From contig NZ_CP136920.1 in NCBI RefSeq assembly GCF_033100135.1, positions 4,211,001 to 4,275,000 on the forward strand: a DNA stretch of 64,000 nucleotides, written 5' to 3'. Positions 1-64,000 of the stretch are shown piece after piece (the stretch's first letter is position 1; each line of letters opens with the position of its first letter). This stretch comes from Rubellicoccus peritrichatus (GTDB taxonomy: Bacteria > Verrucomicrobiota > Verrucomicrobiia > Opitutales > Cerasicoccaceae). Position numbers and translations under genes: made by a program. The notes beneath the pieces were generated by a model, which saw only the letters and a program-made list of their open reading frames with translations, ran no database searches and was not told the DNA's origin.

Positions 1-1092
1 GAAGCACTCAGCGGAGTCATCGCAGGAGTCGATAGCCTCTGTGTCGGTAACTTTGATGAAGTCACGCGTCTACCCGATACCTTCAGCCGTCGTATCTCGC
101 GCAACACACAAATCATCCTGCAAGAAGAGTGTGAACTTACGGGAATCGTCGATCCAGCAGGTGGATCCTGGGCTGTCGAATGGTTAACTAATCAGATCGC
201 TGAAAAAGCATGGAGTTTCTTTCAGGAAACCGAAAGCAAAGGTGGCGTAATACCAGCACTAAAAGACGGATTCATTCAGGATCACATCGCTGCAACTGCC
301 CAAGGCATGGATAAGCAACTCAACCAGCGCCGGATGAGTCTGGTAGGGACAAATGTCTATCCAAACGTTGACGAACAACAACTTGAAGAGAAGCCCATCG
401 ACTACACCGAACTTCGCGATAATCGCGCGCGCGAAATTGCGGCTGCCCGAGTAGAGCTTGATGAAGATGCCGATGCCAAAGTCATGTCCGCCCTCAATGA
501 TATCCTTGAGGCCGATGGTAATACCCTGATGCCTGCCTTGATCGATGCCGTACAAACAGGAGCAACTCTCGGAGAAATAACCAAGACACTGCGTGCATCG
601 GTCGAGCCGGAAGATGCCATCAAGCCATTGCCATCTGCTCGACTTGCCGCTAAGTATGAAGCACTCCGGGAAGCCTCAAATGCATTTGAAGTGAATACCG
701 GCCAACGGCCACTCATTTTCCTGTGTAATCTTGGACCGCTTCGTCGCCATAAATTGCGTGCCGATTTTACTAAGTCTTTCTTTGCCGCAGGTGGTTTTAA
801 AATTATTTCGCCCAACGGCTTTGAAGATCCAAAAGAGGCGGTGGATGCTTTGGCCGAATCAGGTGCGGGTATTACCGTTGTTTGCGGCACGGATGATGAC
901 TACGTCGAAAGATTCGCTGAATATGCAAAAGCGATCAAGGCTGCGTTGCCAGATACACGTATCGTTCTTGCTGGGTTTCCCGGCGATAACGAAAAAGCAT
1001 TTCGAACGGCGGGCATGGATGATTTCATCTTCATCAAATCAAATAACTATGAAGTGAACCGCACTTACCTTGAAGGCCTGGGCGTATTATAA
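1..1092 (+). CDS. mutA: Methylmalonyl-CoA mutase small subunit, 3' part (5' end outside window)
   Basis: The reading frame is open from base 1, so the gene is truncated by the window edge and the ATG at 307 is internal. The first residues continue the TIM-barrel domain of the mutase family (for example RRISRNTQIILQEE and VDPAGGSWAVEWLT). The rest is a degenerate Rossmann-like cobalamin-domain fold (PLIFLCNLGPLRRHKLRADF) lacking the DxHxxG cobalamin-binding motif. This is what separates the non-catalytic small subunit from the large one. It should pair with the product of the next gene, 40 bp downstream, to isomerise methylmalonyl-CoA and succinyl-CoA in propionate metabolism. The assignment is secure; the true start cannot be seen. 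Confidence 0.95.
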   Translation, partial: EALSGVIAGVDSLCVGNFDEVTRLPDTFSRRISRNTQIILQEECELTGIVDPAGGSWAVEWLTNQIAEKAWSFFQETESKGGVIPALKDGFIQDHIAATAQGMDKQLNQRRMSLVGTNVYPNVDEQQLEEKPIDYTELRDNRAREIAAARVELDEDADAKVMSALNDILEADGNTLMPALIDAVQTGATLGEITKTLRASVEPEDAIKPLPSARLAAKYEALREASNAFEVNTGQRPLIFLCNLGPLRRHKLRADFTKSFFAAGGFKIISPNGFEDPKEAVDALAESGAGITVVCGTDDDYVERFAEYAKAIKAALPDTRIVLAGFPGDNEKAFRTAGMDDFIFIKSNNYEVNRTYLEGLGVL

Positions 1093-1132
1093 ATCAGATC
1101 ACCAATCAGATAACTGAAAACTCAATTTCACA

Positions 1133-3298
1133 ATGAAACCCGACTTTACCAACATCGCTTACGAAGCACCCAAGCCAGCCACTTCGCGTGAGGAATGGGC
1201 TGCGCAAGTGGAAAAAGAAACCGGCAAGTCTGTCGAGCATCTGGTTAACGAAACCATGGAGCGTATCGACGTCGATCCACTCTATACCAAAGAGGCTTAC
1301 GAAGGCATGGAGCATCTCGACTACACAGCCGGAATTGAACCTCACTTACGTGGCCCTTATGCCACCATGTATGCCTTTCGCCCATGGACGGTGCGCCAGT
1401 ATGCGGGATTCTCCACAGCCGAAGAATCCAATGCATTCTATCGGCGAAACATCGCGGCCGGGCAACAGGGCCTATCCGTAGCATTCGACCTTGCGACTCA
1501 TCGCGGTTATGATTCCGACCATCCTCGCGTCGTGGGTGATGTTGGCAAAGCCGGCGTCGCAATCGATTCGATTCTGGATATGCAAATCCTTTTCGATCAA
1601 ATCGATTTGAGCAAGGTGTCTGTCTCCATGACAATGAACGGAGCTGTCATTCCCATTCTTGCCTTCTACATTCTGGCCGGACTTGAACAGGGCTGCAAAC
1701 TGGATCAACTCGCAGGCACGATTCAAAATGATATCTTGAAAGAGTTCATGGTGCGTAACACTTACATCTACCCACCGGAACCCTCCATGCGGATCATTGG
1801 CGACATCTTCGAATACACATCGCAACACATGCCGAAGTTCAACTCAATCTCGATCTCGGGCTACCATATGCAGGAGGCTGGAGCCACTGCCGACCTGGAA
1901 ATAGGTTACACCTTAGCCGATGGCCTCGAATATCTGCGGACCGGTGTAAACAATGGCCTCGATATTGACGCCTTTGCACCACGGTTATCTTTTTTCTGGG
2001 CTATCGGTAAAAACTTCTTCATGGAAGTCGCCAAGATGCGGGCCGCACGTTGCCTGTGGGCCAAACTCGTGAAACAGTTTGATCCGAAAAATCCAAAGTC
2101 ACTCGCACTTCGCACGCACTCTCAGACTTCAGGCTGGTCACTAACCGAGCAGGACCCTTTCAACAACGTAACCCGCACCTGCATTGAAGCCTTTGCCGCA
2201 GCCTGCGGTCACACCCAATCACTTCACACCAATGCCCTTGATGAAGCCATCGCACTGCCAACAGATTTTTCTGCCCGCATTGCACGAAACACCCAGCTCT
2301 TCATTCAGGAAGAGACCGGGATGACGCGTTTCATCGACCCATGGGGCGGAAGCTATTATGTCGAAGCACTCACGCACGAGCTCATGCACAAGGCCTGGGC
2401 TCACATTGAAGAATGCGAGAAATACGGAGGTATGACCAAGGCGATTGAAGAAGGTATCCCCAAGCTTCGCATCGAAGAAGCAGCCGCCCGCAGACAGGCA
2501 CGAATTGACTCCGGCAAGGAAACCATTGTTGGGCTCAACAAATACCGTCTCGAAAAAGAAGACCCGCTCGAAATTCTTGATATCGACAACACAGCAGTAC
2601 GTGAATCACAGATCACACGGCTTAGAAAGCTTAAGGCTGAGCGTGACAATCTCGCAGCAAAGCAAGCACTACAGGCCATCACGCATGCCACTGAGACAGG
2701 TGAAGGCAATCTCCTTGAACTCGCTGTCGAGGCTGCTTCCAAACGCGCAACCCTCGGAGAGATTTCAGATGCGATTGAAAAAGTGGTTGGTCGCTACCGC
2801 GCAAAAATACGCTCGATCAGTGGCGTTTATTCCAAAGAATTCGGAACCACCCCAATCATGACAGAAGTCAACGAACTCATCCAGAAATTCGAAACAGAAG
2901 AAGGTCGCCGCCCACGCATCATGATCGCCAAAATGGGCCAGGATGGACACGACCGCGGCGCCAAGGTCGTCGCGACTGGCTACGCCGACCTCGGTTATGA
3001 TGTTGATATCGGCCCACTCTTTCAAACACCGGAAGAAACTGCCCGGCAGGCTGTTGAAAACGACTGCCATGTCGTCGCGATGTCTTCCCTTGCTGCCGGC
3101 CACAAGACATTACTTCCCGCACTGGTTGCAGAGTTAACGAAGCTCGGACGTGAAGACATCATGGTTGTCTGCGGTGGCGTGATTCCAGCAAAGGATTACG
3201 ACTATCTGTATGAGAATGGTGCCAAAGCCATCTTCGGTCCCGGCACAGTGGTCCCGGAATCCGCCAAAAAGATATTGGAGCTGTTGATGGAGGAATGA
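1133..3298 (+). CDS. mutB: Methylmalonyl-CoA mutase large (catalytic) subunit
   Basis: A full-length 721-residue protein, the usual size for MutB. It has the N-terminal (alpha/beta)8 barrel with family-typical stretches ([20 protein letters not shown], then [15 protein letters not shown]). The C-terminal B12 domain carries the base-off binding motif DGHDRG at about residues 603-608 and the later GG and GPGT segments of the flavodoxin-like fold. It interconverts methylmalonyl-CoA and succinyl-CoA using adenosylcobalamin. It lies directly after mutA in an apparent two-gene operon and ends 50 bp before a convergent histidine kinase gene. No cobalamin riboswitch can be judged because the operon start is outside the window. 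Confidence 0.97.
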
Positions 3299-3348
3299 AC
3301 CACTGCCAAAATAAATATCGGTTATGGGCTTTCTGTGGTTAATCTGCT

Positions 3349-4848
3349 TCAATCACGCACAGCGTATTCCCGGACACATTCCAGAGGCAGTCTAATAAAG
3401 AAAGTCGCTCCCTGTCCCAGTTGGCTCTCACACCAAACCTTTCCTTTGTGGGCTTCGACAATGCGCTTCACAATTGAAAGCCCCAACCCAGTCGAACTCT
3501 CCCCACTGGAAGGTTGTGGGCTAAGCCTCGTGAATGGCTGAAAGAGCTTCTTCTGGTCAGCCTCACTCAAGCCGGGTCCTTCATCCGTTACAGAAAAGAG
3601 CAAGTGCTGCCCATCTTTTTCCCTGCGAAGTTTTATCTCGATTTTCTTGTTTTCGGGAGAGTATTTGACTGCATTGCTGAACAAGTTTTCCACCGCCTGA
3701 CCAATCGCATACTCATTGGCAAGAACCGGATAGCTGCCTTCACTATCATACTCCATAGTGATATGCTTTCTCTTGGCAACGCCATCAAAAACCCCGATGT
3801 GCTCAGCCAGGACATTCTCGAACAAGACGGAACCAACCGCGCCTTCCACACCCTTGGCATCAAGCTCTTCCGAAATCAAAAGCTGCTTGGTGTGCCTCTG
3901 TAAGGTTTCTGCGGCAACACAGATATGTTTCAAGTCTTCTTCCAACTCTGCCTTCACTTCACCCTTGCACTTATCTCGAATAAAATCGCAAGCGAGTTCA
4001 CAAAATCCGATGATCACATTAATCGGAGTCTTTAACTCGTGGGCGACAACCATCATAACATCGCTTTTGGCTTTATTCGCTGCCTCAGCCTTGCGTCGGG
4101 CCAGATCCAACTCTTCCTCGTGCGCTGCTTGAATTTCAAAAGCCTTTTTCAAATGTGCATGCTGCTTCCCAGCCAGGTAACCAAGAATGAGTGCCAGAAC
4201 AATCCCAACCCCCAATGAAATATATCCTGCCTGGCGAAGACTGGCTAATCGTTCCTGATATTTAGTGATTCGATAATCAACACCAACAAATGCGATCATC
4301 TCTCCGCTGCTGTCATTAATCGGTGCAAGTGAACTTATGAACGTGCCAAATTCATCCGTATAAGGCTCCGTGTGCACATGGGCCTCTCCACCATACAATG
4401 TCGCCTTCTCTTCGGAATCATCCATCGGCTCTTCATACAATTCCATCAACCCGGAAAACTCTACATCCGGACTCTTACGAATCTCCGAAACATATGCCGT
4501 ATCAAGAATAAAGTAGTCTTGACCATCAATATCGACCATTGTGTAGAGATAGTGAATGTCAGGCATCTTAAGGTGAAAATCGACCAATGGTTGTAAGGCT
4601 ATTTGATAGAGTTCCGAGCCTTCCTGATCCGGAGATGTCAGTTGTTGATGCATCTCAGCGTCAACCAGATTACTGGCCAAAAGAGAAAGATTACGCACCT
4701 CCTCGTGCATGTAGCGCTTATAAACCTCACTCGCATTGACATAGAACAAACCAACGGTGAAGACAGCAAGCAGAAAGACAATACCCGCAGTGAGCATAAA
4801 CACAGTCTGCGGGGAACGTGATAGTATAGCGCGGGAAATCCGATCCAT
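3349..4848 (-). CDS. Membrane-bound sensor histidine kinase
   Basis: A 499-residue protein with a membrane segment at about residues 16-38, an extracytoplasmic sensor region (about 40-205, dCache/Cache-like in style, not assignable to a named subfamily by eye) and a second membrane segment at about 208-227. A short coiled linker follows, then a HisKA domain with the phospho-acceptor His270 in AHELKTP. The HATPase domain has the N box NLFSNAVKYSPE near 392, the G box DEGPGLS near 425 and GLGLSIV near 458. It should autophosphorylate and pass phosphate to a response regulator, but no partner gene is adjacent, so it is an orphan kinase here. It converges with mutB. Confidence 0.92.
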   Translation of the reverse strand: MDRISRAILSRSPQTVFMLTAGIVFLLAVFTVGLFYVNASEVYKRYMHEEVRNLSLLASNLVDAEMHQQLTSPDQEGSELYQIALQPLVDFHLKMPDIHYLYTMVDIDGQDYFILDTAYVSEIRKSPDVEFSGLMELYEEPMDDSEEKATLYGGEAHVHTEPYTDEFGTFISSLAPINDSSGEMIAFVGVDYRITKYQERLASLRQAGYISLGVGIVLALILGYLAGKQHAHLKKAFEIQAAHEEELDLARRKAEAANKAKSDVMMVVAHELKTPINVIIGFCELACDFIRDKCKGEVKAELEEDLKHICVAAETLQRHTKQLLISEELDAKGVEGAVGSVLFENVLAEHIGVFDGVAKRKHITMEYDSEGSYPVLANEYAIGQAVENLFSNAVKYSPENKKIEIKLRREKDGQHLLFSVTDEGPGLSEADQKKLFQPFTRLSPQPSSGESSTGLGLSIVKRIVEAHKGKVWCESQLGQGATFFIRLPLECVREYAVRD

Positions 4849-5092
4849 TAGAGTAACAACTGTCTCACACAGGTGTAGTAGTAATGATTAAAGATTCTAT
4901 TCGAATCAGTAATATATGCCTAGAGACGCGGACGGAGTTTGTCTAGACTCGATTCTGCCCCTTGCTTGGGTCCTTGACAGTAAGAAGCGAGTTGATATCA
5001 AATCAATTTGTTGAGGATGTTGCTCTTTTGATGCTATATGTAGATAACATTACCAACATCTTGCGCGTAAAAAAATCGTAGAGAAATCAATC

Positions 5093-5464
5093 ATGGAACT
5101 CGGTGCATTTTCAATTAGTCTGGCAGTCAAAGATCTTCAGACGTCCAAAATCTTCTATGAGAAATTCGGATTTAAAATTATTGGGGGTGACGCCTCACAA
5201 AACTGGCTGATTTTAAGAAACGGCGACCATACAATAGGCCTTTTTCAAGGCATGTTTGAAAAGAATACCCTAACCTTCAATCCGGGTTGGAACAAAAACG
5301 CCGAGCAACTCGACACATTTACTGACGTCCGTGACCTGCAGCGGGAGCTGAAAACCCAAGGCGTGGAATTTTTATCTGAAGCCGATGAAACAACGACTGG
5401 GCCCACTAGTTTCATCGCAATCGACCCTGACGGAAATCCTATCCTGGTTGATCAGCACGTTTAG
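5093..5464 (+). CDS. VOC-fold (glyoxalase/bleomycin-resistance superfamily) protein
   Basis: A 123-residue protein beginning with the typical VOC opening ([22 protein letters not shown] pattern) and ending with [16 protein letters not shown], the second beta-alpha-beta-beta-beta module. A glutamate or histidine metal ligand is plausible in [10 protein letters not shown]. The superfamily covers glyoxalases, dioxygenases and antibiotic-binding proteins, so the substrate cannot be named. It is monocistronic, between a divergent histidine kinase gene 244 bp upstream and a convergent AraC-type gene. A long inverted repeat lies just past its stop codon. Confidence 0.85.
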
Positions 5465-5508
5465 CTGAGAAGTCACCCTTGCCAGCCAGCAAAGCTCACG
5501 TTTATTCC

Positions 5509-5582
5509 TAGCCACGAAAAGGCACAATAACATCTAGCCTTATTCAATTGTTTTTGTGAATTCTTGTGCCTTTTTGTGGCTA
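5509..5582. repeat. 19-bp near-perfect inverted repeat between convergent genes
   Basis: The left arm 5509-5527 (TAGCCACGAAAAGGCACAA) and right arm 5564-5582 (TTGTGCCTTTTTGTGGCTA) are reverse complements with one mismatch, separated by a 36-base loop. It lies between the stop codons of the VOC and AraC genes, so it could be a bidirectional terminator. The arm sequence also resembles a short intergenic repeat family I associate with verrucomicrobial genomes, from memory only. Confidence 0.75.
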
Positions 5583-5617
5583 TAAATAATTATGATCAGC
5601 ATCCTGCTCGCACTGCA

Positions 5618-6541
5618 TCAACTCATCTTCCGAAATTCAGTGGGTGATTGACCGGTGATTCGCTTGAATGAGCGGTTGAACTGAGAGATAGACTCGAAGC
5701 CAGTCTCAAAGGCAATTTCGCTCACACGCAAATGTGGGTTTTGGAGTAGATGTTTGGCTTTTTCCACCCGAACTCGGGACAGGTAATCCGTAAATGTAAT
5801 CCCAGTGGCTTCTTTGAAAAGTTTGCAGAAATGCCGGGTGCTGGCATTGACCGCCCGGGCGGCATCATCAAGCGACAACTGCTCATGGTATCGTTCCTGG
5901 ATATATTTTTTGGCATTGGACACAAGCACGGGATCTGCCTCATTTTCCTCAACCGCAATGCTGTTACTGATGGTGGCCAGATGCTCAGCAAAGGTGGATA
6001 ACAGGGTGATCATGGCCTCGTATTGCACACGATCAAAAACTTTGGTCTGGAAATAGGCCTCTTCCAGCAACTTTAAATTCACTTCCGAACCCCATTTCAA
6101 CAACTGCTGAGTCGTTCGGGAAAACTCTTCTTTGTTTGGCTGATGCAACAGGATTTGCCCGGTCTGGAGAAAAGCGATCAGTTTATCTCCCACCCGCACC
6201 GGTACCGCCGTATCGCAAAGTCCGGCAAAGCAATGCAGGCTCTTGGGTTCAAGCCCGGCCTCCTGCTCCAACTGTGCCTGCATTCTAAGACAGTTGGCGC
6301 AGCCCGCATTGGTCCGTGCCATAATCACACAGAAAGGATTCTCACCCTTCGCTCCCGCCAGAGCATTTTCAAACGATTGAACAGGGCGAATAGCCAATGG
6401 CAACCCAGTTGCCCTGGTGAATGCCCGCTGGTAGTCCTGAAATAAAGCAGACTCCGTCAAACGCTCAACCGCCTGTCGGCTTTCCTCGGCCTCCGGCTTG
6501 GTTTCAACCGCCTTAGGCAATTCTAACGCTTTAGTGGGCAT
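5618..6541 (-). CDS. PocR-domain AraC-family transcriptional regulator
   Basis: A 307-residue protein. Residues about 30-195 form a PocR-type sensory domain with the conserved cysteine pattern (CANCLRMQ, then CFAGLCDTAVPV and FLQTGQI). Residues about 205-307 are an AraC DNA-binding domain with two helix-turn-helix units (LSLDDAARAVNASTRHFCKLF and LRVSEIAFETGFESISQFNRSF). PocR domains are thought to bind small ligands, possibly with cysteine-held metal; the ligand is unknown here. The gene is divergent from the cbb3 oxidase cluster. A 21-bp direct repeat array in the spacer fits AraC-type binding sites, so control of the oxidase operon, of itself, or both, is a reasonable inference. Confidence 0.92.
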   Translation of the reverse strand: MPTKALELPKAVETKPEAEESRQAVERLTESALFQDYQRAFTRATGLPLAIRPVQSFENALAGAKGENPFCVIMARTNAGCANCLRMQAQLEQEAGLEPKSLHCFAGLCDTAVPVRVGDKLIAFLQTGQILLHQPNKEEFSRTTQQLLKWGSEVNLKLLEEAYFQTKVFDRVQYEAMITLLSTFAEHLATISNSIAVEENEADPVLVSNAKKYIQERYHEQLSLDDAARAVNASTRHFCKLFKEATGITFTDYLSRVRVEKAKHLLQNPHLRVSEIAFETGFESISQFNRSFKRITGQSPTEFRKMS

Positions 6542-6918
6542 TCTCTAATAAATAAAAGACGTGATTCCCTATTATTCCACGCTTATCCGCAATGATTCAA
6601 AGGAAATTTGTAAATAGTGCCCAAGACAAAGCATATGGGCCTTCATAAGCCCATACATTGGATTCAATATACAGCATATCGGACCACATATGCCCTATAT
6701 GGAATCATATATGAAGCATATTTGATCGCATATGGAACATACTCCACTCTTTGACCATCTAACAAACGACAGCCAGAGTGGAAAACACGGCCTAAGCTCG
6801 CCCTCAAAACATAGGCCAAACATCGCGCATTCTGCCTGAAGCATCCTTTGCGTAATATGCGCAGGGTTGGTCAGTATATGCGGAGACAAGATTGGCTGCT
6901 TTATGAGACAATGGCCTC
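6542..6918. other. Divergent intergenic region upstream of the oxidase cluster
   Basis: This 377-bp spacer separates the minus-strand AraC gene from the plus-strand oxidase cluster. It holds the 21-bp repeat array (6629-6734) and a second pair of ATATGC cores (6855 and 6876). I see no convincing FNR/ANR-type TTGAT-N4-ATCAA palindrome and no convincing coding sequence. A minus-strand open frame here (6695-6889) has no recognisable protein character. Confidence 0.7.
6629..6734. repeat. Five-copy 21-bp tandem repeat, probable regulator-binding array
   Basis: Units start at 6629, 6651, 6672, 6693 and 6714, with a 1-bp slip after the first. The last three are contiguous 21-mers: 6672-6692, 6693-6713 and 6714-6734. 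The shared pattern is nnnCATATnGGAnCnCATATG, so ATAT cores alternate at 12- and 9-bp steps. A partial sixth unit fades out near 6746. Two further ATATGC cores at 6855 and 6876, also 21 bp apart, lie closer to the next gene. The 21-bp period equals two helical turns and is typical of direct-repeat sites of AraC-family proteins; the adjacent gene encodes one. Confidence 0.8.
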
Positions 6919-7416
6919 ATGAATGAACGTCTCGTTAGCTACTTAAAAGACAACCGTGATCAGATTCTTGAAAACTGGATTACGGAGGCCGATCTCCCCT
7001 TGCCCCAAACTGCACCCTCAAACAATGGATGCCGAGGAACTGTGCCCCTTGCTTTTCTGGAAAGCACATTTGATCGTATTATAGGCAGACTGGAAGGACG
7101 CCCCTGCAATTGTCCCAAGGAGGACAAAGAGGACAACGGCCCGGAAATCCATCTGGATGATATCCTCAACGTAACCTGCGCCTGCAAGAGCCGACGCTTT
7201 GGCGGGCGGGTTTGTCTGGAACTCCATGAGTCCGGACTGCGTGCCTTTATGAGTGTGTTCAATGACACATGGGACACGGAAGGCGAATTCAGCAAGCTCG
7301 ATCGAGAATGCAACGCCGACCTGATTAATCACGCTCTCGCCTGGAACTTTGGTCAGGAGATATCCAACTGCCAGCACCGACATGAGCGTCCGGACTGCCC
7401 TTTTGTTTTAAAATGA
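6919..7416 (+). CDS. Cys-rich protein with RsbRD-like N-terminus, leads the cbb3 cluster
   Basis: A 165-residue soluble protein of unknown function. The start (LVSYLKDNRDQILENWI) resembles the helical RsbRD N-terminal sensor fold found on stress regulators and kinases. The middle and end hold many cysteines: a GC pair at about residue 35, CNC near 64, CAC near 90, and single Cys near 100, 130, 152 and 160. The pattern suggests metal, Fe-S or thiol redox sensing, but no family motif is recognised. Its stop codon overlaps the ATG of the ccoNO frame (ATGA at 7413), so it is probably cotranscribed and translationally coupled with the oxidase. Confidence 0.6.
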   Translation: MNERLVSYLKDNRDQILENWITEADLPLPQTAPSNNGCRGTVPLAFLESTFDRIIGRLEGRPCNCPKEDKEDNGPEIHLDDILNVTCACKSRRFGGRVCLELHESGLRAFMSVFNDTWDTEGEFSKLDRECNADLINHALAWNFGQEISNCQHRHERPDCPFVLK

Positions 7417-9965
7417 GACCCAATCAAGAAGACCCACATGGAGATCCTCCTGCTAACCGTATTTCTCAGTCTGCTTCTAGCGGGTCTGTTTCTGCTACTG
7501 TTCCTGAAGGACAGACGCTCAGAGACATTCAGCAGCCCGGAACAGGAATCACTACGCCCGTTCGAGGCGGAAACACCAGTGAAGGACAAGAGAAAGTAGC
7601 CAGCGGCGGCAAAAAAGTCACCATCGAATACGATGACCAGTGCGTGCGCTGGTTCATGGTCGCCTCAGTCATCTGGTCTCTGGTCGGACTCGGAGCCGGA
7701 GTGCTCATCGCTTCGCAGTTGAACTTCTGGCGGCTCAACTTTGACCTGTCATGGCTGACTTTTGGTAGGCTCCGTCCGCTCCATACCAATGCGGCAATCT
7801 TCGCCTTCGTGGGCAACATGATGTTTGCCGGAGTTTATTACTCCACACAAAGGCTCTGCCGCTGCCGACTCGCGTCTCCCCTGCTGACCAAGATTCACTT
7901 TTGGGGATGGCAAGGTATCATCGTCCTGGCGGCGATTACTCTGCCTCTCGGTTATAGCCGTGGTAAAGAGTATGCAGAATTGATCTGGCCGATCAATATC
8001 CTCGTTGCCGTTATCTGGCTCGTGTTTGCAGCCAACTTCTTCTGGACGCTCATGCGGCGGAATGAAAAATCCCTCTACGTCGCCATCTGGTTTTACATCG
8101 CAACCATCGTCACGGTGACGATGCTATACGTCGTCAATCACCTCTCGCTGCCAACCAGCCTCCTTCACAGCTATCCAATCTTTGGCGGAGTTCAGGATGC
8201 ATTGGTCCAGTGGTGGTATGGACACAACGCCGTGGCCTTCTTTTTGACGACACCAATCCTTGGGATCATGTATTACTTTGTCCCCAAGGCGGCCAACCGC
8301 CCGGTTTACTCTTATCGCCTTTCGGTCATCCACTTCTGGTCGCTCGTTTTCATCTACATCTGGGCCGGCCCACACCACCTGCTCAACACCGCACTCCCTG
8401 GCTGGCTGCAATCTCTTGGCATGCTGTTCAGCCTGATGCTCTGGGCACCCTCGTGGGGTGGCATGCTCAATGGTCTCCTTACTCTGCGTGGGGCATGGGA
8501 TAAGCTCCGCACCGATCCGGTGATCAAGTTCTTCGCCGCAGGTGTTACCTTTTATGGTATGGCCACCTTTGAAGGACCATTGATGTCGATCAAATCCGTG
8601 AACGCGCTTTCCCACTACACCGACTGGACGATTGGACACGTCCATGGCGGCACCTTGGGATGGAACGGCTTTATGGCAGCAGGCATGTTCTACTGGCTCG
8701 CACCGAGACTCTGGGGCACAAAGCTCTACTCCCAGTCACTGGCAAACATGCACTTCTGGTTGGGCATGGTTGGCATCCTGCTCTACGTCGCGTCGATGTG
8801 GGTATCAGGCATTACTCAGGGGCTGATGCTCAACGCAACCACAGAAAACGGCACCATTCTCGCCTATCCTAATTTCTTGGATACACTCCAGGCAATCCGT
8901 CCGATGATGCTCTTCCGCCTGATTGGTGGAACGCTCTACCTGATCGGCTTTTTCATGATGGCTTACAACCTCTGGAAGACTGCCCGCAGCGGGGCACCAG
9001 TGAATGGTACAATCCAAATCACCTCGGCAATGGACGAGATGGCTGGTCGCGAACGCAACGGCTTTCGTGGATATCTCAATGCTCCGGTCATCTATGCTTT
9101 CCTGGTCATCACATCCGGTTGCGTCATGATTTTTGGATCCGATATCATATTCCTCATCGGTGTTTTCCTGACAGGGCTTTTCACAATTCTTGCAATTGCA
9201 CATTTCCAGGTCAGTGGTGCAAAATGGTCACAGTGGCATGACGATCTGCTTAAACATGGTTTCACTTTCACCGTGCTGACCATTATCGCGGCGGCCATCG
9301 GTGGAGCCATACAGATCATCCCGACTGTCACAATGCAACGGGCCGGAAACATTGAAGGCCGCCTACAAATACCATACACACCACTTGAGCTCACAGGGCG
9401 TGACATCTACATAAGTGAAGGGTGCTATAACTGTCACTCACAGATGATTCGAACGATGGTCCCCGATGTCCTCCGCTATGGAGACTACTCACGCCTGGGA
9501 GAATCAATTTACAATCATCCGTTCCAATGGGGATCAAAACGCACCGGTCCTGACCTCGCCCGTGAAGGTGGCAAGCGTTCCGACGACTGGCATTTTTATC
9601 ACATGTTGAATCCGCGTGATGTTTCACCTGGTTCCAATATGCCCAACTATCCGTGGCTCTTTGAAAAGGAAGCCAATTCCAAAGCGCTTCCATCAAAAAT
9701 TCACGCCATGCGCATGCTGGGTGTTCCTTATCCCATGGATATATCGGAAGAAGAAATTCAGGCGGAGTATGATGCCCAGGCCAATGAAATCGTCGAACGG
9801 CTGGCCGAGAAAGGTGCCTATACCGAACCAGACAAAGAAATCGTCGCGCTCATTGCCTACCTTCAAAAGCTCGGAGCCTATGAGGACACTACAGAAAAGA
9901 AGGAGTCCGAAGGTGAAGAGCAAACACTGGATTTGTTTAAACCAATAGGAACGGTAAATCCATAA
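7413..9965 (+). CDS. ccoNO: Fused cbb3 cytochrome c oxidase subunits I and II (CcoN-CcoO)
   Basis: An 850-residue fusion. Residues about 80-540 are CcoN, the haem-copper catalytic subunit, with the expected histidine segments (LRPLHTNAAIF, WYGHNAVAFF, GPHHLL and HVHGGTLGWNG). Residues about 545-850 are CcoO: two membrane helices, then one c-type haem site GCYNCHSQM and the GPDLAREGG segment. It reduces O2 to water with high affinity and pumps protons. The only in-frame canonical start before the conserved IEYDDQCVRWF is the ATG at 7413. That gives a roughly 70-residue, Ser/Gly/Pro-rich leader whose DNA also encodes ccoS in another frame. A non-standard start near 7600, or a -1 frameshift out of ccoS, are alternatives. 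Confidence 0.95.
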   Translation: MRPNQEDPHGDPPANRISQSASSGSVSATVPEGQTLRDIQQPGTGITTPVRGGNTSEGQEKVASGGKKVTIEYDDQCVRWFMVASVIWSLVGLGAGVLIASQLNFWRLNFDLSWLTFGRLRPLHTNAAIFAFVGNMMFAGVYYSTQRLCRCRLASPLLTKIHFWGWQGIIVLAAITLPLGYSRGKEYAELIWPINILVAVIWLVFAANFFWTLMRRNEKSLYVAIWFYIATIVTVTMLYVVNHLSLPTSLLHSYPIFGGVQDALVQWWYGHNAVAFFLTTPILGIMYYFVPKAANRPVYSYRLSVIHFWSLVFIYIWAGPHHLLNTALPGWLQSLGMLFSLMLWAPSWGGMLNGLLTLRGAWDKLRTDPVIKFFAAGVTFYGMATFEGPLMSIKSVNALSHYTDWTIGHVHGGTLGWNGFMAAGMFYWLAPRLWGTKLYSQSLANMHFWLGMVGILLYVASMWVSGITQGLMLNATTENGTILAYPNFLDTLQAIRPMMLFRLIGGTLYLIGFFMMAYNLWKTARSGAPVNGTIQITSAMDEMAGRERNGFRGYLNAPVIYAFLVITSGCVMIFGSDIIFLIGVFLTGLFTILAIAHFQVSGAKWSQWHDDLLKHGFTFTVLTIIAAAIGGAIQIIPTVTMQRAGNIEGRLQIPYTPLELTGRDIYISEGCYNCHSQMIRTMVPDVLRYGDYSRLGESIYNHPFQWGSKRTGPDLAREGGKRSDDWHFYHMLNPRDVSPGSNMPNYPWLFEKEANSKALPSKIHAMRMLGVPYPMDISEEEIQAEYDAQANEIVERLAEKGAYTEPDKEIVALIAYLQKLGAYEDTTEKKESEGEEQTLDLFKPIGTVNP
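7438..7599 (+). CDS. ccoS: cbb3 oxidase maturation protein CcoS, nested in the ccoNO frame
   Basis: Frame 1 from the ATG at 7438 to the TAG at 7597-7599 encodes 53 residues: MEILLLTVFLSLLLAGLFLL, then LFLKDRRSETFSSPEQES and an acidic/basic tail. One N-terminal membrane helix followed by a short SPE-containing tail is the architecture of CcoS/FixS, needed for cofactor insertion into cbb3 oxidase. The position directly before the CcoN body is also normal for ccoS. What is odd is that the gene lies wholly inside the first 65 codons of the annotated-length ccoNO frame. The ribosome-binding site is weak (AAGAAGA a few bases upstream). Identity rests on architecture, size and context. Confidence 0.72.
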   Translation: MEILLLTVFLSLLLAGLFLLLFLKDRRSETFSSPEQESLRPFEAETPVKDKRK

Positions 9966-10027
9966 TTTTATAATCTCATTTTTCTTTACTCCGCATTCAG
10001 CAATTCAAAATCCGAATTAAATATATT

Positions 10028-10219
10028 ATGTTCAAAAGAATTATTTATGACAACTGGACGAACATCGTTCCAATCCTTTCCTTCTGTCTGACCTTTGCTG
10101 TCTTTCTCGGCATTACTGCCCGCGCGCTATTCTTCAAAAAGGATTTCATTAAGCATATGGGACATCTGCCTCTTGAGGACGATGCCCCAACTCAAACCGA
10201 GCTTGCTGACCATGAGTAA
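10028..10219 (+). CDS. ccoQ: cbb3 oxidase small subunit CcoQ-like
   Basis: A 63-residue protein with one membrane helix (about residues 13-33, IVPILSFCLTFAVFLGITARALFF) and a short charged tail, the CcoQ/FixQ shape. It lies 62 bp after ccoNO and its last 8 bases overlap the start of ccoP. It probably stabilises the assembled oxidase. Sequence conservation in this family is low, so the name rests on size, topology and position. Confidence 0.8.
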   Translation: MFKRIIYDNWTNIVPILSFCLTFAVFLGITARALFFKKDFIKHMGHLPLEDDAPTQTELADHE

Positions 10220-10790
10220 TCACGACGAAGACAACACTAAGTTCGAAGACGAAGTCCTGCCCGAAGGTGTTGTGCTGAAAGAGCACAGCTACGATGGCAT
10301 ACGTGAGTATGACCAACGCCTGCCGCGCTGGTGGCTTTTAACCCTCTATGGTGCCATCATTTTCTCGGGACTGTACTGGCTCGTCGATCACAACTATATG
10401 AAGGCGCAATCGACGACCGAACAAGTGGAGCAGGAACTGTCGGAGATCGCCACAATCAAGCTGGCCAACTCAATCGACGTAACCGACAACGCCTTATTCT
10501 GGGAGATGAGCGAGAATGCAGCTTTCGTTACAGCTGGTAAGGTCATCTACGATGCCAACTGCACACCATGCCACGGTGCCAATCTTGAAGGCGGCATCGG
10601 CTTCAGTCTTGTCGATGGCGAATGGGTCCACGGTGCTCAGCCTTCCAGCATTTACAACACGATTTACGACGGTGTCCCCGACAAGGGAATGCAAGCCTGG
10701 GGAACACTGCTCGGTCAAAAGCGTATCACAGAAGTCGTCGCCTACGTCCTGAGTAAGAACGATCGTTCGACGATGGAAGCAGGGAAGTAA
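10212..10790 (+). CDS. ccoP: cbb3 oxidase cytochrome c subunit CcoP, single-haem form
   Basis: The start is ATG 10212 (MSNHDEDNTKFEDEV), overlapping the ccoQ stop. The same frame is open further upstream, but that region codes for ccoQ. The product is 192 residues. The N-terminal YDGIREYDQRLPRWW segment and one membrane helix (LLTLYGAIIFSGLYWLV) are diagnostic of CcoP. Only one haem-binding site is present (CTPCH near residue 118), with a distal Met ligand probably in GMQAWG. Classical CcoP has two haem domains, so this is the shorter mono-haem version. It transfers electrons from soluble cytochromes to CcoO and CcoN. Confidence 0.92.
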   Translation: MSNHDEDNTKFEDEVLPEGVVLKEHSYDGIREYDQRLPRWWLLTLYGAIIFSGLYWLVDHNYMKAQSTTEQVEQELSEIATIKLANSIDVTDNALFWEMSENAAFVTAGKVIYDANCTPCHGANLEGGIGFSLVDGEWVHGAQPSSIYNTIYDGVPDKGMQAWGTLLGQKRITEVVAYVLSKNDRSTMEAGK

Positions 10791-10917
10791 GAAGTAAAAA
10801 GAAAGAAGGTAGAAGGTTTTTATACTCAATATTTTTGAATTAGTTATTCATCATTAGAGATTAGTGAGGTCTTCTCACTGCTTACTTCGACCTTCTCACT
10901 TCTTCCCACCCGCAAAG
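10791..10917. other. Purine-rich then pyrimidine-rich spacer, possible hairpin
   Basis: Just after ccoP is a run of GAAG/AGAAGG-type purines (about 10778-10817), and before ccoG a run of CTTCTCACT-type pyrimidines (about 10869-10908). Their sequences are partly complementary, so the transcript could fold into a long imperfect stem between ccoP and ccoG. It may be a processing or attenuation element or a decayed intergenic repeat. Confidence 0.35.
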
Positions 10918-12330
10918 ATGCCCACAGCAACTAAAGCCAGAAAGCGAAAGCCCATTCGGGAATCTGTCACCACAATCAACGATGACGGTTCGCGGCTCTT
11001 TCTACATCCAGCTGATGTAAGCGGACGTTTCACATTATGGCGACGGCTATCAGCCGCCTTACTGATTGGAATCTACGTGTTATTGCCATGGATTCCGATC
11101 AACGGTTACCCTGCAGTGTTTCTTGATGTGATGAACCGGCGTTTTCATCTCTTCGGGCTTACCTTTGCAGCCCAGGACCTCTGGCTTGCCTTCTTTTTCA
11201 TAACGGGCGTTGGGTTTTCTCTCTATGTTGTAACGGCTTTGTTTGGACGTCTCTGGTGCGGCTGGGCCTGCCCTCAAACCGTATTCCTTGAGCATGTCTA
11301 TCGTCGCGTAGAAAGGTGGATAGAGGGCGACCATATGAAGCGCAGGAAACTGGACGCCCACGAATGGGACACGGAAAAGATAATCAAGCGAGTGACCAAA
11401 CATGGTATTTTTATTTTCATCTCGTTGTTGATCGCGCATATTTTTCTCGCCTACTTTATTTCCATTCCGCAGCTCTATAGCTGGATGACTTCAAGCCCCA
11501 CAGAGCATTGGAGCGTCTTCCTTTTTGTCTTTATCGCCAGTGCTATTATTTATTTTAACTTCTCATGGTTTCGCGAACAGCTCTGCCTGGTCATCTGTCC
11601 TTACGGCCGCCTGCAATCAGCGCTAATCGATGATGACTCCATCGTCATCGGCTATGATGAAAAACGTGGTGAACCGCGCGGCCCGGCCAAGCAGGAAGGG
11701 ATCGGCGACTGTATTGATTGCATGCGCTGCGTGCAGGTCTGCCCAACTGGAATCGATATTCGCCAGGGCCTGCAAATCGAATGTATCGGTTGTTCCAATT
11801 GCATTGATGCCTGCGACACCATTATGGATAAACTCGAACGGCCACGTGGACTGGTTCGTTATGACTCGCTCAATGGCTTGGCTGGAAAACGTAAACGTAT
11901 CCTGCGTCCTAGACTCTTTCTTTACGGAGCTCTCATGCTCCTCGGCGCAACCGCCATGACCCTGTCGGCGATGCAATTGCGTAGTGCCAGCATGAATGTG
12001 GTCCGCATGACTGGCGCCCCCTACTTCATAACCGAAGAAAGCCTCCGCAACCAATATCTCGTTCGCGTCATCAATAAAGAAAACTCACCTCAAAGCTTCA
12101 CTGTTCAAGTTGTTGCCGACGACCAATCTTTCACTGCCCAGGGATTCGACGAACCATTGATCGTTGAACCGATGGGCGAAGAGGTCCGCCCCCTTGTCAT
12201 TTCTGTATCTCGTGACGGGTACAACGGAAAGTTTCCCGTCGCGATTAATTTAATGAACGATACCGATGAATTGATCATCAGCCGTGAAGCAGAATTTCTC
12301 GGTCCCGACCCCAAACGCCTAAAGCCATGA
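10918..12330 (+). CDS. ccoG: cbb3 oxidase accessory Fe-S membrane protein CcoG
   Basis: The preferred start is ATG 10918 (MPTATKARKRKPIRES). An upstream in-frame GTG at 10864 would add only an unlikely leader read through the pyrimidine run. The 470-residue protein has five or so membrane helices, the family signature CGWACPQTVFLEHVYRRVERW, and a double ferredoxin-type cluster region (CIDCMRCVQVCPTGID, then CIGCSNCIDACD). The C-terminus is an Ig-like periplasmic domain. CcoG is a copper- and iron-handling factor for cbb3 maturation. Its stop overlaps the next start by ATGA (12327-12330), indicating coupling. Confidence 0.95.
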   Translation: MPTATKARKRKPIRESVTTINDDGSRLFLHPADVSGRFTLWRRLSAALLIGIYVLLPWIPINGYPAVFLDVMNRRFHLFGLTFAAQDLWLAFFFITGVGFSLYVVTALFGRLWCGWACPQTVFLEHVYRRVERWIEGDHMKRRKLDAHEWDTEKIIKRVTKHGIFIFISLLIAHIFLAYFISIPQLYSWMTSSPTEHWSVFLFVFIASAIIYFNFSWFREQLCLVICPYGRLQSALIDDDSIVIGYDEKRGEPRGPAKQEGIGDCIDCMRCVQVCPTGIDIRQGLQIECIGCSNCIDACDTIMDKLERPRGLVRYDSLNGLAGKRKRILRPRLFLYGALMLLGATAMTLSAMQLRSASMNVVRMTGAPYFITEESLRNQYLVRVINKENSPQSFTVQVVADDQSFTAQGFDEPLIVEPMGEEVRPLVISVSRDGYNGKFPVAINLMNDTDELIISREAEFLGPDPKRLKP

Positions 12331-12485
12331 CTGAGCAAAAGAAAAAAAGAAACTGGCGGCTCACACTATGGATTCCTGTGGTGCTTGCCTTCGTTTTAGT
12401 CATTGTTGCCTGGAGCATCCTGATCAACATTGCCGCCAATAACCCGACAGAGAGAATTCCAATTGCCAATAGCGAGGAGCCCTGA
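12327..12485 (+). CDS. Small single-TM protein in the ccoH position
   Basis: An ATG at 12327 overlapping the ccoG stop opens a 52-residue frame ending at TGA 12483-12485. It has a basic N-terminus (TEQKKKRNWR), one strong membrane helix (LTLWIPVVLAFVLVIVAWSI) and a short polar tail. It occupies the slot of ccoH between ccoG and ccoI but is only about a third of the usual CcoH length and lacks its periplasmic domain. It could be a minimal CcoH or an unrelated assembly peptide. The tight spacing (1 bp to ccoI) supports that it is translated. Confidence 0.65.
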   Translation: MTEQKKKRNWRLTLWIPVVLAFVLVIVAWSILINIAANNPTERIPIANSEEP

Positions 12486-12486
12486 A

Positions 12487-14874
12487 ATGGCCACCAAGAC
12501 GGAAGACAGAATCGCCTGCGAACACTGCGGCACGCTTTTCCTTCCAAAGGGCGATGATATATTCTGCTGCCAGGGCTGCGCCTATGTTTCACAATTGCTC
12601 CATGATGGCGGCTTCGATCGTTTCTATGAATTAAAGGGTGAAAAAGCAGTTCCTCCTGTCGGATCAAGGGTCTTTCAAGACGCAGACACCACATGGCTGG
12701 TCGAAACAGTAAAGCACGCCGAAGCTTCCAGCAAAACCGAGATAATCAAAGCGTCATTCGGAGTGCAGGGAATCTCGTGTGTCGGTTGTGTCTGGTTGAT
12801 TGAGGCAATCTTCAATAATCATCCAGGATCAGTATCAATTCACATAGACCCACGCTGTGGTGGCATACGCCTGACCTGGTTGAAGAATGGGTTTAATGCC
12901 GTAACCTTTTCAAACGAACTCCAAAAACTCGGCTATAGACTGCAGCCGAAAGAAGAGAAAAATGAAGCAGAAGGAGCATCCAAACGATTGAGCCACCGTA
13001 TAGGGCTTTGCGGTTTCTTTCTACTCAACACCATGCTCTTCACTCTGCCGGGTTATCTCGGAATGGCGGGTGATTTTTTTCTCGCACCGCTTTTTCAAAT
13101 CCTTGGCGCATTCTTTGCAACACTTAGCATGATCGCAGGAGGCAGTTACTTTTTTGCACGTGCATGGACAGCCTTACGTCACAAGGTTCTGCATATCGAT
13201 TTCCCAATCGCGCTCGGCTTGGGCGCTGCCTATGTGGGTTCACTTATTGGCTGGTTGACCGGACACACCAGTCTAATCTACTTCGATTTTGTTGCCACTT
13301 TTGTATTTCTTATGCTGCTTGGACGCTGGCTGCAAGAATACGCGATTGAAAAAAACCGGAGTCATTTGGATCGACGCAATCCAGGCCCCAGGCAAGTCAC
13401 ACTACTTGGTGGTTCTGATGATGGACGCGAGATTTCGGCAGAATCCATTTGTGAAGCACAATCCTATTCAGTTTCCCCAGGAGAAATCAATCCGGTCAGC
13501 GCCCGTTTGTTAGATCATGAAGCGTCTCTAAGCTTGGAATGGATTAACGGCGAAGCCGAACCAGTCACTTCGAAAAAAGGAAAAATAGTTCCTGCCGGAG
13601 CGATCAACGTCGGACTCAACAGCACTGCACTCAAAGCAGAGGAATCATGGAATGAAAGTTTACTTGCAAAACTACTTCAGCGACCGGCAGATAACTTCAG
13701 CAATCAACGCCTTCAGAAAATTCTGGGAACATACATCGCTGTGGTCTTGACTCTCGCAACAATAGGCGGAGCTGCCTGGTGGCTTCTTGCAGACAAGCCC
13801 ATTGTTGCGATTCAAGTCTTTGTCTCAGTTCTTATTGTATCATGCCCTTGCGCTTTGGGTGTCGCCCTACCTATGGCTGACGAATTTTGTAACTCAGCAC
13901 TACGCCGCGCTGGACTCTTCATCAAGTCAAACGACATTTGGGAACGCCTGCGTCATGTCAGTACCATTGTTTTTGATAAGACCGGAACCCTGACGCTTGA
14001 GATACCGCGTCTGACGAACCCGAAGATTATTGAATCACTTCCTGTGGACTCCATTAATGCTCTGTATAAACTCGTGCAGCGAAATCTTCATCCACTGGCG
14101 CGTTCGTTGCGCGAGACAATACTAAGTAGGATACCCTCACGCTGCCTGCAGGATGAAGAAACGAGATTCCCGATCCATGAACAGATAGGTCAAGGTGTTT
14201 ACTTCACTGATGAAGCGGGTAATCAATGGACATTGGGTAAACCGGAGTGGATGGCTAAGGAAGCAAATACCAGACCGTGTGACACAAAAAACCCGACAAC
14301 AGTCCTTCGACAAAATGGAATTCATATCGCCCAGTTTTTCTTCAACGAAGATGTTCGCGATGATGCTGTTGACGCTATTGATGCATTCAAAGAAAACAAC
14401 TTCGATGTTACCATATTGAGTGGTGACGCAACTGAGCATGTAAGCCGTGTCGCTTCAGCATTGAACATCGATTCAGCTCATACCCGCAGCCGTTGCACTC
14501 CAAACGATAAAGCTGAATGGATTCATCGCAATGCTCCGGATGCAGCCTTAATGATCGGTGACGGTGCCAATGACAGCCTGGCTTTTGATACGGCAATCTG
14601 CCGTGGAACTCCAGTAATAGATCGGAGTATCCTTGAAGCATCGTCCGATTTTTTCTTCTTCGGGCGCAGCCTGCGTTGCCTTCCTCTCCTGTTCAATGTT
14701 GCAAAAGCACGACGGCGAACGGTTGCTTTGATCTTTGCTCTGGCGGTTGCTTACAACATCGGTGCTGTTTCCCTTTGCCTCGCTGGAGCCATGCATCCGC
14801 TGCTCGCCGCTATTCTTATGCCACTTAGTTCGATAGTCACCTTGCTTGTCGCGTGGCTTGGTTTGGGCAAATAG
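12487..14874 (+). CDS. ccoI: Copper-translocating P-type ATPase CcoI/FixI
   Basis: The start is ATG 12487, just after the small upstream gene; the frame is open further upstream, but that region encodes the ccoH-like protein. The 795-residue product has an N-terminal zinc-ribbon-like segment (CEHCGTLF and CCQGC), a heavy-metal-associated domain (GISCVGCVWLIEAIF), membrane helices, the CPC transport motif (SCPCALGVALPM), the phosphorylation loop DKTGTLT and the hinge GDGANDS. It exports Cu(I) for insertion into the CcoN haem-copper centre. The residues between the membrane pairs are somewhat divergent from CopA, which fits the CcoI/FixI branch. It is the last gene of the oxidase operon. Confidence 0.95.
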   Translation: MATKTEDRIACEHCGTLFLPKGDDIFCCQGCAYVSQLLHDGGFDRFYELKGEKAVPPVGSRVFQDADTTWLVETVKHAEASSKTEIIKASFGVQGISCVGCVWLIEAIFNNHPGSVSIHIDPRCGGIRLTWLKNGFNAVTFSNELQKLGYRLQPKEEKNEAEGASKRLSHRIGLCGFFLLNTMLFTLPGYLGMAGDFFLAPLFQILGAFFATLSMIAGGSYFFARAWTALRHKVLHIDFPIALGLGAAYVGSLIGWLTGHTSLIYFDFVATFVFLMLLGRWLQEYAIEKNRSHLDRRNPGPRQVTLLGGSDDGREISAESICEAQSYSVSPGEINPVSARLLDHEASLSLEWINGEAEPVTSKKGKIVPAGAINVGLNSTALKAEESWNESLLAKLLQRPADNFSNQRLQKILGTYIAVVLTLATIGGAAWWLLADKPIVAIQVFVSVLIVSCPCALGVALPMADEFCNSALRRAGLFIKSNDIWERLRHVSTIVFDKTGTLTLEIPRLTNPKIIESLPVDSINALYKLVQRNLHPLARSLRETILSRIPSRCLQDEETRFPIHEQIGQGVYFTDEAGNQWTLGKPEWMAKEANTRPCDTKNPTTVLRQNGIHIAQFFFNEDVRDDAVDAIDAFKENNFDVTILSGDATEHVSRVASALNIDSAHTRSRCTPNDKAEWIHRNAPDAALMIGDGANDSLAFDTAICRGTPVIDRSILEASSDFFFFGRSLRCLPLLFNVAKARRRTVALIFALAVAYNIGAVSLCLAGAMHPLLAAILMPLSSIVTLLVAWLGLGK

Positions 14875-14980
14875 AAAAGACACTGTATAGCGCTATTAAG
14901 AGAGCTATTGAGTATATCCGCTTCGGCCATTTCTTCGTTGCTATTACTCTCTTAAAGAATGACTATCTCATAACGCTATT

Positions 14981-16114
14981 ATGAAAATCGTTTTTGCCCC
15001 ACGTGAATCCGATCCTCGCGAAACCCGCGCTGCACTCACCCCTGATTTAGTTGCGAAACTAACTAAGCTGGGACTAGCAGTTAAAGTCGAATCTGCTATT
15101 GGCGCCAGAGCAGCTATTTCCGATGAAGCTTACAAAAAATCAGGAGCCGAAGTGGTAACTGATCGCTCTGCAGCACAAAGTGAGGCAGACATTGTCCTGC
15201 GTGTGCGTAAGCCTGCTAGTAAAGAGCTGGCAACTCTCAAACCCGGCACACTCCACGCCAGCTTTCTTGATCCTTTCAATGAAAAAGAGCTGCTAAAAAC
15301 AATTGCATCTAAGGGAGTAAATGCAGTCAGCATGGAAATGATTCCACGCACAACCCTGGCTCAGAAAATGGATGCCCTCTCTTCACAGGCCAATCTTGCC
15401 GGATACGCCGCTGTGATTATAGCAGCTGATCGCATGCAGAAAATCCTGCCCATGATGATGACCCCAGCAGGGACACTTTCCCCGGCACATTTCTTCATCA
15501 TTGGAGTTGGAGTCGCCGGACTCCAGGCCATTGCGACAGCAAAAAGACTCGGTGCGCGAGTCGAAGCCTTTGACACACGCCCTGTGGTCGAGGAGCAAGT
15601 CAAATCACTTGGCGCGAAATTCGTCAAAGTCAACCTCGGCGACACGGGCCAAACCGATCAAGGCTACGCCAAAGAATTGACACCTGAAATGCTGGAAAAA
15701 CAAAGACAGGGCATGGCCAAAGCATGCTCTCAAGCAGACGTGGTTATAACCACAGCAAAACTCTTTGGCAGGCCAGCTCCTAAAGTCATCACCAGTGACA
15801 TCCTCGCTCAAATGAAGCCAGGTAGTATCATTGTGGATTTGGCAGTTGAGACTGGAGGTAATGTCGAAGGGTCAAAACTCGGCGAAGATGTCATTACGGA
15901 AAATGGTGTCCATATAATTGGCCATGAGAACATCGAAGGTTATTACGCCAATCATGCCAGTCAGATGCTGGCTTCGAACTTTTATAATTTCATAGAGCAC
16001 TTCTGGGACACTGAAGTCGGTGACTTTCGTTACGATCTCGACGATGAGATTTTAAAAGGCTGCCTCCTAACCCGTGACGGCAAAATTGTTCACGAAAAAT
16101 TTATGGATATTTAA
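14981..16114 (+). CDS. pntAA: NAD(P) transhydrogenase alpha subunit part 1
   Basis: A 377-residue soluble NAD(H)-binding subunit with the AlaDH/PNT N- and C-domains. The Rossmann motif GVGVAGLQAIATAKRLGA is near residue 175 and FDTRPVVEEQV follows. The subunit is split from its membrane part, as in three-gene pnt operons. With the next two gene products it couples hydride transfer between NADH and NADP+ to proton translocation, making NADPH. It begins 106 bp after ccoI; the spacer has a short inverted repeat (TTAAGAGAG and CTCTCTTAA), so a separate promoter is possible. Confidence 0.95.
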   Translation: MKIVFAPRESDPRETRAALTPDLVAKLTKLGLAVKVESAIGARAAISDEAYKKSGAEVVTDRSAAQSEADIVLRVRKPASKELATLKPGTLHASFLDPFNEKELLKTIASKGVNAVSMEMIPRTTLAQKMDALSSQANLAGYAAVIIAADRMQKILPMMMTPAGTLSPAHFFIIGVGVAGLQAIATAKRLGARVEAFDTRPVVEEQVKSLGAKFVKVNLGDTGQTDQGYAKELTPEMLEKQRQGMAKACSQADVVITTAKLFGRPAPKVITSDILAQMKPGSIIVDLAVETGGNVEGSKLGEDVITENGVHIIGHENIEGYYANHASQMLASNFYNFIEHFWDTEVGDFRYDLDDEILKGCLLTRDGKIVHEKFMDI

Positions 16115-16147
16115 ACTTCAAAAACCAGCACATATCATTTCACCTCT

Positions 16148-16465
16148 ATGGAACTCGTACTATTACTCTTTATCTTTGTGCTAGCGGCCTTTCTGGGCTT
16201 CGAACTGATCAGCAAAGTTCCCTCACAGCTGCATACTCCACTCATGTCTGGTTCGAATGCCATTTCAGGTATCACCATCGTCGGAGCCTTACTTGCCGCA
16301 GGTGGAACAAGCGAAACTTCCGGAACCATGGCAATATGGCTAGGCTTCGCCGCTGTAGTCTTCGCCACAATCAATGTAGTCGGAGGCTACCTTGTCACCG
16401 ATCGAATGCTCGGCATGTTCCAAAGCAAAGCTGACGAGAAAAAGCAAAAAGCGGATAAAGAATAA
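16148..16465 (+). CDS. pntAB: NAD(P) transhydrogenase alpha subunit part 2 (membrane)
   Basis: A 105-residue integral membrane protein with three helices and the family-typical first loop (SKVPSQLHTPLMSGSNAISG) followed by ITIVGALLAAG. It forms part of the proton channel of the transhydrogenase together with PntB. It lies 33 bp after pntAA and 20 bp before pntB. The C-terminus is short and highly charged (QSKADEKKQKADKE). Confidence 0.95.
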   Translation: MELVLLLFIFVLAAFLGFELISKVPSQLHTPLMSGSNAISGITIVGALLAAGGTSETSGTMAIWLGFAAVVFATINVVGGYLVTDRMLGMFQSKADEKKQKADKE

Positions 16466-16485
16466 TTCCCGGCGTAGAAGGCATC

Positions 16486-17922
16486 ATGAATACGGAAACA
16501 CTCATCAATCTCGCATACATCGCGGCAGCAGTGATTTTCATCTTCGGCATCAAGATGCTGGGCTCAGCAAACACGGCACGACAAGGCAATCGCCTCTCTG
16601 CGGTTGGCATGCTGATCGCAGTGATTGTGACCCTGATTGACCAACAGATTGTTCGCTACGAATTGATTATTGCCGGCTTGATCATCGGCGGCCTTATCGG
16701 TGTTGTCGCGGCACGAATTGTGAAGATGACTTCCATGCCCGAGTTGGTTGCGCTCTTTAATGGTTTCGGCGGACTGGCCAGTCTGCTTGTGGGCTGGGCC
16801 GAATACATGCGGCTTTCCGGAACAAAAGTTTTAGAAGAGACTGTGAATGACTTGAATATAACCGTCACACTCGGTCTCACCTCCTTCACAGCAGCTGTTA
16901 TTGCCTTAGCCATACTCATTGGCGGTATCACATTTACCGGCAGTATTTATGCCTGGGGAAAACTTTCCGGAAAGCTTTCCGGCCGCGCTACCCTCTTTGC
17001 CGGACAGAAAGTTATCAATGGGCTGATAGCCGCAGCTATCATCATCGCGGGAGTCATTTTTGCCGCCCAACCAACTGCAGAATTCAATTACTCAATACTG
17101 ATTGGACTAATCGTGCTCTCACTCCTACTCGGCATTCTTGCAGTAATGCCGATCGGTGGCGGTGACATGCCGGTCGTGATTTCGCTTTTGAACAGTTGCT
17201 CTGGTTTAGCTGCGGCTGCAGCGGGTTTTGTCATACAAAACAATGTCCTAATCGTTGCCGGATGTTTAGTCGGTGCCAGCGGACTGATTCTGACCGTCAT
17301 CATGTGCAAGGCGATGAATCGAACGCTTGCCAACGTTCTCTTCTCAGGCTTCGGAGCCACCACACAACAAAGTGGTGCAAAGTCAGAAGGCGAACTAAAG
17401 CCCATCTCCGCCGAAGATGCCTATTACGTTTTGGAAGCCTCCCGCAGCGTAGTTTTTGTTCCAGGCTATGGCATGGCAGTAGCTCAGGCTCAGCATGCAG
17501 TCAAAGAGCTCTCCGAATTGCTTGAGGACAATGGAGCCGAAGTAAAATTCGCCATCCATCCGGTTGCTGGCCGTATGCCGGGTCATATGAACGTCCTGCT
17601 TGCGGAAGCCGATGTCGCCTACGAGCAACTCGTCGAAATGGATGACGTTAATCCAACAATGGGCGCAGTAGATGTTGCCATCGTCATCGGAGCGAACGAT
17701 GTGGTGAATCCGGCCGCCAAGGACGATTCCAGCAGTCCAATTTATGGCATGCCAATCATTAATGTGCATGAGGCACAAACCGTATTCTGCCTGAAACGCG
17801 GTAAAGGGACAGGATTCTCTGGTTTGCAGAATGAACTCTTTATCAAACCTAACACACGCATGCTCTACGGAGATGCGAAAGCCTCTATTACCAACCTTGT
17901 CACTCAGTTCAAAGAAAGCTGA
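16486..17922 (+). CDS. pntB: NAD(P) transhydrogenase beta subunit
   Basis: A 478-residue protein. The N-terminal two thirds hold about nine membrane helices, including GNRLSAVGMLIA and MPVVISLLNSCSGLAAAAAGF. The C-terminal third is the NADP(H)-binding domain with VPGYGMAVAQAQHAVKEL, HPVAGRMPGHMNVLLAEA and VIGANDVVNPAA. It completes the proton-translocating transhydrogenase. Its stop is only 6 bp from the stop of the convergent hemN gene, leaving no room for a separate terminator. Confidence 0.97.
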   Translation: MNTETLINLAYIAAAVIFIFGIKMLGSANTARQGNRLSAVGMLIAVIVTLIDQQIVRYELIIAGLIIGGLIGVVAARIVKMTSMPELVALFNGFGGLASLLVGWAEYMRLSGTKVLEETVNDLNITVTLGLTSFTAAVIALAILIGGITFTGSIYAWGKLSGKLSGRATLFAGQKVINGLIAAAIIIAGVIFAAQPTAEFNYSILIGLIVLSLLLGILAVMPIGGGDMPVVISLLNSCSGLAAAAAGFVIQNNVLIVAGCLVGASGLILTVIMCKAMNRTLANVLFSGFGATTQQSGAKSEGELKPISAEDAYYVLEASRSVVFVPGYGMAVAQAQHAVKELSELLEDNGAEVKFAIHPVAGRMPGHMNVLLAEADVAYEQLVEMDDVNPTMGAVDVAIVIGANDVVNPAAKDDSSSPIYGMPIINVHEAQTVFCLKRGKGTGFSGLQNELFIKPNTRMLYGDAKASITNLVTQFKES

Positions 17923-17928
17923 CTGGAC

Positions 17929-19293
17929 TCAAACCGTTCGCGAATAGCGCTGAGTTGGCGATGGCTCAAGATATGCATCAAAGCACATCGCCAAGTTTCG
18001 GATAAACAAGCGACCGAGGCTCGTGACCTCAAAGCCGCAATTCGTCCAATGAATAAGACCGTCAATTGCCGGTTCTTCCAGTTGGGTAATTGCGTCGACG
18101 AAGTGTTCACGAAAGTCGATCTCCCACTTACGCGATAGTGCATCAAAGTCTAAAGCGAGATCACACATCAGCCGCATGATTACGTCAGCACGTAGCTTGT
18201 CTTCATCCGTTAGCAAATAACCTTTTGCAATGGGAAGCCTAGCGAGATCCAGAGCTTTACGATAACTTGGCAAATCCTTGATATTTTGACGATAGCCACC
18301 AGCGCTCTGCGAAATTGAAGAAATGCCAAAACCACAGATCTCAACTCCAGCTCGTGTACTGTAGCCCTGAAAATTGCGCTGCAGCGTTTTACTTTCCTGG
18401 GCAACCACCAACTCATCACGTGGCAAAGCAAAGTGATCCATACCAATGTAAATATAACTCGCAGATGTTAACTTTTCTATACAAAGCTGAAGGAGTTCCA
18501 TCTTGATTTGCGGACTTGGCAAACCATACCGCTCCAAGATCTTCTGTGCAGGCTTCATCCATGGGACGTGTGCATAATTGAATATGGCGAATCGGTCAGG
18601 AGCCAACTCAAGCACGGCGTCCAGAGTCTTCGCAAAGCTCTCTGGTGATTGGCGAGGTAATCCATAAATCAAATCTATGTTAACCGACTTAAAGCCATGC
18701 TCACGAAGTAAATTCATCGCAACGATATTCTGTTCATGAGGTTGAATACGGTGAATCGCCTCCTGCACCGCAGGATCACAATCCTGCACGCCAAATGAGG
18801 CTCGCGAAATGCCCATACGGGAAAAAGCAGCAACATGCTCCGGCGAAAGTCGGCGCGGATCCAGCTCTACGGATTTCTCAGCATCATTAGAAAACTGGAA
18901 ATACCTTTCTATGATCCCAGTAAGACGATCAAGCTGACCGGGAGAGAAGAAATTCGGAGTACCCCCGCCAAAATGCAACTGCACAGCTTGACGCTCCGGC
19001 TTCAATTGATCAGCAAACAGGGTAACTTCCTTTTCCAACAAATCAAGATAGTCTGTTGCCCGATCCCTATCCAGTGTTGTGATGGTATGACAACCACAAA
19101 ACCAGCACAGCGTTTCGCAAAACGGTAAGTGAAAATAAAGCGAGAGCGGATCGGTCGATTCTTGAGTCGACATAAGTAGCTTTGACGAATCTGCCATCTC
19201 ACGAAAATGGTTAGCCGGAGGATAGCTGGTATAGCGTGGGCCAGGCCGACTGTATTTCTCGATTAACGCAAGGTCTGTTTCAGTTAATTTCAT
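17929..19293 (-). CDS. hemN: Oxygen-independent coproporphyrinogen III dehydrogenase
   Basis: A 454-residue radical SAM enzyme, full length for true HemN. It opens with RPGPRYTSYPPANHF, a HemN hallmark, followed by the 4Fe-4S motif CETLCWFC (Cys 59, 63 and 66, plus the extra Cys 68 typical of HemN). GGGTPNFFS and the SVELDPRRL segment are also present. It converts coproporphyrinogen III to protoporphyrinogen IX without O2, for haem synthesis at low oxygen, fitting the neighbouring cbb3 oxidase. It overlaps the upstream maturase gene by 4 bp (19290-19293), so the two are probably translated from one message. Confidence 0.96.
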   Translation of the reverse strand: MKLTETDLALIEKYSRPGPRYTSYPPANHFREMADSSKLLMSTQESTDPLSLYFHLPFCETLCWFCGCHTITTLDRDRATDYLDLLEKEVTLFADQLKPERQAVQLHFGGGTPNFFSPGQLDRLTGIIERYFQFSNDAEKSVELDPRRLSPEHVAAFSRMGISRASFGVQDCDPAVQEAIHRIQPHEQNIVAMNLLREHGFKSVNIDLIYGLPRQSPESFAKTLDAVLELAPDRFAIFNYAHVPWMKPAQKILERYGLPSPQIKMELLQLCIEKLTSASYIYIGMDHFALPRDELVVAQESKTLQRNFQGYSTRAGVEICGFGISSISQSAGGYRQNIKDLPSYRKALDLARLPIAKGYLLTDEDKLRADVIMRLMCDLALDFDALSRKWEIDFREHFVDAITQLEEPAIDGLIHWTNCGFEVTSLGRLFIRNLAMCFDAYLEPSPTQRYSRTV

Positions 19294-20558
19294 TTGAAAG
19301 AATGTTTCATGATTTCGGTCGGAGATCGACCAGACTGATACAGCTTAGCCATAATCTGCATGGCTGGAGCTGTATGTTTAAAGAATTGCAAGTATGCAGG
19401 GCAAAGGTAACTCAGACCGTAGTCGCCATCATCAGTCCAGGCAAAGCGATGTTTGGGGCAATCACCATTGCAGGCAAAACGATAGTCACATCGCTGGCAC
19501 ATGCGCGTAAGCTTGTCGCGTTTATCATCACCAAATGCTTGCATCGTCTCGGAATCCGCCATTGTCGCGATTGGCTCATTCATGATGTTGCCGAGTCGAT
19601 AACGCGGATACACATAATGATCGCAGGCGTAGAGATCGCCATTGTGTTCCAGAGCAAGACCGCGACCGCAAGTCTCCGCCATCGTGCATGGACCTCCTGG
19701 AATACCAAGCCATTTGCCAAGTGTCGCATCAAACAGCTGGATGTAAGTCTTCCCCACATCACGCGTGACCCATCGATCGAAAACTCGGCAGAAAAAATCG
19801 CCGAGATCTCGTGGAAGCACACTCCAGTCGGTTACCTCTGGCTCTGATTTTCGATCCGGCGGCAAATCAAAATCCGGTGGATGCGAGAGATCCAATCCAT
19901 TGATTGAAGAAGCGTCATCCGCCTGCCTCTCAACCAAAGGAATGAATTGCATAAAAGCAGAACCAATATCTCGAAGGTGGCGATATACCGCCAAGGGTTC
20001 TCGTGCATTCAGGCGATTGACGACAGTGAGTGTATTGAACTCCACTTTGTGCTTCTTGCACAATTCAATCCCTCGCATGACACGACGATAAGTTGGCTCG
20101 CCCTCACGATCAACACGATAAGCGTCGTGCAATTTTTCCGGACCATCAATGCTGATCCCAACCAGGAAACCTTCAGTATGAAAGAACTGACAGAATTCGT
20201 CATTCAGTAAAGTCCCATTCGTCTGGAAAGCATTTTCGATTTGTTTGCCTCCGGCATACTTTTTCTGAAAAGCCACTGACTTTTTAAAAAATCTCAAACC
20301 TGCAAGTGTGGGCTCACCACCCTGCCAAGCAAAACTGACATTAGGCCCTGGCTGAGCTTCGATATAACTTCGCACGTAGGTTTCAAGTAAATCATCGCTC
20401 ATTTTAAACCGCTCATTATTCGGAAAAAGCCGCGCTTTCTCCAAATAAAAGCAATATTTGCAGTCCAAATTACACAACGGCCCCATGGGCTTTGTCATGA
20501 TATGAAATGGTGCAGATGATGGAGTGGCTAATGTCATGCTTTTGTCATACATGTTCAA
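19290..20558 (-). CDS. Anaerobic sulfatase-maturase-type radical SAM/SPASM protein
   Basis: A 422-residue protein. The radical SAM motif CNLDCKYC (Cys 29, 33 and 36) is embedded in TKPMGPLCNLDCKYCFYLEK, the anSME signature. QGGEPTLAGLRFF follows, and the SPASM region ends with CQRCDYRFACNGDCPKHRF, matching the auxiliary-cluster pattern of anSMEs. Such enzymes oxidise an active-site Cys or Ser of sulfatases to formylglycine. No sulfatase lies in the window, so the substrate protein is encoded elsewhere or differs. It may start at the internal Met8. It is the first gene of a two-gene unit with hemN. Confidence 0.9.
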   Translation of the reverse strand: MNMYDKSMTLATPSSAPFHIMTKPMGPLCNLDCKYCFYLEKARLFPNNERFKMSDDLLETYVRSYIEAQPGPNVSFAWQGGEPTLAGLRFFKKSVAFQKKYAGGKQIENAFQTNGTLLNDEFCQFFHTEGFLVGISIDGPEKLHDAYRVDREGEPTYRRVMRGIELCKKHKVEFNTLTVVNRLNAREPLAVYRHLRDIGSAFMQFIPLVERQADDASSINGLDLSHPPDFDLPPDRKSEPEVTDWSVLPRDLGDFFCRVFDRWVTRDVGKTYIQLFDATLGKWLGIPGGPCTMAETCGRGLALEHNGDLYACDHYVYPRYRLGNIMNEPIATMADSETMQAFGDDKRDKLTRMCQRCDYRFACNGDCPKHRFAWTDDGDYGLSYLCPAYLQFFKHTAPAMQIMAKLYQSGRSPTEIMKHSFK

Positions 20559-20603
20559 AACTAATACTTACGAAAAGCTTCTCTCATCCTGAGAAAAGAA
20601 GCA

Positions 20604-20637
20604 AGGCTTATGGGCGATTCTAGCCGATCATAAGCCT
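20604..20637. promoter_or_regulatory. 9-bp perfect inverted repeat in the anSME/nrdD divergent spacer
   Basis: AGGCTTATG at 20604-20612 and CATAAGCCT at 20629-20637 are perfect reverse complements with a 16-base centre that itself contains GGC and GCC. It sits 46 bp upstream of the anSME start and about 145 bp upstream of nrdD. It may be an operator or a leader hairpin. It does not match the NrdR box or an FNR site as I know them. Confidence 0.5.
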
Positions 20638-20781
20638 GCATTTATCAGCTATTCATTACACCTTATAACAAGGTCATAAGATAGATCTTTTGGCGACAGC
20701 CAGCAAAACATATTCTAAATTAATATCACCTTTTTCCAGCATTAAATAATTTGAAATCAAGTATTAGCAGAATCACAAATC

Positions 20782-23013
20782 ATGGTCACAACAATTGAAG
20801 AAATCCCCCTATTCGATCCTCAAAATGGAAGTTCAGCGATTGAGGCACACCTCTCTTTAAACAACACGGAAATTCAACAAGTGTGCAAACGTGATGGACG
20901 CAAGGTTCGCTTTGAGCCGATGCGTATCGTCAAGGCATTCCAAAGAGCAGGAGACGCGACCAGTGAATTTAATCATGACCAGGCACTCTGGCTGGCGCTT
21001 CAGGTTGTCAATCAATGCACAGATAAGCTCACTGCAAAAACACCATCAGTTGAAGAAATCCAGGACATTGCCGAAGAGGTCCTGCTGCAATCTCCCTTTC
21101 GCAAAACTGCGAAGGCTTATATCATCTATCGAGACCAGCATGCTCGACGCCGCGAGATGCAGAACAAAACCAAAACCGAAATCGTCGAACAGTACCTGCG
21201 CAAGCTCGACTGGCAAGTCCGCGAGAACAGCAACATGGCTTACTCGCTCCAAGGGCTGAACAACTACATCTCTTCAGGCATTAGCCAAAGTTTTTGGCTG
21301 AACGAAGTCTATACACCACAAATTCAAAAGGCTCATGAAGGCGGCGACTTTCATATTCATGACACCAACCAGCTCAGTGTTTATTGTGTCGGCTGGGATT
21401 TGTATCAACTCCTTCAGGAAGGCTTTCGCGGTGTTCCCGGCAAGGTTGAATCCGCGCCTGCCCGACATCTGCGCAGCGCACTCGGCCAAATCGTTAATTT
21501 CTTTTATACACTTCAAGGTGAAGCTGCCGGTGCCCAGGCTTTCTCCAGCTTCGACACCCTGCTCGCTCCTTTCATTCGTTATGACAATCTAAGCTACGAA
21601 GATGTGCGACAGATCGTCCAGGAATTTATTTTCAACGTCAATGTTCCGACTCGTGTTGGTTTTCAAAGTCCATTCACTAATATCACACTCGATTTACAAT
21701 GCCCCAGGCACTACCGCGACCAACCCGTGTTGCGCGGAGGCGAATTCATGGCGGAGAGGTATGGTGACTTTCAGGAGGAAATGGATCTGCTCAACCGTGC
21801 CTTCTTTGATATCATGACCGAAGGTGATGCTGGCGGACGACTGTTTTCTTTTCCGATCCCAACCATCAACCTGACCAAAGGCTTCGACTGGGAAAATCCG
21901 AACCTACGCGGCCTATGGGAGATGACAGGTAAGTTTGGGATTCCGTATTTCTCCAACTTCATCAACTCAGACATGAGCCCGGATGATGCACGCTCAATGT
22001 GCTGCCGTCTGCGTATAGACAATACCCAGCTCGAACGACGGGGAGGTGGGCTTTTTGGAGCCCATCCGCTTACCGGCAGCATTGGGGTCGTTACGATTAA
22101 TCTGCCGCGTATCGCACACCGAACTCGCAGTCAGCGCGAATTCTTTACTCGGCTGGGGAAATTAATGGACCTGGCTCGCAACAGCCTGGAAATCAAACGA
22201 AAGCTATTGGAGCAATTAACTGAATCAGGTCTCTACCCTTATACCCAGTATTACCTGCGCGATATGAAAAAGCGGCATGGTGTCTATTGGAAAAATCATT
22301 TTTCGACCATTGGACTCGTCGGTATGAACGAAGCCTGCCTCAATCTCTTTGGCAGGAACATCGCCACTCCAAAGGGCAGCGCTTTTGCGGCAAAAACTCT
22401 TAAATTCATGCGCGATCGCCTCATCAGTTATCAACAGGAAACCGGCCATCACTATAACCTCGAGGCCTCACCCGCCGAAGGCACCTCAATGAGACTTGCA
22501 CTTAAGGACCAAGAGAAATATCCGGGAATTGTTGCGGCAAATTCATCAGAAGTGCTTCAAGGCGGTGTACCCTATTACACAAACAGTACACATTTGCCGG
22601 TCAACTTTTCTGACGATCCATTTGAAATACTTTCCCTTCAGGAGGAAACCCAATGTCTCTACACTGGCGGAACCGTCATCCATCTTTTCCTTGGAGAACG
22701 AGTCAGCGATCCGACTGCAGTGAGGGAATTCGTCAAGGCTGTCGCAAGTAATTATCGATTGCCCTATTTTTCACTTACACCGACGTTCAGCGTTTGTCCC
22801 CAACATGGATATATCGCTGGCGAACATCATGATTGTCCACATTGTGGTACTGAAAGTGAAGTCTACTCACGGATCGTAGGCTATCTACGCCCTCTTTCAC
22901 AATGGAACGACGGCAAACAAGCAGAGTTTCGGCATCGCAGCAGACTTCAGGTCGATTCAGATCAACTACCGCATCAACGCCCTGAAACATTGCTCCAGGC
23001 ACAGTTACTTTAA
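20782..23013 (+). CDS. nrdD: Anaerobic (class III) ribonucleoside-triphosphate reductase
   Basis: A 743-residue protein with an N-terminal ATP-cone regulatory domain (CKRDGRKVRFEPMRIVKAF) and the class III catalytic barrel. Conserved features are LSVYCVGWDLYQLL and SMCCRLRID (active-site cysteines), a metal-binding stretch CPQHGYIAGEHHDCPHCG, and the glycyl-radical loop YSRIVGYLRPLSQWNDGK near the C-terminus. It makes deoxynucleotides without O2. After FRHRS the last 25 or so residues are unlike the short tail usual in the family. It is followed after 14 bp by its activase gene. Confidence 0.96.
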   Translation: MVTTIEEIPLFDPQNGSSAIEAHLSLNNTEIQQVCKRDGRKVRFEPMRIVKAFQRAGDATSEFNHDQALWLALQVVNQCTDKLTAKTPSVEEIQDIAEEVLLQSPFRKTAKAYIIYRDQHARRREMQNKTKTEIVEQYLRKLDWQVRENSNMAYSLQGLNNYISSGISQSFWLNEVYTPQIQKAHEGGDFHIHDTNQLSVYCVGWDLYQLLQEGFRGVPGKVESAPARHLRSALGQIVNFFYTLQGEAAGAQAFSSFDTLLAPFIRYDNLSYEDVRQIVQEFIFNVNVPTRVGFQSPFTNITLDLQCPRHYRDQPVLRGGEFMAERYGDFQEEMDLLNRAFFDIMTEGDAGGRLFSFPIPTINLTKGFDWENPNLRGLWEMTGKFGIPYFSNFINSDMSPDDARSMCCRLRIDNTQLERRGGGLFGAHPLTGSIGVVTINLPRIAHRTRSQREFFTRLGKLMDLARNSLEIKRKLLEQLTESGLYPYTQYYLRDMKKRHGVYWKNHFSTIGLVGMNEACLNLFGRNIATPKGSAFAAKTLKFMRDRLISYQQETGHHYNLEASPAEGTSMRLALKDQEKYPGIVAANSSEVLQGGVPYYTNSTHLPVNFSDDPFEILSLQEETQCLYTGGTVIHLFLGERVSDPTAVREFVKAVASNYRLPYFSLTPTFSVCPQHGYIAGEHHDCPHCGTESEVYSRIVGYLRPLSQWNDGKQAEFRHRSRLQVDSDQLPHQRPETLLQAQLL

Positions 23014-23027
23014 CCACATACAATGAA

Positions 23028-23804
23028 ATGCCCCACAGTAAAACCACCTCAAGGCTGAGGAAGCGGCAATCACCTCTTTCTGCTTCATGTCCTTCTCATT
23101 TGCAAAAAGAATCCTGCATTAAGATTGGCGGTATCCTGTGTAATTCGTTAATCGATTTCCCAGGCCGCCCTGCATTGGTTATATTTATGCAGGGATGCGA
23201 CTGGCGTTGCCCCTACTGTCACAATGCACGACTCATACCAGAGGATGCAGAGGACACCGTAGACGAAGACAACGTCTTTGAGATACTTCGAGAACGCCCA
23301 CAGGCTATGCGCAATCTTGTTGTAACCGGTGGTGAACCAACAAAACAGGACGGCCTGCTTCGCTTTCTTGAGAAAGCAAAAATGCGCGATATCCCTGTGA
23401 AACTCGACACCAATGGAAGCAATCCCAATGCACTCCGACAGGTGATTGAAAAAGATCTCGTCGCTTATGTCGCACTTGATGTAAAAGGCCCGGTCGAACG
23501 CTATGCACGGTACTGTGGCACTGGTCACTGCGGTGATGCCATCACTGAAAGTATTTGTATCTTACTGGAAAATCGCATTGACTATGAGTTCCGCACCACG
23601 GTTGTTCCTGCACTGCATAGCCCAAAAGATTTCGAATCAATCGGGCGAATGCTCAAAGGCGGACGTCATCTTTTCCTGCAACCCTTTCGTTCTCGACACG
23701 CCCTCCGAGCAAGACTTCGGCTGAGCCGCGAACCTTCTCCCGAGTTCATAGATGTCTGCGCCGACTACGCACGCCGCTGGATACCCACAACAATTCGCTG
23801 GTGA
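23028..23804 (+). CDS. nrdG: Anaerobic ribonucleotide reductase activating protein
   Basis: A 258-residue radical SAM protein. The core begins IKIGGILCNSLIDFPG and contains CDWRCPYC (4Fe-4S), TGGEPTKQDGL and LDTNGSNP, matching the NrdG/PflA-like activases. It generates the glycyl radical of NrdD. The roughly 30 residues before the core (MPHSKTTSRLRKRQSPL) are longer than usual, so the true start may lie downstream at a non-ATG codon. Adjacency to nrdD favours NrdG over a pyruvate formate-lyase activase. Confidence 0.92.
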   Translation: MPHSKTTSRLRKRQSPLSASCPSHLQKESCIKIGGILCNSLIDFPGRPALVIFMQGCDWRCPYCHNARLIPEDAEDTVDEDNVFEILRERPQAMRNLVVTGGEPTKQDGLLRFLEKAKMRDIPVKLDTNGSNPNALRQVIEKDLVAYVALDVKGPVERYARYCGTGHCGDAITESICILLENRIDYEFRTTVVPALHSPKDFESIGRMLKGGRHLFLQPFRSRHALRARLRLSREPSPEFIDVCADYARRWIPTTIRW

Positions 23805-24101
23805 AGATGGCATGAAAGGTCGAAGTAGCATTTATGAAGATACATTCTAGCTAAGCAAATTGATTCATTGAACAGTAAAGTTCATTATTCTGATTGAGGA
23901 ACTTCACTTACTTAAGCCCTCTTTTTCTGTTTTCAGTAAAGAAACAGTCAAAGCTGTGTTAAAGAAATCATATGAGATTCATATACTAGGGTGAAATCGT
24001 TATAAAATTGTAATTAACTTGCCTGTAGCTGGCTAGAGTTTGCAATAAAATGTCAGACCGTATATAGGTATAATTATTCAATTAAACCCTTATACTGTAT
24101 T

Positions 24102-24572
24102 ATGAAAGCTACTAAAAGCACCCACAAAAGTGAAGGATTCACTCTTGTCGAAATCATGATTGTGGTCGTCATTATAGGGATGCTGGCAATCATGGTCATG
24201 CCTGCTTTTCAAAAAGTCAGAGAAAACAGTATATCTACCCGTGTTTTAAATGATTTCCGAATCTTTTCAGCTGCATTTGAGCGATATGCATTGGAAAATG
24301 GAGATTTCCCGCCTGATGGCGGATTAAATCAACTACCACCTGGTACAGATGGCTACATACCAGAAGACTCCTGGCTGAATCCTCCAGCAAAGGGACAATG
24401 GCTATGGGACAGAAATGACCATGGTATTGGAGCTGGCGTCAGTTATCAGAGAAGTAATCTGAGTGATGAATTCATGACTCTATTGGATGAAAAGCTTGAT
24501 GATGGCGATATTACCACGGGACGATTCCAGAAGTTGAATGGTGACCGCTGCACTTTGATTCTGGAATTTTAG
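24102..24572 (+). CDS. Prepilin-type N-terminal methylation protein (pseudopilin)
   Basis: A 156-residue protein with a short basic leader and the prepilin peptidase site G12 | FTLVEIMIVVVIIGMLAIMV (Glu at +5), then a helix and a C-terminal globular part with GLNQLPPGTDGYIPEDSWLNPP. It resembles the GspG-like type II secretion pseudopilins and the many lone pseudopilins of Verrucomicrobiota and Planctomycetota. No secretion or pilus assembly gene is adjacent, so its machine is encoded elsewhere. It is monocistronic, about 300 bp after nrdG. Confidence 0.88.
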   Translation: MKATKSTHKSEGFTLVEIMIVVVIIGMLAIMVMPAFQKVRENSISTRVLNDFRIFSAAFERYALENGDFPPDGGLNQLPPGTDGYIPEDSWLNPPAKGQWLWDRNDHGIGAGVSYQRSNLSDEFMTLLDEKLDDGDITTGRFQKLNGDRCTLILEF

Positions 24573-25165
24573 ACTGTAATTCCAGCTCTTAGTCCACAAG
24601 CTCGGTAACCCTAAAGACTCGTGGATGATTCCATACGAATGGCGCCCTTCATCAAGGGCTTATCGGCATAAAGTCAAGAGCTCAATCCAGCGAAATGACA
24701 TTTGGAAAGCTCAAGGCATACCTTAATCACTTAATATTAATAAAAGTCAATACACACCAAAAGCCATAGTCAATAACAACGAAAACCCTTATCGATTTCG
24801 CTAAGATTCGTTAACGGTTCTAGCTAGGCATCCAAGAACGTCGAAAGCTGAGGCATATCTGGCAACATCGTTGGAATACGTGATGCCACCTTTTCATTGA
24901 TCCAACGGGCTTGAATATCAAGATGGCTTGTTTCTATGGACGGGCTGCCTATGGCCAGCTGAATGCAAGCAAAACCATCTTCACTAAATGAAGCCATAGG
25001 GACAACATGGTCTATACTGGTAACTCGAACAAAATCTCACGACTCGACTCGCGATAAATCTACAGGTTGCGGAGGCTTTGATAACTAAAAATTCACCTTC
25101 GTCTCGTTCTTTACAGCAACCCAAATTCATTCATATCCTACTTGTAATCTCATAGATATAACGAA
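24573..25165. other. Degraded intergenic stretch at the island edge
   Basis: About 590 bp without an intact gene. The left part (24573-24820) shows nothing recognisable. The right part contains a minus-strand gene remnant (24824-25036). The stretch precedes the truncated response-regulator fragment and the LysR gene, and appears to be decayed sequence next to an insertion junction. Confidence 0.5.
24824..25036 (-). pseudogene. C-terminal remnant of an unidentified protein
   Basis: On the minus strand, bases 25036 down to the TAG at 24824-24826 encode about 70 protein-like residues (DFVRVTSIDHVVPM, then FACIQLAIGSPSIETSHLDI and ending LSTFLDA). They are preceded at once by an in-frame stop (25037-25039). 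The composition looks like a genuine globular C-terminus rather than random translation, but I do not recognise the family. An alternative is a short gene from an internal ATG (MASFSEDG). Confidence 0.4.
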
Positions 25166-25420
25166 TTGAAAAACATGTCTAAAGACCACTCGCTTAGGTT
25201 ACTACTGGTTGATGACGATCGATCATTGGTTGCGTCGCTTGTTCGCGACCTCACCGAGGAAGGCTTCAGCGTTGAATACACTTGGGATGGCCTGAGCGGA
25301 TTCAAGATTGCTCAATCGTCTTGGCTAAAAACAAGCTCGGGTTGCTTTATGGATTCTTCTGCATCAGGTTTTTGCAAATATAAGAAGCACTGCCTAAGAA
25401 CAAATGCTCTGGGAAAGTGA
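25166..25420 (+). pseudogene. Response-regulator receiver domain fragment, cut at the island junction
   Basis: The frame encodes 84 residues. Residues about 10-48 are a clear receiver-domain start (LRLLLVDDDRSLVASLVRDL, then EEGFSVEYTWDGLSGFKIA), with the acidic pair DD of the phospho-site pocket. After SGFKIAQ (near 25312) the homology stops; the expected phospho-Asp and rest of the domain are missing and the reading continues into the 3' end of the LysR gene on the other strand. It is best read as a regulator gene truncated by insertion or deletion. Confidence 0.75.
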
Positions 25421-26312
25421 GTTCTTTATTTTTGGAATAGATAATTCCCCACTGGCGCTTGGGAACGGTAGTACCGAACGCTACCGAAACCAATAATCGC
25501 TCTTCGATTTCGGAACTCGCAATCCATGGAGCGATGATTCCAATTCCCAGGTTCAATCGAACAAAGTGCTTAATAATTTCCTCGTGTCCAACTTCGATGA
25601 ACGGACGCAGATTAAGATTGTGCGGCCTGAAGTACTCGCTGATTCGATCATGATAGTAGCCTTCTGCGTCACTATAGATAAGACGCTCCGAATGAAGGTC
25701 ACTGATGCCGTAGAACGCCGAAGTCGCCCACCGATGCAGCGGATTGACGATAAAGCACAGTTCGTCTTCACCAATTTCAACAAACTCGAGACTGGTGGAT
25801 GCAGGCCGATGGTTCACAAGGGCAAGATCCAATTCATTGTTCTTAATCTTCTCCTCTGCCTCATTGCCATCAATAGTATCAATTTTTAATGAAACCTTGG
25901 GGAAGCTCTCCTGAAACTCACGGATTACAGCAGGAAGGATATATTGACATGCCGAGGGGCCAGCACCGATCTTTAATTGCCCTCTTTGCCAATGATCGGG
26001 CGAGTTGGTTCTCTCCCGCGCGACTCGCATTACTTCCAGAATTCTTTTCGCATCTGGCAAAAACCGACGCCCGGCATCCGTAAGCGCCATGCTGCGGGAA
26101 CTTCGATCAAATAACTTACAGTCCAGATCTATTTCTAAACACTTCAAAGAGTGGCTGATAGCAGATGGTGTCAAATGCAAGTCTTCGCCAGCCTTCCGCA
26201 TGCTCAGCGTTTCACTTAATTTTACAAACACCACGATGTTTTTGCTCTCAATGATATCACCGCTCACAACGGACAAGCAGCATCTTAGATACCACAAATG
26301 CAGATCGTTCAA
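25347..26312 (-). CDS. LysR-family transcriptional regulator (CynR-like by context)
   Basis: A LysR regulator of 321 residues if the ATG at 26312 is used. The HTH (about residues 28-85) contains LSMRKAGEDLHLTPSAISHSL, followed by the substrate-binding periplasmic-type domain. LysR proteins normally begin just before the HTH, so the GTG at 26267 (306 residues) is an equally good start; the longer version would place its 5' end right at the operator. It is divergent from the cyanate-related genes, the usual layout for a LysR activator of its neighbours, responding perhaps to cyanate. Confidence 0.88.
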   Translation of the reverse strand: MNDLHLWYLRCCLSVVSGDIIESKNIVVFVKLSETLSMRKAGEDLHLTPSAISHSLKCLEIDLDCKLFDRSSRSMALTDAGRRFLPDAKRILEVMRVARERTNSPDHWQRGQLKIGAGPSACQYILPAVIREFQESFPKVSLKIDTIDGNEAEEKIKNNELDLALVNHRPASTSLEFVEIGEDELCFIVNPLHRWATSAFYGISDLHSERLIYSDAEGYYHDRISEYFRPHNLNLRPFIEVGHEEIIKHFVRLNLGIGIIAPWIASSEIEERLLVSVAFGTTVPKRQWGIIYSKNKELTFPEHLFLGSASYICKNLMQKNP

Positions 26313-26316
26313 TTTA

Positions 26317-26344
26317 TTTCACCGATAGAGTGAAAACGTTTCAC
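26317..26344. promoter_or_regulatory. Triple half-site palindromic operator between LysR gene and island operon
   Basis: TTTCAC (26317-26322), GTGAAA (26330-26335) and TTTCAC (26339-26344) form two overlapping inverted repeats: spacer 7 bp between the first pair and 3 bp between the second. Location in the divergent spacer is consistent with a LysR-type binding site controlling both directions. Confidence 0.55.
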
Positions 26345-26392
26345 GGCATTTATCGCTAAAATTCAATTTGTGGCAAAGCGAATGCTAAACTT

Positions 26393-27490
26393 GTGCGTAT
26401 GCTCAATCGTGATTTTAAGAGAAATATCAAAATCGGTTATGTTCCTATGTTGGATTGCGCCAGTTTGATTATTGCACGCGAGCTTGGCTATTTTCAAAAG
26501 TATGATGTCAGCGTTGTTTTGAGCAGAGAAGCCGGTTGGGCCTCTGTTCGAGAAAAACTCATCAACGGTGAGTTACACGCATCCCATGCCCCGGCGAGCA
26601 TGGTTTTTGAACTGACTTGCGGTCTTGGTGTCCTGAAAACCCCAAGTCTGACCGGACTGGTTACTGCGCTGAACGGCAATGCAATCACACTTTCAAACGA
26701 GTTATGGGACTTGGGTGTTAGGGATGCTAGAACCCTCAAGAAAGTCATTGATAAGTTTCGTGGTAAGCGGATTTTCACCTTTGCAGGTGTCTTAAATTAC
26801 TCATCGCAGCATTATTTAATGCGAGATTGGCTGCTCTCTGGAGGCATCGACCCGGAGCGGGATGTGCGCATGGCCATCGTCCCTCCCCCACTCGTCTCGT
26901 CAAATCTACAGAAGGGCTATCTTGACGGATACTGTGTTGCGGAGCCATGGAGCACCAACTGTGTCCAAAACGGCAGAGGATGGGTCGCTTGCTTAACCTC
27001 AGATTTTTCGCCCTACCACATTGAGAAAGTATTTGTAGTCACGGAAGCTTTCGATTCCAGACAGCATGAAGAACATCTTGCCATTCTAAGGGCGTTAATG
27101 GACGCAGCAGATTTTTGCGATAAACCGGAAAACCGAGAGCAAGTCGCCCAGATCCTAGCACAAACACAGTATCTAGACCTCCCCATTGAAAGCCTGAAGG
27201 AAACGTTGGTTGGCCCCTTTAATCTAGGAAACGGCCGAACGGCCAATGCCGACGAGGCTATTATCTTCTCAAGGAACGACGCAGGAAGGCCCACGGCCGG
27301 CAAGGCAAGCTGGGTGCTCGAGCAAATCCGAAGGCATAAACTCGATCTGTCAAATCCGTCACTCAATAGCGACCTGATAGCTTCGGTCTATCGTGAAGAT
27401 ATTTATGAGGAGGCAATCGTGGGACTTAGCTCTGGGAGCCAGGAAAACCGCGAACAAACGGAATCATTAGCTTTAGCAGATCGAACTTAA
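26393..27490 (+). CDS. Cytoplasmic NrtA/NasS-like substrate-binding protein
   Basis: A 365-residue protein of the nitrate/bicarbonate-type binding protein family: IKIGYVPMLDCASLIIARELGYF, AGWASVREKLINGELHASHA, and DGYCVAEPWSTNCV. Starts at GTG 26393 or ATG 26399 give the same protein less two residues. There is no signal peptide, twin-arginine motif or lipobox, so it should stay in the cytoplasm. Such cytosolic family members (NasS) act as ligand sensors for transcription antiterminators; no ANTAR partner (NasT) is adjacent here. A sensing role for cyanate, nitrate or nitrite, perhaps with the LysR protein, is inference. Confidence 0.78.
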   Translation: MRMLNRDFKRNIKIGYVPMLDCASLIIARELGYFQKYDVSVVLSREAGWASVREKLINGELHASHAPASMVFELTCGLGVLKTPSLTGLVTALNGNAITLSNELWDLGVRDARTLKKVIDKFRGKRIFTFAGVLNYSSQHYLMRDWLLSGGIDPERDVRMAIVPPPLVSSNLQKGYLDGYCVAEPWSTNCVQNGRGWVACLTSDFSPYHIEKVFVVTEAFDSRQHEEHLAILRALMDAADFCDKPENREQVAQILAQTQYLDLPIESLKETLVGPFNLGNGRTANADEAIIFSRNDAGRPTAGKASWVLEQIRRHKLDLSNPSLNSDLIASVYREDIYEEAIVGLSSGSQENREQTESLALADRT

Positions 27491-27544
27491 TAAACTATAA
27501 AATACCAATTTCGATCATAACGAAAAAAAGGAGAAAAAAGAAAA

Positions 27545-28990
27545 ATGAGTAACATAAAAGATCCATTCGATCCAAATCAGAACATCTGGGACGAGTGTGG
27601 TGAAACCACTGATTCAGACAGCCGCCCAGATCACTTCATTGATATGCTCGAGTCTCCCATGGAGCGAGAGAATCAATCCTTCCTTAACAAACGTGCACAA
27701 GAGTCTGGCGATGGTGTTGGCTTAAGTCGAGCGCTGGAAGGTTCCGTACTCAAAAGTATCTTCAAAACCGACTTGAATCGCAGAAGATTCCTTAAAGGTG
27801 TAGGCTCCGCAACCGCATTCGGTATTCTTAGTCAGTTCATTCCAATTCAATCGCTGCACGCGATGGCGGAGGACGCAAAGTCCAAGATCGAAAAGAAGAA
27901 ACTCAAGATTGGCTTCGTTCCAATCACTTGTGCTACGCCCATTATCGCGGGCCACGCGCTGGGGTTCTATGACAAATATGGCCTCGAAGTAGACATCATA
28001 AAAACCGCAGGTTGGGCGGTTGCTCGGGACAAGTGCATGAATGGTGAATACGACGCCTCACACCTGCTTGCACCAATGCCTGCTGCGATGTCACTCGGCC
28101 TAGGTTCCGCTGCTCAAGACTGGCGCATGGTGACCAACGTGAACACAAATGGTCAGGCCATTGTTTTAGCAAACAAGCACAAGAACCGCCAAGACCCATC
28201 CACCTGGAAGGGCATGAAGTTCGGTGTGCCATTTGAGTACTCGATGCACAACCTGCTCTTACGTCTCTATGTCGCTGAACACGGTATCGATCCGGATAAG
28301 GACATCCAAATCCGCGTGGTTCCACCACCTGAAATGGTTGCCAACCTCCGCGCAGAAAACGTCGATGGTTACCTTGCGCCAGACCCATTCAATCAGCGGG
28401 CGGTTTACGACGGTGTCGGTTTCATCCACAAGTTGACAAAGGATATCTGGGATCAGCACCCATGCTGCTGCTTTGGTATCAGCCAGCAATTCATAGATGA
28501 GAATCCGAATACCTTCATCGTTCTGTTAACCGCGATTCTCGATGCAACCGCAACCGCTGAGCGTTCTGACCAGCGTGTCCGCTTTGCCGAGTCGATGGCA
28601 CCTCGCAATTATCTGAACCAGCCATCAGCGGTTCTGAAGCAAATCCTCACCGGGGTTTATCCAGATGGTCAAGGCAACATTAAGAAAGTGCCAGACCGTA
28701 TCTCCTTCATGCCATTCCCATCACAGTCAATGGGCACATGGATCCTCGGCCAAATGCGTCGCTGGGACTACATCAAAGACGACGTCGATTATAAAGGAAT
28801 CTCGGACGAGATCTTTATGTCTGCAGACGTTAAAAAGCGCATGCTAGAGATGGCTAACCACAACAAAAATCTTAACTGGACTGATATTCCTGACACCAAG
28901 TATCCGGTCTATGATGTTTACGGTAAAGACTTCGATCCGAATCAGATCAATGAGTACATCGATACTTTCGAGATCACACGTTCCATCTAA
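27545..28990 (+). CDS. Tat-exported NrtA/CmpA-type ABC substrate-binding protein (probable cyanate)
   Basis: A 481-residue protein. A roughly 75-residue cytoplasmic leader (NIKDPFDPNQNIWDECGE...) precedes the twin-arginine signal RRRFLKGVGSATAFG (about residues 79-93). The binding domain then starts KLKIGFVPITCATPIIAGHA, with AGWAVARDKCMNGEYDASHL and DGYLAPDPFNQRAVYDGVGF, characteristic of the NrtA/CmpA group. A good Shine-Dalgarno (AAGGAG at 27528-27533) precedes the ATG. Substrates of this group are nitrate, nitrite, bicarbonate or cyanate; the cyanase gene in the same cluster makes cyanate the best guess. Confidence 0.9.
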   Translation: MSNIKDPFDPNQNIWDECGETTDSDSRPDHFIDMLESPMERENQSFLNKRAQESGDGVGLSRALEGSVLKSIFKTDLNRRRFLKGVGSATAFGILSQFIPIQSLHAMAEDAKSKIEKKKLKIGFVPITCATPIIAGHALGFYDKYGLEVDIIKTAGWAVARDKCMNGEYDASHLLAPMPAAMSLGLGSAAQDWRMVTNVNTNGQAIVLANKHKNRQDPSTWKGMKFGVPFEYSMHNLLLRLYVAEHGIDPDKDIQIRVVPPPEMVANLRAENVDGYLAPDPFNQRAVYDGVGFIHKLTKDIWDQHPCCCFGISQQFIDENPNTFIVLLTAILDATATAERSDQRVRFAESMAPRNYLNQPSAVLKQILTGVYPDGQGNIKKVPDRISFMPFPSQSMGTWILGQMRRWDYIKDDVDYKGISDEIFMSADVKKRMLEMANHNKNLNWTDIPDTKYPVYDVYGKDFDPNQINEYIDTFEITRSI

Positions 28991-29033
28991 ACATAACTGA
29001 AATTAACCGTCAGCGAAAGCTGCCTCACTTATT

Positions 29034-30029
29034 ATGAACACAAAGCGAATCTGGACTGCAGTACTTTTGTCCGTCGGCTTCTTTCTGGCATTTCTTGCCA
29101 TATGGCATGTAACCACACATGTCGAGAAGACCAAAGCCGATTCAATAACCCTTAGTTCTGATGAAGTGGGGCAGCTTACTGCTGCCGGTATGTCGGAAAC
29201 CGACATGCAAATCTATGCCGAGAAAGGCCTAAAGTTCGACCAAATCGAGCAGATCGCCAACATGGGCCTGACCCATGAAGACCTCGAAATGGCAGGTGGC
29301 ATAGAGGCCTTTGGCTTCACTACAGGCGGCGCAGCTGAAGAAGCTACCACGGGATTCCCAAGCCCAGCCTTGGTTTGGAAAGAGGCCTATTACCAACTCT
29401 CGGACCCCTTCTACGACCGGGGTCCGAACGACAAAGGTATCGGCACTCAGCTCAAGTATTCCCTCTTCCGCGTTGGCACTGGTTTTCTCCTGGCCGTCAT
29501 AGTTGCCGTCCCCCTTGGATTCGTGATCGGCATGTTCCCCTTGTTGAACATGGCTTTGATGCCCTACATCCAAGTTCTCAAACCTATTTCACCACTGGCC
29601 TGGCTTCCAGTCGCCCTCTACCTGATTAAAGATTCTGAACAGGCTTCGATTTTTGTCATCTTTGTATGCTCCATCTGGCCAATGTTGATCAACACAGCCT
29701 ACGGCGTTTCCAGCACCAAAAAGGACTGGATCAATATCGCCAAGACGCTCGAGCTCAGCCAATTCAAAACTGCCTGGTCAGTTGTACTCCCGGCAGCCTC
29801 CCCCACAATTCTCACCGGCATGCGCATTTCACTCAGCATCGCCTGGCTGGTGATCGTCGCTGCGGAAATGGTTATTGGAGGCATCGGAGTGGGTTACTTC
29901 GTCTGGAACGAATGGAACGGACTCAATCTCGCCAGCATGATCTTCGCGATTTTCATCATCGGCGTCGTAGGCCTCATACTAGACCTGATCTTGGGGCAAC
30001 TCGTTAAAACTTTCACCTACCAAGAGTAA
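29034..30029 (+). CDS. ABC transporter permease, NrtB/CynB-like, with N-terminal insert
   Basis: A 331-residue permease. The C-terminal about 200 residues are a standard NrtB-type membrane domain with the EAA loop (AKTLELSQFKTAWSVVLPAASPTILTGMRISL). The first membrane helix (residues 8-28) is followed by an unusual roughly 85-residue hydrophilic insert rich in short helical repeats (DEVGQLTAAGMSETDMQIYA, then KFDQIEQIANMGLTHEDLEM). Related NrtB proteins are about 50 residues shorter. It overlaps the ATPase gene by 1 bp (TAATG). Confidence 0.9.
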   Translation: MNTKRIWTAVLLSVGFFLAFLAIWHVTTHVEKTKADSITLSSDEVGQLTAAGMSETDMQIYAEKGLKFDQIEQIANMGLTHEDLEMAGGIEAFGFTTGGAAEEATTGFPSPALVWKEAYYQLSDPFYDRGPNDKGIGTQLKYSLFRVGTGFLLAVIVAVPLGFVIGMFPLLNMALMPYIQVLKPISPLAWLPVALYLIKDSEQASIFVIFVCSIWPMLINTAYGVSSTKKDWINIAKTLELSQFKTAWSVVLPAASPTILTGMRISLSIAWLVIVAAEMVIGGIGVGYFVWNEWNGLNLASMIFAIFIIGVVGLILDLILGQLVKTFTYQE

Positions 30030-30925
30030 TGGCCAATAATAATAACGACTTTATTAAGACAGAACTACTGACCAAAGTTTTCCCGCCTATCAAACGCGGC
30101 GGCGAATCTTTGACCGTTTTTGACCAGGTCAATTTCTCGATCAAAAAGGGGGAGTTCACCACTTGCATCGGCCATTCGGGCTGCGGCAAGTCCACCATCT
30201 TGAATATCCTTGCAGGACTCGACTCTGCTACGAGCGGCGCAGTCATCATGGACGGCAAGGAAGTCACAGGCCCTAGTTTGGAGCGCGCGGTTGTTTTCCA
30301 AAACCACAGTCTGCTTCCTTGGAAAAGCGCCCTAGACAACGTGTCCTTCGCTGTGAAATCAAAGTGGCCCCAATGGACCAAGAAGGAAGTCCATGAGCAT
30401 TGCTTGAATTACCTTAAACTAGTTGGCCTCACCGATACATACAATCGCAAGCCCAGTCAGCTTTCCGGTGGCATGCGTCAACGTGTGGGCATCGCACGGG
30501 CCTTTGCGATTCAATCCAAACTGCTTCTGATGGACGAACCATTCGGCGCACTGGACGCCCTCACTCGTGGAACCATTCAGGAAGAACTGTTAAAAATCTG
30601 GGAGCAAACAGAGCAAACGGTCTTCATGATTACCCACGACGTCGATGAGGCCATTTTCCTCTCTGATCGAATTTTCCTCATGACCAACGGACCACGCGCG
30701 CGCGTTGCCGAAGCCGTTGTCGTAGATATTCCCCGCCCTAGAGATCGAGCCCAAATGATTCACCACCCATCTTATTACAAGATTCGAAACCATTTGGTTG
30801 ATTTCCTAATTAAACGCTCCCACGAGCTGTCAGGCAGCAGCCAATCAATTCAAGCATTGGAATCACCTGTCACGGAAGATGGCGAATTACGCCAGCCGCC
30901 TAATGTCAATCCAGCGGCGGCGTAA
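30029..30925 (+). CDS. ABC transporter ATP-binding protein, NrtD/CynD-like
   Basis: A 298-residue ATPase with Walker A GHSGCGKST (residues 48-56), Q-loop VFQNHSLLPW, signature LSGGMRQRVGIARAFA, Walker B LLLMDEPFGALD and the switch His in MITHDVDEAIFL. It belongs to the nitrate/taurine/cyanate importer class. It powers uptake through the adjacent permease. It lacks the C-terminal binding-protein-like domain of NrtC, so it is the NrtD form. Confidence 0.94.
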   Translation: MANNNNDFIKTELLTKVFPPIKRGGESLTVFDQVNFSIKKGEFTTCIGHSGCGKSTILNILAGLDSATSGAVIMDGKEVTGPSLERAVVFQNHSLLPWKSALDNVSFAVKSKWPQWTKKEVHEHCLNYLKLVGLTDTYNRKPSQLSGGMRQRVGIARAFAIQSKLLLMDEPFGALDALTRGTIQEELLKIWEQTEQTVFMITHDVDEAIFLSDRIFLMTNGPRARVAEAVVVDIPRPRDRAQMIHHPSYYKIRNHLVDFLIKRSHELSGSSQSIQALESPVTEDGELRQPPNVNPAAA

Positions 30926-30978
30926 GTTTTTCTGAGTTATCATTAAACTACCTAGACAACCCAAACAACTGAATAAAT

Positions 30979-31422
30979 ATGACAAAGATAGAAATGACAG
31001 AGGCAATTATTGCCGCAAAGATTACAAAAGGAACATCGTGGGCTGCAATTGCTGAAGCCGGAGGTTTAAGTGAGATTTTCGTCACATCTGCATGCTTGGG
31101 TCAGAACAGTCTCGAGCTAGATGTTGCGGTTAAAGTAACAGATTTCCTCGGCCTCGATGAGAAAGTGGCTTATGCGCTAACAATCTGCCCGATGAAGGCG
31201 GTCGATGTCGAAACGGTCTCAAAAGACCCGCTGATTTATCGCTTCTTCGAAATCGCTTACGTTTACGGCGGCAGCATGAAGGAGATCATCCACGAAAAGT
31301 TTGGCGATGGAATTATGAGCGCGATCGATTTCAAGCTGGATATCGACAAAGAAGAAGATCCCAAGGGCGATCGCGTTGTCGTGACGATGAATGGCAAATT
31401 CCTTCCTTATAAAAAATGGTAA
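30979..31422 (+). CDS. cynS: Cyanate hydratase (cyanase)
   Basis: A 147-residue protein of exactly the usual cyanase size. The N-terminal helical domain is followed by the catalytic domain with DPLIYRFFEIAYVYGGSMKE and GDGIMSAIDF. These supply the catalytic Arg88, Glu91 and Ser114, matching Arg96, Glu99 and Ser122 of the E. coli enzyme. It converts cyanate and bicarbonate to ammonia and two CO2. No carbonic anhydrase gene accompanies it. It lies 54 bp after the importer ATPase gene, defining the cluster as a cyanate utilisation unit. Confidence 0.96.
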   Translation: MTKIEMTEAIIAAKITKGTSWAAIAEAGGLSEIFVTSACLGQNSLELDVAVKVTDFLGLDEKVAYALTICPMKAVDVETVSKDPLIYRFFEIAYVYGGSMKEIIHEKFGDGIMSAIDFKLDIDKEEDPKGDRVVVTMNGKFLPYKKW

Positions 31423-31431
31423 TTTTTTAGC

Positions 31432-31471
31432 ATCCCTGACGCCTTTTGCAAAAGTGAAAAGTGTCAGGGAT
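31432..31471. terminator. Stem-loop after cynS
   Basis: ATCCCTGACGCCTTTT pairs with AAAAGTGTCAGGGAT around a short loop (GCAAAAGTG region), one bulge. No T-tract follows on the plus strand, so it is more likely an RNA-stabilising or attenuating hairpin between cynS and tatA than a full terminator. Confidence 0.65.
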
Positions 31472-31488
31472 CAACTCAATCCTGACCA

Positions 31489-31707
31489 ATGATTCCACAC
31501 CAACCGATACCCGCATTCATTCAAAACCTGGCTGGCTGGGAAATTGCCTTAATTCTATTCGTGCTGATTTTTTTCGTTGGTGGTAAAAGGCTGCCTAAGC
31601 TCGCTCGCGGCATTGGCAAATCCATCATCGAGTTCAAGAAAGCCAAGAGCAATGCCGCAACCACGTTCCAAGAAGCGTCCAAGGCAATGGACGAAAGCCA
31701 AGTCTAG
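31489..31707 (+). CDS. tatA: Sec-independent translocase subunit TatA/TatE
   Basis: A 72-residue protein with one membrane helix (WEIALILFVLIFFVGG), a hinge and the amphipathic helix KRLPKLARGIGKSIIEFKKA typical of TatA. It forms the translocation pore for folded Tat substrates. Its presence in the cyanate cluster, together with a Tat-dependent binding protein, suggests an extra, locally supplied TatA rather than the cell's only copy. No tatC is adjacent. Confidence 0.92.
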   Translation: MIPHQPIPAFIQNLAGWEIALILFVLIFFVGGKRLPKLARGIGKSIIEFKKAKSNAATTFQEASKAMDESQV

Positions 31708-31728
31708 CATTCAGCCGGAACTCAAAGA

Positions 31729-32184
31729 ATGAATCTCAGACACCAGCTATTGCTCGTCAGTCTCATCACTTTGAACGGTTGCTCAACGAAAGTTCAGGAC
31801 AACACTTCGGTACATCCGACTACTAATGTCATGGACTCGAACGATCGCAGCATCAAGTCGTACATGGCAGAAATGGAACAATACTTGAACGATGTCTATA
31901 GATTCTATGATGACCCCGAAATGCGGGAGACTCTCCTCGAAAGAATCGGACTGATCTTGGAATTCCACGACCAGTTTATCGATTCAACGCCCGAGGTATT
32001 CAATAAAATGCCACCGAATTGGGTCACTGAATACAAGCACTTATATCGCTACCACGTGTTGAAATCGAAGCGGCTGTTCAGCGAACTCAAAACAGCGATT
32101 GAGGAAAACAATTTTGACCAAGTCGAAAAGGTTCTCGATCAGCTAGACGAAAACCGGAGAAATTCTCACACTATCTTTGGATAA
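31729..32184 (+). CDS. Small helical lipoprotein, unknown function
   Basis: A 151-residue protein with a lipoprotein signal peptide (LLLVSLITLNGC, Cys18 as the lipidated residue). The mature part is mostly alpha-helical and highly charged (YMAEMEQYLNDVYRFYDDPE, then LKTAIEENNFDQVEKVLDQL), resembling a four-helix bundle of the cytochrome b562/c-prime type. There is no CxxCH haem site. It is probably part of the cyanate-island transcript. I do not recognise the family. Confidence 0.7.
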   Translation: MNLRHQLLLVSLITLNGCSTKVQDNTSVHPTTNVMDSNDRSIKSYMAEMEQYLNDVYRFYDDPEMRETLLERIGLILEFHDQFIDSTPEVFNKMPPNWVTEYKHLYRYHVLKSKRLFSELKTAIEENNFDQVEKVLDQLDENRRNSHTIFG

Positions 32185-32199
32185 AATCAGCTTGTAGAA

Positions 32200-32658
32200 A
32201 TGATTTCAAAAACATTCATCGTCACATCGCTTCTGCTGACATTTACACACATAAGCCACGCAGACCTCTCCAAGACGCACACTGCATCGCCTTTGGAAGA
32301 CAAATGGGTTTATGTACGCGCCAGCGAAGCCAGCACTCTTTTCATAGAAAAACATCTCAAAGGTAAGGAGCGTTTTTTTTCAATTGAAAATGACATAAAC
32401 GGTCAGCACTGGTTCAATGAATTATCCAACGACACAAAATTCAGCTTTCGCATCAAGGAGGTATCTCGAAACGAAATGGATGTGCTGATCCACTACTACG
32501 CCGCCGACTACCCCGTTCCTCAACGCACCCTCATCTATCCTTTCCGCGACGTCGACGACACTTGGGTTGTCATTCATTTTTACGACAACCGTGAGAACGT
32601 GATGCGCTTCACTACACTCGCTGAAAAGCTTGGAGAGATCGAATACCTTAGCGAATAA
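32200..32658 (+). CDS. Exported hypothetical protein
   Basis: A 152-residue protein with a signal peptide (about residues 1-21, FIVTSLLLTFTHISHA). The mature part has several beta-type segments (DKWVYVRASEASTLFIEKHL, RTLIYPFRDVDDTWVVIHFY). It starts 15 bp after the lipoprotein gene and ends 13 bp before the NTF2-like gene, so the three are probably cotranscribed. No family is recognised. Confidence 0.65.
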   Translation: MISKTFIVTSLLLTFTHISHADLSKTHTASPLEDKWVYVRASEASTLFIEKHLKGKERFFSIENDINGQHWFNELSNDTKFSFRIKEVSRNEMDVLIHYYAADYPVPQRTLIYPFRDVDDTWVVIHFYDNRENVMRFTTLAEKLGEIEYLSE

Positions 32659-32671
32659 CTAAATCCAACAC

Positions 32672-33082
32672 ATGAGCCAAAAACTGCCACTACCACCATT
32701 CACTGAAGAAACGGCCAAACGGAAAGTCCAGCTCGCCGAGGACGCCTGGAACTCAAAAGACCCCGAACGCGTCTCCCTCGCATACACTGAAAATTCCGAA
32801 TGGCGCAATCGTGCGGAATTTATCAATGGTCGCAGTGAAATTAAGCAATTCTTGGAAAGAAAATGGAACAAGGAACTGGACTACAAATTAAAGAAAACCT
32901 TGTGGGCCTTTTTAGACAATAGGATTGCTGTTCGTTTTGAATATGAATGGCACGATGACTCCGGCCAATGGTATCGGTCTCACGGCAATGAAAATTGGAA
33001 GTTTGATCAAAATGGTTTGATGGCAAAGCGATACGCTTCAATTAATGATCAGCCGATTCAAAAATCAGAACGACGGCTTTAG
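32672..33082 (+). CDS. NTF2-like (SnoaL fold, DUF1348-type) protein
   Basis: A 136-residue cytoplasmic protein matching the DUF1348 pattern: [30 protein letters not shown], then [20 protein letters not shown] and [19 protein letters not shown]. The fold is a cone-shaped NTF2-like barrel; biochemical function is not established. Last gene of the plus-strand cluster before the convergent giant protein gene. Confidence 0.85.
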
Positions 33083-33141
33083 GAAAGCCATTACTCACAT
33101 TCATCACCTGGGCTACCTCAGACCGCTGGTGGCCTTTAGAG

Positions 33142-36100
33142 TTATTCGATCACAAGACGGTAAAAGGTCGTATTTGTGCTAGCGGGAATGGCTATTTGGA
33201 CTTCTTCAATATCATCGTCTATACTTTGAACGATTTCTACTGGATTCGCGATTGGAGTCCAGTTTGAGAGATCACTTGATACTTCATAGTTCATGACAAC
33301 GCCTTGGGTTGCCTTCCTGCGCTGATAAGTGACGGACATTATGGATTCACCTGGGCCTTGATTAATTACGAGCAAACTGGACGAGTCGGAGATTTGGAAA
33401 TCCCTGGCAAAATAAAACTCTTTAATCAGGCTCATGCCGTCGCCATCGTGGTCGATATCGGGATTTGCAGCGTAGGCTGCTTGTTGCGCTGCGTCCAGAT
33501 TCTGAGAAATCCAGTTTTGATAATCGGTTGTGCGAGCGAGTGTCCGGATATTGAGTCCGGTTTCGTTTGACCCTGTGTCGATGTGATAGCGCTGGAGTGC
33601 AAAGAGTGTCGGGTTAGTATCCAAATTGAATCGGAAAAATGCTTCCGTTTGTTCGGGAATGTGATCGCCACCATAATAACTTTTCAGACGATGCAGAGCA
33701 GATCCACTTAGGCGAATGATCCGATCTTCATAATCGTCGATGAAATCGTTTTGCGAGTTTCCGCTGATGGTGACCGAAGTTGTGCCAACGAAGAAGACAT
33801 CAGCTGCCGAGTCAGAGTCACCGTGATAGAAGAACTCAGTTCCACTGCCATCGGGGTCGTTGGTATCGAGCATGTAAACGTCGAGCTCGAGGTGGCTGGT
33901 TTCGTTGATATCGATCGCTGAAGTTATTTCAAAGAAGAGCTCCACCGTGTCCACTGTTTCTCCAAGTGGCAGTGTGGGCAGAGTATAGCCAATGACGAGG
34001 TTACGATCGCTTTTGGTTTCGGATCCATTTTCCTGTAGGATACCAACCGCATTGAATACATCATCCGGATGATAACCTGGTTGAGTTGCATTGATTTCGC
34101 TTTCACTAATGATCACGTCGATTGAGTTCACTCCAGCCACGGCAAGATATTGAGTATTGAATGTCGATGTTGCATCAGACCAATCTTCCCCGGATGAGTT
34201 GGCGGCATGGACTCGATAGTAGTATTGAGTCGTGATGTCCAAATCGGTAGCGTCATATCTGAAGGAACCAGACTGGGTTCCGAGGTTTACGGCATAGTCC
34301 CAGTTGCCTGCGATGTCTTCGCCATCGGTCTTCCCATAATAAACCGTGACGCTTGGTTCTTCGCCACCGGTCGAGGAAACTTCGCCATTGAGGGTAGCAA
34401 AGTCATTGCCGACGGCACTTGCGCCCGTTGCGATCACTATCGGTTGGGTTGAACCTCCTTCGGAAGGAGCGATAAAAGCAAAGTCGTCGAATGTGCCAGT
34501 GAAGTTGCCGGATGAACCGCCTCCATGGAAATAGAGCACGGCAATATCATAGTTCGACATATCAACTCCTGTTAGCTCGAACTTGTGTATCCCTTCACGC
34601 TGAAGAGAAAGTAATTGTTCGGCACTCAGTTCTAAAGCCAACGTCCAGCCATTGTTATCGACAATGTTGGAATCGGGAGAGTTGGGTGTGCCGCCAAGTC
34701 CCATTATGCGGTCAGAGCTACTATTGTTTCCGTCTTCTTTTCCAAGCCACAACCTAAAGTTGCCTAGCCCACCAGAGGTGTATTCAGCCATGCGGAATAG
34801 CAGTGTCCAGCCGGTTCCTGTTAATGAACCTACATCGGTATGAGTAGCCGTTCGGGAGGAGGAACCGAGTCCAGTCGCTTGAAACTGGCCGGAAACAATG
34901 GTCCACTTGTCTTTATTGCAAGACCAGTGATTGCCGTATAAATGCGAACCGTGACTGAATGCGGTTGTTCCCTCGAACTCACCATTGTCGAAGTAGGCAG
35001 AGACACCGCTACCAATGGTGTCAGTGATAAAGGTGTTGCTTTCATCGGCCCAATCGAAACCACCGGAGTTTTCAGCATATGCCCGGTAGTAATATTGTGT
35101 GTTAAAATCGAGGTCATTGACCGGCGCTTCGAATATGCCAGGTTGAGCACCGATGCTTACCGAATGATCCCAGTTGTCGGCGATGTCCTCACCGTCGGTT
35201 TTCCCATAATAGAGGGTTACGGTCGGAGTCTGACCGCCGGTCGAGGTTACTTCGCCATTGAAGGTGACCAGAGTTAGGCCAATGGCGGTAGCGCTATCGT
35301 TGGTTACTATAGGAGGACCGATCACCGTGTCGAAATGTCCGGTAGCATCTGCCCACGTACCCCCGACAGAGTTTACCGCGTAGGCTCGGTAATAATAGCG
35401 AGTCGCTGGTAACAGACCACTGATGGTTTCGGCAAAGGTTCCCGATTGTGGATTCCCTCCATCGACATGCACGGATGTATCCAAGTTATTTGGATCGGTG
35501 CCGTAGAAAATCCATACTTCGGGCGGAATGCCGCCGGTATCCGTGACTTCGCCATTGAGCGTTACGCTGCTGGAACCAACTTCGGTTGCAGGTAGGTTAG
35601 TGACCGTTGGAGTAGTTGGAGCGAGCATGGAGAAGCCCTGAGCATAGTTACTCCAGTCTTCGCCTGCGGAGTTCACCGCGCGAGCTCGGAAAACGTAAGA
35701 CTTCCCTGGCTCCAAACCAGACACCATTTGCGAGAATTCACCCGATTGCGGATTGCCGTTGTCGACCGAGATAGAATAGCTCCAACCTCCGACTAGCATC
35801 CCGCCATCGCTTTCACCATAGTAAAGGGTGACAACGGGGGCTTCTCCTCCAGTCAGAACGATTTCTCCATTGAGCGTCGCATTGGTATAGCTGATGTTAG
35901 TCGCAGGATCATTGTCGACCATGGGAGGAGCGACCAGGGTGTCGAAGGTAGCGGCATCACCGCTGCTCCAGCTGGTTCCTGCAGAGTTCACGGCGCGAGC
36001 GCGGTAGTAATAGGTCGTGCCAGAATTAAGGTTGTCCACAGCTCTAATGAAGGCGCCCGATTGCGTGCCGAGGATAAGCTCGTTATCCCACCTATCAGGA

Positions 36101-39100
36101 TCCGCTCCGCCGTCTGCCATGCCGTAGAAGATCGTGATGTCCGGGGCGACGCCACCTGTCGAGATGACTTCACCGTTGAGGGTGGCTTCCGTGGTGTTGA
36201 TGTTACTGGCATCTGCGGTGACCACGTCTGGAAGGGTGACCGGGGTGGTAAAGGTCTCCGCGAAGTCCGACCAGTCACCGCCCACGGAATTCTCCGCATA
36301 GGCGCGGTAGTAGTAAGTCTGATTGGGTTGGAGTCCACTGATTGACTCCGCGAATGTACCAGATTGCGTGGAGCCACTATCCACATCCACATAAGCCGCC
36401 CAGTTCCCCGCAGTCGTTCCTTGATCTATTGCGTCGTAGTAAATTCTAACTATTGGTGAAACACCTCCGGTATCTGTAACCTCACCATTAAGTGTTGCAC
36501 TGCGTGAATCGATTCCACTGGCTGCAATATTGATCACGACGGGGGCGCGTAGAGCTGGCGTGCTGAATGCTCCAAGGCCGGTCCAAACGCTTCCACCCGA
36601 GTTTGCAGCTCGAACGCGAAAGTAATAAGGCGTGTCCGGAGCCAAGCCGCTAATCGCAGTATTGAAGCTGCTGGACTGAGTGCCAAGGTCAATCGAGTAG
36701 CTCCAAACACCCTCGTCTAAACCGCCGTCCGCAGTATCATAAAATATCGTGACTACCGGATCTTCTCCACCCGTATCGGCGACCTCGCCGTTCAAGGTGA
36801 TGGTCGTGTAGGTGATATTGCTGGCAGCTGGGTAATCGACTGTCGGGGCAGCAACAGCTGTCGTGAAACTTTGGGTTGTTTCAGACCAAAAACTGCCAAC
36901 AGTATTCTCAGCAAAAGCACGATAATAGTAAGTCCGGTTCGGGAGCAGATTGGCGACCTCCTGCGAGAAAACGCCAGACTGGGGATTGCCGCTATCGACA
37001 TCGATTTGGCCAGCCCAGTTTACAGCAATGTCTTCTCCATCGGTTGTCCCGTAGTAGATAGTTACCGTGGGGGCAATCCCACCTGTAAATGTGACTTCAC
37101 CATTGAGCGTTGCTTCGTAGGGTTGGACATTGCTCGCGATGGTTGTGATGACTTCAGGCTTCGTTGCGGAACTCGTGGTGAAGCTTGCATAGCTGTCGCT
37201 CCAGTCTTCACCGGCTGAGTTCACGGCGCGGATTCGGTAGTAATACAATTGGCTTGTCAGCAGGTTATATACTTCCGCGCTGAATGTGCCTGATTGGCCA
37301 TTGCCCCCAGCAACGACCAAGGAACCATCCCATCCTTCAGGTGTTGCGCCGCCACCGTCGCTTGTGCCGTAGAAAAACGTGATGACGGGAGGCTGACCAC
37401 CAGTATCCGTGACTTCACCACTGAGCGTAGCTGTGTTGCGCCCTACAGTGAGAGCCGGACTACTGAGGACGATTGGTGGTCCGTTTGCAGTTGGAGTCGC
37501 TACGGTAATCGTGCCACCAAGATCGCCAAAGAATGACGAGTAATCCGTCCCATTGACATTCGATAGGTCGGTTGCCGTTGGATTAGATGCGGTATCGATC
37601 GTGTAGGTTCCAAGACTCAGGACATCGCCGTTGACTGTCAGTGAAGTGACTGCGAGGTCTCCACTCAAAGCAAGTCGATTTCCATCGCCTACAATATCGA
37701 TGCCAAAAGAGGCATCCGCCGAAGCAATGTCCTGATGGAAATCCACGTAGCCATTTGCCCCGTTTCCGCCAATAATTATTGTCCCATTGTAGCCTTTCAT
37801 ATCTGTGCAATTTATTGCCAATGCAGTTGCCAGCCCCGATGCATTTGCGCCATAGAAGTGAACGTCACCGTCGCCAATGATCGTTGTTGCAGCTATCTCA
37901 TTATTGCTCTTGCCGCTATTCTCAAAAATTCTGCCTCCGTTGATTGTTAGTTTATCGACCGTTAGTGTCCTAGTGCTCTTGCTGAAATTTATATTCCCAT
38001 TGGCATTGAGAATCTTTTCCTCGAAGGTAGTGCTACTGTTTATCCGGGAGGTTCCTTCCGAGCCGATAACAACCAGGTCCACTGAACCTGAGCTTCCACT
38101 ATATGTAACCTGATGATTCTGAATTGTGACATTCCCATCAACAGGAATTACGCTTCCATCCCATGTTGTCGTCGCCGTGTAGTTGCCGTTTTGAATCGTG
38201 TAGATGACATTCGTTTCGTCGGCGATGGTGAGGAACGTTTCGGCATTGGACCATGAGCCGCCTGCGCTATTCGCAGCGTAGATTCGGTAGACGTAGCTTT
38301 TGTTGGGGTTCAGTCCCGTGATGGCTTGACTGAAATTAGAAGATTGAACGCCCAGGCCAATCACTCCGTCCCAGCCAAAGCTGGTTTGCCCCCGGTCAAT
38401 CTCACCGTAGTAGATAGTGATGATGGGTTCCTCGCCACCATAGTTCGTTATGGTGCCATTGAGCGTCGCGGCATCTGCGGTTACGGAGCTGGCGGCGTTA
38501 ACAACAACGGTAGGCGGCGCTAAAGGCGTCTCAAAGCTTAAAGCGGGATCAGTAAACACTCCGCCAGCGGAATTTTCCGCATAGAGCCGGTAGTATAACA
38601 CTTCACCGGATGAAAGGCCGGTCAGCGTGTGAGAAATGCTACCAGATTGATCTCCGAGATCGACCCCGGCGTCCCATCCGTTCGTGGACATCCCTACGTC
38701 TGAGCTTCCGTAAAACAGCCTGACATTCGGGATTTCTCCGCCCGTGTCTGTGACGTTCCCATTGATCGTTGCACTCGTCGCAGTGATTGCAGTCGCGTCA
38801 CTCGCAGCAATGGAAGGAGCGACAATAAGAGTGGTGAACTCATCAGTATACGACCAGTCTGATCCTTCGGAATTGACGGCGCGGAATCGATAGAAAATCG
38901 TTTCACCCGGATCGAGTCCGGAGAGCGCATAGCTGAACGCACCAGACTGTTCTCCGAGGTCGACGTCATAGTCCCACCGGCTTGTGTTAGTCCCCTCTGG
39001 CTCAGCTCCATAGTAGAGGATGATAGTTGGATCTTCGCCACCAGCTTCAGTAACTTCGCCTTGAAGGGTCACGCTGCTCTCGGTCAGATCGATTTCCCCA

Positions 39101-42100
39101 TAACCGACGATAATCGGATCGATGACGTTAGTGGTGAAATCCTTTGCGGATGCTGAGAAGGAGGAACCTGCGTTGTTCTCGGCATAAGCTCTAAAGTAGT
39201 AAGTCGTTCCTGGTCTCAGACCGGTCACCAGTTGTTCGAAAGATCCGGTCTGAGTTCCGATATGGACCGAGCTGTCCCAGCCTTCTGCGGTCGGACCTTT
39301 GTCTTCCAATCCATAGTAGATCGTTACGTCAGGGGCATCATCACCTGTATCCGTAATTGCCCCCTTGAGCATGGCTTCGGTTCCACTTCTACTTGATCCA
39401 GTAACAGTTACCACTGGGGGGGCAATAACACCGACCGGTCTTCCGGTGACAACAATGTTATCGATGGATTGCCAACTAGCCTTATCGGTCATCACCCCAT
39501 CTACATGAACATAGAGCGATACTGCTTCGTCGGGAATTTCAGCCCATTCCAGGTTACTGGCGTCAATGTTATCGATATGATTTTTATTTTTTTCATACCC
39601 ATAGATTTTAATCTCTTTCTCGGTTCCATCGGCCAAGGTGCAAACGACTTTTGCGCCAGCTCTGGTGTTGCTCTTAGCTGGATTCGTCGATCGATTGAAT
39701 TGCATGGAGATCCTCATGTCGACCGCCCCATTGAGTGCGATTGATTCCGTTTCAAGATTCCAGTATGACCAAAATGGAGGAGAATAGAGTGAACTTACTT
39801 TATACTGTTTTTCATCCGTGACACCGTACTCAGTGATGGGAGTGGTAAGACCACTGGTTTGCCCTCTGACTCCGCTGAATGCCCAAAAATCGAGACCTTC
39901 ATTGACCGGATGATTCGACGATGGATAGGAACGCTGAAGCACGGTGGTATTAGTGAAATCCGTAGCGATTTCAGAAAAGTCCTGGGCTGCGATTATCCGC
40001 CGGAAAGGAATGTCGGTTTCATCGATTTCCGTCCAAGAAGCGATCGCTTGTGCTTCACTGAGCACTGTAATGCGCACGGCGTCAGAAGTGGAAGACCCAT
40101 CGGAGGCTGCTGTGGTATAGATCAATACATGGTCACCGACTGGCAAATTCATTTCAAATGTATCACTGGTGCTGACCTCTTGCCGCTCAAGCAACCAGCT
40201 GGAGGAAACGGCATTCGCATCCGTCGTTCCTTCCAAATAGGTCAGGCGCGCATCATCGCGATTGTAGTCAACGATTACCTGATTGCTTCCGGCATCCGCA
40301 GTAGGAGCCCCGGCTTCATCTTTCATGACGTAGACATAATACTGATCCAGATTGCTGTTGTTGTTAAAGTCCGTTGTGGTCAGTGTGATGAGATATTGTC
40401 CTACCGCCAGTTCCGCTTGAATTGTGCTATTGGGCCCGGAGTAAAGAACGTTTCCTTGTTCATCGGTCCAAGTATAGATTTGGATGCCGTAGTTATCACT
40501 GCTGGCACTGCCGTCAAGGGTGACTTGTGCAAAGCCATCCTCGTCACTGTCTTTGACTAAGACATCAATACCGACATTGGCAACGGGTGCTTCGAAGTCG
40601 TCGGCAACCGGTGCAGTATGAATGATGACTGGGCTTGGGCTCCAAAATTCCAGCATTGCACCCGTGGGGTTCTGGACGTGAGCGCGAAGATAGTAAGTGC
40701 TGTTTGGATTGAGTCCGCTCAGAGGATGATTGTACTCACCTTCGCTTAGAACGGTGCTTCCGTTTTGCTGCAAGATAATCGAGTGTTCCCAGTTGGCGGC
40801 ATTCTCGCCACCGTCACTCATACCATAGTATAGTGTGAGATTGGACCCTGCAGGCGAGTTCGCAGCCAGATGAGCATTGATCTCTGCCGAGATCGCATCG
40901 ACGTTGGCTGCTTCTTCTAGCAGAACGTAGGGCTGTTCATCGACATCCGTTATGGACCCTTTCATTGCAAGAGTGAGCTTCTTTGACAAAGTGAGTGGTG
41001 TCGTTCCTGACCAGATTTGCGCGTTGTCAATCAGGCCCGGAAATTGGGTTGTTGGGTCCAGTGTTTCGCTGTCCAACGAACCTATGCCGATCGAGAGATC
41101 GCCTGATACATAGCGCGCCCCACCGGGATTCTGATTGCCATCCGACATCAGCCAAACATTTGCTTCCGGGTCGTAAAGGTGCATTAGCGTGAGGTTGATT
41201 TCGTCATCCTGAATGCCTTCGAACATGATGAAGTAGTCCTTGCCGGATTCGAGGTCCATTGCCGGTCTTCCCTCAGAATCAGAAACCCCATAAAGTGGTA
41301 GATGACTACTGCCCCAGAGAGAGGAATCAAAGAAGAGTGTATTCTTCCACCCCCCATCGACTTGCATTCTACGAACACCGAGGTCGAAGCCTAGCAGAGC
41401 AGAAAATGCGACGTAATGAGCATCGGAATCAGGAAGGTTTTCATCGAGCCGAATCCAGCAGGAGATGGTGACGTCGCTGGGTCCCTTGTCATCATTGGGG
41501 GCCGTTATATAAGCAAGGTTGGCGTTCAGGCTATCCGAGCTGCGTCGGTCAACGCCAGTTCCTGACCAACCACTATCGGAAGTCATTGAAGCGGCCGCAT
41601 CATAGCCATACGCTCCATTATTGAATACGGAAGTTCCTGAGCCCTGCTCAATTTCGTAATTGATAATCTGCTGTGTTGTATCCGGGAAGGGAGCTGGGTC
41701 GCCAATGGTTGGTGGCTCGGCAGTGAAGTAGTAGTTCTGGACGAGCGGGAAGTCTCCGTAGAGTGTTTGGTAATTCACTAGCAATTCATCGACTATATTT
41801 TGCCAGTCTTCCGCGTAGAGGAGCCATTCCGTAGTCGGTCCTTTGTAAGTTTCGGAGGCTTTTCCAACACTCATTGCCTTGATCCCCGGCATAATGGGAG
41901 CCAGAGTATTTAAGACGGTTGTATCGCTGAGGTCGAGAAACAGGAAGTAATCCACCAGAGGGGCCATGAGCAATTGCCCACTTGATATCGCAGGACGTTC
42001 AGCGGGATTGGTCCAGCGTGTAAAATAGGTGTTCAGCTCGTTCGAGATTTGAGCGAACTCGGCATAATTGTATGCTTCCAAAATAGGCCGCAGCGAGGCA

Positions 42101-44433
42101 GCATCATGGTTGTAACCGCCGGTTTTTTGATAACCGTGGTCTCGCGGGTAGATACCTCCGGCAAGGTCTTCACCGAGCATGTGGAGAATGGCTTCGCGCT
42201 CTCCATTCTGGAAATACTGACTCATGTTATTGACGATGCTAGCAACGCCCCAGGACATACTGTCTTTGGGCCAGAGATGTAGTTCGCCCAGATAAGCCTC
42301 TACCAGATCTAGCGCATAGTTTGCTTCAACATTATCGGGTAATCTGCGAATGGCCTGGAACGCGGCATAGCGTGACCACCAGCTGTAGGGATAGTCCAGA
42401 ATTTCAAGTATGCGGTCGATGTTGTCCAATTTGACGTCATCCGGCATGACCACCATGGCCCAGATAGCTCCATCGAGCTCCCAGTGGCCAATGTCTTCGC
42501 GATTCAGAATGGCTTCAACGTAGGGTGCCATTCGGCGGTAGTCGCCCTCGTCGTACTTAAAATCAGCGAGTGACCCTGGCCAGAATCCTTCCAGACCGGT
42601 GATCCCCATTAAGGCAGAAGTGCGGACACGCGCATCGGCGCTTTGCAGAGCATCAACGATGATATCTACGGCCGGGTCGGTGAGATCATTATCAGGGTCT
42701 GCATCTTCGTTAAGCGGACTTAGGTTAGCGCTCGTTGCCAGATTGCCGATGTTCTGGGCAGCGTTGAAGCGTACCACCGGGTGCCAGTGGCGCATCGCTT
42801 TCTCGACAACCGATAAGTTGCTCATATTTTGGACGTTATCCGTGAGCGTGTAAGGGAAGTCGCCATCCGTGTAGCCTTCGGCAAACGTTAAGTTCGCAAA
42901 GTCAGTGCTCTTGGGCATGACTTCGGGGGCCTCTTTGATGACGCTATATTGAGTCGGCGGAGCGCCGGTCATGCGTAAGGTGTTTTTCCACGAAATGAAG
43001 TAAAGCGGCATCATCATTCCCCAAGTGCTGTCGGCATAGCGTGTCTCTTCGTATGCTGGCAACAACCTAAAGCTGCCATCGTAACCGCGGGAGAGTTCGA
43101 GATACCAACGCATGTAGTCCATGCTGAAGCGGTAGGCGTCTGCTCGTTCATCGGGAACGAGTCCAAGTGAGATCGCGCGCCAGAGAAGGTTGGGATAGTT
43201 TCCCGTATGCCCCCCTTGGAACTGCGGGGTGTTCATCGCATCCTGTGCGCCGACAAAACGTCCGAATGAATGATAAGGTTCGTTGAGGAGGGAGACGCCG
43301 ATGCCGACCTCAGAGGTTTTGCCATTGTGGGCGCCTCCATCACCTGGACGGTGGTCGCCGTATTCCGGTGCCGCAACCGCTGCGAAGGCATAATAGTAAC
43401 GAAGCGTTCTTTCAAAATCCTCATCAGCCATATCGATCCCGCACTCACGAGCCAAGCATACGCTGATGAACATCTGACCGCCACACGCATTCACCAATCC
43501 ACCAAAAACATAACCAGGGTTGGGATAGCCGGTTGGATAACCATGCCCCCATCCACCGACCGCATCGGTCTCAAACGCATGATCGACGTGAAACTGAAGA
43601 TACGGCAACACGTCGGCATCGCCAGTGCGAATGTAATACTCGGAAACCGCAATAGCACTGAGCGAGGTATACCAATTGGTTCGTGCGTTGCCGTCCGTTG
43701 GGTCGGCGTTGGGCACACCAATATAGTTGTCCATGAGGTATTCGAGCTCGTCCAGGTATTGGTCGTCACCAGTGCCGAGCAGCAACAAAGTTCCGAAAGG
43801 TAAACCACGCGTGTTGTTCAGGCTCAAATCATTGATCTGGCTTACGATGCGATCAACCGAGGTCTGGACGATGAGATCAGATTTGGGACAGTTCTCCGGC
43901 CAGGTTGGACTGTAAGCAGTGTTGGTCATCAATAATTGAACCGTGATATCCTGGCGAACACCATCGCGCTCTATATCCAGAACCAGTTTGCCATCCCCGG
44001 CTTCTGATTCTGTGATTGCGTCTCCCATGGCGGGACGAGGATCCTTGCGATAGCCACCATATACGAGTAGTTGACTGGAACTTAATTGCGTGCCGTTGAC
44101 TGCATAAATCTTGTCGCCCACCTGGATGATACCGTTCGATGGCCCTCCAGATTGGACCGAAGTAACCGTGACAAAATTATCTCCATCATTGTGGTTGTAA
44201 TTTATTCCCCCATCCCACTCACAAAAGATCCCCGTTGGGCCGAACTGAAATGGAGCCAGGCTGTCGGCCTGTAATTTCAAAGGCAGCAAACAAGCAATAA
44301 GGGAAAGCAATAAGACACTCCTACAACAACGATTAGATGGGAGTATTCGAAGAAGATTGGAGAAACAAAACAAAATTGGAGGAATCCAGTGTTCTGTTTT
44401 CCTGAAACGCCTTTCTCTGACTACGGGATGCAT
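33142..44433 (-). CDS. Giant exported PDZ / toroid / LamG / Fn3-like repeat protein
   Basis: A 3763-residue protein. A hydrophobic signal segment lies at about residues 38-56 (SVLLLSLIACLLPLKLQA), so a later start than the ATG is possible. Then come a PDZ-like domain (about 60-170), an alpha-toroid region (190-480) and HEAT-like repeats (540-760). These resemble proteins annotated with DUF6288, from memory. A LamG-type domain (about 985-1190) is next, then about 14 Fn3-like modules with the core ATLNGEVTDTGG...YYYRAYAENSAG. A beta-helix-like insert of about 240 residues splits modules 5 and 6. The C-terminus (NWTPIANPVE...FYRLVI) is the verrucomicrobial pattern, with no PEP-CTERM. A surface or secreted role is likely; a substrate is not identified. 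Confidence 0.8.
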   Translation of the reverse strand: MHPVVRERRFRKTEHWIPPILFCFSNLLRILPSNRCCRSVLLLSLIACLLPLKLQADSLAPFQFGPTGIFCEWDGGINYNHNDGDNFVTVTSVQSGGPSNGIIQVGDKIYAVNGTQLSSSQLLVYGGYRKDPRPAMGDAITESEAGDGKLVLDIERDGVRQDITVQLLMTNTAYSPTWPENCPKSDLIVQTSVDRIVSQINDLSLNNTRGLPFGTLLLLGTGDDQYLDELEYLMDNYIGVPNADPTDGNARTNWYTSLSAIAVSEYYIRTGDADVLPYLQFHVDHAFETDAVGGWGHGYPTGYPNPGYVFGGLVNACGGQMFISVCLARECGIDMADEDFERTLRYYYAFAAVAAPEYGDHRPGDGGAHNGKTSEVGIGVSLLNEPYHSFGRFVGAQDAMNTPQFQGGHTGNYPNLLWRAISLGLVPDERADAYRFSMDYMRWYLELSRGYDGSFRLLPAYEETRYADSTWGMMMPLYFISWKNTLRMTGAPPTQYSVIKEAPEVMPKSTDFANLTFAEGYTDGDFPYTLTDNVQNMSNLSVVEKAMRHWHPVVRFNAAQNIGNLATSANLSPLNEDADPDNDLTDPAVDIIVDALQSADARVRTSALMGITGLEGFWPGSLADFKYDEGDYRRMAPYVEAILNREDIGHWELDGAIWAMVVMPDDVKLDNIDRILEILDYPYSWWSRYAAFQAIRRLPDNVEANYALDLVEAYLGELHLWPKDSMSWGVASIVNNMSQYFQNGEREAILHMLGEDLAGGIYPRDHGYQKTGGYNHDAASLRPILEAYNYAEFAQISNELNTYFTRWTNPAERPAISSGQLLMAPLVDYFLFLDLSDTTVLNTLAPIMPGIKAMSVGKASETYKGPTTEWLLYAEDWQNIVDELLVNYQTLYGDFPLVQNYYFTAEPPTIGDPAPFPDTTQQIINYEIEQGSGTSVFNNGAYGYDAAASMTSDSGWSGTGVDRRSSDSLNANLAYITAPNDDKGPSDVTISCWIRLDENLPDSDAHYVAFSALLGFDLGVRRMQVDGGWKNTLFFDSSLWGSSHLPLYGVSDSEGRPAMDLESGKDYFIMFEGIQDDEINLTLMHLYDPEANVWLMSDGNQNPGGARYVSGDLSIGIGSLDSETLDPTTQFPGLIDNAQIWSGTTPLTLSKKLTLAMKGSITDVDEQPYVLLEEAANVDAISAEINAHLAANSPAGSNLTLYYGMSDGGENAANWEHSIILQQNGSTVLSEGEYNHPLSGLNPNSTYYLRAHVQNPTGAMLEFWSPSPVIIHTAPVADDFEAPVANVGIDVLVKDSDEDGFAQVTLDGSASSDNYGIQIYTWTDEQGNVLYSGPNSTIQAELAVGQYLITLTTTDFNNNSNLDQYYVYVMKDEAGAPTADAGSNQVIVDYNRDDARLTYLEGTTDANAVSSSWLLERQEVSTSDTFEMNLPVGDHVLIYTTAASDGSSTSDAVRITVLSEAQAIASWTEIDETDIPFRRIIAAQDFSEIATDFTNTTVLQRSYPSSNHPVNEGLDFWAFSGVRGQTSGLTTPITEYGVTDEKQYKVSSLYSPPFWSYWNLETESIALNGAVDMRISMQFNRSTNPAKSNTRAGAKVVCTLADGTEKEIKIYGYEKNKNHIDNIDASNLEWAEIPDEAVSLYVHVDGVMTDKASWQSIDNIVVTGRPVGVIAPPVVTVTGSSRSGTEAMLKGAITDTGDDAPDVTIYYGLEDKGPTAEGWDSSVHIGTQTGSFEQLVTGLRPGTTYYFRAYAENNAGSSFSASAKDFTTNVIDPIIVGYGEIDLTESSVTLQGEVTEAGGEDPTIILYYGAEPEGTNTSRWDYDVDLGEQSGAFSYALSGLDPGETIFYRFRAVNSEGSDWSYTDEFTTLIVAPSIAASDATAITATSATINGNVTDTGGEIPNVRLFYGSSDVGMSTNGWDAGVDLGDQSGSISHTLTGLSSGEVLYYRLYAENSAGGVFTDPALSFETPLAPPTVVVNAASSVTADAATLNGTITNYGGEEPIITIYYGEIDRGQTSFGWDGVIGLGVQSSNFSQAITGLNPNKSYVYRIYAANSAGGSWSNAETFLTIADETNVIYTIQNGNYTATTTWDGSVIPVDGNVTIQNHQVTYSGSSGSVDLVVIGSEGTSRINSSTTFEEKILNANGNINFSKSTRTLTVDKLTINGGRIFENSGKSNNEIAATTIIGDGDVHFYGANASGLATALAINCTDMKGYNGTIIIGGNGANGYVDFHQDIASADASFGIDIVGDGNRLALSGDLAVTSLTVNGDVLSLGTYTIDTASNPTATDLSNVNGTDYSSFFGDLGGTITVATPTANGPPIVLSSPALTVGRNTATLSGEVTDTGGQPPVITFFYGTSDGGGATPEGWDGSLVVAGGNGQSGTFSAEVYNLLTSQLYYYRIRAVNSAGEDWSDSYASFTTSSATKPEVITTIASNVQPYEATLNGEVTFTGGIAPTVTIYYGTTDGEDIAVNWAGQIDVDSGNPQSGVFSQEVANLLPNRTYYYRAFAENTVGSFWSETTQSFTTAVAAPTVDYPAASNITYTTITLNGEVADTGGEDPVVTIFYDTADGGLDEGVWSYSIDLGTQSSSFNTAISGLAPDTPYYFRVRAANSGGSVWTGLGAFSTPALRAPVVINIAASGIDSRSATLNGEVTDTGGVSPIVRIYYDAIDQGTTAGNWAAYVDVDSGSTQSGTFAESISGLQPNQTYYYRAYAENSVGGDWSDFAETFTTPVTLPDVVTADASNINTTEATLNGEVISTGGVAPDITIFYGMADGGADPDRWDNELILGTQSGAFIRAVDNLNSGTTYYYRARAVNSAGTSWSSGDAATFDTLVAPPMVDNDPATNISYTNATLNGEIVLTGGEAPVVTLYYGESDGGMLVGGWSYSISVDNGNPQSGEFSQMVSGLEPGKSYVFRARAVNSAGEDWSNYAQGFSMLAPTTPTVTNLPATEVGSSSVTLNGEVTDTGGIPPEVWIFYGTDPNNLDTSVHVDGGNPQSGTFAETISGLLPATRYYYRAYAVNSVGGTWADATGHFDTVIGPPIVTNDSATAIGLTLVTFNGEVTSTGGQTPTVTLYYGKTDGEDIADNWDHSVSIGAQPGIFEAPVNDLDFNTQYYYRAYAENSGGFDWADESNTFITDTIGSGVSAYFDNGEFEGTTAFSHGSHLYGNHWSCNKDKWTIVSGQFQATGLGSSSRTATHTDVGSLTGTGWTLLFRMAEYTSGGLGNFRLWLGKEDGNNSSSDRIMGLGGTPNSPDSNIVDNNGWTLALELSAEQLLSLQREGIHKFELTGVDMSNYDIAVLYFHGGGSSGNFTGTFDDFAFIAPSEGGSTQPIVIATGASAVGNDFATLNGEVSSTGGEEPSVTVYYGKTDGEDIAGNWDYAVNLGTQSGSFRYDATDLDITTQYYYRVHAANSSGEDWSDATSTFNTQYLAVAGVNSIDVIISESEINATQPGYHPDDVFNAVGILQENGSETKSDRNLVIGYTLPTLPLGETVDTVELFFEITSAIDINETSHLELDVYMLDTNDPDGSGTEFFYHGDSDSAADVFFVGTTSVTISGNSQNDFIDDYEDRIIRLSGSALHRLKSYYGGDHIPEQTEAFFRFNLDTNPTLFALQRYHIDTGSNETGLNIRTLARTTDYQNWISQNLDAAQQAAYAANPDIDHDGDGMSLIKEFYFARDFQISDSSSLLVINQGPGESIMSVTYQRRKATQGVVMNYEVSSDLSNWTPIANPVEIVQSIDDDIEEVQIAIPASTNTTFYRLVIE
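34140..40750 (-). repeat. About 14 tandem Fn3-like modules of roughly 95-100 residues
   Basis: Within the giant protein gene, the unit (core: ATLNGEVTDTGG, then TIYYGTTDGG, SGTFS, SGLxPxTxYYYRAYAENSAG) recurs about 14 times, interrupted at about 37490-38215 by the beta-helix-like insert. DNA copies are diverged but still share short identical stretches. Boundaries are approximate. Confidence 0.8.
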
Positions 44434-44921
44434 TAGCTACTTCGTGGGAAGTAGATCATAGCAGAGATTTCTAAAGGATTTATTAAGATGGGCGGTCCTG
44501 GCTTATGTTTTAAGGTTTATTTACAACAGACTTATGACTAACGCGGAATCGATCACCAACGGCCGTTTACGGTTCATTCGGCCTGTCAAAACCGCTAGAA
44601 ACATTGTTAATTGCGTTTCCAAAGGACATCATCACTGAATTTCGTAAAACACTGTCAATCAGTCTGTTTCTCGCGTCGCTCATAAAAGTGAAGGGTACAC
44701 CACTACAGTTTTATGACGGTGACTAAATCTAAGGTTACACCGTACCCTTATGTTGGCAGATTGCCTGCTGCATTTCGATTTTATCGGCTTGGCCGCTGCT
44801 GACATGAAGATACCATCTTCAGTTTCATTGCCATAATGCATGAAAATACGCTGAATATCACAATATTTGGCATTAGCGGGAATAAGAATCAGATCTACAC
44901 TTCTCTGTAAATAACTACACT
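44434..44921. other. Divergent intergenic region between two giant-protein genes, with inverted repeat
   Basis: A 488-bp region without a convincing gene. AAGGGTAC (44691-44698) and GTACCCTT (44742-44749) form an inverted repeat; near the same bases the segments AGGGTACACC and AGGTTACACC form a direct repeat. Regulation of either flanking gene is possible. Nothing else recognisable. Confidence 0.5.
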
Positions 44922-47900
44922 ATGAATTTTCTCTCAAAATCCATCAACGCTACACCATCAAGAATCAACTGGAGCCTTCTTGGCCTACTGTTCGCCATCG
45001 GGCAAACAACAGGTCAAACGCCAAGTCTAACCCCCTCTTCAGGCTTTACGACGGATACTTCCGATAGCTCCAAGTATACGGCTACCCTTCCTGCGGACGT
45101 GAGCAACCCAAGCTTGCCCGGCTCGGTGATCTTGTCAGCTGAAGGGACGAGCACCCCGATCGAACTCCAGATCGATCTGTTGGCCACCATCAACTATGAT
45201 CCCGCTACACCCTTTTATGGGTCATTATTTCAATTCTCGACCGAGCTGGGTACGCCAACGGCCATCGATAACAGACATCCACTGGTAGTTAATAGTCATG
45301 GACCCCTCACTGTTTCCAACATACAGGCTCCCGATGATCCAACAGTTATTGGCAATGCCGCCATACAAGCACTTGGTCGACCCAACGGAAATTCGAATGG
45401 AATTGGTTCGGATGTCTTAGTATCAGTAGCGAATGATATCACGGTGAACGGCGTTGGGACGGGAACTCCTGGAGCAGGAGATGATCCCATTACGCTGTCT
45501 CCCTCCGCGCTGCGCACCGCCCAGCTGAGCGGCGTTACCGCGGTTTCCTGGGGGCTGCAGGATTCCGGCAACGAGTCCGACACGGTCACCGGCGCCACCG
45601 TTACCGTAAATACGGATGAATCAGCCAATATCACCGTGAATCAGAGCAGTGATTCCGTCATTACGGCAGGTATTTCCGCTTCGTCCGCTTCTGGACCAGG
45701 GACAAAAGGCTATGGCACTGACGAACACGGTTTCCACAAGGTCGCAGTCAGCCATAGTGGAGACATCACGGTTAACGCAACAACGGGCGTGGGGATATTT
45801 GCGAATACGACGGGAGCGCAGAAATTTGACGAAAGCTCATCCGAGGCTTTTGGCGGTGAAGTCATCGTCGATCTCAGAGAAAGTGCCTCCATCATGAGCT
45901 CGGGCATAGGTATTTTCGCTTTAAGTGAGGTCTCACCGGTTTCGGAAAAGAACACGGATACCATTCAGGGTGGTCATGTCTTGGTCGACTTGGGCGACAA
46001 TACGTCAATCACCGCTGGTGATGATCAGGGCGGGTCCGCCCTCGCGATCGGTGTCCTGGCAGTTAGCGCCTCCTCCAATCAACTTATCAACCCATTTTCT
46101 CAGAGTGACGGGGCCATCAACTCAAAGGGCGACGGTAAAGGAGGCAGTGTAGAAGTTAGAAATAGCGGTACCATTAAAAGCTATGGCGATACATCGGCGG
46201 GCATTGCCGCGTTAAGCATCGGTGGCGCCAGTGTGATCACCTCCTCCGACCCAAATTCTAACAGAAACAGCTATCTGGGTAGCAACGGAGAATTCAAAGG
46301 CGGCGGCGAACAAGTGACCGTAAATAATTTATCGGGAGGCGTCATTACCACTCAAGGCCTGGCGGCTCATGGCATCGTTGCCCTGAGTAGCGCTAGTGGC
46401 GGTTTGCTTAATAATTTAGAGGAAGCAATCCGAATAGATCCAAACCACCCAATAGGCCTTACCATCGGTAATGGCCCCGATGGCCCAGACGATGATTCCA
46501 CTATCGGACATGACGGCGGCAGTGTCAGTGTAACCAACGCTGGAAAGATTACCACGGGAGATGGGAGTAATGATTCCCAGGCATCGGTAGGCATTCTCGC
46601 CCAGTCTATCGGTGGCGGAGGAGGTAGCGCGGGTAATAAGTCTTCTTTGTTCGTGGGCGATCAGGGTGGCGCTGGCGGCAACGGTGGAACGGTCGACGTG
46701 ACAACCGCAGCCAGCAGTGTGCTGACCACCAACGACGCCAACTCGGTCGGCATTTTGGCTCAATCCATCGGCGGTGGTGGTGGCAATGGCGGTAATGCGG
46801 AGGGTTTCTTCGTCGCGGTTGGTGGCTCGGGCGGCAGCGGCGGCGATGGCGGCCAAATCAACTTTTCGATTGATGGTTCGGTTAGCACAAAGTCAGACCA
46901 CTCGGGCGGATTAATTGTCCAATCCGTCGGTGGCGGTGGCGGTCATGGCGGCGGAGCCACGGATTACACCGCAGTGGTCCCGGTGGGCACCGCGGTCGGC
47001 GGCAGTGGTGCAAAAGGCGGAGCCGGCGGGCAAATTGGCGATCCCTTGAATCCCAATGACACAGCTGCGATCAAGGCAGGTGCTACCATCACTACGATTG
47101 GAGACAACTCTCCGGGCGCGACCATCCAAAGCATCGCTGGAGGTGGTGGAACCGGAGGCGGTGCTTCCAGCTACGATGTTGCCGCCGGGCTCAGTATTGC
47201 CGTTGCGGTCGGTGGTTCGGGGGGCGACGGCAACGCAGGTGGCGAGTCAATGCTGATCAATGCCGGGACCATCACCACTGGCAAGGAAGTAATCGAACCG
47301 GTTTTTGGCCTAATTGCTAATGATGGTGCTGATTCCATCGGAGCTATCGTTCAGTCCATTGGAGGCGGAGGTGGTCATGGTGGCTCGGCGTCTGCGCTTG
47401 CTCTCGCTTTCTTGGCTCCCCTCGATGAAGACCCGGCATCATTCTCGGTTGCAGTCGGCACAGGCGGTTCCGGTGGTGGTGGTGGCGATGGCGGCACTGC
47501 AACGTTCACCAATGACGGAAGCATCACGACCTGGGGTGATGGTGCCCATGGAGCTCTTGTGCAAAGCATTGGTGGTGGCGGTGGCAATGGGGGCGATTCC
47601 AAGGCTTACAGCGCTGCCATTGCTGCAGGAGCACCCTCGGCCACCTTCAGCGTTAGCCATGGCGGCAGCGGTCAAGCAGCTGGAGCTGGCGGCTCTGCTC
47701 AAGGGACCCTCGACGAAAAATCCGTGATCACGACCCACGGCCAGAATGCCTCCGGCCTTGTCGTTCAAAGCATCGGTGGTGGTGGCGGCAATGGCGGCGT
47801 CGGCACAGCAAGTTCAAGGACTGTCGGGTCAGATGGTGATGAAGAAGACCCGATCAATATTGATTTTACCATGGCCCTCGGTGGAAGTGGCGGTAACGGC

Positions 47901-50900
47901 GGAGACGGAGGAGAGGCTAGCGCCATCACTAGAGGCATGATAAACACGGACGGTGTTGGCTCCAAGGGCATTCATATCAAATCCATTGGTGGCGGTGGCG
48001 GAAGCGCCGGCGGCGGAAGTGTTGGCGGTGGGGGCACGGCCTATACCACGACACTCGTGATTGGCGCCACGGGCGGAAGTGGAGGTGATGCCGATTCGTC
48101 TAGCATCAACAATTACGCCCAAATACAAACGGAGAAGGGTGACTCGACCGCTATACTCGTGCAGTCAATCGGCGGCGGTGGTGGCGCTGGTGGCAACGCT
48201 GTCGCCCAAGAGGCCCGGGTTGCAGCCGACTCTTACAACTACGAAATCACAATAGGTGGTCAGGGTGGAGCCGGAGGTAAAGGTGGCACTACAACCGTTA
48301 ACAATTTCGGTAGTCTGATGACACAAGGCCCCCGCTCTAACGGGATTACTGCCCAGTCCATCGGCGGCGGTGGTGGTGTCGGAGGAGGCGGCTCGGCCTA
48401 TTCCACGGCGAATCATGCCAAAATCGGCAGCTCCAACGTTGGGATTACCGTTGGTGGCCAGGGAGGCGGTGGCGGAGACGGCGGAGCGGTCAACGTTATC
48501 GTGAGTGAAGCGCCCATTCAAACAGGCGGTTATGCTTCCCATGGAGTCGTGGCCCAGTCGGTGGGCGGCGGTGGTGGCATCGGCGGCGAAGCCTCCGTGG
48601 ATGCGACCAGCACGATCAACTTGGGTTTTGCTGTTAAGGAGGGAGGGGGTGCCGGCGGCCAGGGAGGACAAGTGACGGTTTATCAAAATGATCAGGTTAC
48701 CACCACGGGACACCAGAGTGTCGGCGTTATGGCTCAGTCAGTTGGCGGCGGCGGTGGTATCGCCTCACAAGGCTCTGACATTAAACCCTTCAGTTTTGAT
48801 GTTAACCTGGCCCCATCGGTCACTTTTAACTTTGGGATCAATACCGATAAGGGCGCAAGCGACCCAAGCAACGGCGGCGACACGACCGTCAATTTGAACA
48901 TCGCAAATGTTGAATTCCCGGACATTTCGACCAACAACAGCACAACCACCGAGGGGGATTGGTCAATCGGAGTGCTCGCCCAGTCCGTTGGCGCTGGAGG
49001 TGGCAAAGGGGATAACATTACCGGAACCAATTCCAACTCCATTCCGACGCTCAATATCGTCATGGGCTCCCCACAAGGGCATGGCTCTGGTGGTAACGTC
49101 AATGTTGTCGCTGGCACCACGAGAATCGGTGATATGGGTCTTGGTACAGCGCACGTCAGCACCGGAACTGATAGCAGCGGCTACGGTGCCTACGGCGTAC
49201 TGGCCCAATCCATTGGTGGCGGCGGCGGTATGGCCAGCGATGGCTCTAGCGCTAGCGCGACCGGTAGCTCGATCCAATTGGGAGCCGAGAGCAAAGAAGG
49301 CTCAGGCGGTACCAGAGATGGAGACGCCGTCAGTTTGACCGCGAAAGCTCTTTCGGTGGAAACGCAGGGCACAGCCGCTCACGGCATTATTCTCCAATCC
49401 ATTGGTGGCGGTGGCGGCGTTGCGGGGACCGGCGCCACCAGGGACTATTCTGGGAGCCTAGATGGCGTTGATGGACCAAGCATAACGCTCGGTGGCGCAG
49501 AGACCTATGGCGCCGGCCAGTCACTCACCATGAGTGAAGGAAATGGCAATGTGACAGTGACGACTAGTGGTGACAACGCCTTCGGTTTTGTTGCCCAAAG
49601 CATTGGAAGTGGCGGTGGCATCGTCACCAGTAAACAAACGGATGGCGGCATTACTTTGGGCGCAAACTTAGCTTCCGACGACAAGGATCCGACCGACCGC
49701 GGCGGCGGCGACATTGGTGGCGATACTCCCTTTACTTTTGACGAGGTCAGCCGGATCACCACACACGGAAAAGGATCGCATGGCGTCGTGCTTCAGACCA
49801 TTGGCGGCGGTGGGGGCATCGCGAATCCTAATTCCAGCGGCGGCATTGAGATAAGCACGACTACGCGCGACGCGTCGAGTCATGGCTACGGTGGCTCCAT
49901 TAACGTCAACCTTGATGGCCATATAACGACTTCTGGCGATGGAGCCAATGGCGTCATCGCGCAGGTCATCGGTGGTGGAGGCGGCTTGTTTCGAAACTTT
50001 GCGGGAAGCACTGGCGGCGCCAATTCTTCGGGGGATGGTTTCAATAACGGCACCATCGACATCACCGTTGGCAGCAAGGCTAAGATCTCGACGACTGGCA
50101 AGAACACCAACACCATCTTTGCGCAAAACGTCACGGGTAACGGTAATCCCGGAAATTTCATCGCGATTGAAATCAACGGCTCAGTGTCCAGCGACCAAGG
50201 CACCGCCATCCGGGCACATGGCGGCGCGGACAATTCGACTGACGATGCTATCAGCACACTCAGGATCAATCAAGGTGGTGAGGTCAGCAGCCCGTTCGAT
50301 CAAAATGCGATCCATCTTCAAGGCGCGAACGGAACGGAAATTTTCCAGATTGCAAACGCCGGAACGATCACCGGTGGCGTGTTCCTAGATACGGTGGCCT
50401 CGGGAAGTGGTTTCTTAAATGCCCCAACCGGGACCTTCAACTCGGGCGAGAGTGTCAACGCTATCATGGACGACCAAGGCATTTTCGCTATCGGCGGAGC
50501 GGACCACATTCTGCAAACACAAATGGAGCAAAACTATACCCAGAACACAGGAGCAACCCTGCAATTTGACGTCACCTCCTCGACAACGTTCGACCAGCTA
50601 GTTTTCGGCTCTGCCTACGGTTATTTCGAGGGGAATATCGAAATTAACTTGCTGATGCAGCAGCTGCAAGTTGGCGATCATTTGACCCTCGTCACGGCTT
50701 CCACTGGTAATGTCGGCAACTCGTTTTCGAATAACTATACCACTCAAAACGCGACATTCCTCAACATGCCGGACGGCATGCTATTGGAGCTGTTTCACAG
50801 AAACGGTGCGTTATTCCTCGACGTAATCGCAGTTCCGGAGCCCGGCTACGCAGCGCTCTTGGCAGGCATTCTTGCCTTCGCCTATCTGCAAATAAATAGA

Positions 50901-50915
50901 AGAAGAGGCAGATGA
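44922..50915 (+). CDS. Gly-rich autotransporter-passenger-like protein with PEP-CTERM anchor
   Basis: A 1997-residue protein with a signal peptide (about residues 1-31) and no enzyme domain visible. From about residue 560 to 1690 it carries 18 copies of an AQSIGGGGG motif, about 65 residues apart, each within a beta-solenoid-like unit. Such repeats are familiar from passengers of proteobacterial autotransporters, where they precede a beta-barrel. Here the C-terminus has no barrel. After AGTFNSGESVNAIMDD it ends with VPEPGYAALLAGILAFAYLQ and INRRRGR, a PEP-CTERM sorting signal for exosortase. The product is likely a surface-anchored or released adhesin-like protein. No exosortase is in the window. 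Confidence 0.85.
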   Translation: MNFLSKSINATPSRINWSLLGLLFAIGQTTGQTPSLTPSSGFTTDTSDSSKYTATLPADVSNPSLPGSVILSAEGTSTPIELQIDLLATINYDPATPFYGSLFQFSTELGTPTAIDNRHPLVVNSHGPLTVSNIQAPDDPTVIGNAAIQALGRPNGNSNGIGSDVLVSVANDITVNGVGTGTPGAGDDPITLSPSALRTAQLSGVTAVSWGLQDSGNESDTVTGATVTVNTDESANITVNQSSDSVITAGISASSASGPGTKGYGTDEHGFHKVAVSHSGDITVNATTGVGIFANTTGAQKFDESSSEAFGGEVIVDLRESASIMSSGIGIFALSEVSPVSEKNTDTIQGGHVLVDLGDNTSITAGDDQGGSALAIGVLAVSASSNQLINPFSQSDGAINSKGDGKGGSVEVRNSGTIKSYGDTSAGIAALSIGGASVITSSDPNSNRNSYLGSNGEFKGGGEQVTVNNLSGGVITTQGLAAHGIVALSSASGGLLNNLEEAIRIDPNHPIGLTIGNGPDGPDDDSTIGHDGGSVSVTNAGKITTGDGSNDSQASVGILAQSIGGGGGSAGNKSSLFVGDQGGAGGNGGTVDVTTAASSVLTTNDANSVGILAQSIGGGGGNGGNAEGFFVAVGGSGGSGGDGGQINFSIDGSVSTKSDHSGGLIVQSVGGGGGHGGGATDYTAVVPVGTAVGGSGAKGGAGGQIGDPLNPNDTAAIKAGATITTIGDNSPGATIQSIAGGGGTGGGASSYDVAAGLSIAVAVGGSGGDGNAGGESMLINAGTITTGKEVIEPVFGLIANDGADSIGAIVQSIGGGGGHGGSASALALAFLAPLDEDPASFSVAVGTGGSGGGGGDGGTATFTNDGSITTWGDGAHGALVQSIGGGGGNGGDSKAYSAAIAAGAPSATFSVSHGGSGQAAGAGGSAQGTLDEKSVITTHGQNASGLVVQSIGGGGGNGGVGTASSRTVGSDGDEEDPINIDFTMALGGSGGNGGDGGEASAITRGMINTDGVGSKGIHIKSIGGGGGSAGGGSVGGGGTAYTTTLVIGATGGSGGDADSSSINNYAQIQTEKGDSTAILVQSIGGGGGAGGNAVAQEARVAADSYNYEITIGGQGGAGGKGGTTTVNNFGSLMTQGPRSNGITAQSIGGGGGVGGGGSAYSTANHAKIGSSNVGITVGGQGGGGGDGGAVNVIVSEAPIQTGGYASHGVVAQSVGGGGGIGGEASVDATSTINLGFAVKEGGGAGGQGGQVTVYQNDQVTTTGHQSVGVMAQSVGGGGGIASQGSDIKPFSFDVNLAPSVTFNFGINTDKGASDPSNGGDTTVNLNIANVEFPDISTNNSTTTEGDWSIGVLAQSVGAGGGKGDNITGTNSNSIPTLNIVMGSPQGHGSGGNVNVVAGTTRIGDMGLGTAHVSTGTDSSGYGAYGVLAQSIGGGGGMASDGSSASATGSSIQLGAESKEGSGGTRDGDAVSLTAKALSVETQGTAAHGIILQSIGGGGGVAGTGATRDYSGSLDGVDGPSITLGGAETYGAGQSLTMSEGNGNVTVTTSGDNAFGFVAQSIGSGGGIVTSKQTDGGITLGANLASDDKDPTDRGGGDIGGDTPFTFDEVSRITTHGKGSHGVVLQTIGGGGGIANPNSSGGIEISTTTRDASSHGYGGSINVNLDGHITTSGDGANGVIAQVIGGGGGLFRNFAGSTGGANSSGDGFNNGTIDITVGSKAKISTTGKNTNTIFAQNVTGNGNPGNFIAIEINGSVSSDQGTAIRAHGGADNSTDDAISTLRINQGGEVSSPFDQNAIHLQGANGTEIFQIANAGTITGGVFLDTVASGSGFLNAPTGTFNSGESVNAIMDDQGIFAIGGADHILQTQMEQNYTQNTGATLQFDVTSSTTFDQLVFGSAYGYFEGNIEINLLMQQLQVGDHLTLVTASTGNVGNSFSNNYTTQNATFLNMPDGMLLELFHRNGALFLDVIAVPEPGYAALLAGILAFAYLQINRRRGR
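46595..49990 (+). repeat. 18 recurring AQSIGGGGG-type motif units
   Basis: Units of about 195 bp encode the motif (A/V)QS(I/V)GGGGG preceded by a Gly-Val/Ile-hydrophobic step and followed by Gly-rich loops. The first is near 46600 and the last near 49985. The middle copies are the most alike; the last few vary (QTIGGGGG, QVIGGGGG). Confidence 0.85.
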
Positions 50916-50916
50916 C

Positions 50917-51207
50917 ATGAAGAGGTTGCTTCGATGGCTTTACCAAGCTTGCTTTGGCAAAGTCGAAATCGATAACAACCACGTAGAGAACGCCATCCGA
51001 CCCTCCACCATCGGCAAGAAACACTGGCTTTTCATTGGCCCGGAAAACTCAGGACAAACCTCAACCATCTTATACAGAATCACCGAGTCAGCCAAACACC
51101 ACAATCTCGAACCCTATAACTACATCTTCCACCTGCTCCAAGAGCTGCCTAAAGCAACCAACTTCCAGATCCCCCGGTTCCCCCCAAAAGCCATCGCTAA
51201 GAAATAG
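50917..51207 (+). pseudogene. IS66-family transposase C-terminal remnant
   Basis: The frame encodes 96 residues whose core KVEIDNNHVENAIRPSTIGK, KHWLFIGPENSG and the Pro-Tyr-Ile-like end EPYNYIFHLLQELP match the C-terminus of IS66 transposases. About 80% of the transposase is absent upstream, where the PEP-CTERM gene ends one base before this frame's ATG. It is a decayed insertion sequence fragment and not an active element. No terminal inverted repeat could be identified. Confidence 0.85.
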
Positions 51208-51452
51208 CCTCCAAAAGCTGCGTAAGTCATAAACATCGCAAGTATCGTAAGCCATATGATTACGGTTTTTTTATGACAAAAATACGACTAAAGGAAAAGC
51301 AGACAGTGCTTCACGGAACGTTTACAACTGATAAAATTCTGGAATTAGTCCATCTCGAATCATCAAATTTACTGAGACACTTGAAATGTGTTATTCGCTA
51401 GAATGTCACTCTATACCAGATAGCAGAAAACCTATGCTAAGATCAATGATTA

Positions 51453-51782
51453 CTAAGACTTAATCCGATAAAAAAAGCCATAATAAACCAAGGCAATAAA
51501 TATCACTACAAAAACCGTAGATATGAAAGTGCTTCCAGGATGATTTTTCATTGAAGAAAAAACACTCTTACCACTCGCATCCACAGAAAGCCGCAGCAGC
51601 ACACAAGAACCTAATAGAAAACTCACTGCAATTGCAAAAAGACCGATTTTTATCGCAATCTCCGAATACTCAACCCACAGCTCAGATTCGTGATCGACTA
51701 GGACGTAAAACGCAAATGCAAGTAGGACGATGAAGATCGCTACCTTCAATGCTGACTCAAACCTCTTAGTCGTAATTATCAT
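51453..51782 (-). CDS. Three-TM membrane protein, candidate immunity protein for the Rhs tail
   Basis: A 109-residue protein with three predicted membrane helices (about residues 11-30, 42-65 and 85-105; VAIFIVLLAFAFYVLV, IGLFAIAVSFLLGSCVLL, STVFVVIFIALVYYGFF). No family recognised. The ATG at 51782 is 2 bp after the stop of the Rhs gene, so it is probably cotranslated with it. Small genes directly downstream of Rhs C-terminal toxin domains are, as a class, immunity genes. A membrane immunity protein would fit a membrane-acting or periplasmic toxin. This function is inferred from position only. Confidence 0.55.
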   Translation of the reverse strand: MIITTKRFESALKVAIFIVLLAFAFYVLVDHESELWVEYSEIAIKIGLFAIAVSFLLGSCVLLRLSVDASGKSVFSSMKNHPGSTFISTVFVVIFIALVYYGFFYRIKS

Positions 51783-51784
51783 TA

Positions 51785-54700
51785 TTAGAAATATCCAAAC
51801 ATTTTGTACGGGTCACTGGCAAATTCATTCTTTTGATTAAGCAAACTACCGTAACTTGAGAACATTTCGTTCAAGACCCCTCCAGAATTGCCTATAGGTC
51901 CGATTTTTCGGAAACTTGATGTGAAACCGGCAGTTGCAGAGAAAGAATTGCTCCTAACACCAAAGGACATAATTGAAGTTTCAGCGCCAGACAATCCAAA
52001 TTGTACAACAACGTTTGGATTCCTAAATGATCCTGTATGTCGCCCTTGACGTTTGCCACGCTTCAACGCAATCAGTATATCTACGACATTTTTCATATTA
52101 TTAGGGCTCCCGGCATAGGCCATCAAAAGAGCCTTAGGTATTAGATGGACAATAGACACTGGCCAAGTAGCTGTAAAACCAACTCCAGACAAGTCTTTTG
52201 GCTCTTTAGCACCAAATATAAAACTAAAAGAAAGCGTATAACCGATCCCACGGTTCTTCTTTCCAATAGTTGTTGGATCCATCCCAACCTCTCCTGATAG
52301 AGCTCCCCAGGAAGATCCATTCATCCCTAGCAAGTGAGCATTCACACCGGTAATTACACCTCGCGCCCCAGGATTTAAGCCTGCAGTAACCATCATTCCG
52401 CTTGGGCCATCTCCGCCACCAAGAGCACGAGTCGCAAAAATGCCAGTTATTGTAATATTTGCCAATGTTGTTAATGTCCCAACGATCGCAGTTGTCATAG
52501 CGACATTCTTGATAGAAAATTGCCCACTAGGATCAATAAACGTGACTGGATTAGCATTTGCATATAAATACTTATTGAGCGTTATAGGAGCATGGTTACG
52601 CCCCTCATACGTATCTAAGGTATGGAACCGGCCCATATCAGGGCTCATGTAACGCGCTCTAAGGAAATACATGCCCAAATTTGTGTCCCACTGCTCACCA
52701 GTAAACAAGTAGCTGTTGGGCGTCGTTCCTTGGAGATTGATCAAGTTGCCCCAAGCGTCGTAAGTGTAGGCGTCGGAGATCAGGCCATTTTCATCCGCTA
52801 AAGCGCGGACAGTGCCGAGGCCGTCGTAGAGGTAATAGCTCGTCTCCCAGCCAACTGGATTCAATACAGGCATGAGCTGATGCTGCGCGATCAGGTCGAG
52901 GCCGTAAGTGTAGACGCGCTCGGTGGTAAGCGTGCTGTCCAGCTCTTCGAGTACCTGCGCGTAACCAGTCAGGTTGTTGACATCGACGAGGTAATGGGTT
53001 GCACCCTCTGCCGTGGTCTTGGTGACACGGTTGCCATCGGCGTCGTAAGTGATGTCGATCACGCCGCCGTCGGATTTCGTCCGCCGCACGAGGCGGTTCA
53101 TGAAGTCGTATTCATCCGTATGACCGTCACTGGCGGTGGTGTTGCCGTTGGAATCGTAGGTGTGCGAGTCGAGCCAGTCATTGAAAGAATAGGTCTCGGT
53201 CTGCGCAGCAATGTTAGTAACCGTACTGTTCTGCGTGAGGCGATTACCAACGAGATCATAGGTCCAGCTGGAGGAACCATCAACTGCATAGGGATCGCTG
53301 CTGATCGTTTCTGATTTTAATCGGTAGAGATTATCATAAGTGTAGTCCACTACCCTGCCCGAGGTTTCGGTCTGGCGGCTGCGGTGGCCACTGGCCCGCA
53401 GGGTATAGGTATAACTGTTCAAGCTGCCCGAGGCATTGGCCAGGGTGAGGTTCGTCAGACGATTCAGGCTGTTGTAATCCCAATCATGAACGACCCCATT
53501 GGCATAAGTGATCGTATCCAGATTTCCTACCAGATCATAAGTGTAGCTGTGCTCCAGTGGTGGCTGGGAGGCGCCGGCGTCAAAGACTTTATCGAGGCGG
53601 TTGAGCACATCATAATCATAAGTCAACTCGACACCATTAGTATTGCTCGACGTCACGCCAGTGAGGTTATTGGACTCATCATAGGCATAGGTCAGATTGC
53701 CGCGTGCAGTGAGTTGCGTGGCCAGGCGATTGCGCTCGTCATAAGTCCACTCAGTAAAATCGAGCGTTTGCTGAGCCTGGTTGGAAACCAGCGCGCTAAC
53801 CCGTTGGCCGGCGTCGTTGTAGACGTAGTCCATGCGCGCAGCAGCATGCGACAACGTAAGCGATGGATGTGTGGCATCCGCAATACTAGCCGTCATCCGG
53901 TTAAGCTTATCGTATTCGTAGGTCGTGGTGTGGCCGTTGAAGTCGGTGCGGGTTTTGAGGGTACCGTCGTCGAAGTAAGTGTAGGTTTCAGTCTGACCTT
54001 CGGGTAGTGTGCGACCGGTGCGACGTCCAAGGGAGTCATACTGGTAATAGGTCGTGCGGCCCTCGGCATCCGTCTGGCTGATTTGGTTGCCGACTTCGTC
54101 ATAGCCGTAATGGGTTTCGATAAAGGTATCTGCCGTATCCGGATGCGGTTGTTTGACCGTGATTAGGCGCCCCAGCCCATCATAAACATACTCGGTGCGT
54201 TTACCCTCCTGATCGATGTTGGCGACTCGGCGCCCGAGTTCGTCATAGACGGTTTCCGTGAAGGTGTTATCATGGAAAATCGTCTTGGTCGGACGGTTGA
54301 GGTCGTCGTATTCAAAGGACGTGGTGTGCAGGTTGGCATCAGTTACACTGAGCTGGTTACCGTTGAGGCTGTAGGCGAAGCTCGTAGTCTGACTGAGCGC
54401 GTTGGTCACGTTTGCGCGACGCCCCGAACAGCCACACTCAGGATCGTAAGCGAAAGTGGTGGCGTTGCTGCGTTCGTCGATGGATACCACCACGCGTCCA
54501 ATCTCATCGTAGACGGTCGATGCGGTCGGATTATCAGCCAACTCTGCGTTAGAAAGTAAGTTGCGCGAGTCGCTCAAGTCGAGCGAAGCCGGGTCCGGCG
54601 TTGTGGCATCGGGGTTGATGGTGTCGGTCATGCGGCCCAGCTCGTCGTAGACGAAGTAGGTGGTGAAGCCCCGGCGATCTTTAAAGGCCACACGGCGGTT

Positions 54701-57700
54701 TTCCAGATCGTAAAACATACGTTCCTCAGTGAGATCAGGATAGATGGTAAGAATGAGGTTACCACGATCGTCATAGAAAATCTGGGTTTCCTCGCTTTCC
54801 TGATCACGCTGGATGGCGACCTGCCCGAAGTCGTTGTAAACGGTCTCGATGAAGGTGTTGTCATTAAACGTCGTTTTGATGACGCGATTCTCGGTGTCGT
54901 AATCGAGGCTGGTCACGACCTGCTCCGTGCCGGTGACATTGCCCTGCGCATCGTAAAGGGTGCGCAACTGGCTTTGCGAGGTTTGGTTGCCGTTGTTGTC
55001 GTAAGTAAACGTGGAGGAGGAGAGGAGCGTGTTGTCCGCCTCAAGTATCTCGGTAGCAGTAACATAACCAAATCTATTATAAGTATTCGTAGTAACATTG
55101 CCGTCGGCGTCGGTCATCGTTTCCAGGTTTCCGGCGGCGTCATAGGTGAAGGTGGTCAGGTTGTTCTCAGCATCCTTTTGCGTGAGCAAGTCGCCAGTGG
55201 CCGGATCGTAGGCGAAGGTGGTGACGTTATCCTCGGCGTCCTTGATCGTGAGCGGATTGCTGAACGCATCATAAGTGTAGGTGGTGGTCACCGCCGTCTG
55301 GCCGCCGGCGCCGTCCGAGATGTATTGAGTCTCGCTCAGCAAATTGTTGGTGGCCAGGTCGTAGGAACGCTCGGTGACATTGCCTAGCGGATCGACCATA
55401 CGGGTCTCGTTGCGGTTGGCGTCGTAGCTGTAGGTGGTGGTGAGGCCCGGGCCGCTCGGGTTGTTCGGGTCGACCGTCGTGGTTGTTACGACGTTGCCTT
55501 CGAGGTCGTATTCGTGGACAGTGGCCACGCCCAAGCGGTCGGTGATGTATTCTTTGCGATTGGGGATATCGTGGATGAAATCAATTGTGTTACCGTCCGC
55601 ATCCTTCTGCGCAACTAGACGACCATCGTCATCATATTCACTGGCGATCGCTTCGATACCGCGTGGATCGATGATCGAAGTCAGGTAGTTCGGGAAATTG
55701 GCGTTCTCGTAACGATACTCGGTGAACAAACGATACTGCGGCGCATCGGGATCGTTGCCAGCGCGGTCGATGAATTTGTGCAACCTGTCATTGGCGTCGT
55801 ATTCATACGACAGAATGTTGCCCTCCGGATCGGTGATCTGCGTGATCCGCCCCTGAGTGTCGCGGGTGAACTCAATGCTCTTACCACTGCTGTGGGTGAT
55901 GCCATCCTCAGTAATCGTGAGGATATTCTGGTTGCGGTCCGTCACCTTGCGCAGACCTAGAATTTGCTCAATCTCCAGCTTCGTCCCATCCGTTGTGGTG
56001 TAAACGTAGCGAGAAGGATCAAGCGGTCCATTACCGAAATCATCGACGTAATAAACGCCGCCACCTTCATCAACCATTGAGTAGCCGATCTCTCCGTCGA
56101 CGGTGGTGAAGCTGCCGACTGATCCGTTAATCGGACGGAATTTAAGCACTGCAGCCGTTGGCTCCGGCCCAAGGATGGTTCCTTGTGGCTCAGTGTAAGC
56201 CTCGAACTGCTCGACTTGATCATCGCCCAGCACCACGCTGACAACAACCGGACGCAAGGGCTTGAAAACCCAGCGACCGCCCAGACCGCTGCTGGTCGTG
56301 TCGAGGTACCACTGCTCCCCAATAGTTCGATTTTCGTAGACTTGTACAGTGCGGATACCTAGGTCCCAGCCCGGACCAAAGTCGCCTTGCAAAGCGCCGC
56401 GACTATCGTAAGTGCGCAGAAGCTGCACAGGAATGCCGCTAACCGGAATATTTAAATCCTCGAAGGCGAGAGTGAAGTGGCCGATCTTCATACCGCTGTC
56501 GACGACAACCTGTATGGTGTCCGTTATGCTCCGCCCAAGTAAATCTGTAGCCACCAGACGCACGTCGTAAATACCATTTCTTAACAATGTCGGATCAAAA
56601 ACAGCAAGCTCCGCCGAGGTAGGAACCTGCACTGTTGCGTTAGCGAATTCTACCCACTGCGACGCACCTTTGAGGCGATGCTCCAGCACATAGCTGTCTA
56701 ACAGTTCTGTAGTCACCGTTCCAATAACTGGAGTCGGCGCGGTAATGACGCTGTCGTTGGCAGGAGATTCAATCAGAGCGTCTGGGGCGGGATAGTTTCC
56801 ATCCACGACGAGAAAGGTGCGCGTCTTACTCCGAGTGACATAGCCGTCGTTGTCGGTGGCTTGCGCATAGAAGCTGAATCCCTGATTGATTGCCCCAAAG
56901 CTGTTAGCCGCAACATCGAGGGTGTAAGTAATGGAATTAGGAATCAGCGAACCTTGACCGACAGACACGCCATCAACGAAGTATTCAACCGAAACAATCT
57001 GGCCACCGGGATCGAAGGCGTTAGCCCAGAGTGGGATTGTGTCGCTCTCCCTAAAGACATAGCCATCGATTGGGCTGGTGAGCTCGACTTCCGGTCCCTG
57101 GTAAACACTAATATCTACGTAATCGGTTGTAGTAAACTGACCGTCGGAAAGCTGAAGGCGCAGGCGATAGTCTCCGGTTTCTGAGAATGAAGCGCTGGTC
57201 CCCATAGCGACTCCAGGATTGATCTCGACTGTGGGGCTGAAGGTCACCTCGCCTGGCCCACTGAACTTAGACCAGGTCGCCACAAGATCATTACCAAGAG
57301 GGAAACCATCGTCACTGGCCGTAGCAGTAAGATCAAGTGTTTCAGAAACGCTGATTTCAGTAATCGATAGATTGTCGATTGCCACCACCGGAGCTTCATT
57401 GGGCTTGGGCCAAACCGTAACCGTCTGTGACTTGACCGTTTCCGCCATTCCATCAGACACAACCACCTCGATAGTATAGTCGCCAGCGATAGCGGGCATG
57501 GTCAAAGTGGTAATTGACTCAATGTTATAAATATTGTCACCTGCTATCGAAGCTGGCTCGAAAGTGATCACGCCTGGACCCGAGATTTGCCGCCATTGTA
57601 GACTCAAATTCTGATCCGCTGGCAAGCCATCGTCAAAAGCGCTCACTGTGTAATCCAGTATATTGGCTGGAAGCGTTATATTATTTGGCCCTGCCAAGGT

Positions 57701-60700
57701 AACAGTCGGTCCGTTATTGGCGGGATCAGGATGACATTTGCCAATCCATCCAGCTTGGTATATAGCGTCGATTTCAGTTATATCCAAAGCTCGGGAATAT
57801 ATACTCAGTTCGTCGATGGAACCATCAAAGTAACCTTGCGAACCCCAACCAATACGCAGATCTCCTAGACTATCAAAAGGTATGTCACCCACCGACCAGT
57901 TATTCAGCAATGAACCGCCGCGATATACATGGAGTTCACCCGTAGAGCGCTCATATGTAAAAGCGAGATGATACCAGTTACCGTAATATAAGGTGTCTCC
58001 GGTTTTCTGTGTTCGATCCGTTCCATCCACATCGCGTAAATTAATATTAATACGACGCCCCTGATAATCACTACGGAAAATACTCAAGCCTTGTCCGTCG
58101 GTATCGGCCCACGAAAGCAAGACACCGGAGGAATCACCATCGTCAGCATAAAACCAGCCTTCGATCGTAAAGCCGTTGTATTGGTTGAGATCAAGTTCGG
58201 TTCGCTCCGCTACCCGTAAATAGCCACTGCCACTGAAATCAAATCCGCTGCCAACAAGACCGGTACGATAACCACTACGCGATAGTCCTGCACTATCACC
58301 GGAAACCAAGTCAGCCGTGGTTTGGTTACCCGTTAGCCAATAAAGCAGTGATGAATCCGGGATAACGCTGCATGCTCCACCCACTGTAAATTCGACGATA
58401 TCCCGGCTCTCTGCCAAACCATCGTTAGCGAACAATTCAACTTCATAACGACCAGTCTGATCAAAGGTCACTTCCGTGTTGAAAGCATCGGGTGTAGAGA
58501 AAATGGCGTTGCCGGGTCCTTGCAACTTGGACCACCGAACCGCGAGTGGGGAATCGCCAGGCAGGCCGTCATCAAAGACCTGTCCCGTCAACAGCACAGG
58601 AACTCCAACGGAAATTTCTTTATCGATTCCCGCATAAACGATTGGCGATTCGTTATCTTGAGGTAGACACTTTCCTTTGGCGCCTGCGCTGTATATCGTA
58701 GAAATCTCTTCCGACGCCAAAGCGCGGTTAAAGAGCGAAACCTCATCTATAGCACCATCGAAATAACCGTTTCGGCTCCCCCAGCCTATTCGCAAATCAC
58801 CCAAGGCATCAAAGTTAATATCGCCGATTTGCCATTCGTTGTAAAGGTATGCATTTCTGTAAATCCGCAATAAGCCCGTATTTCGATCATAAGTATAGGT
58901 GAAATGATACCAATTACTATAGAAAAATAGATCGCTCGTGCTGCGGTAGCGCCGCTCGGTTCCAATGGCGTCGCGCAAATCGATATTCATACGTCGACCG
59001 AGATGATCACTACGATAAATAGTTAGCCCTTGCCCCTCACTATCCGCCCAGGAAAGCAAGGTTCCAAAATTGTCACCATCATCAGCGTAGCACCAGAACT
59101 CAATCGTAAAGCCATCATATTGATTCAAGTCCAATACGGTATTTTCCGCCACTCGGACGTAGCCTGCCCCACTAAGCTCAAAAGCGCTGCCTACATAACC
59201 CACACGGTAACCTGAGCGGACGAGCGCACCATCTCCGGAACTAGCGAAATTCTCGTCACTTTGATTAGCGGACCACCAGCCAATTAACCCATCGATATCC
59301 CCTGTCTCACAACCGCTAGCCACTTGGACAAGAAGCACATCCGTTGACAGGACTTGGCCATCATAGGCCGATAGTTCAAGTTCATAGAGACCTTCAGCGT
59401 CAAACGAAACCATTGTCTGAGCTTGAGCCGAATCAGAGAATGTCGCGACTCCTGGTCCGGAAAGTTGAGACCAGGCGATCTGCAAAGAATTGCCTGCTGG
59501 CAAGCCGTCATCAAAAACAATGCCATCCAGGTTGAGCGGTTCTGTTAGATCACTTACCCCTGTATCTTCTCCAGCATAAACCAAAGGCGCCTCGTTACCA
59601 ATTGGCAAGCATTTGCCGATGGAACCAGAGAGATAGCACGCGGAAACCTCCTCTGGCTTCAGGGCGCGACTGTAAAAAGAGACTTCATCCAACGCGCCGT
59701 CGAAATAACCATTTCGGCTCCCCCACCCCATACGCAAGTCGCCCAATGTATCAAAACTGATATCGCCTACTTGCCATTCATCATAAAGATAGGCATTCCT
59801 GTAAACACGTAGTAACCCAGAATTTCGATCATAAGTATAGGCAAAATGATACCAATTACTATACAAAAGAAGATCGCTTGAACTGCGATAACGACGTTCG
59901 GTTCCGTCCGCACCGCGCAGATCAATATTGATGCGCCGACCGAGATGATCACTACGATAAACAGTTAACCCTTGCCCATCGCTATCCGCCCAGGAAAACA
60001 GGGTTCCAAAATCGTCACCATCATCAGCGTAGCACCAGAACTCAATCGTAAAGCCATCGTATTCGTTGAGAGACAGTTCCATTTCATCATCCACCCGGAC
60101 GTAACCACTGCCACTCAAATCAAAAGCACTACCAACGTAGCCTTGGCGATAACCGGCACGAACTATGCCACCGTGATTATTGGAAAACAGATCATTGGGA
60201 TTCTGATTGGCGGGCCACCAGGAAATTAGACCGTAATTCTCGCTTGCCAGACAATCCGAACCAACCTGCACCACAATAACGTCTTTGCTGATCGCCTGAC
60301 CGTCAAAAGCGCTTAATTCAAGTTCATAGAGTCCGTCTGCTGAGAAACTGACGCTAGTCTCAGGATCAGCGTCATCTACAAAGATCACTTCACCAGGTCC
60401 ATTCAATTTGGACCATGCTATCTGCACAGTGTTACCAGGAGGCAAACCATCGTCAAAAACATAGCCCTCTAAGGCCAAACTAACGGCCGTGCCAGAAATT
60501 GCTGCATCAATACCTGCGTAGACCAAAGGAGTTTCATTCTCGATTGGTAGACATTTCCCAATGGCATCGGATGCATAAATCTCAGAAATTTCTTCTGGAT
60601 CCAAGGCGCGACTGTAAAGCGAAACCTCATCCAAAGAGCCGTCGAAATAGCCATTACGACTTCCCCAACCAAGGCGTAACTCCCCTAGAGTATCAATTGC

Positions 60701-63700
60701 GATATCACCTATCTGCCATTCATCATAAAGATAGGCATTCCTGTAAATACGCAGTAAACCCGTATCACGGTCATAAGTATAGGTGAAATGATACCAATTG
60801 CCAGAAGTGAGAAGATCACTCGCGCTGCGGTAACGACGCTCAGTTCCGTCCGCATCGCGTAAATCGATATTTATGCGCCGACCAAGATGGTTACTGCGAT
60901 AAACAGTTAGCCCTTGTCCCTCGCTATCCGCCCAGGAAAACAAGGTTCCAAAATTGTCACCATCATCAGCGTAAACCCAGAATTCGATTGTGAATCCTTC
61001 ATATTGATTAATATCCAGTTCATCACTTTCGGGCACGCGCATGTAACTGCTGCCAGTGAAGTCAAAGCCGCTGCCTACCCGTGCCGACCTATAACCACTA
61101 CGAATCATTCCACCAGGATGGCTTCCTGTAACATCATCAGCGGTTTGGTTGCCAGGCCACCAGGCCAGAAGTTCAGGGTCAACACCAGTGTAGCACGTTT
61201 GCGCCACTTGCACGACAATTGTATCCTTTATCGAAATTTGGCCGTCGAAGGCGCTTAATGTAAGCTCATAAGTTCCTTCAGCACTGAAAGTGACTGTACT
61301 TTGCGGATCTGTGGCATCACTGAAAACAACGGTTCCCGGCCCTGCGGTCTTGGTCCATTCAACATCCAAAGGATTGCCCAACGGCAGGCCATCATCCTGC
61401 ACAGAACCCTTAAGGGCCAGAATCGTGGATATATCCGCTATGCCTGTGTCACTGCCAGCATCCACTACCGGAGCCTGATTGTTAAAGTTGAGGCATTTAC
61501 CAATAGCTCCAGCATCACTGATATCCCACAACTCTTCAGGCGTCAGAGCTCGTGAATAAAATGATAGTTCATCAATAGAACCGTCAAAGTATCCCGATTT
61601 CCCATAACCAACGAAGAGATCGCCTTGCGTGTCTAATTCAAGATCGCCAACCTGCCATTCATGCAGAAGTTGAGCATTCTTGTAATAGCGAAGCCAACCA
61701 GTAAAACGGTCATACGTAAAGGCATAGTGATTCCAGCCAGAATAGTATAAAGTATCGTTTGTCGTGTATATGCTATCCGCCCCGTCCGGAGAACGCATAT
61801 TGATATTTAGTCGGCGACCAAGATAACCGGAGCGATAGACCTCCACACCATAGTCGCCAAGAACAGGCGACCAAGCCAAAAGGGTTCCAAAATCATCTCC
61901 TTCATCAACCTGAGCCCAGAATTCAAGAGTAAAACCTGCATAGCGATTCAAATCCAGTGTTTCATCAGCCTCGACTCGGACATAGCTTGAACCAGTGAAA
62001 TCAAAACTACGGCCAACCACACCATCCCGATATGTGCCACGGGATAATCCAGCTTCGTTATCATGAATCAGTTCTGCGGTGCTTTCATTTCCCGTCCACC
62101 AGGCAACAATCGAATCATCTGTCTGCGTCATGCAGCTTTGCCCGACTTGAACTTGCATGATGTCCGATGCGACGACTTCACCATCACTAGCCGATAGTTT
62201 GAGCATGTATACTCCCTCAATGGTGAAGGAAACTTCAGTCTGTGGATCGGTTGTATCAGCAAAAACCGCTTCACCAGGCCCGGATTGCAGAGCCCAAACA
62301 GTTTTCAACGGCGTACGTGGTTCGCCATCGTCGCTGGCGGTTCCCTGTAACGTAACTGCTTGTCCCGTTGAGTTAATCGCCAGGTCAGGACCCGCATTAA
62401 CCAATGGGGGCGTATTACCTGGCAAAAGGCATTTGCCTGATAGAGAAGCGTCATAGATCGCCCATATGTCTTCAGGGTCTAGTGCGCGAGAATAGAATGT
62501 CAGTTCATCAATTGCTCCATCAATGTAGCCACGATCACCCTTGCCGATTTGCAAATCTCCCTGAGTGTCCATCTCCAAATCACCAACCTCCCACTGATTC
62601 CAATACTGTGCGTTCAGGTAAAAGCGCAGCATTCCCGTCTGCCGACTGTAAGTGATTGTTACATGACGCCAGCTTCCATAATAAAGCGCATCGGAACTTT
62701 CGTAAAAACGGTCTTCGCCTGTGGGTGATCGCAAGTTGACCCATAGCTTTCTGCCCAAATAACTTGATCGGCCAAAAGACACACCTTCAACGCCTTGATC
62801 AATCCATGAGACGAATGTTCCTGAGCTATCACCATCGTCCAAGTAAGTCCAAAACTCTACCGTAAAGCCTTCATCAAAAGCATTTATATCGACATTGGGA
62901 TGTCCATAGCTGAGGAAGAAATCGTTTGAGCCATCGAAAGAAAAAGCCTGTCCGATTTGTCCCGTTCGGTAGGCAGCATCGTTCTGAGAGATAGCGTCGT
63001 TATCTCGGATGATTTCGCTGGCCACACTGTTGGCAGGATACCAGGCCGAAATGCTTTCATCTGGTATTACGCTGCAAGTCATGGCCACCCGAATTTCCAC
63101 GGTGTCGGTGAAGGTGAGCTCGGTGTCGTCCGCTGTTAGTTCCAACACATAGATTCCGGGTTGTGAAAATGTGGCCTCGGTAATTAACGAAGCAGAATCT
63201 ACGAACGAAACATCTCCCGGTCCTTCTTTCTTGCTCCAGAGCGTCGTGACAGCCACCCCTTCTGGTAAACCATCATCGAAGACCTGGCCTTCTAGCAGGG
63301 CCAAATCTGTGATGGCGTCCAGATAGATGGTATCGCCAGCCTCTACCCAAGGCGCTTGATTTAATGGAATGACATGAATAGGCACTTGAGCCGTGCGAAT
63401 TTCACTGTCTCGCACAGCCAGTAGTTCGATGATATAATCACCTGGCCCTTCAAATTCAATTTCAGTCAGCGCAGCCGTATCATCGGAGAAAGTGGCCGAA
63501 CCCGGACCGGATAAAAGCGACCATTGTAAAGTGACGTTGTCGTTATCAGTATAGGCACCATTGTTACAAACCCGGCCCGTAAAGATTCCGGGGTTCGGCC
63601 ATTCGACTTCCAGATTTTCCGGCGCATCGATACCAACACTCCAATCTGGAACTGATGGCGTGGGCAAGCCGTAGCCCACAGTTCCTACGGTCAAATCGTA

Positions 63701-64000
63701 TAGGCGCGGAGATACACCATCGTCATCAAGCACGAAATTGACAGTCACACGAATGTAGCGCCCCTGTGCGCTTGGGGTTGGATCGGAAGCGGTGATGGGC
63801 TCAGGTGGGGTAAAATTATCACCATCATCACTAAGCTCGACCATGATTTCTAATCCTGAGGCACCGCAGAAATCAGCAGTCCATTGCAGCGGGCCCCAGT
63901 CAGCATTCGGAATGCTTGAATCATAGACTGTACTCCAGCGTCGCACCTGATTGAAGCTCTGCAGTGTGCTCCCCGTCATGTCGCTATAGGTGTAAAGGTT
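51785..64000 (-). CDS. Giant Rhs/YD-repeat protein with LamG-PKD modules and variable tail (5' end outside window)
   Basis: At least 4071 residues; the frame stays open to base 64000 (the seven codons before the Met at 63979 are coding), so the start is not seen. Order: discoidin/PKD-like segment, six LamG-PKD modules (about residues 230-2090), three Ig/PKD-like domains (to about 2400), then a Rhs region (LRTYDSRGALQGDFGPGWDL near 2520) with many YD repeats. A CGCSG motif lies among them. The Rhs core ends TYDAWGNLINLQG, FLRARYMSPDMGRFHTLD and NPVTFIDPSG. A 243-residue tail follows. Rhs proteins form hollow shells and release a toxic tail. Export is probably by a general pathway; no T6SS gene (VgrG or PAAR) is near. 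Confidence 0.88.
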   Translation of the reverse strand, partial: NLYTYSDMTGSTLQSFNQVRRWSTVYDSSIPNADWGPLQWTADFCGASGLEIMVELSDDGDNFTPPEPITASDPTPSAQGRYIRVTVNFVLDDDGVSPRLYDLTVGTVGYGLPTPSVPDWSVGIDAPENLEVEWPNPGIFTGRVCNNGAYTDNDNVTLQWSLLSGPGSATFSDDTAALTEIEFEGPGDYIIELLAVRDSEIRTAQVPIHVIPLNQAPWVEAGDTIYLDAITDLALLEGQVFDDGLPEGVAVTTLWSKKEGPGDVSFVDSASLITEATFSQPGIYVLELTADDTELTFTDTVEIRVAMTCSVIPDESISAWYPANSVASEIIRDNDAISQNDAAYRTGQIGQAFSFDGSNDFFLSYGHPNVDINAFDEGFTVEFWTYLDDGDSSGTFVSWIDQGVEGVSFGRSSYLGRKLWVNLRSPTGEDRFYESSDALYYGSWRHVTITYSRQTGMLRFYLNAQYWNQWEVGDLEMDTQGDLQIGKGDRGYIDGAIDELTFYSRALDPEDIWAIYDASLSGKCLLPGNTPPLVNAGPDLAINSTGQAVTLQGTASDDGEPRTPLKTVWALQSGPGEAVFADTTDPQTEVSFTIEGVYMLKLSASDGEVVASDIMQVQVGQSCMTQTDDSIVAWWTGNESTAELIHDNEAGLSRGTYRDGVVGRSFDFTGSSYVRVEADETLDLNRYAGFTLEFWAQVDEGDDFGTLLAWSPVLGDYGVEVYRSGYLGRRLNINMRSPDGADSIYTTNDTLYYSGWNHYAFTYDRFTGWLRYYKNAQLLHEWQVGDLELDTQGDLFVGYGKSGYFDGSIDELSFYSRALTPEELWDISDAGAIGKCLNFNNQAPVVDAGSDTGIADISTILALKGSVQDDGLPLGNPLDVEWTKTAGPGTVVFSDATDPQSTVTFSAEGTYELTLSAFDGQISIKDTIVVQVAQTCYTGVDPELLAWWPGNQTADDVTGSHPGGMIRSGYRSARVGSGFDFTGSSYMRVPESDELDINQYEGFTIEFWVYADDGDNFGTLFSWADSEGQGLTVYRSNHLGRRINIDLRDADGTERRYRSASDLLTSGNWYHFTYTYDRDTGLLRIYRNAYLYDEWQIGDIAIDTLGELRLGWGSRNGYFDGSLDEVSLYSRALDPEEISEIYASDAIGKCLPIENETPLVYAGIDAAISGTAVSLALEGYVFDDGLPPGNTVQIAWSKLNGPGEVIFVDDADPETSVSFSADGLYELELSAFDGQAISKDVIVVQVGSDCLASENYGLISWWPANQNPNDLFSNNHGGIVRAGYRQGYVGSAFDLSGSGYVRVDDEMELSLNEYDGFTIEFWCYADDGDDFGTLFSWADSDGQGLTVYRSDHLGRRINIDLRGADGTERRYRSSSDLLLYSNWYHFAYTYDRNSGLLRVYRNAYLYDEWQVGDISFDTLGDLRMGWGSRNGYFDGALDEVSFYSRALKPEEVSACYLSGSIGKCLPIGNEAPLVYAGEDTGVSDLTEPLNLDGIVFDDGLPAGNSLQIAWSQLSGPGVATFSDSAQAQTMVSFDAEGLYELELSAYDGQVLSTDVLLVQVASGCETGDIDGLIGWWSANQSDENFASSGDGALVRSGYRVGYVGSAFELSGAGYVRVAENTVLDLNQYDGFTIEFWCYADDGDNFGTLLSWADSEGQGLTIYRSDHLGRRMNIDLRDAIGTERRYRSTSDLFFYSNWYHFTYTYDRNTGLLRIYRNAYLYNEWQIGDINFDALGDLRIGWGSRNGYFDGAIDEVSLFNRALASEEISTIYSAGAKGKCLPQDNESPIVYAGIDKEISVGVPVLLTGQVFDDGLPGDSPLAVRWSKLQGPGNAIFSTPDAFNTEVTFDQTGRYEVELFANDGLAESRDIVEFTVGGACSVIPDSSLLYWLTGNQTTADLVSGDSAGLSRSGYRTGLVGSGFDFSGSGYLRVAERTELDLNQYNGFTIEGWFYADDGDSSGVLLSWADTDGQGLSIFRSDYQGRRININLRDVDGTDRTQKTGDTLYYGNWYHLAFTYERSTGELHVYRGGSLLNNWSVGDIPFDSLGDLRIGWGSQGYFDGSIDELSIYSRALDITEIDAIYQAGWIGKCHPDPANNGPTVTLAGPNNITLPANILDYTVSAFDDGLPADQNLSLQWRQISGPGVITFEPASIAGDNIYNIESITTLTMPAIAGDYTIEVVVSDGMAETVKSQTVTVWPKPNEAPVVAIDNLSITEISVSETLDLTATASDDGFPLGNDLVATWSKFSGPGEVTFSPTVEINPGVAMGTSASFSETGDYRLRLQLSDGQFTTTDYVDISVYQGPEVELTSPIDGYVFRESDTIPLWANAFDPGGQIVSVEYFVDGVSVGQGSLIPNSITYTLDVAANSFGAINQGFSFYAQATDNDGYVTRSKTRTFLVVDGNYPAPDALIESPANDSVITAPTPVIGTVTTELLDSYVLEHRLKGASQWVEFANATVQVPTSAELAVFDPTLLRNGIYDVRLVATDLLGRSITDTIQVVVDSGMKIGHFTLAFEDLNIPVSGIPVQLLRTYDSRGALQGDFGPGWDLGIRTVQVYENRTIGEQWYLDTTSSGLGGRWVFKPLRPVVVSVVLGDDQVEQFEAYTEPQGTILGPEPTAAVLKFRPINGSVGSFTTVDGEIGYSMVDEGGGVYYVDDFGNGPLDPSRYVYTTTDGTKLEIEQILGLRKVTDRNQNILTITEDGITHSSGKSIEFTRDTQGRITQITDPEGNILSYEYDANDRLHKFIDRAGNDPDAPQYRLFTEYRYENANFPNYLTSIIDPRGIEAIASEYDDDGRLVAQKDADGNTIDFIHDIPNRKEYITDRLGVATVHEYDLEGNVVTTTTVDPNNPSGPGLTTTYSYDANRNETRMVDPLGNVTERSYDLATNNLLSETQYISDGAGGQTAVTTTYTYDAFSNPLTIKDAEDNVTTFAYDPATGDLLTQKDAENNLTTFTYDAAGNLETMTDADGNVTTNTYNRFGYVTATEILEADNTLLSSSTFTYDNNGNQTSQSQLRTLYDAQGNVTGTEQVVTSLDYDTENRVIKTTFNDNTFIETVYNDFGQVAIQRDQESEETQIFYDDRGNLILTIYPDLTEERMFYDLENRRVAFKDRRGFTTYFVYDELGRMTDTINPDATTPDPASLDLSDSRNLLSNAELADNPTASTVYDEIGRVVVSIDERSNATTFAYDPECGCSGRRANVTNALSQTTSFAYSLNGNQLSVTDANLHTTSFEYDDLNRPTKTIFHDNTFTETVYDELGRRVANIDQEGKRTEYVYDGLGRLITVKQPHPDTADTFIETHYGYDEVGNQISQTDAEGRTTYYQYDSLGRRTGRTLPEGQTETYTYFDDGTLKTRTDFNGHTTTYEYDKLNRMTASIADATHPSLTLSHAAARMDYVYNDAGQRVSALVSNQAQQTLDFTEWTYDERNRLATQLTARGNLTYAYDESNNLTGVTSSNTNGVELTYDYDVLNRLDKVFDAGASQPPLEHSYTYDLVGNLDTITYANGVVHDWDYNSLNRLTNLTLANASGSLNSYTYTLRASGHRSRQTETSGRVVDYTYDNLYRLKSETISSDPYAVDGSSSWTYDLVGNRLTQNSTVTNIAAQTETYSFNDWLDSHTYDSNGNTTASDGHTDEYDFMNRLVRRTKSDGGVIDITYDADGNRVTKTTAEGATHYLVDVNNLTGYAQVLEELDSTLTTERVYTYGLDLIAQHQLMPVLNPVGWETSYYLYDGLGTVRALADENGLISDAYTYDAWGNLINLQGTTPNSYLFTGEQWDTNLGMYFLRARYMSPDMGRFHTLDTYEGRNHAPITLNKYLYANANPVTFIDPSGQFSIKNVAMTTAIVGTLTTLANITITGIFATRALGGGDGPSGMMVTAGLNPGARGVITGVNAHLLGMNGSSWGALSGEVGMDPTTIGKKNRGIGYTLSFSFIFGAKEPKDLSGVGFTATWPVSIVHLIPKALLMAYAGSPNNMKNVVDILIALKRGKRQGRHTGSFRNPNVVVQFGLSGAETSIMSFGVRSNSFSATAGFTSSFRKIGPIGNSGGVLNEMFSSYGSLLNQKNEFASDPYKMFGYF
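51788..52516 (-). other. Unrecognised C-terminal tail domain of the Rhs protein (candidate toxin)
   Basis: The 243 residues after DPSGQF match no toxin family I know. It starts with a hydrophobic helix (VAMTTAIVGTLTTLANITIT), then a Gly/Ser-rich, beta-type region (GYTLSFSFIFGAKEPKD), a Lys/Arg patch (LKRGKRQGRHTGSF) and an amphipathic end (SDPYKMFGYF). The DNA is visibly richer in A and T than the Rhs core. A nuclease-type HxxD or HNH motif is not evident. A membrane-active role would agree with the three-TM partner. Confidence 0.5.
57730..63300 (-). repeat. Six tandem LamG-PKD modules of about 940 bp
   Basis: Each module of about 313 residues has a LamG domain (LxAWWxGNQ start, FTIEFWxYADDGDxFGTLxSWAD, DGSIDELSFYSRALxPEEI end) and a PKD-like domain (DDGLPxGNxLxxxWSKxSGPG). 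The ALDPEE-like anchors lie near 57780, 58715, 59665, 60600, 61540 and 62480. Long stretches are near-identical at the DNA level (for example around 59080 and 60025), suggesting recent duplication or gene conversion. Confidence 0.85.

Follow-up and report, generated by a model that had tools for sequence, protein, structure and literature searches.

The intergenic stretch from 6542 to 6918 of the window (the whole stretch of DNA analysed, 64,000 nucleotides of the 5.8 Mb, single-contig genome of Rubellicoccus peritrichatus) separates a PocR-AraC regulator gene on the reverse strand from a cbb3 oxidase operon on the forward strand. We consider it fairly probable that this gap harbors two elements of different origin: a conserved PocR-AraC operator at 6855-6888, and a phased array at 6665-6742 that would have been acquired later and is specific to the lineage. 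The coordinates of the features are given in Table 1.

Table 1. Features of the pocR-cbb3 region (positions in the window).
Feature	Position	Strand	Remarks
PocR-AraC regulator	5618..6541	-	PF10114 + HTH_18 (PF12833); divergent from cbb3 operon
Imperfect hairpin, 11 pairs	6632..6657	-	Out of register with array; terminator-like score, upstream of pocR
In-register array	6665..6742		Four 21-bp units; palindrome-like unit CATATnnGATCnnATATG; cores alternate 9/12 bp
Candidate PocR-AraC operator ATATGCGCAGGGTTGGTCAGTATATGCGGAGACA	6855..6888	+	34 bp; two direct half-sites, 21 bp apart
Putative -35-like TGCGGA	6879..6884	+	Within downstream half-site
Putative -10-like TATGAG	6902..6907	+	17 bp past TGCGGA, 11 bases ahead of ATG
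Cys-rich 165-aa protein	6919..7416	+	Without Pfam match; first gene after candidate operator
Fused ccoN-ccoO, cbb3 oxidase	7413..9965	+	COX1 + FixO
ccoP-like	10215..10790	+	FixP_N + cytochrome c; start position approximate
ccoG-like	10864..12330	+	
ccoI-like copper P-type ATPase	12430..14874	+	Start position approximate

Salmonella PocR responds to 1,2-propanediol and acts on the pdu and cob genes. The regulator studied here has the same combination of a PocR sensory domain and an AraC Helix-Turn-Helix domain, but it is linked to a cbb3 oxidase and not to propanediol use. Its orthologs are 75-78% identical in five genomes of the same family, belonging to two other genera, and roughly 40-76% identical elsewhere in the order, and the close matches include Cerasicoccus and Coraliomargarita records. 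The pocR ortholog adjoins ccoNO in about 25 genomes. Divergent synteny of pocR and the cbb3 genes extends through the same family and beyond, and in the nearer relatives, where this arrangement prevails, the gap between them usually measures about 100-190 bp and lacks an array. These results support the view that the regulator is tied to the cbb3 operon across the order, in agreement with the regulator-oxidase link proposed in an initial annotation of this DNA. The same annotation knew of no described PocR control of a cbb3 oxidase, and the literature that we searched likewise yielded no paper naming both. In the genomes of family f14 (L012, L058, L059, L062, L064 and L065) pocR lies ahead of ccoNO in the same direction and not divergently. 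The fusion of ccoN and ccoO encodes 850 aa, and in many relatives the match covers nearly the whole fusion. Most of the divergent clusters linked to pocR have the Cys-rich protein at the head of their cbb3 genes; in some clusters it was not found (G030). Finally, five cysteines of the PocR domain (C71, C81, C84, C104 and C109) are invariant in 11 cbb3-linked orthologs, and it is possible that they form part of a metal or redox sensor.

The pair at 6855/6876 reads ATATGCGCAG-N11-ATATGCGGAGACA and is located immediately before the cbb3 operon. Besides the window copy, 11 orthologous loci have this element; in Coraliomargarita-type genomes the corresponding element is AATATGCGCAGTCTTATGCGCAATATGCTGAGACA, with cores at 0, 12 and 21. 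A sequence-only operator model based on ten copies, all of them from other genomes with that of R. peritrichatus left out, scored the window copy at 37.4 bits. Run over 372 genomes of the order, this model gave matches at E < 1e-4 in twelve genomes, a single site in each, and 12 out of 12 such sites were beside pocR. The weaker matches (E not < 1e-4) included two more pocR-linked sites (G161 and G094) and two on another contig than the pocR match (G143, and G294, whose assembly is incomplete), as well as matches at chance level. The operator pattern occurs only once in the R. peritrichatus genome, and the recognition helices of the regulator are near-invariant among the 11 orthologs compared. 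Together, the single model site per genome, the unique pattern and the near-invariant helices indicate that 6855-6888 is likely the PocR-AraC operator. The same conclusion follows from the conservation of the element, the position of the model sites beside pocR and the failure of the array to match the model: when the model was run over the arrays, a meaningful score was obtained at 6855-6888 only, and there was no match inside 6665-6742. The initial annotation had proposed that AraC-type sites with half-sites about 21 bp apart serve as operator of this regulator; this is supported for the conserved 6855-6888 site and not for the multi-copy array. The modest pair is the functional candidate in the gap.

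Direct-repeat operators of the AraC family of the araI1-I2 type are class II activator sites. The 6855-6888 element resembles them in having direct half-sites 21 bp apart, conserved beside an AraC-family gene that is divergent from its target. Its downstream half-site may in addition overlap a -35-like box. The element differs from them in its half-site (ATATGCGnAG), in the PocR sensor domain of the regulator and in the target, a cbb3 oxidase operon. The combination TGCGGA-N17-TATGAG occurs in the window and in some orthologs, and the -10 box is degenerate in others. According to the mechanism that we propose, a PocR-AraC dimer would occupy the two half-sites, the downstream one lying over the operon's putative -35 promoter box as in class II AraC activation. 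The regulator would thereby switch the Cys-protein/ccoNO-P-G-I operon.

The second element has a different structure. Its ATAT/ATAC cores start at 6667, 6676, 6688, 6697, 6709, 6718, 6730 and 6739, a strict alternation of 9 and 12 bp with a period of 21 bp. Lag 21 was the best among lags 6-40, with a score of 39/63 versus a maximum of 35 when the array itself was dinucleotide-shuffled 2000 times (0/2000 reached the observed score), and an 8-core template gave 6 in the array versus at most 4 in the shuffles. The unit is an 18-bp dyad whose symmetry was above that of 200/200 shuffles. The 12 and 9 bp spacing of ATAT cores that had been noticed at the outset is confirmed. Five units of 21 bp had been described at 6629-6734; four of them are in register (6665-6742), but the cores of the first unit (6633, 6645 and 6653, with spacings of 12, 8 and 14) are off the 21-bp register and fall within an imperfect hairpin. 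The 6855/6876 pair does have the 21-bp spacing ascribed to it, but its motif is different from that of the array, which is not made of such half-sites. The units are too diverged for the array to be recognized by Tandem Repeats Finder or by a plain repeat search.

The array is absent from all orthologous clusters examined. At least 11 of these have the same regulator, with recognition helices almost unchanged, and clusters of this kind without the repeats are what the initial annotation had named as refuting its proposal. Relatives with the pocR-araC/cbb3 arrangement have kept the 6855-6888 element and lack the array. Across the order, 53 other genomes yielded no comparable array of the CATATnnGATCnnATATG type. 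In the window, the stretch from pocR to the candidate operator is longer by about 265 bases and includes the array, and a DNA search for another copy of this extra intergenic DNA found none. The array is lineage-specific, and it would be a later addition within these extra bases.

Arrays of this general kind are not confined to the window. The R. peritrichatus genome was sampled as evenly spaced 800 kb, and array counts beyond this sample are extrapolated. The sample contained 17 intergenic periodic loci; 10 of these had a period of 21-23 bp, versus 1.5 expected under uniform lags, and one had a period of 44 bp. These 11 in 800 kb extrapolate to roughly 80 phased arrays per genome. Examples are TTGGGCGGTTCCCAA (L218 and L222), TACCTCGCCGAGGTA (L258) and TTCCC-N-GGGAA (L232). 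Phased arrays occupy convergent, tandem and divergent gaps, so the class as a whole does not consist of promoter elements. A histogram of distances between palindromes alone gave a weak peak with a rounding artefact, and is therefore not relied on as independent proof of phasing. Two sister genera have such arrays as well, clearly so in G005 and G007 and possibly in G002. A scan of 400 kb from four further members of the order (G001, G043, G040 and G013) found none, and neither did one of 50 kb from E. coli. Among loci of other phyla 21 bp is likewise one of the commoner lags, less sharply so. The arms within a unit agree better than the arms between units at L258, L046 and L248, which indicates that they change together; this is not the case for the units of the window array.

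Several of these loci deserve separate mention. Four of the 17 periodic loci are copies of one 18-bp element. A single small mobile element, present in four copies, probably accounts for the 18-bp TTGATC arrays of the R. peritrichatus genome (L223:17484, L226:8761, L235:18187 and L260:19338), which have similar flanks (ATTCATGCCACCGATTATA...). A 22-bp array, TACGTCGCCGACGTA, whose unit arms change together, is located at L046:9255-9385, just 3' of a PocR-AraC paralog. In G005, the near-perfect palindromes TACGTCCATGGACGTA (L248:10900-11010, 23 bp period) and AAGCGTCGCCGACGCTT (L257:12000-12110, 22 bp period) are arrays of the same type in a sister genus.

The occurrence of arrays in every gene orientation, together with the lineage specificity and the degenerate units of the window array, would also fit a neutral repeat product, i.e. 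a REP- or minisatellite-like expansion to which no protein binds. REP/BIME clusters consist of GTAG- and CGTC-tagged palindromes, and Opitutus terrae has large numbers of the GTAG kind (PMC3733652). Like them, the array is palindromic, clustered, intergenic and present in several copies per genome, and the R. peritrichatus genome has Y1 transposase genes. Unlike REP/BIME, however, the dyads recur at a regular period of 21-23 bp, a preference unexpected from random expansion, and their sequence varies from place to place. Moreover, the units of 6665-6742 have no GTAG or CGTC tag at their ends, and the surroundings of the Y1 (RAYT) genes contained no arrays and 0/4 tested motifs. An origin of the arrays from REPs or their transposase was accordingly rejected, and neutral expansion in general, although possible, seems to us unlikely.

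Besides the window, the CATATnnGATCnnATATG dyad with the same spacing is found at exactly two other intergenic places: C1:4305927, where a heptosyltransferase gene follows, and C1:5147193, where the gene that follows encodes an nspC-like decarboxylase. The motif search suggested in the initial annotation thus retrieved the array consensus elsewhere in the genome and not in front of orthologous clusters. The three arrays have nothing in common in their flanks, which were compared for shared mobile sequences, beyond the motif. The position of all three upstream of genes, in a genome with many AraC paralogs, might suggest an operator array of another dimeric or AraC-type regulator that governs pocR and the heptosyltransferase and nspC-like genes. 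This is improbable, since the three genes have no apparent functional link, such sites were not found in relatives, and the arrays resemble one flavour of the broader class.

A related array of ATATGC units is present at C1:4892140. Here, as in the three same-type arrays, a gene follows the array and the ATATGC-rich strand is directed toward it, an arrangement expected of operators; this orientation, spotted post hoc, keeps alive at low probability the view that the array is itself a PocR-AraC operator. A pattern search had suggested that the array consists of copies of the Coraliomargarita operator, and the C1:5147193 array matches the core pattern of those operators with 0 mismatches, but the full matrix did not uphold this; what remains is a weak link through ATATGC cores and 12/9 spacing. 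A tandem PocR-AraC operator, acting in cooperative pocR autoregulation or oxidase control, would agree with the location upstream of pocR, the ATATGC cores on the pocR-facing strand, the AraC-like 21-bp period with its 12/9 sub-spacing and the core arrangement and match just mentioned, but is the least probable explanation, given the absence from orthologous clusters, a best operator-matrix score equalled by 11% of random intergenic windows, i.e. background, and the similar phased arrays between convergent genes and far from pocR. Similar arrays are scattered over many unrelated intergenic gaps, some of them flanked by convergent genes, and for this reason the cooperative, switch-like control of the oxidase once proposed for the array is not indicated.

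We therefore prefer the reading with a conserved operator and a separate, later array. The array would belong to a class of intergenic short-dyad arrays phased at 21-23 bp, or two helical turns. Such phasing suggests a protein, as yet putative and not specifically PocR-AraC, along one face of the DNA, and any effect of the array on pocR or the oxidase would be secondary. We advance with more reserve, as a rather unlikely idea, that Cerasicoccus-type Verrucomicrobia possess an undescribed element in the form of dozens of intergenic dyad arrays with this two-turn period, varying in sequence between arrays, with arms that co-change in some, and perhaps serving as platforms for DNA-wrapping or architectural proteins. 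If confirmed genome-wide, the phased arrays would constitute an unexplained class of intergenic elements with a helical-period constraint. The operator, with one site per genome and its linkage to pocR, provides a concrete candidate regulator for the cbb3 oxidase in Verrucomicrobia.
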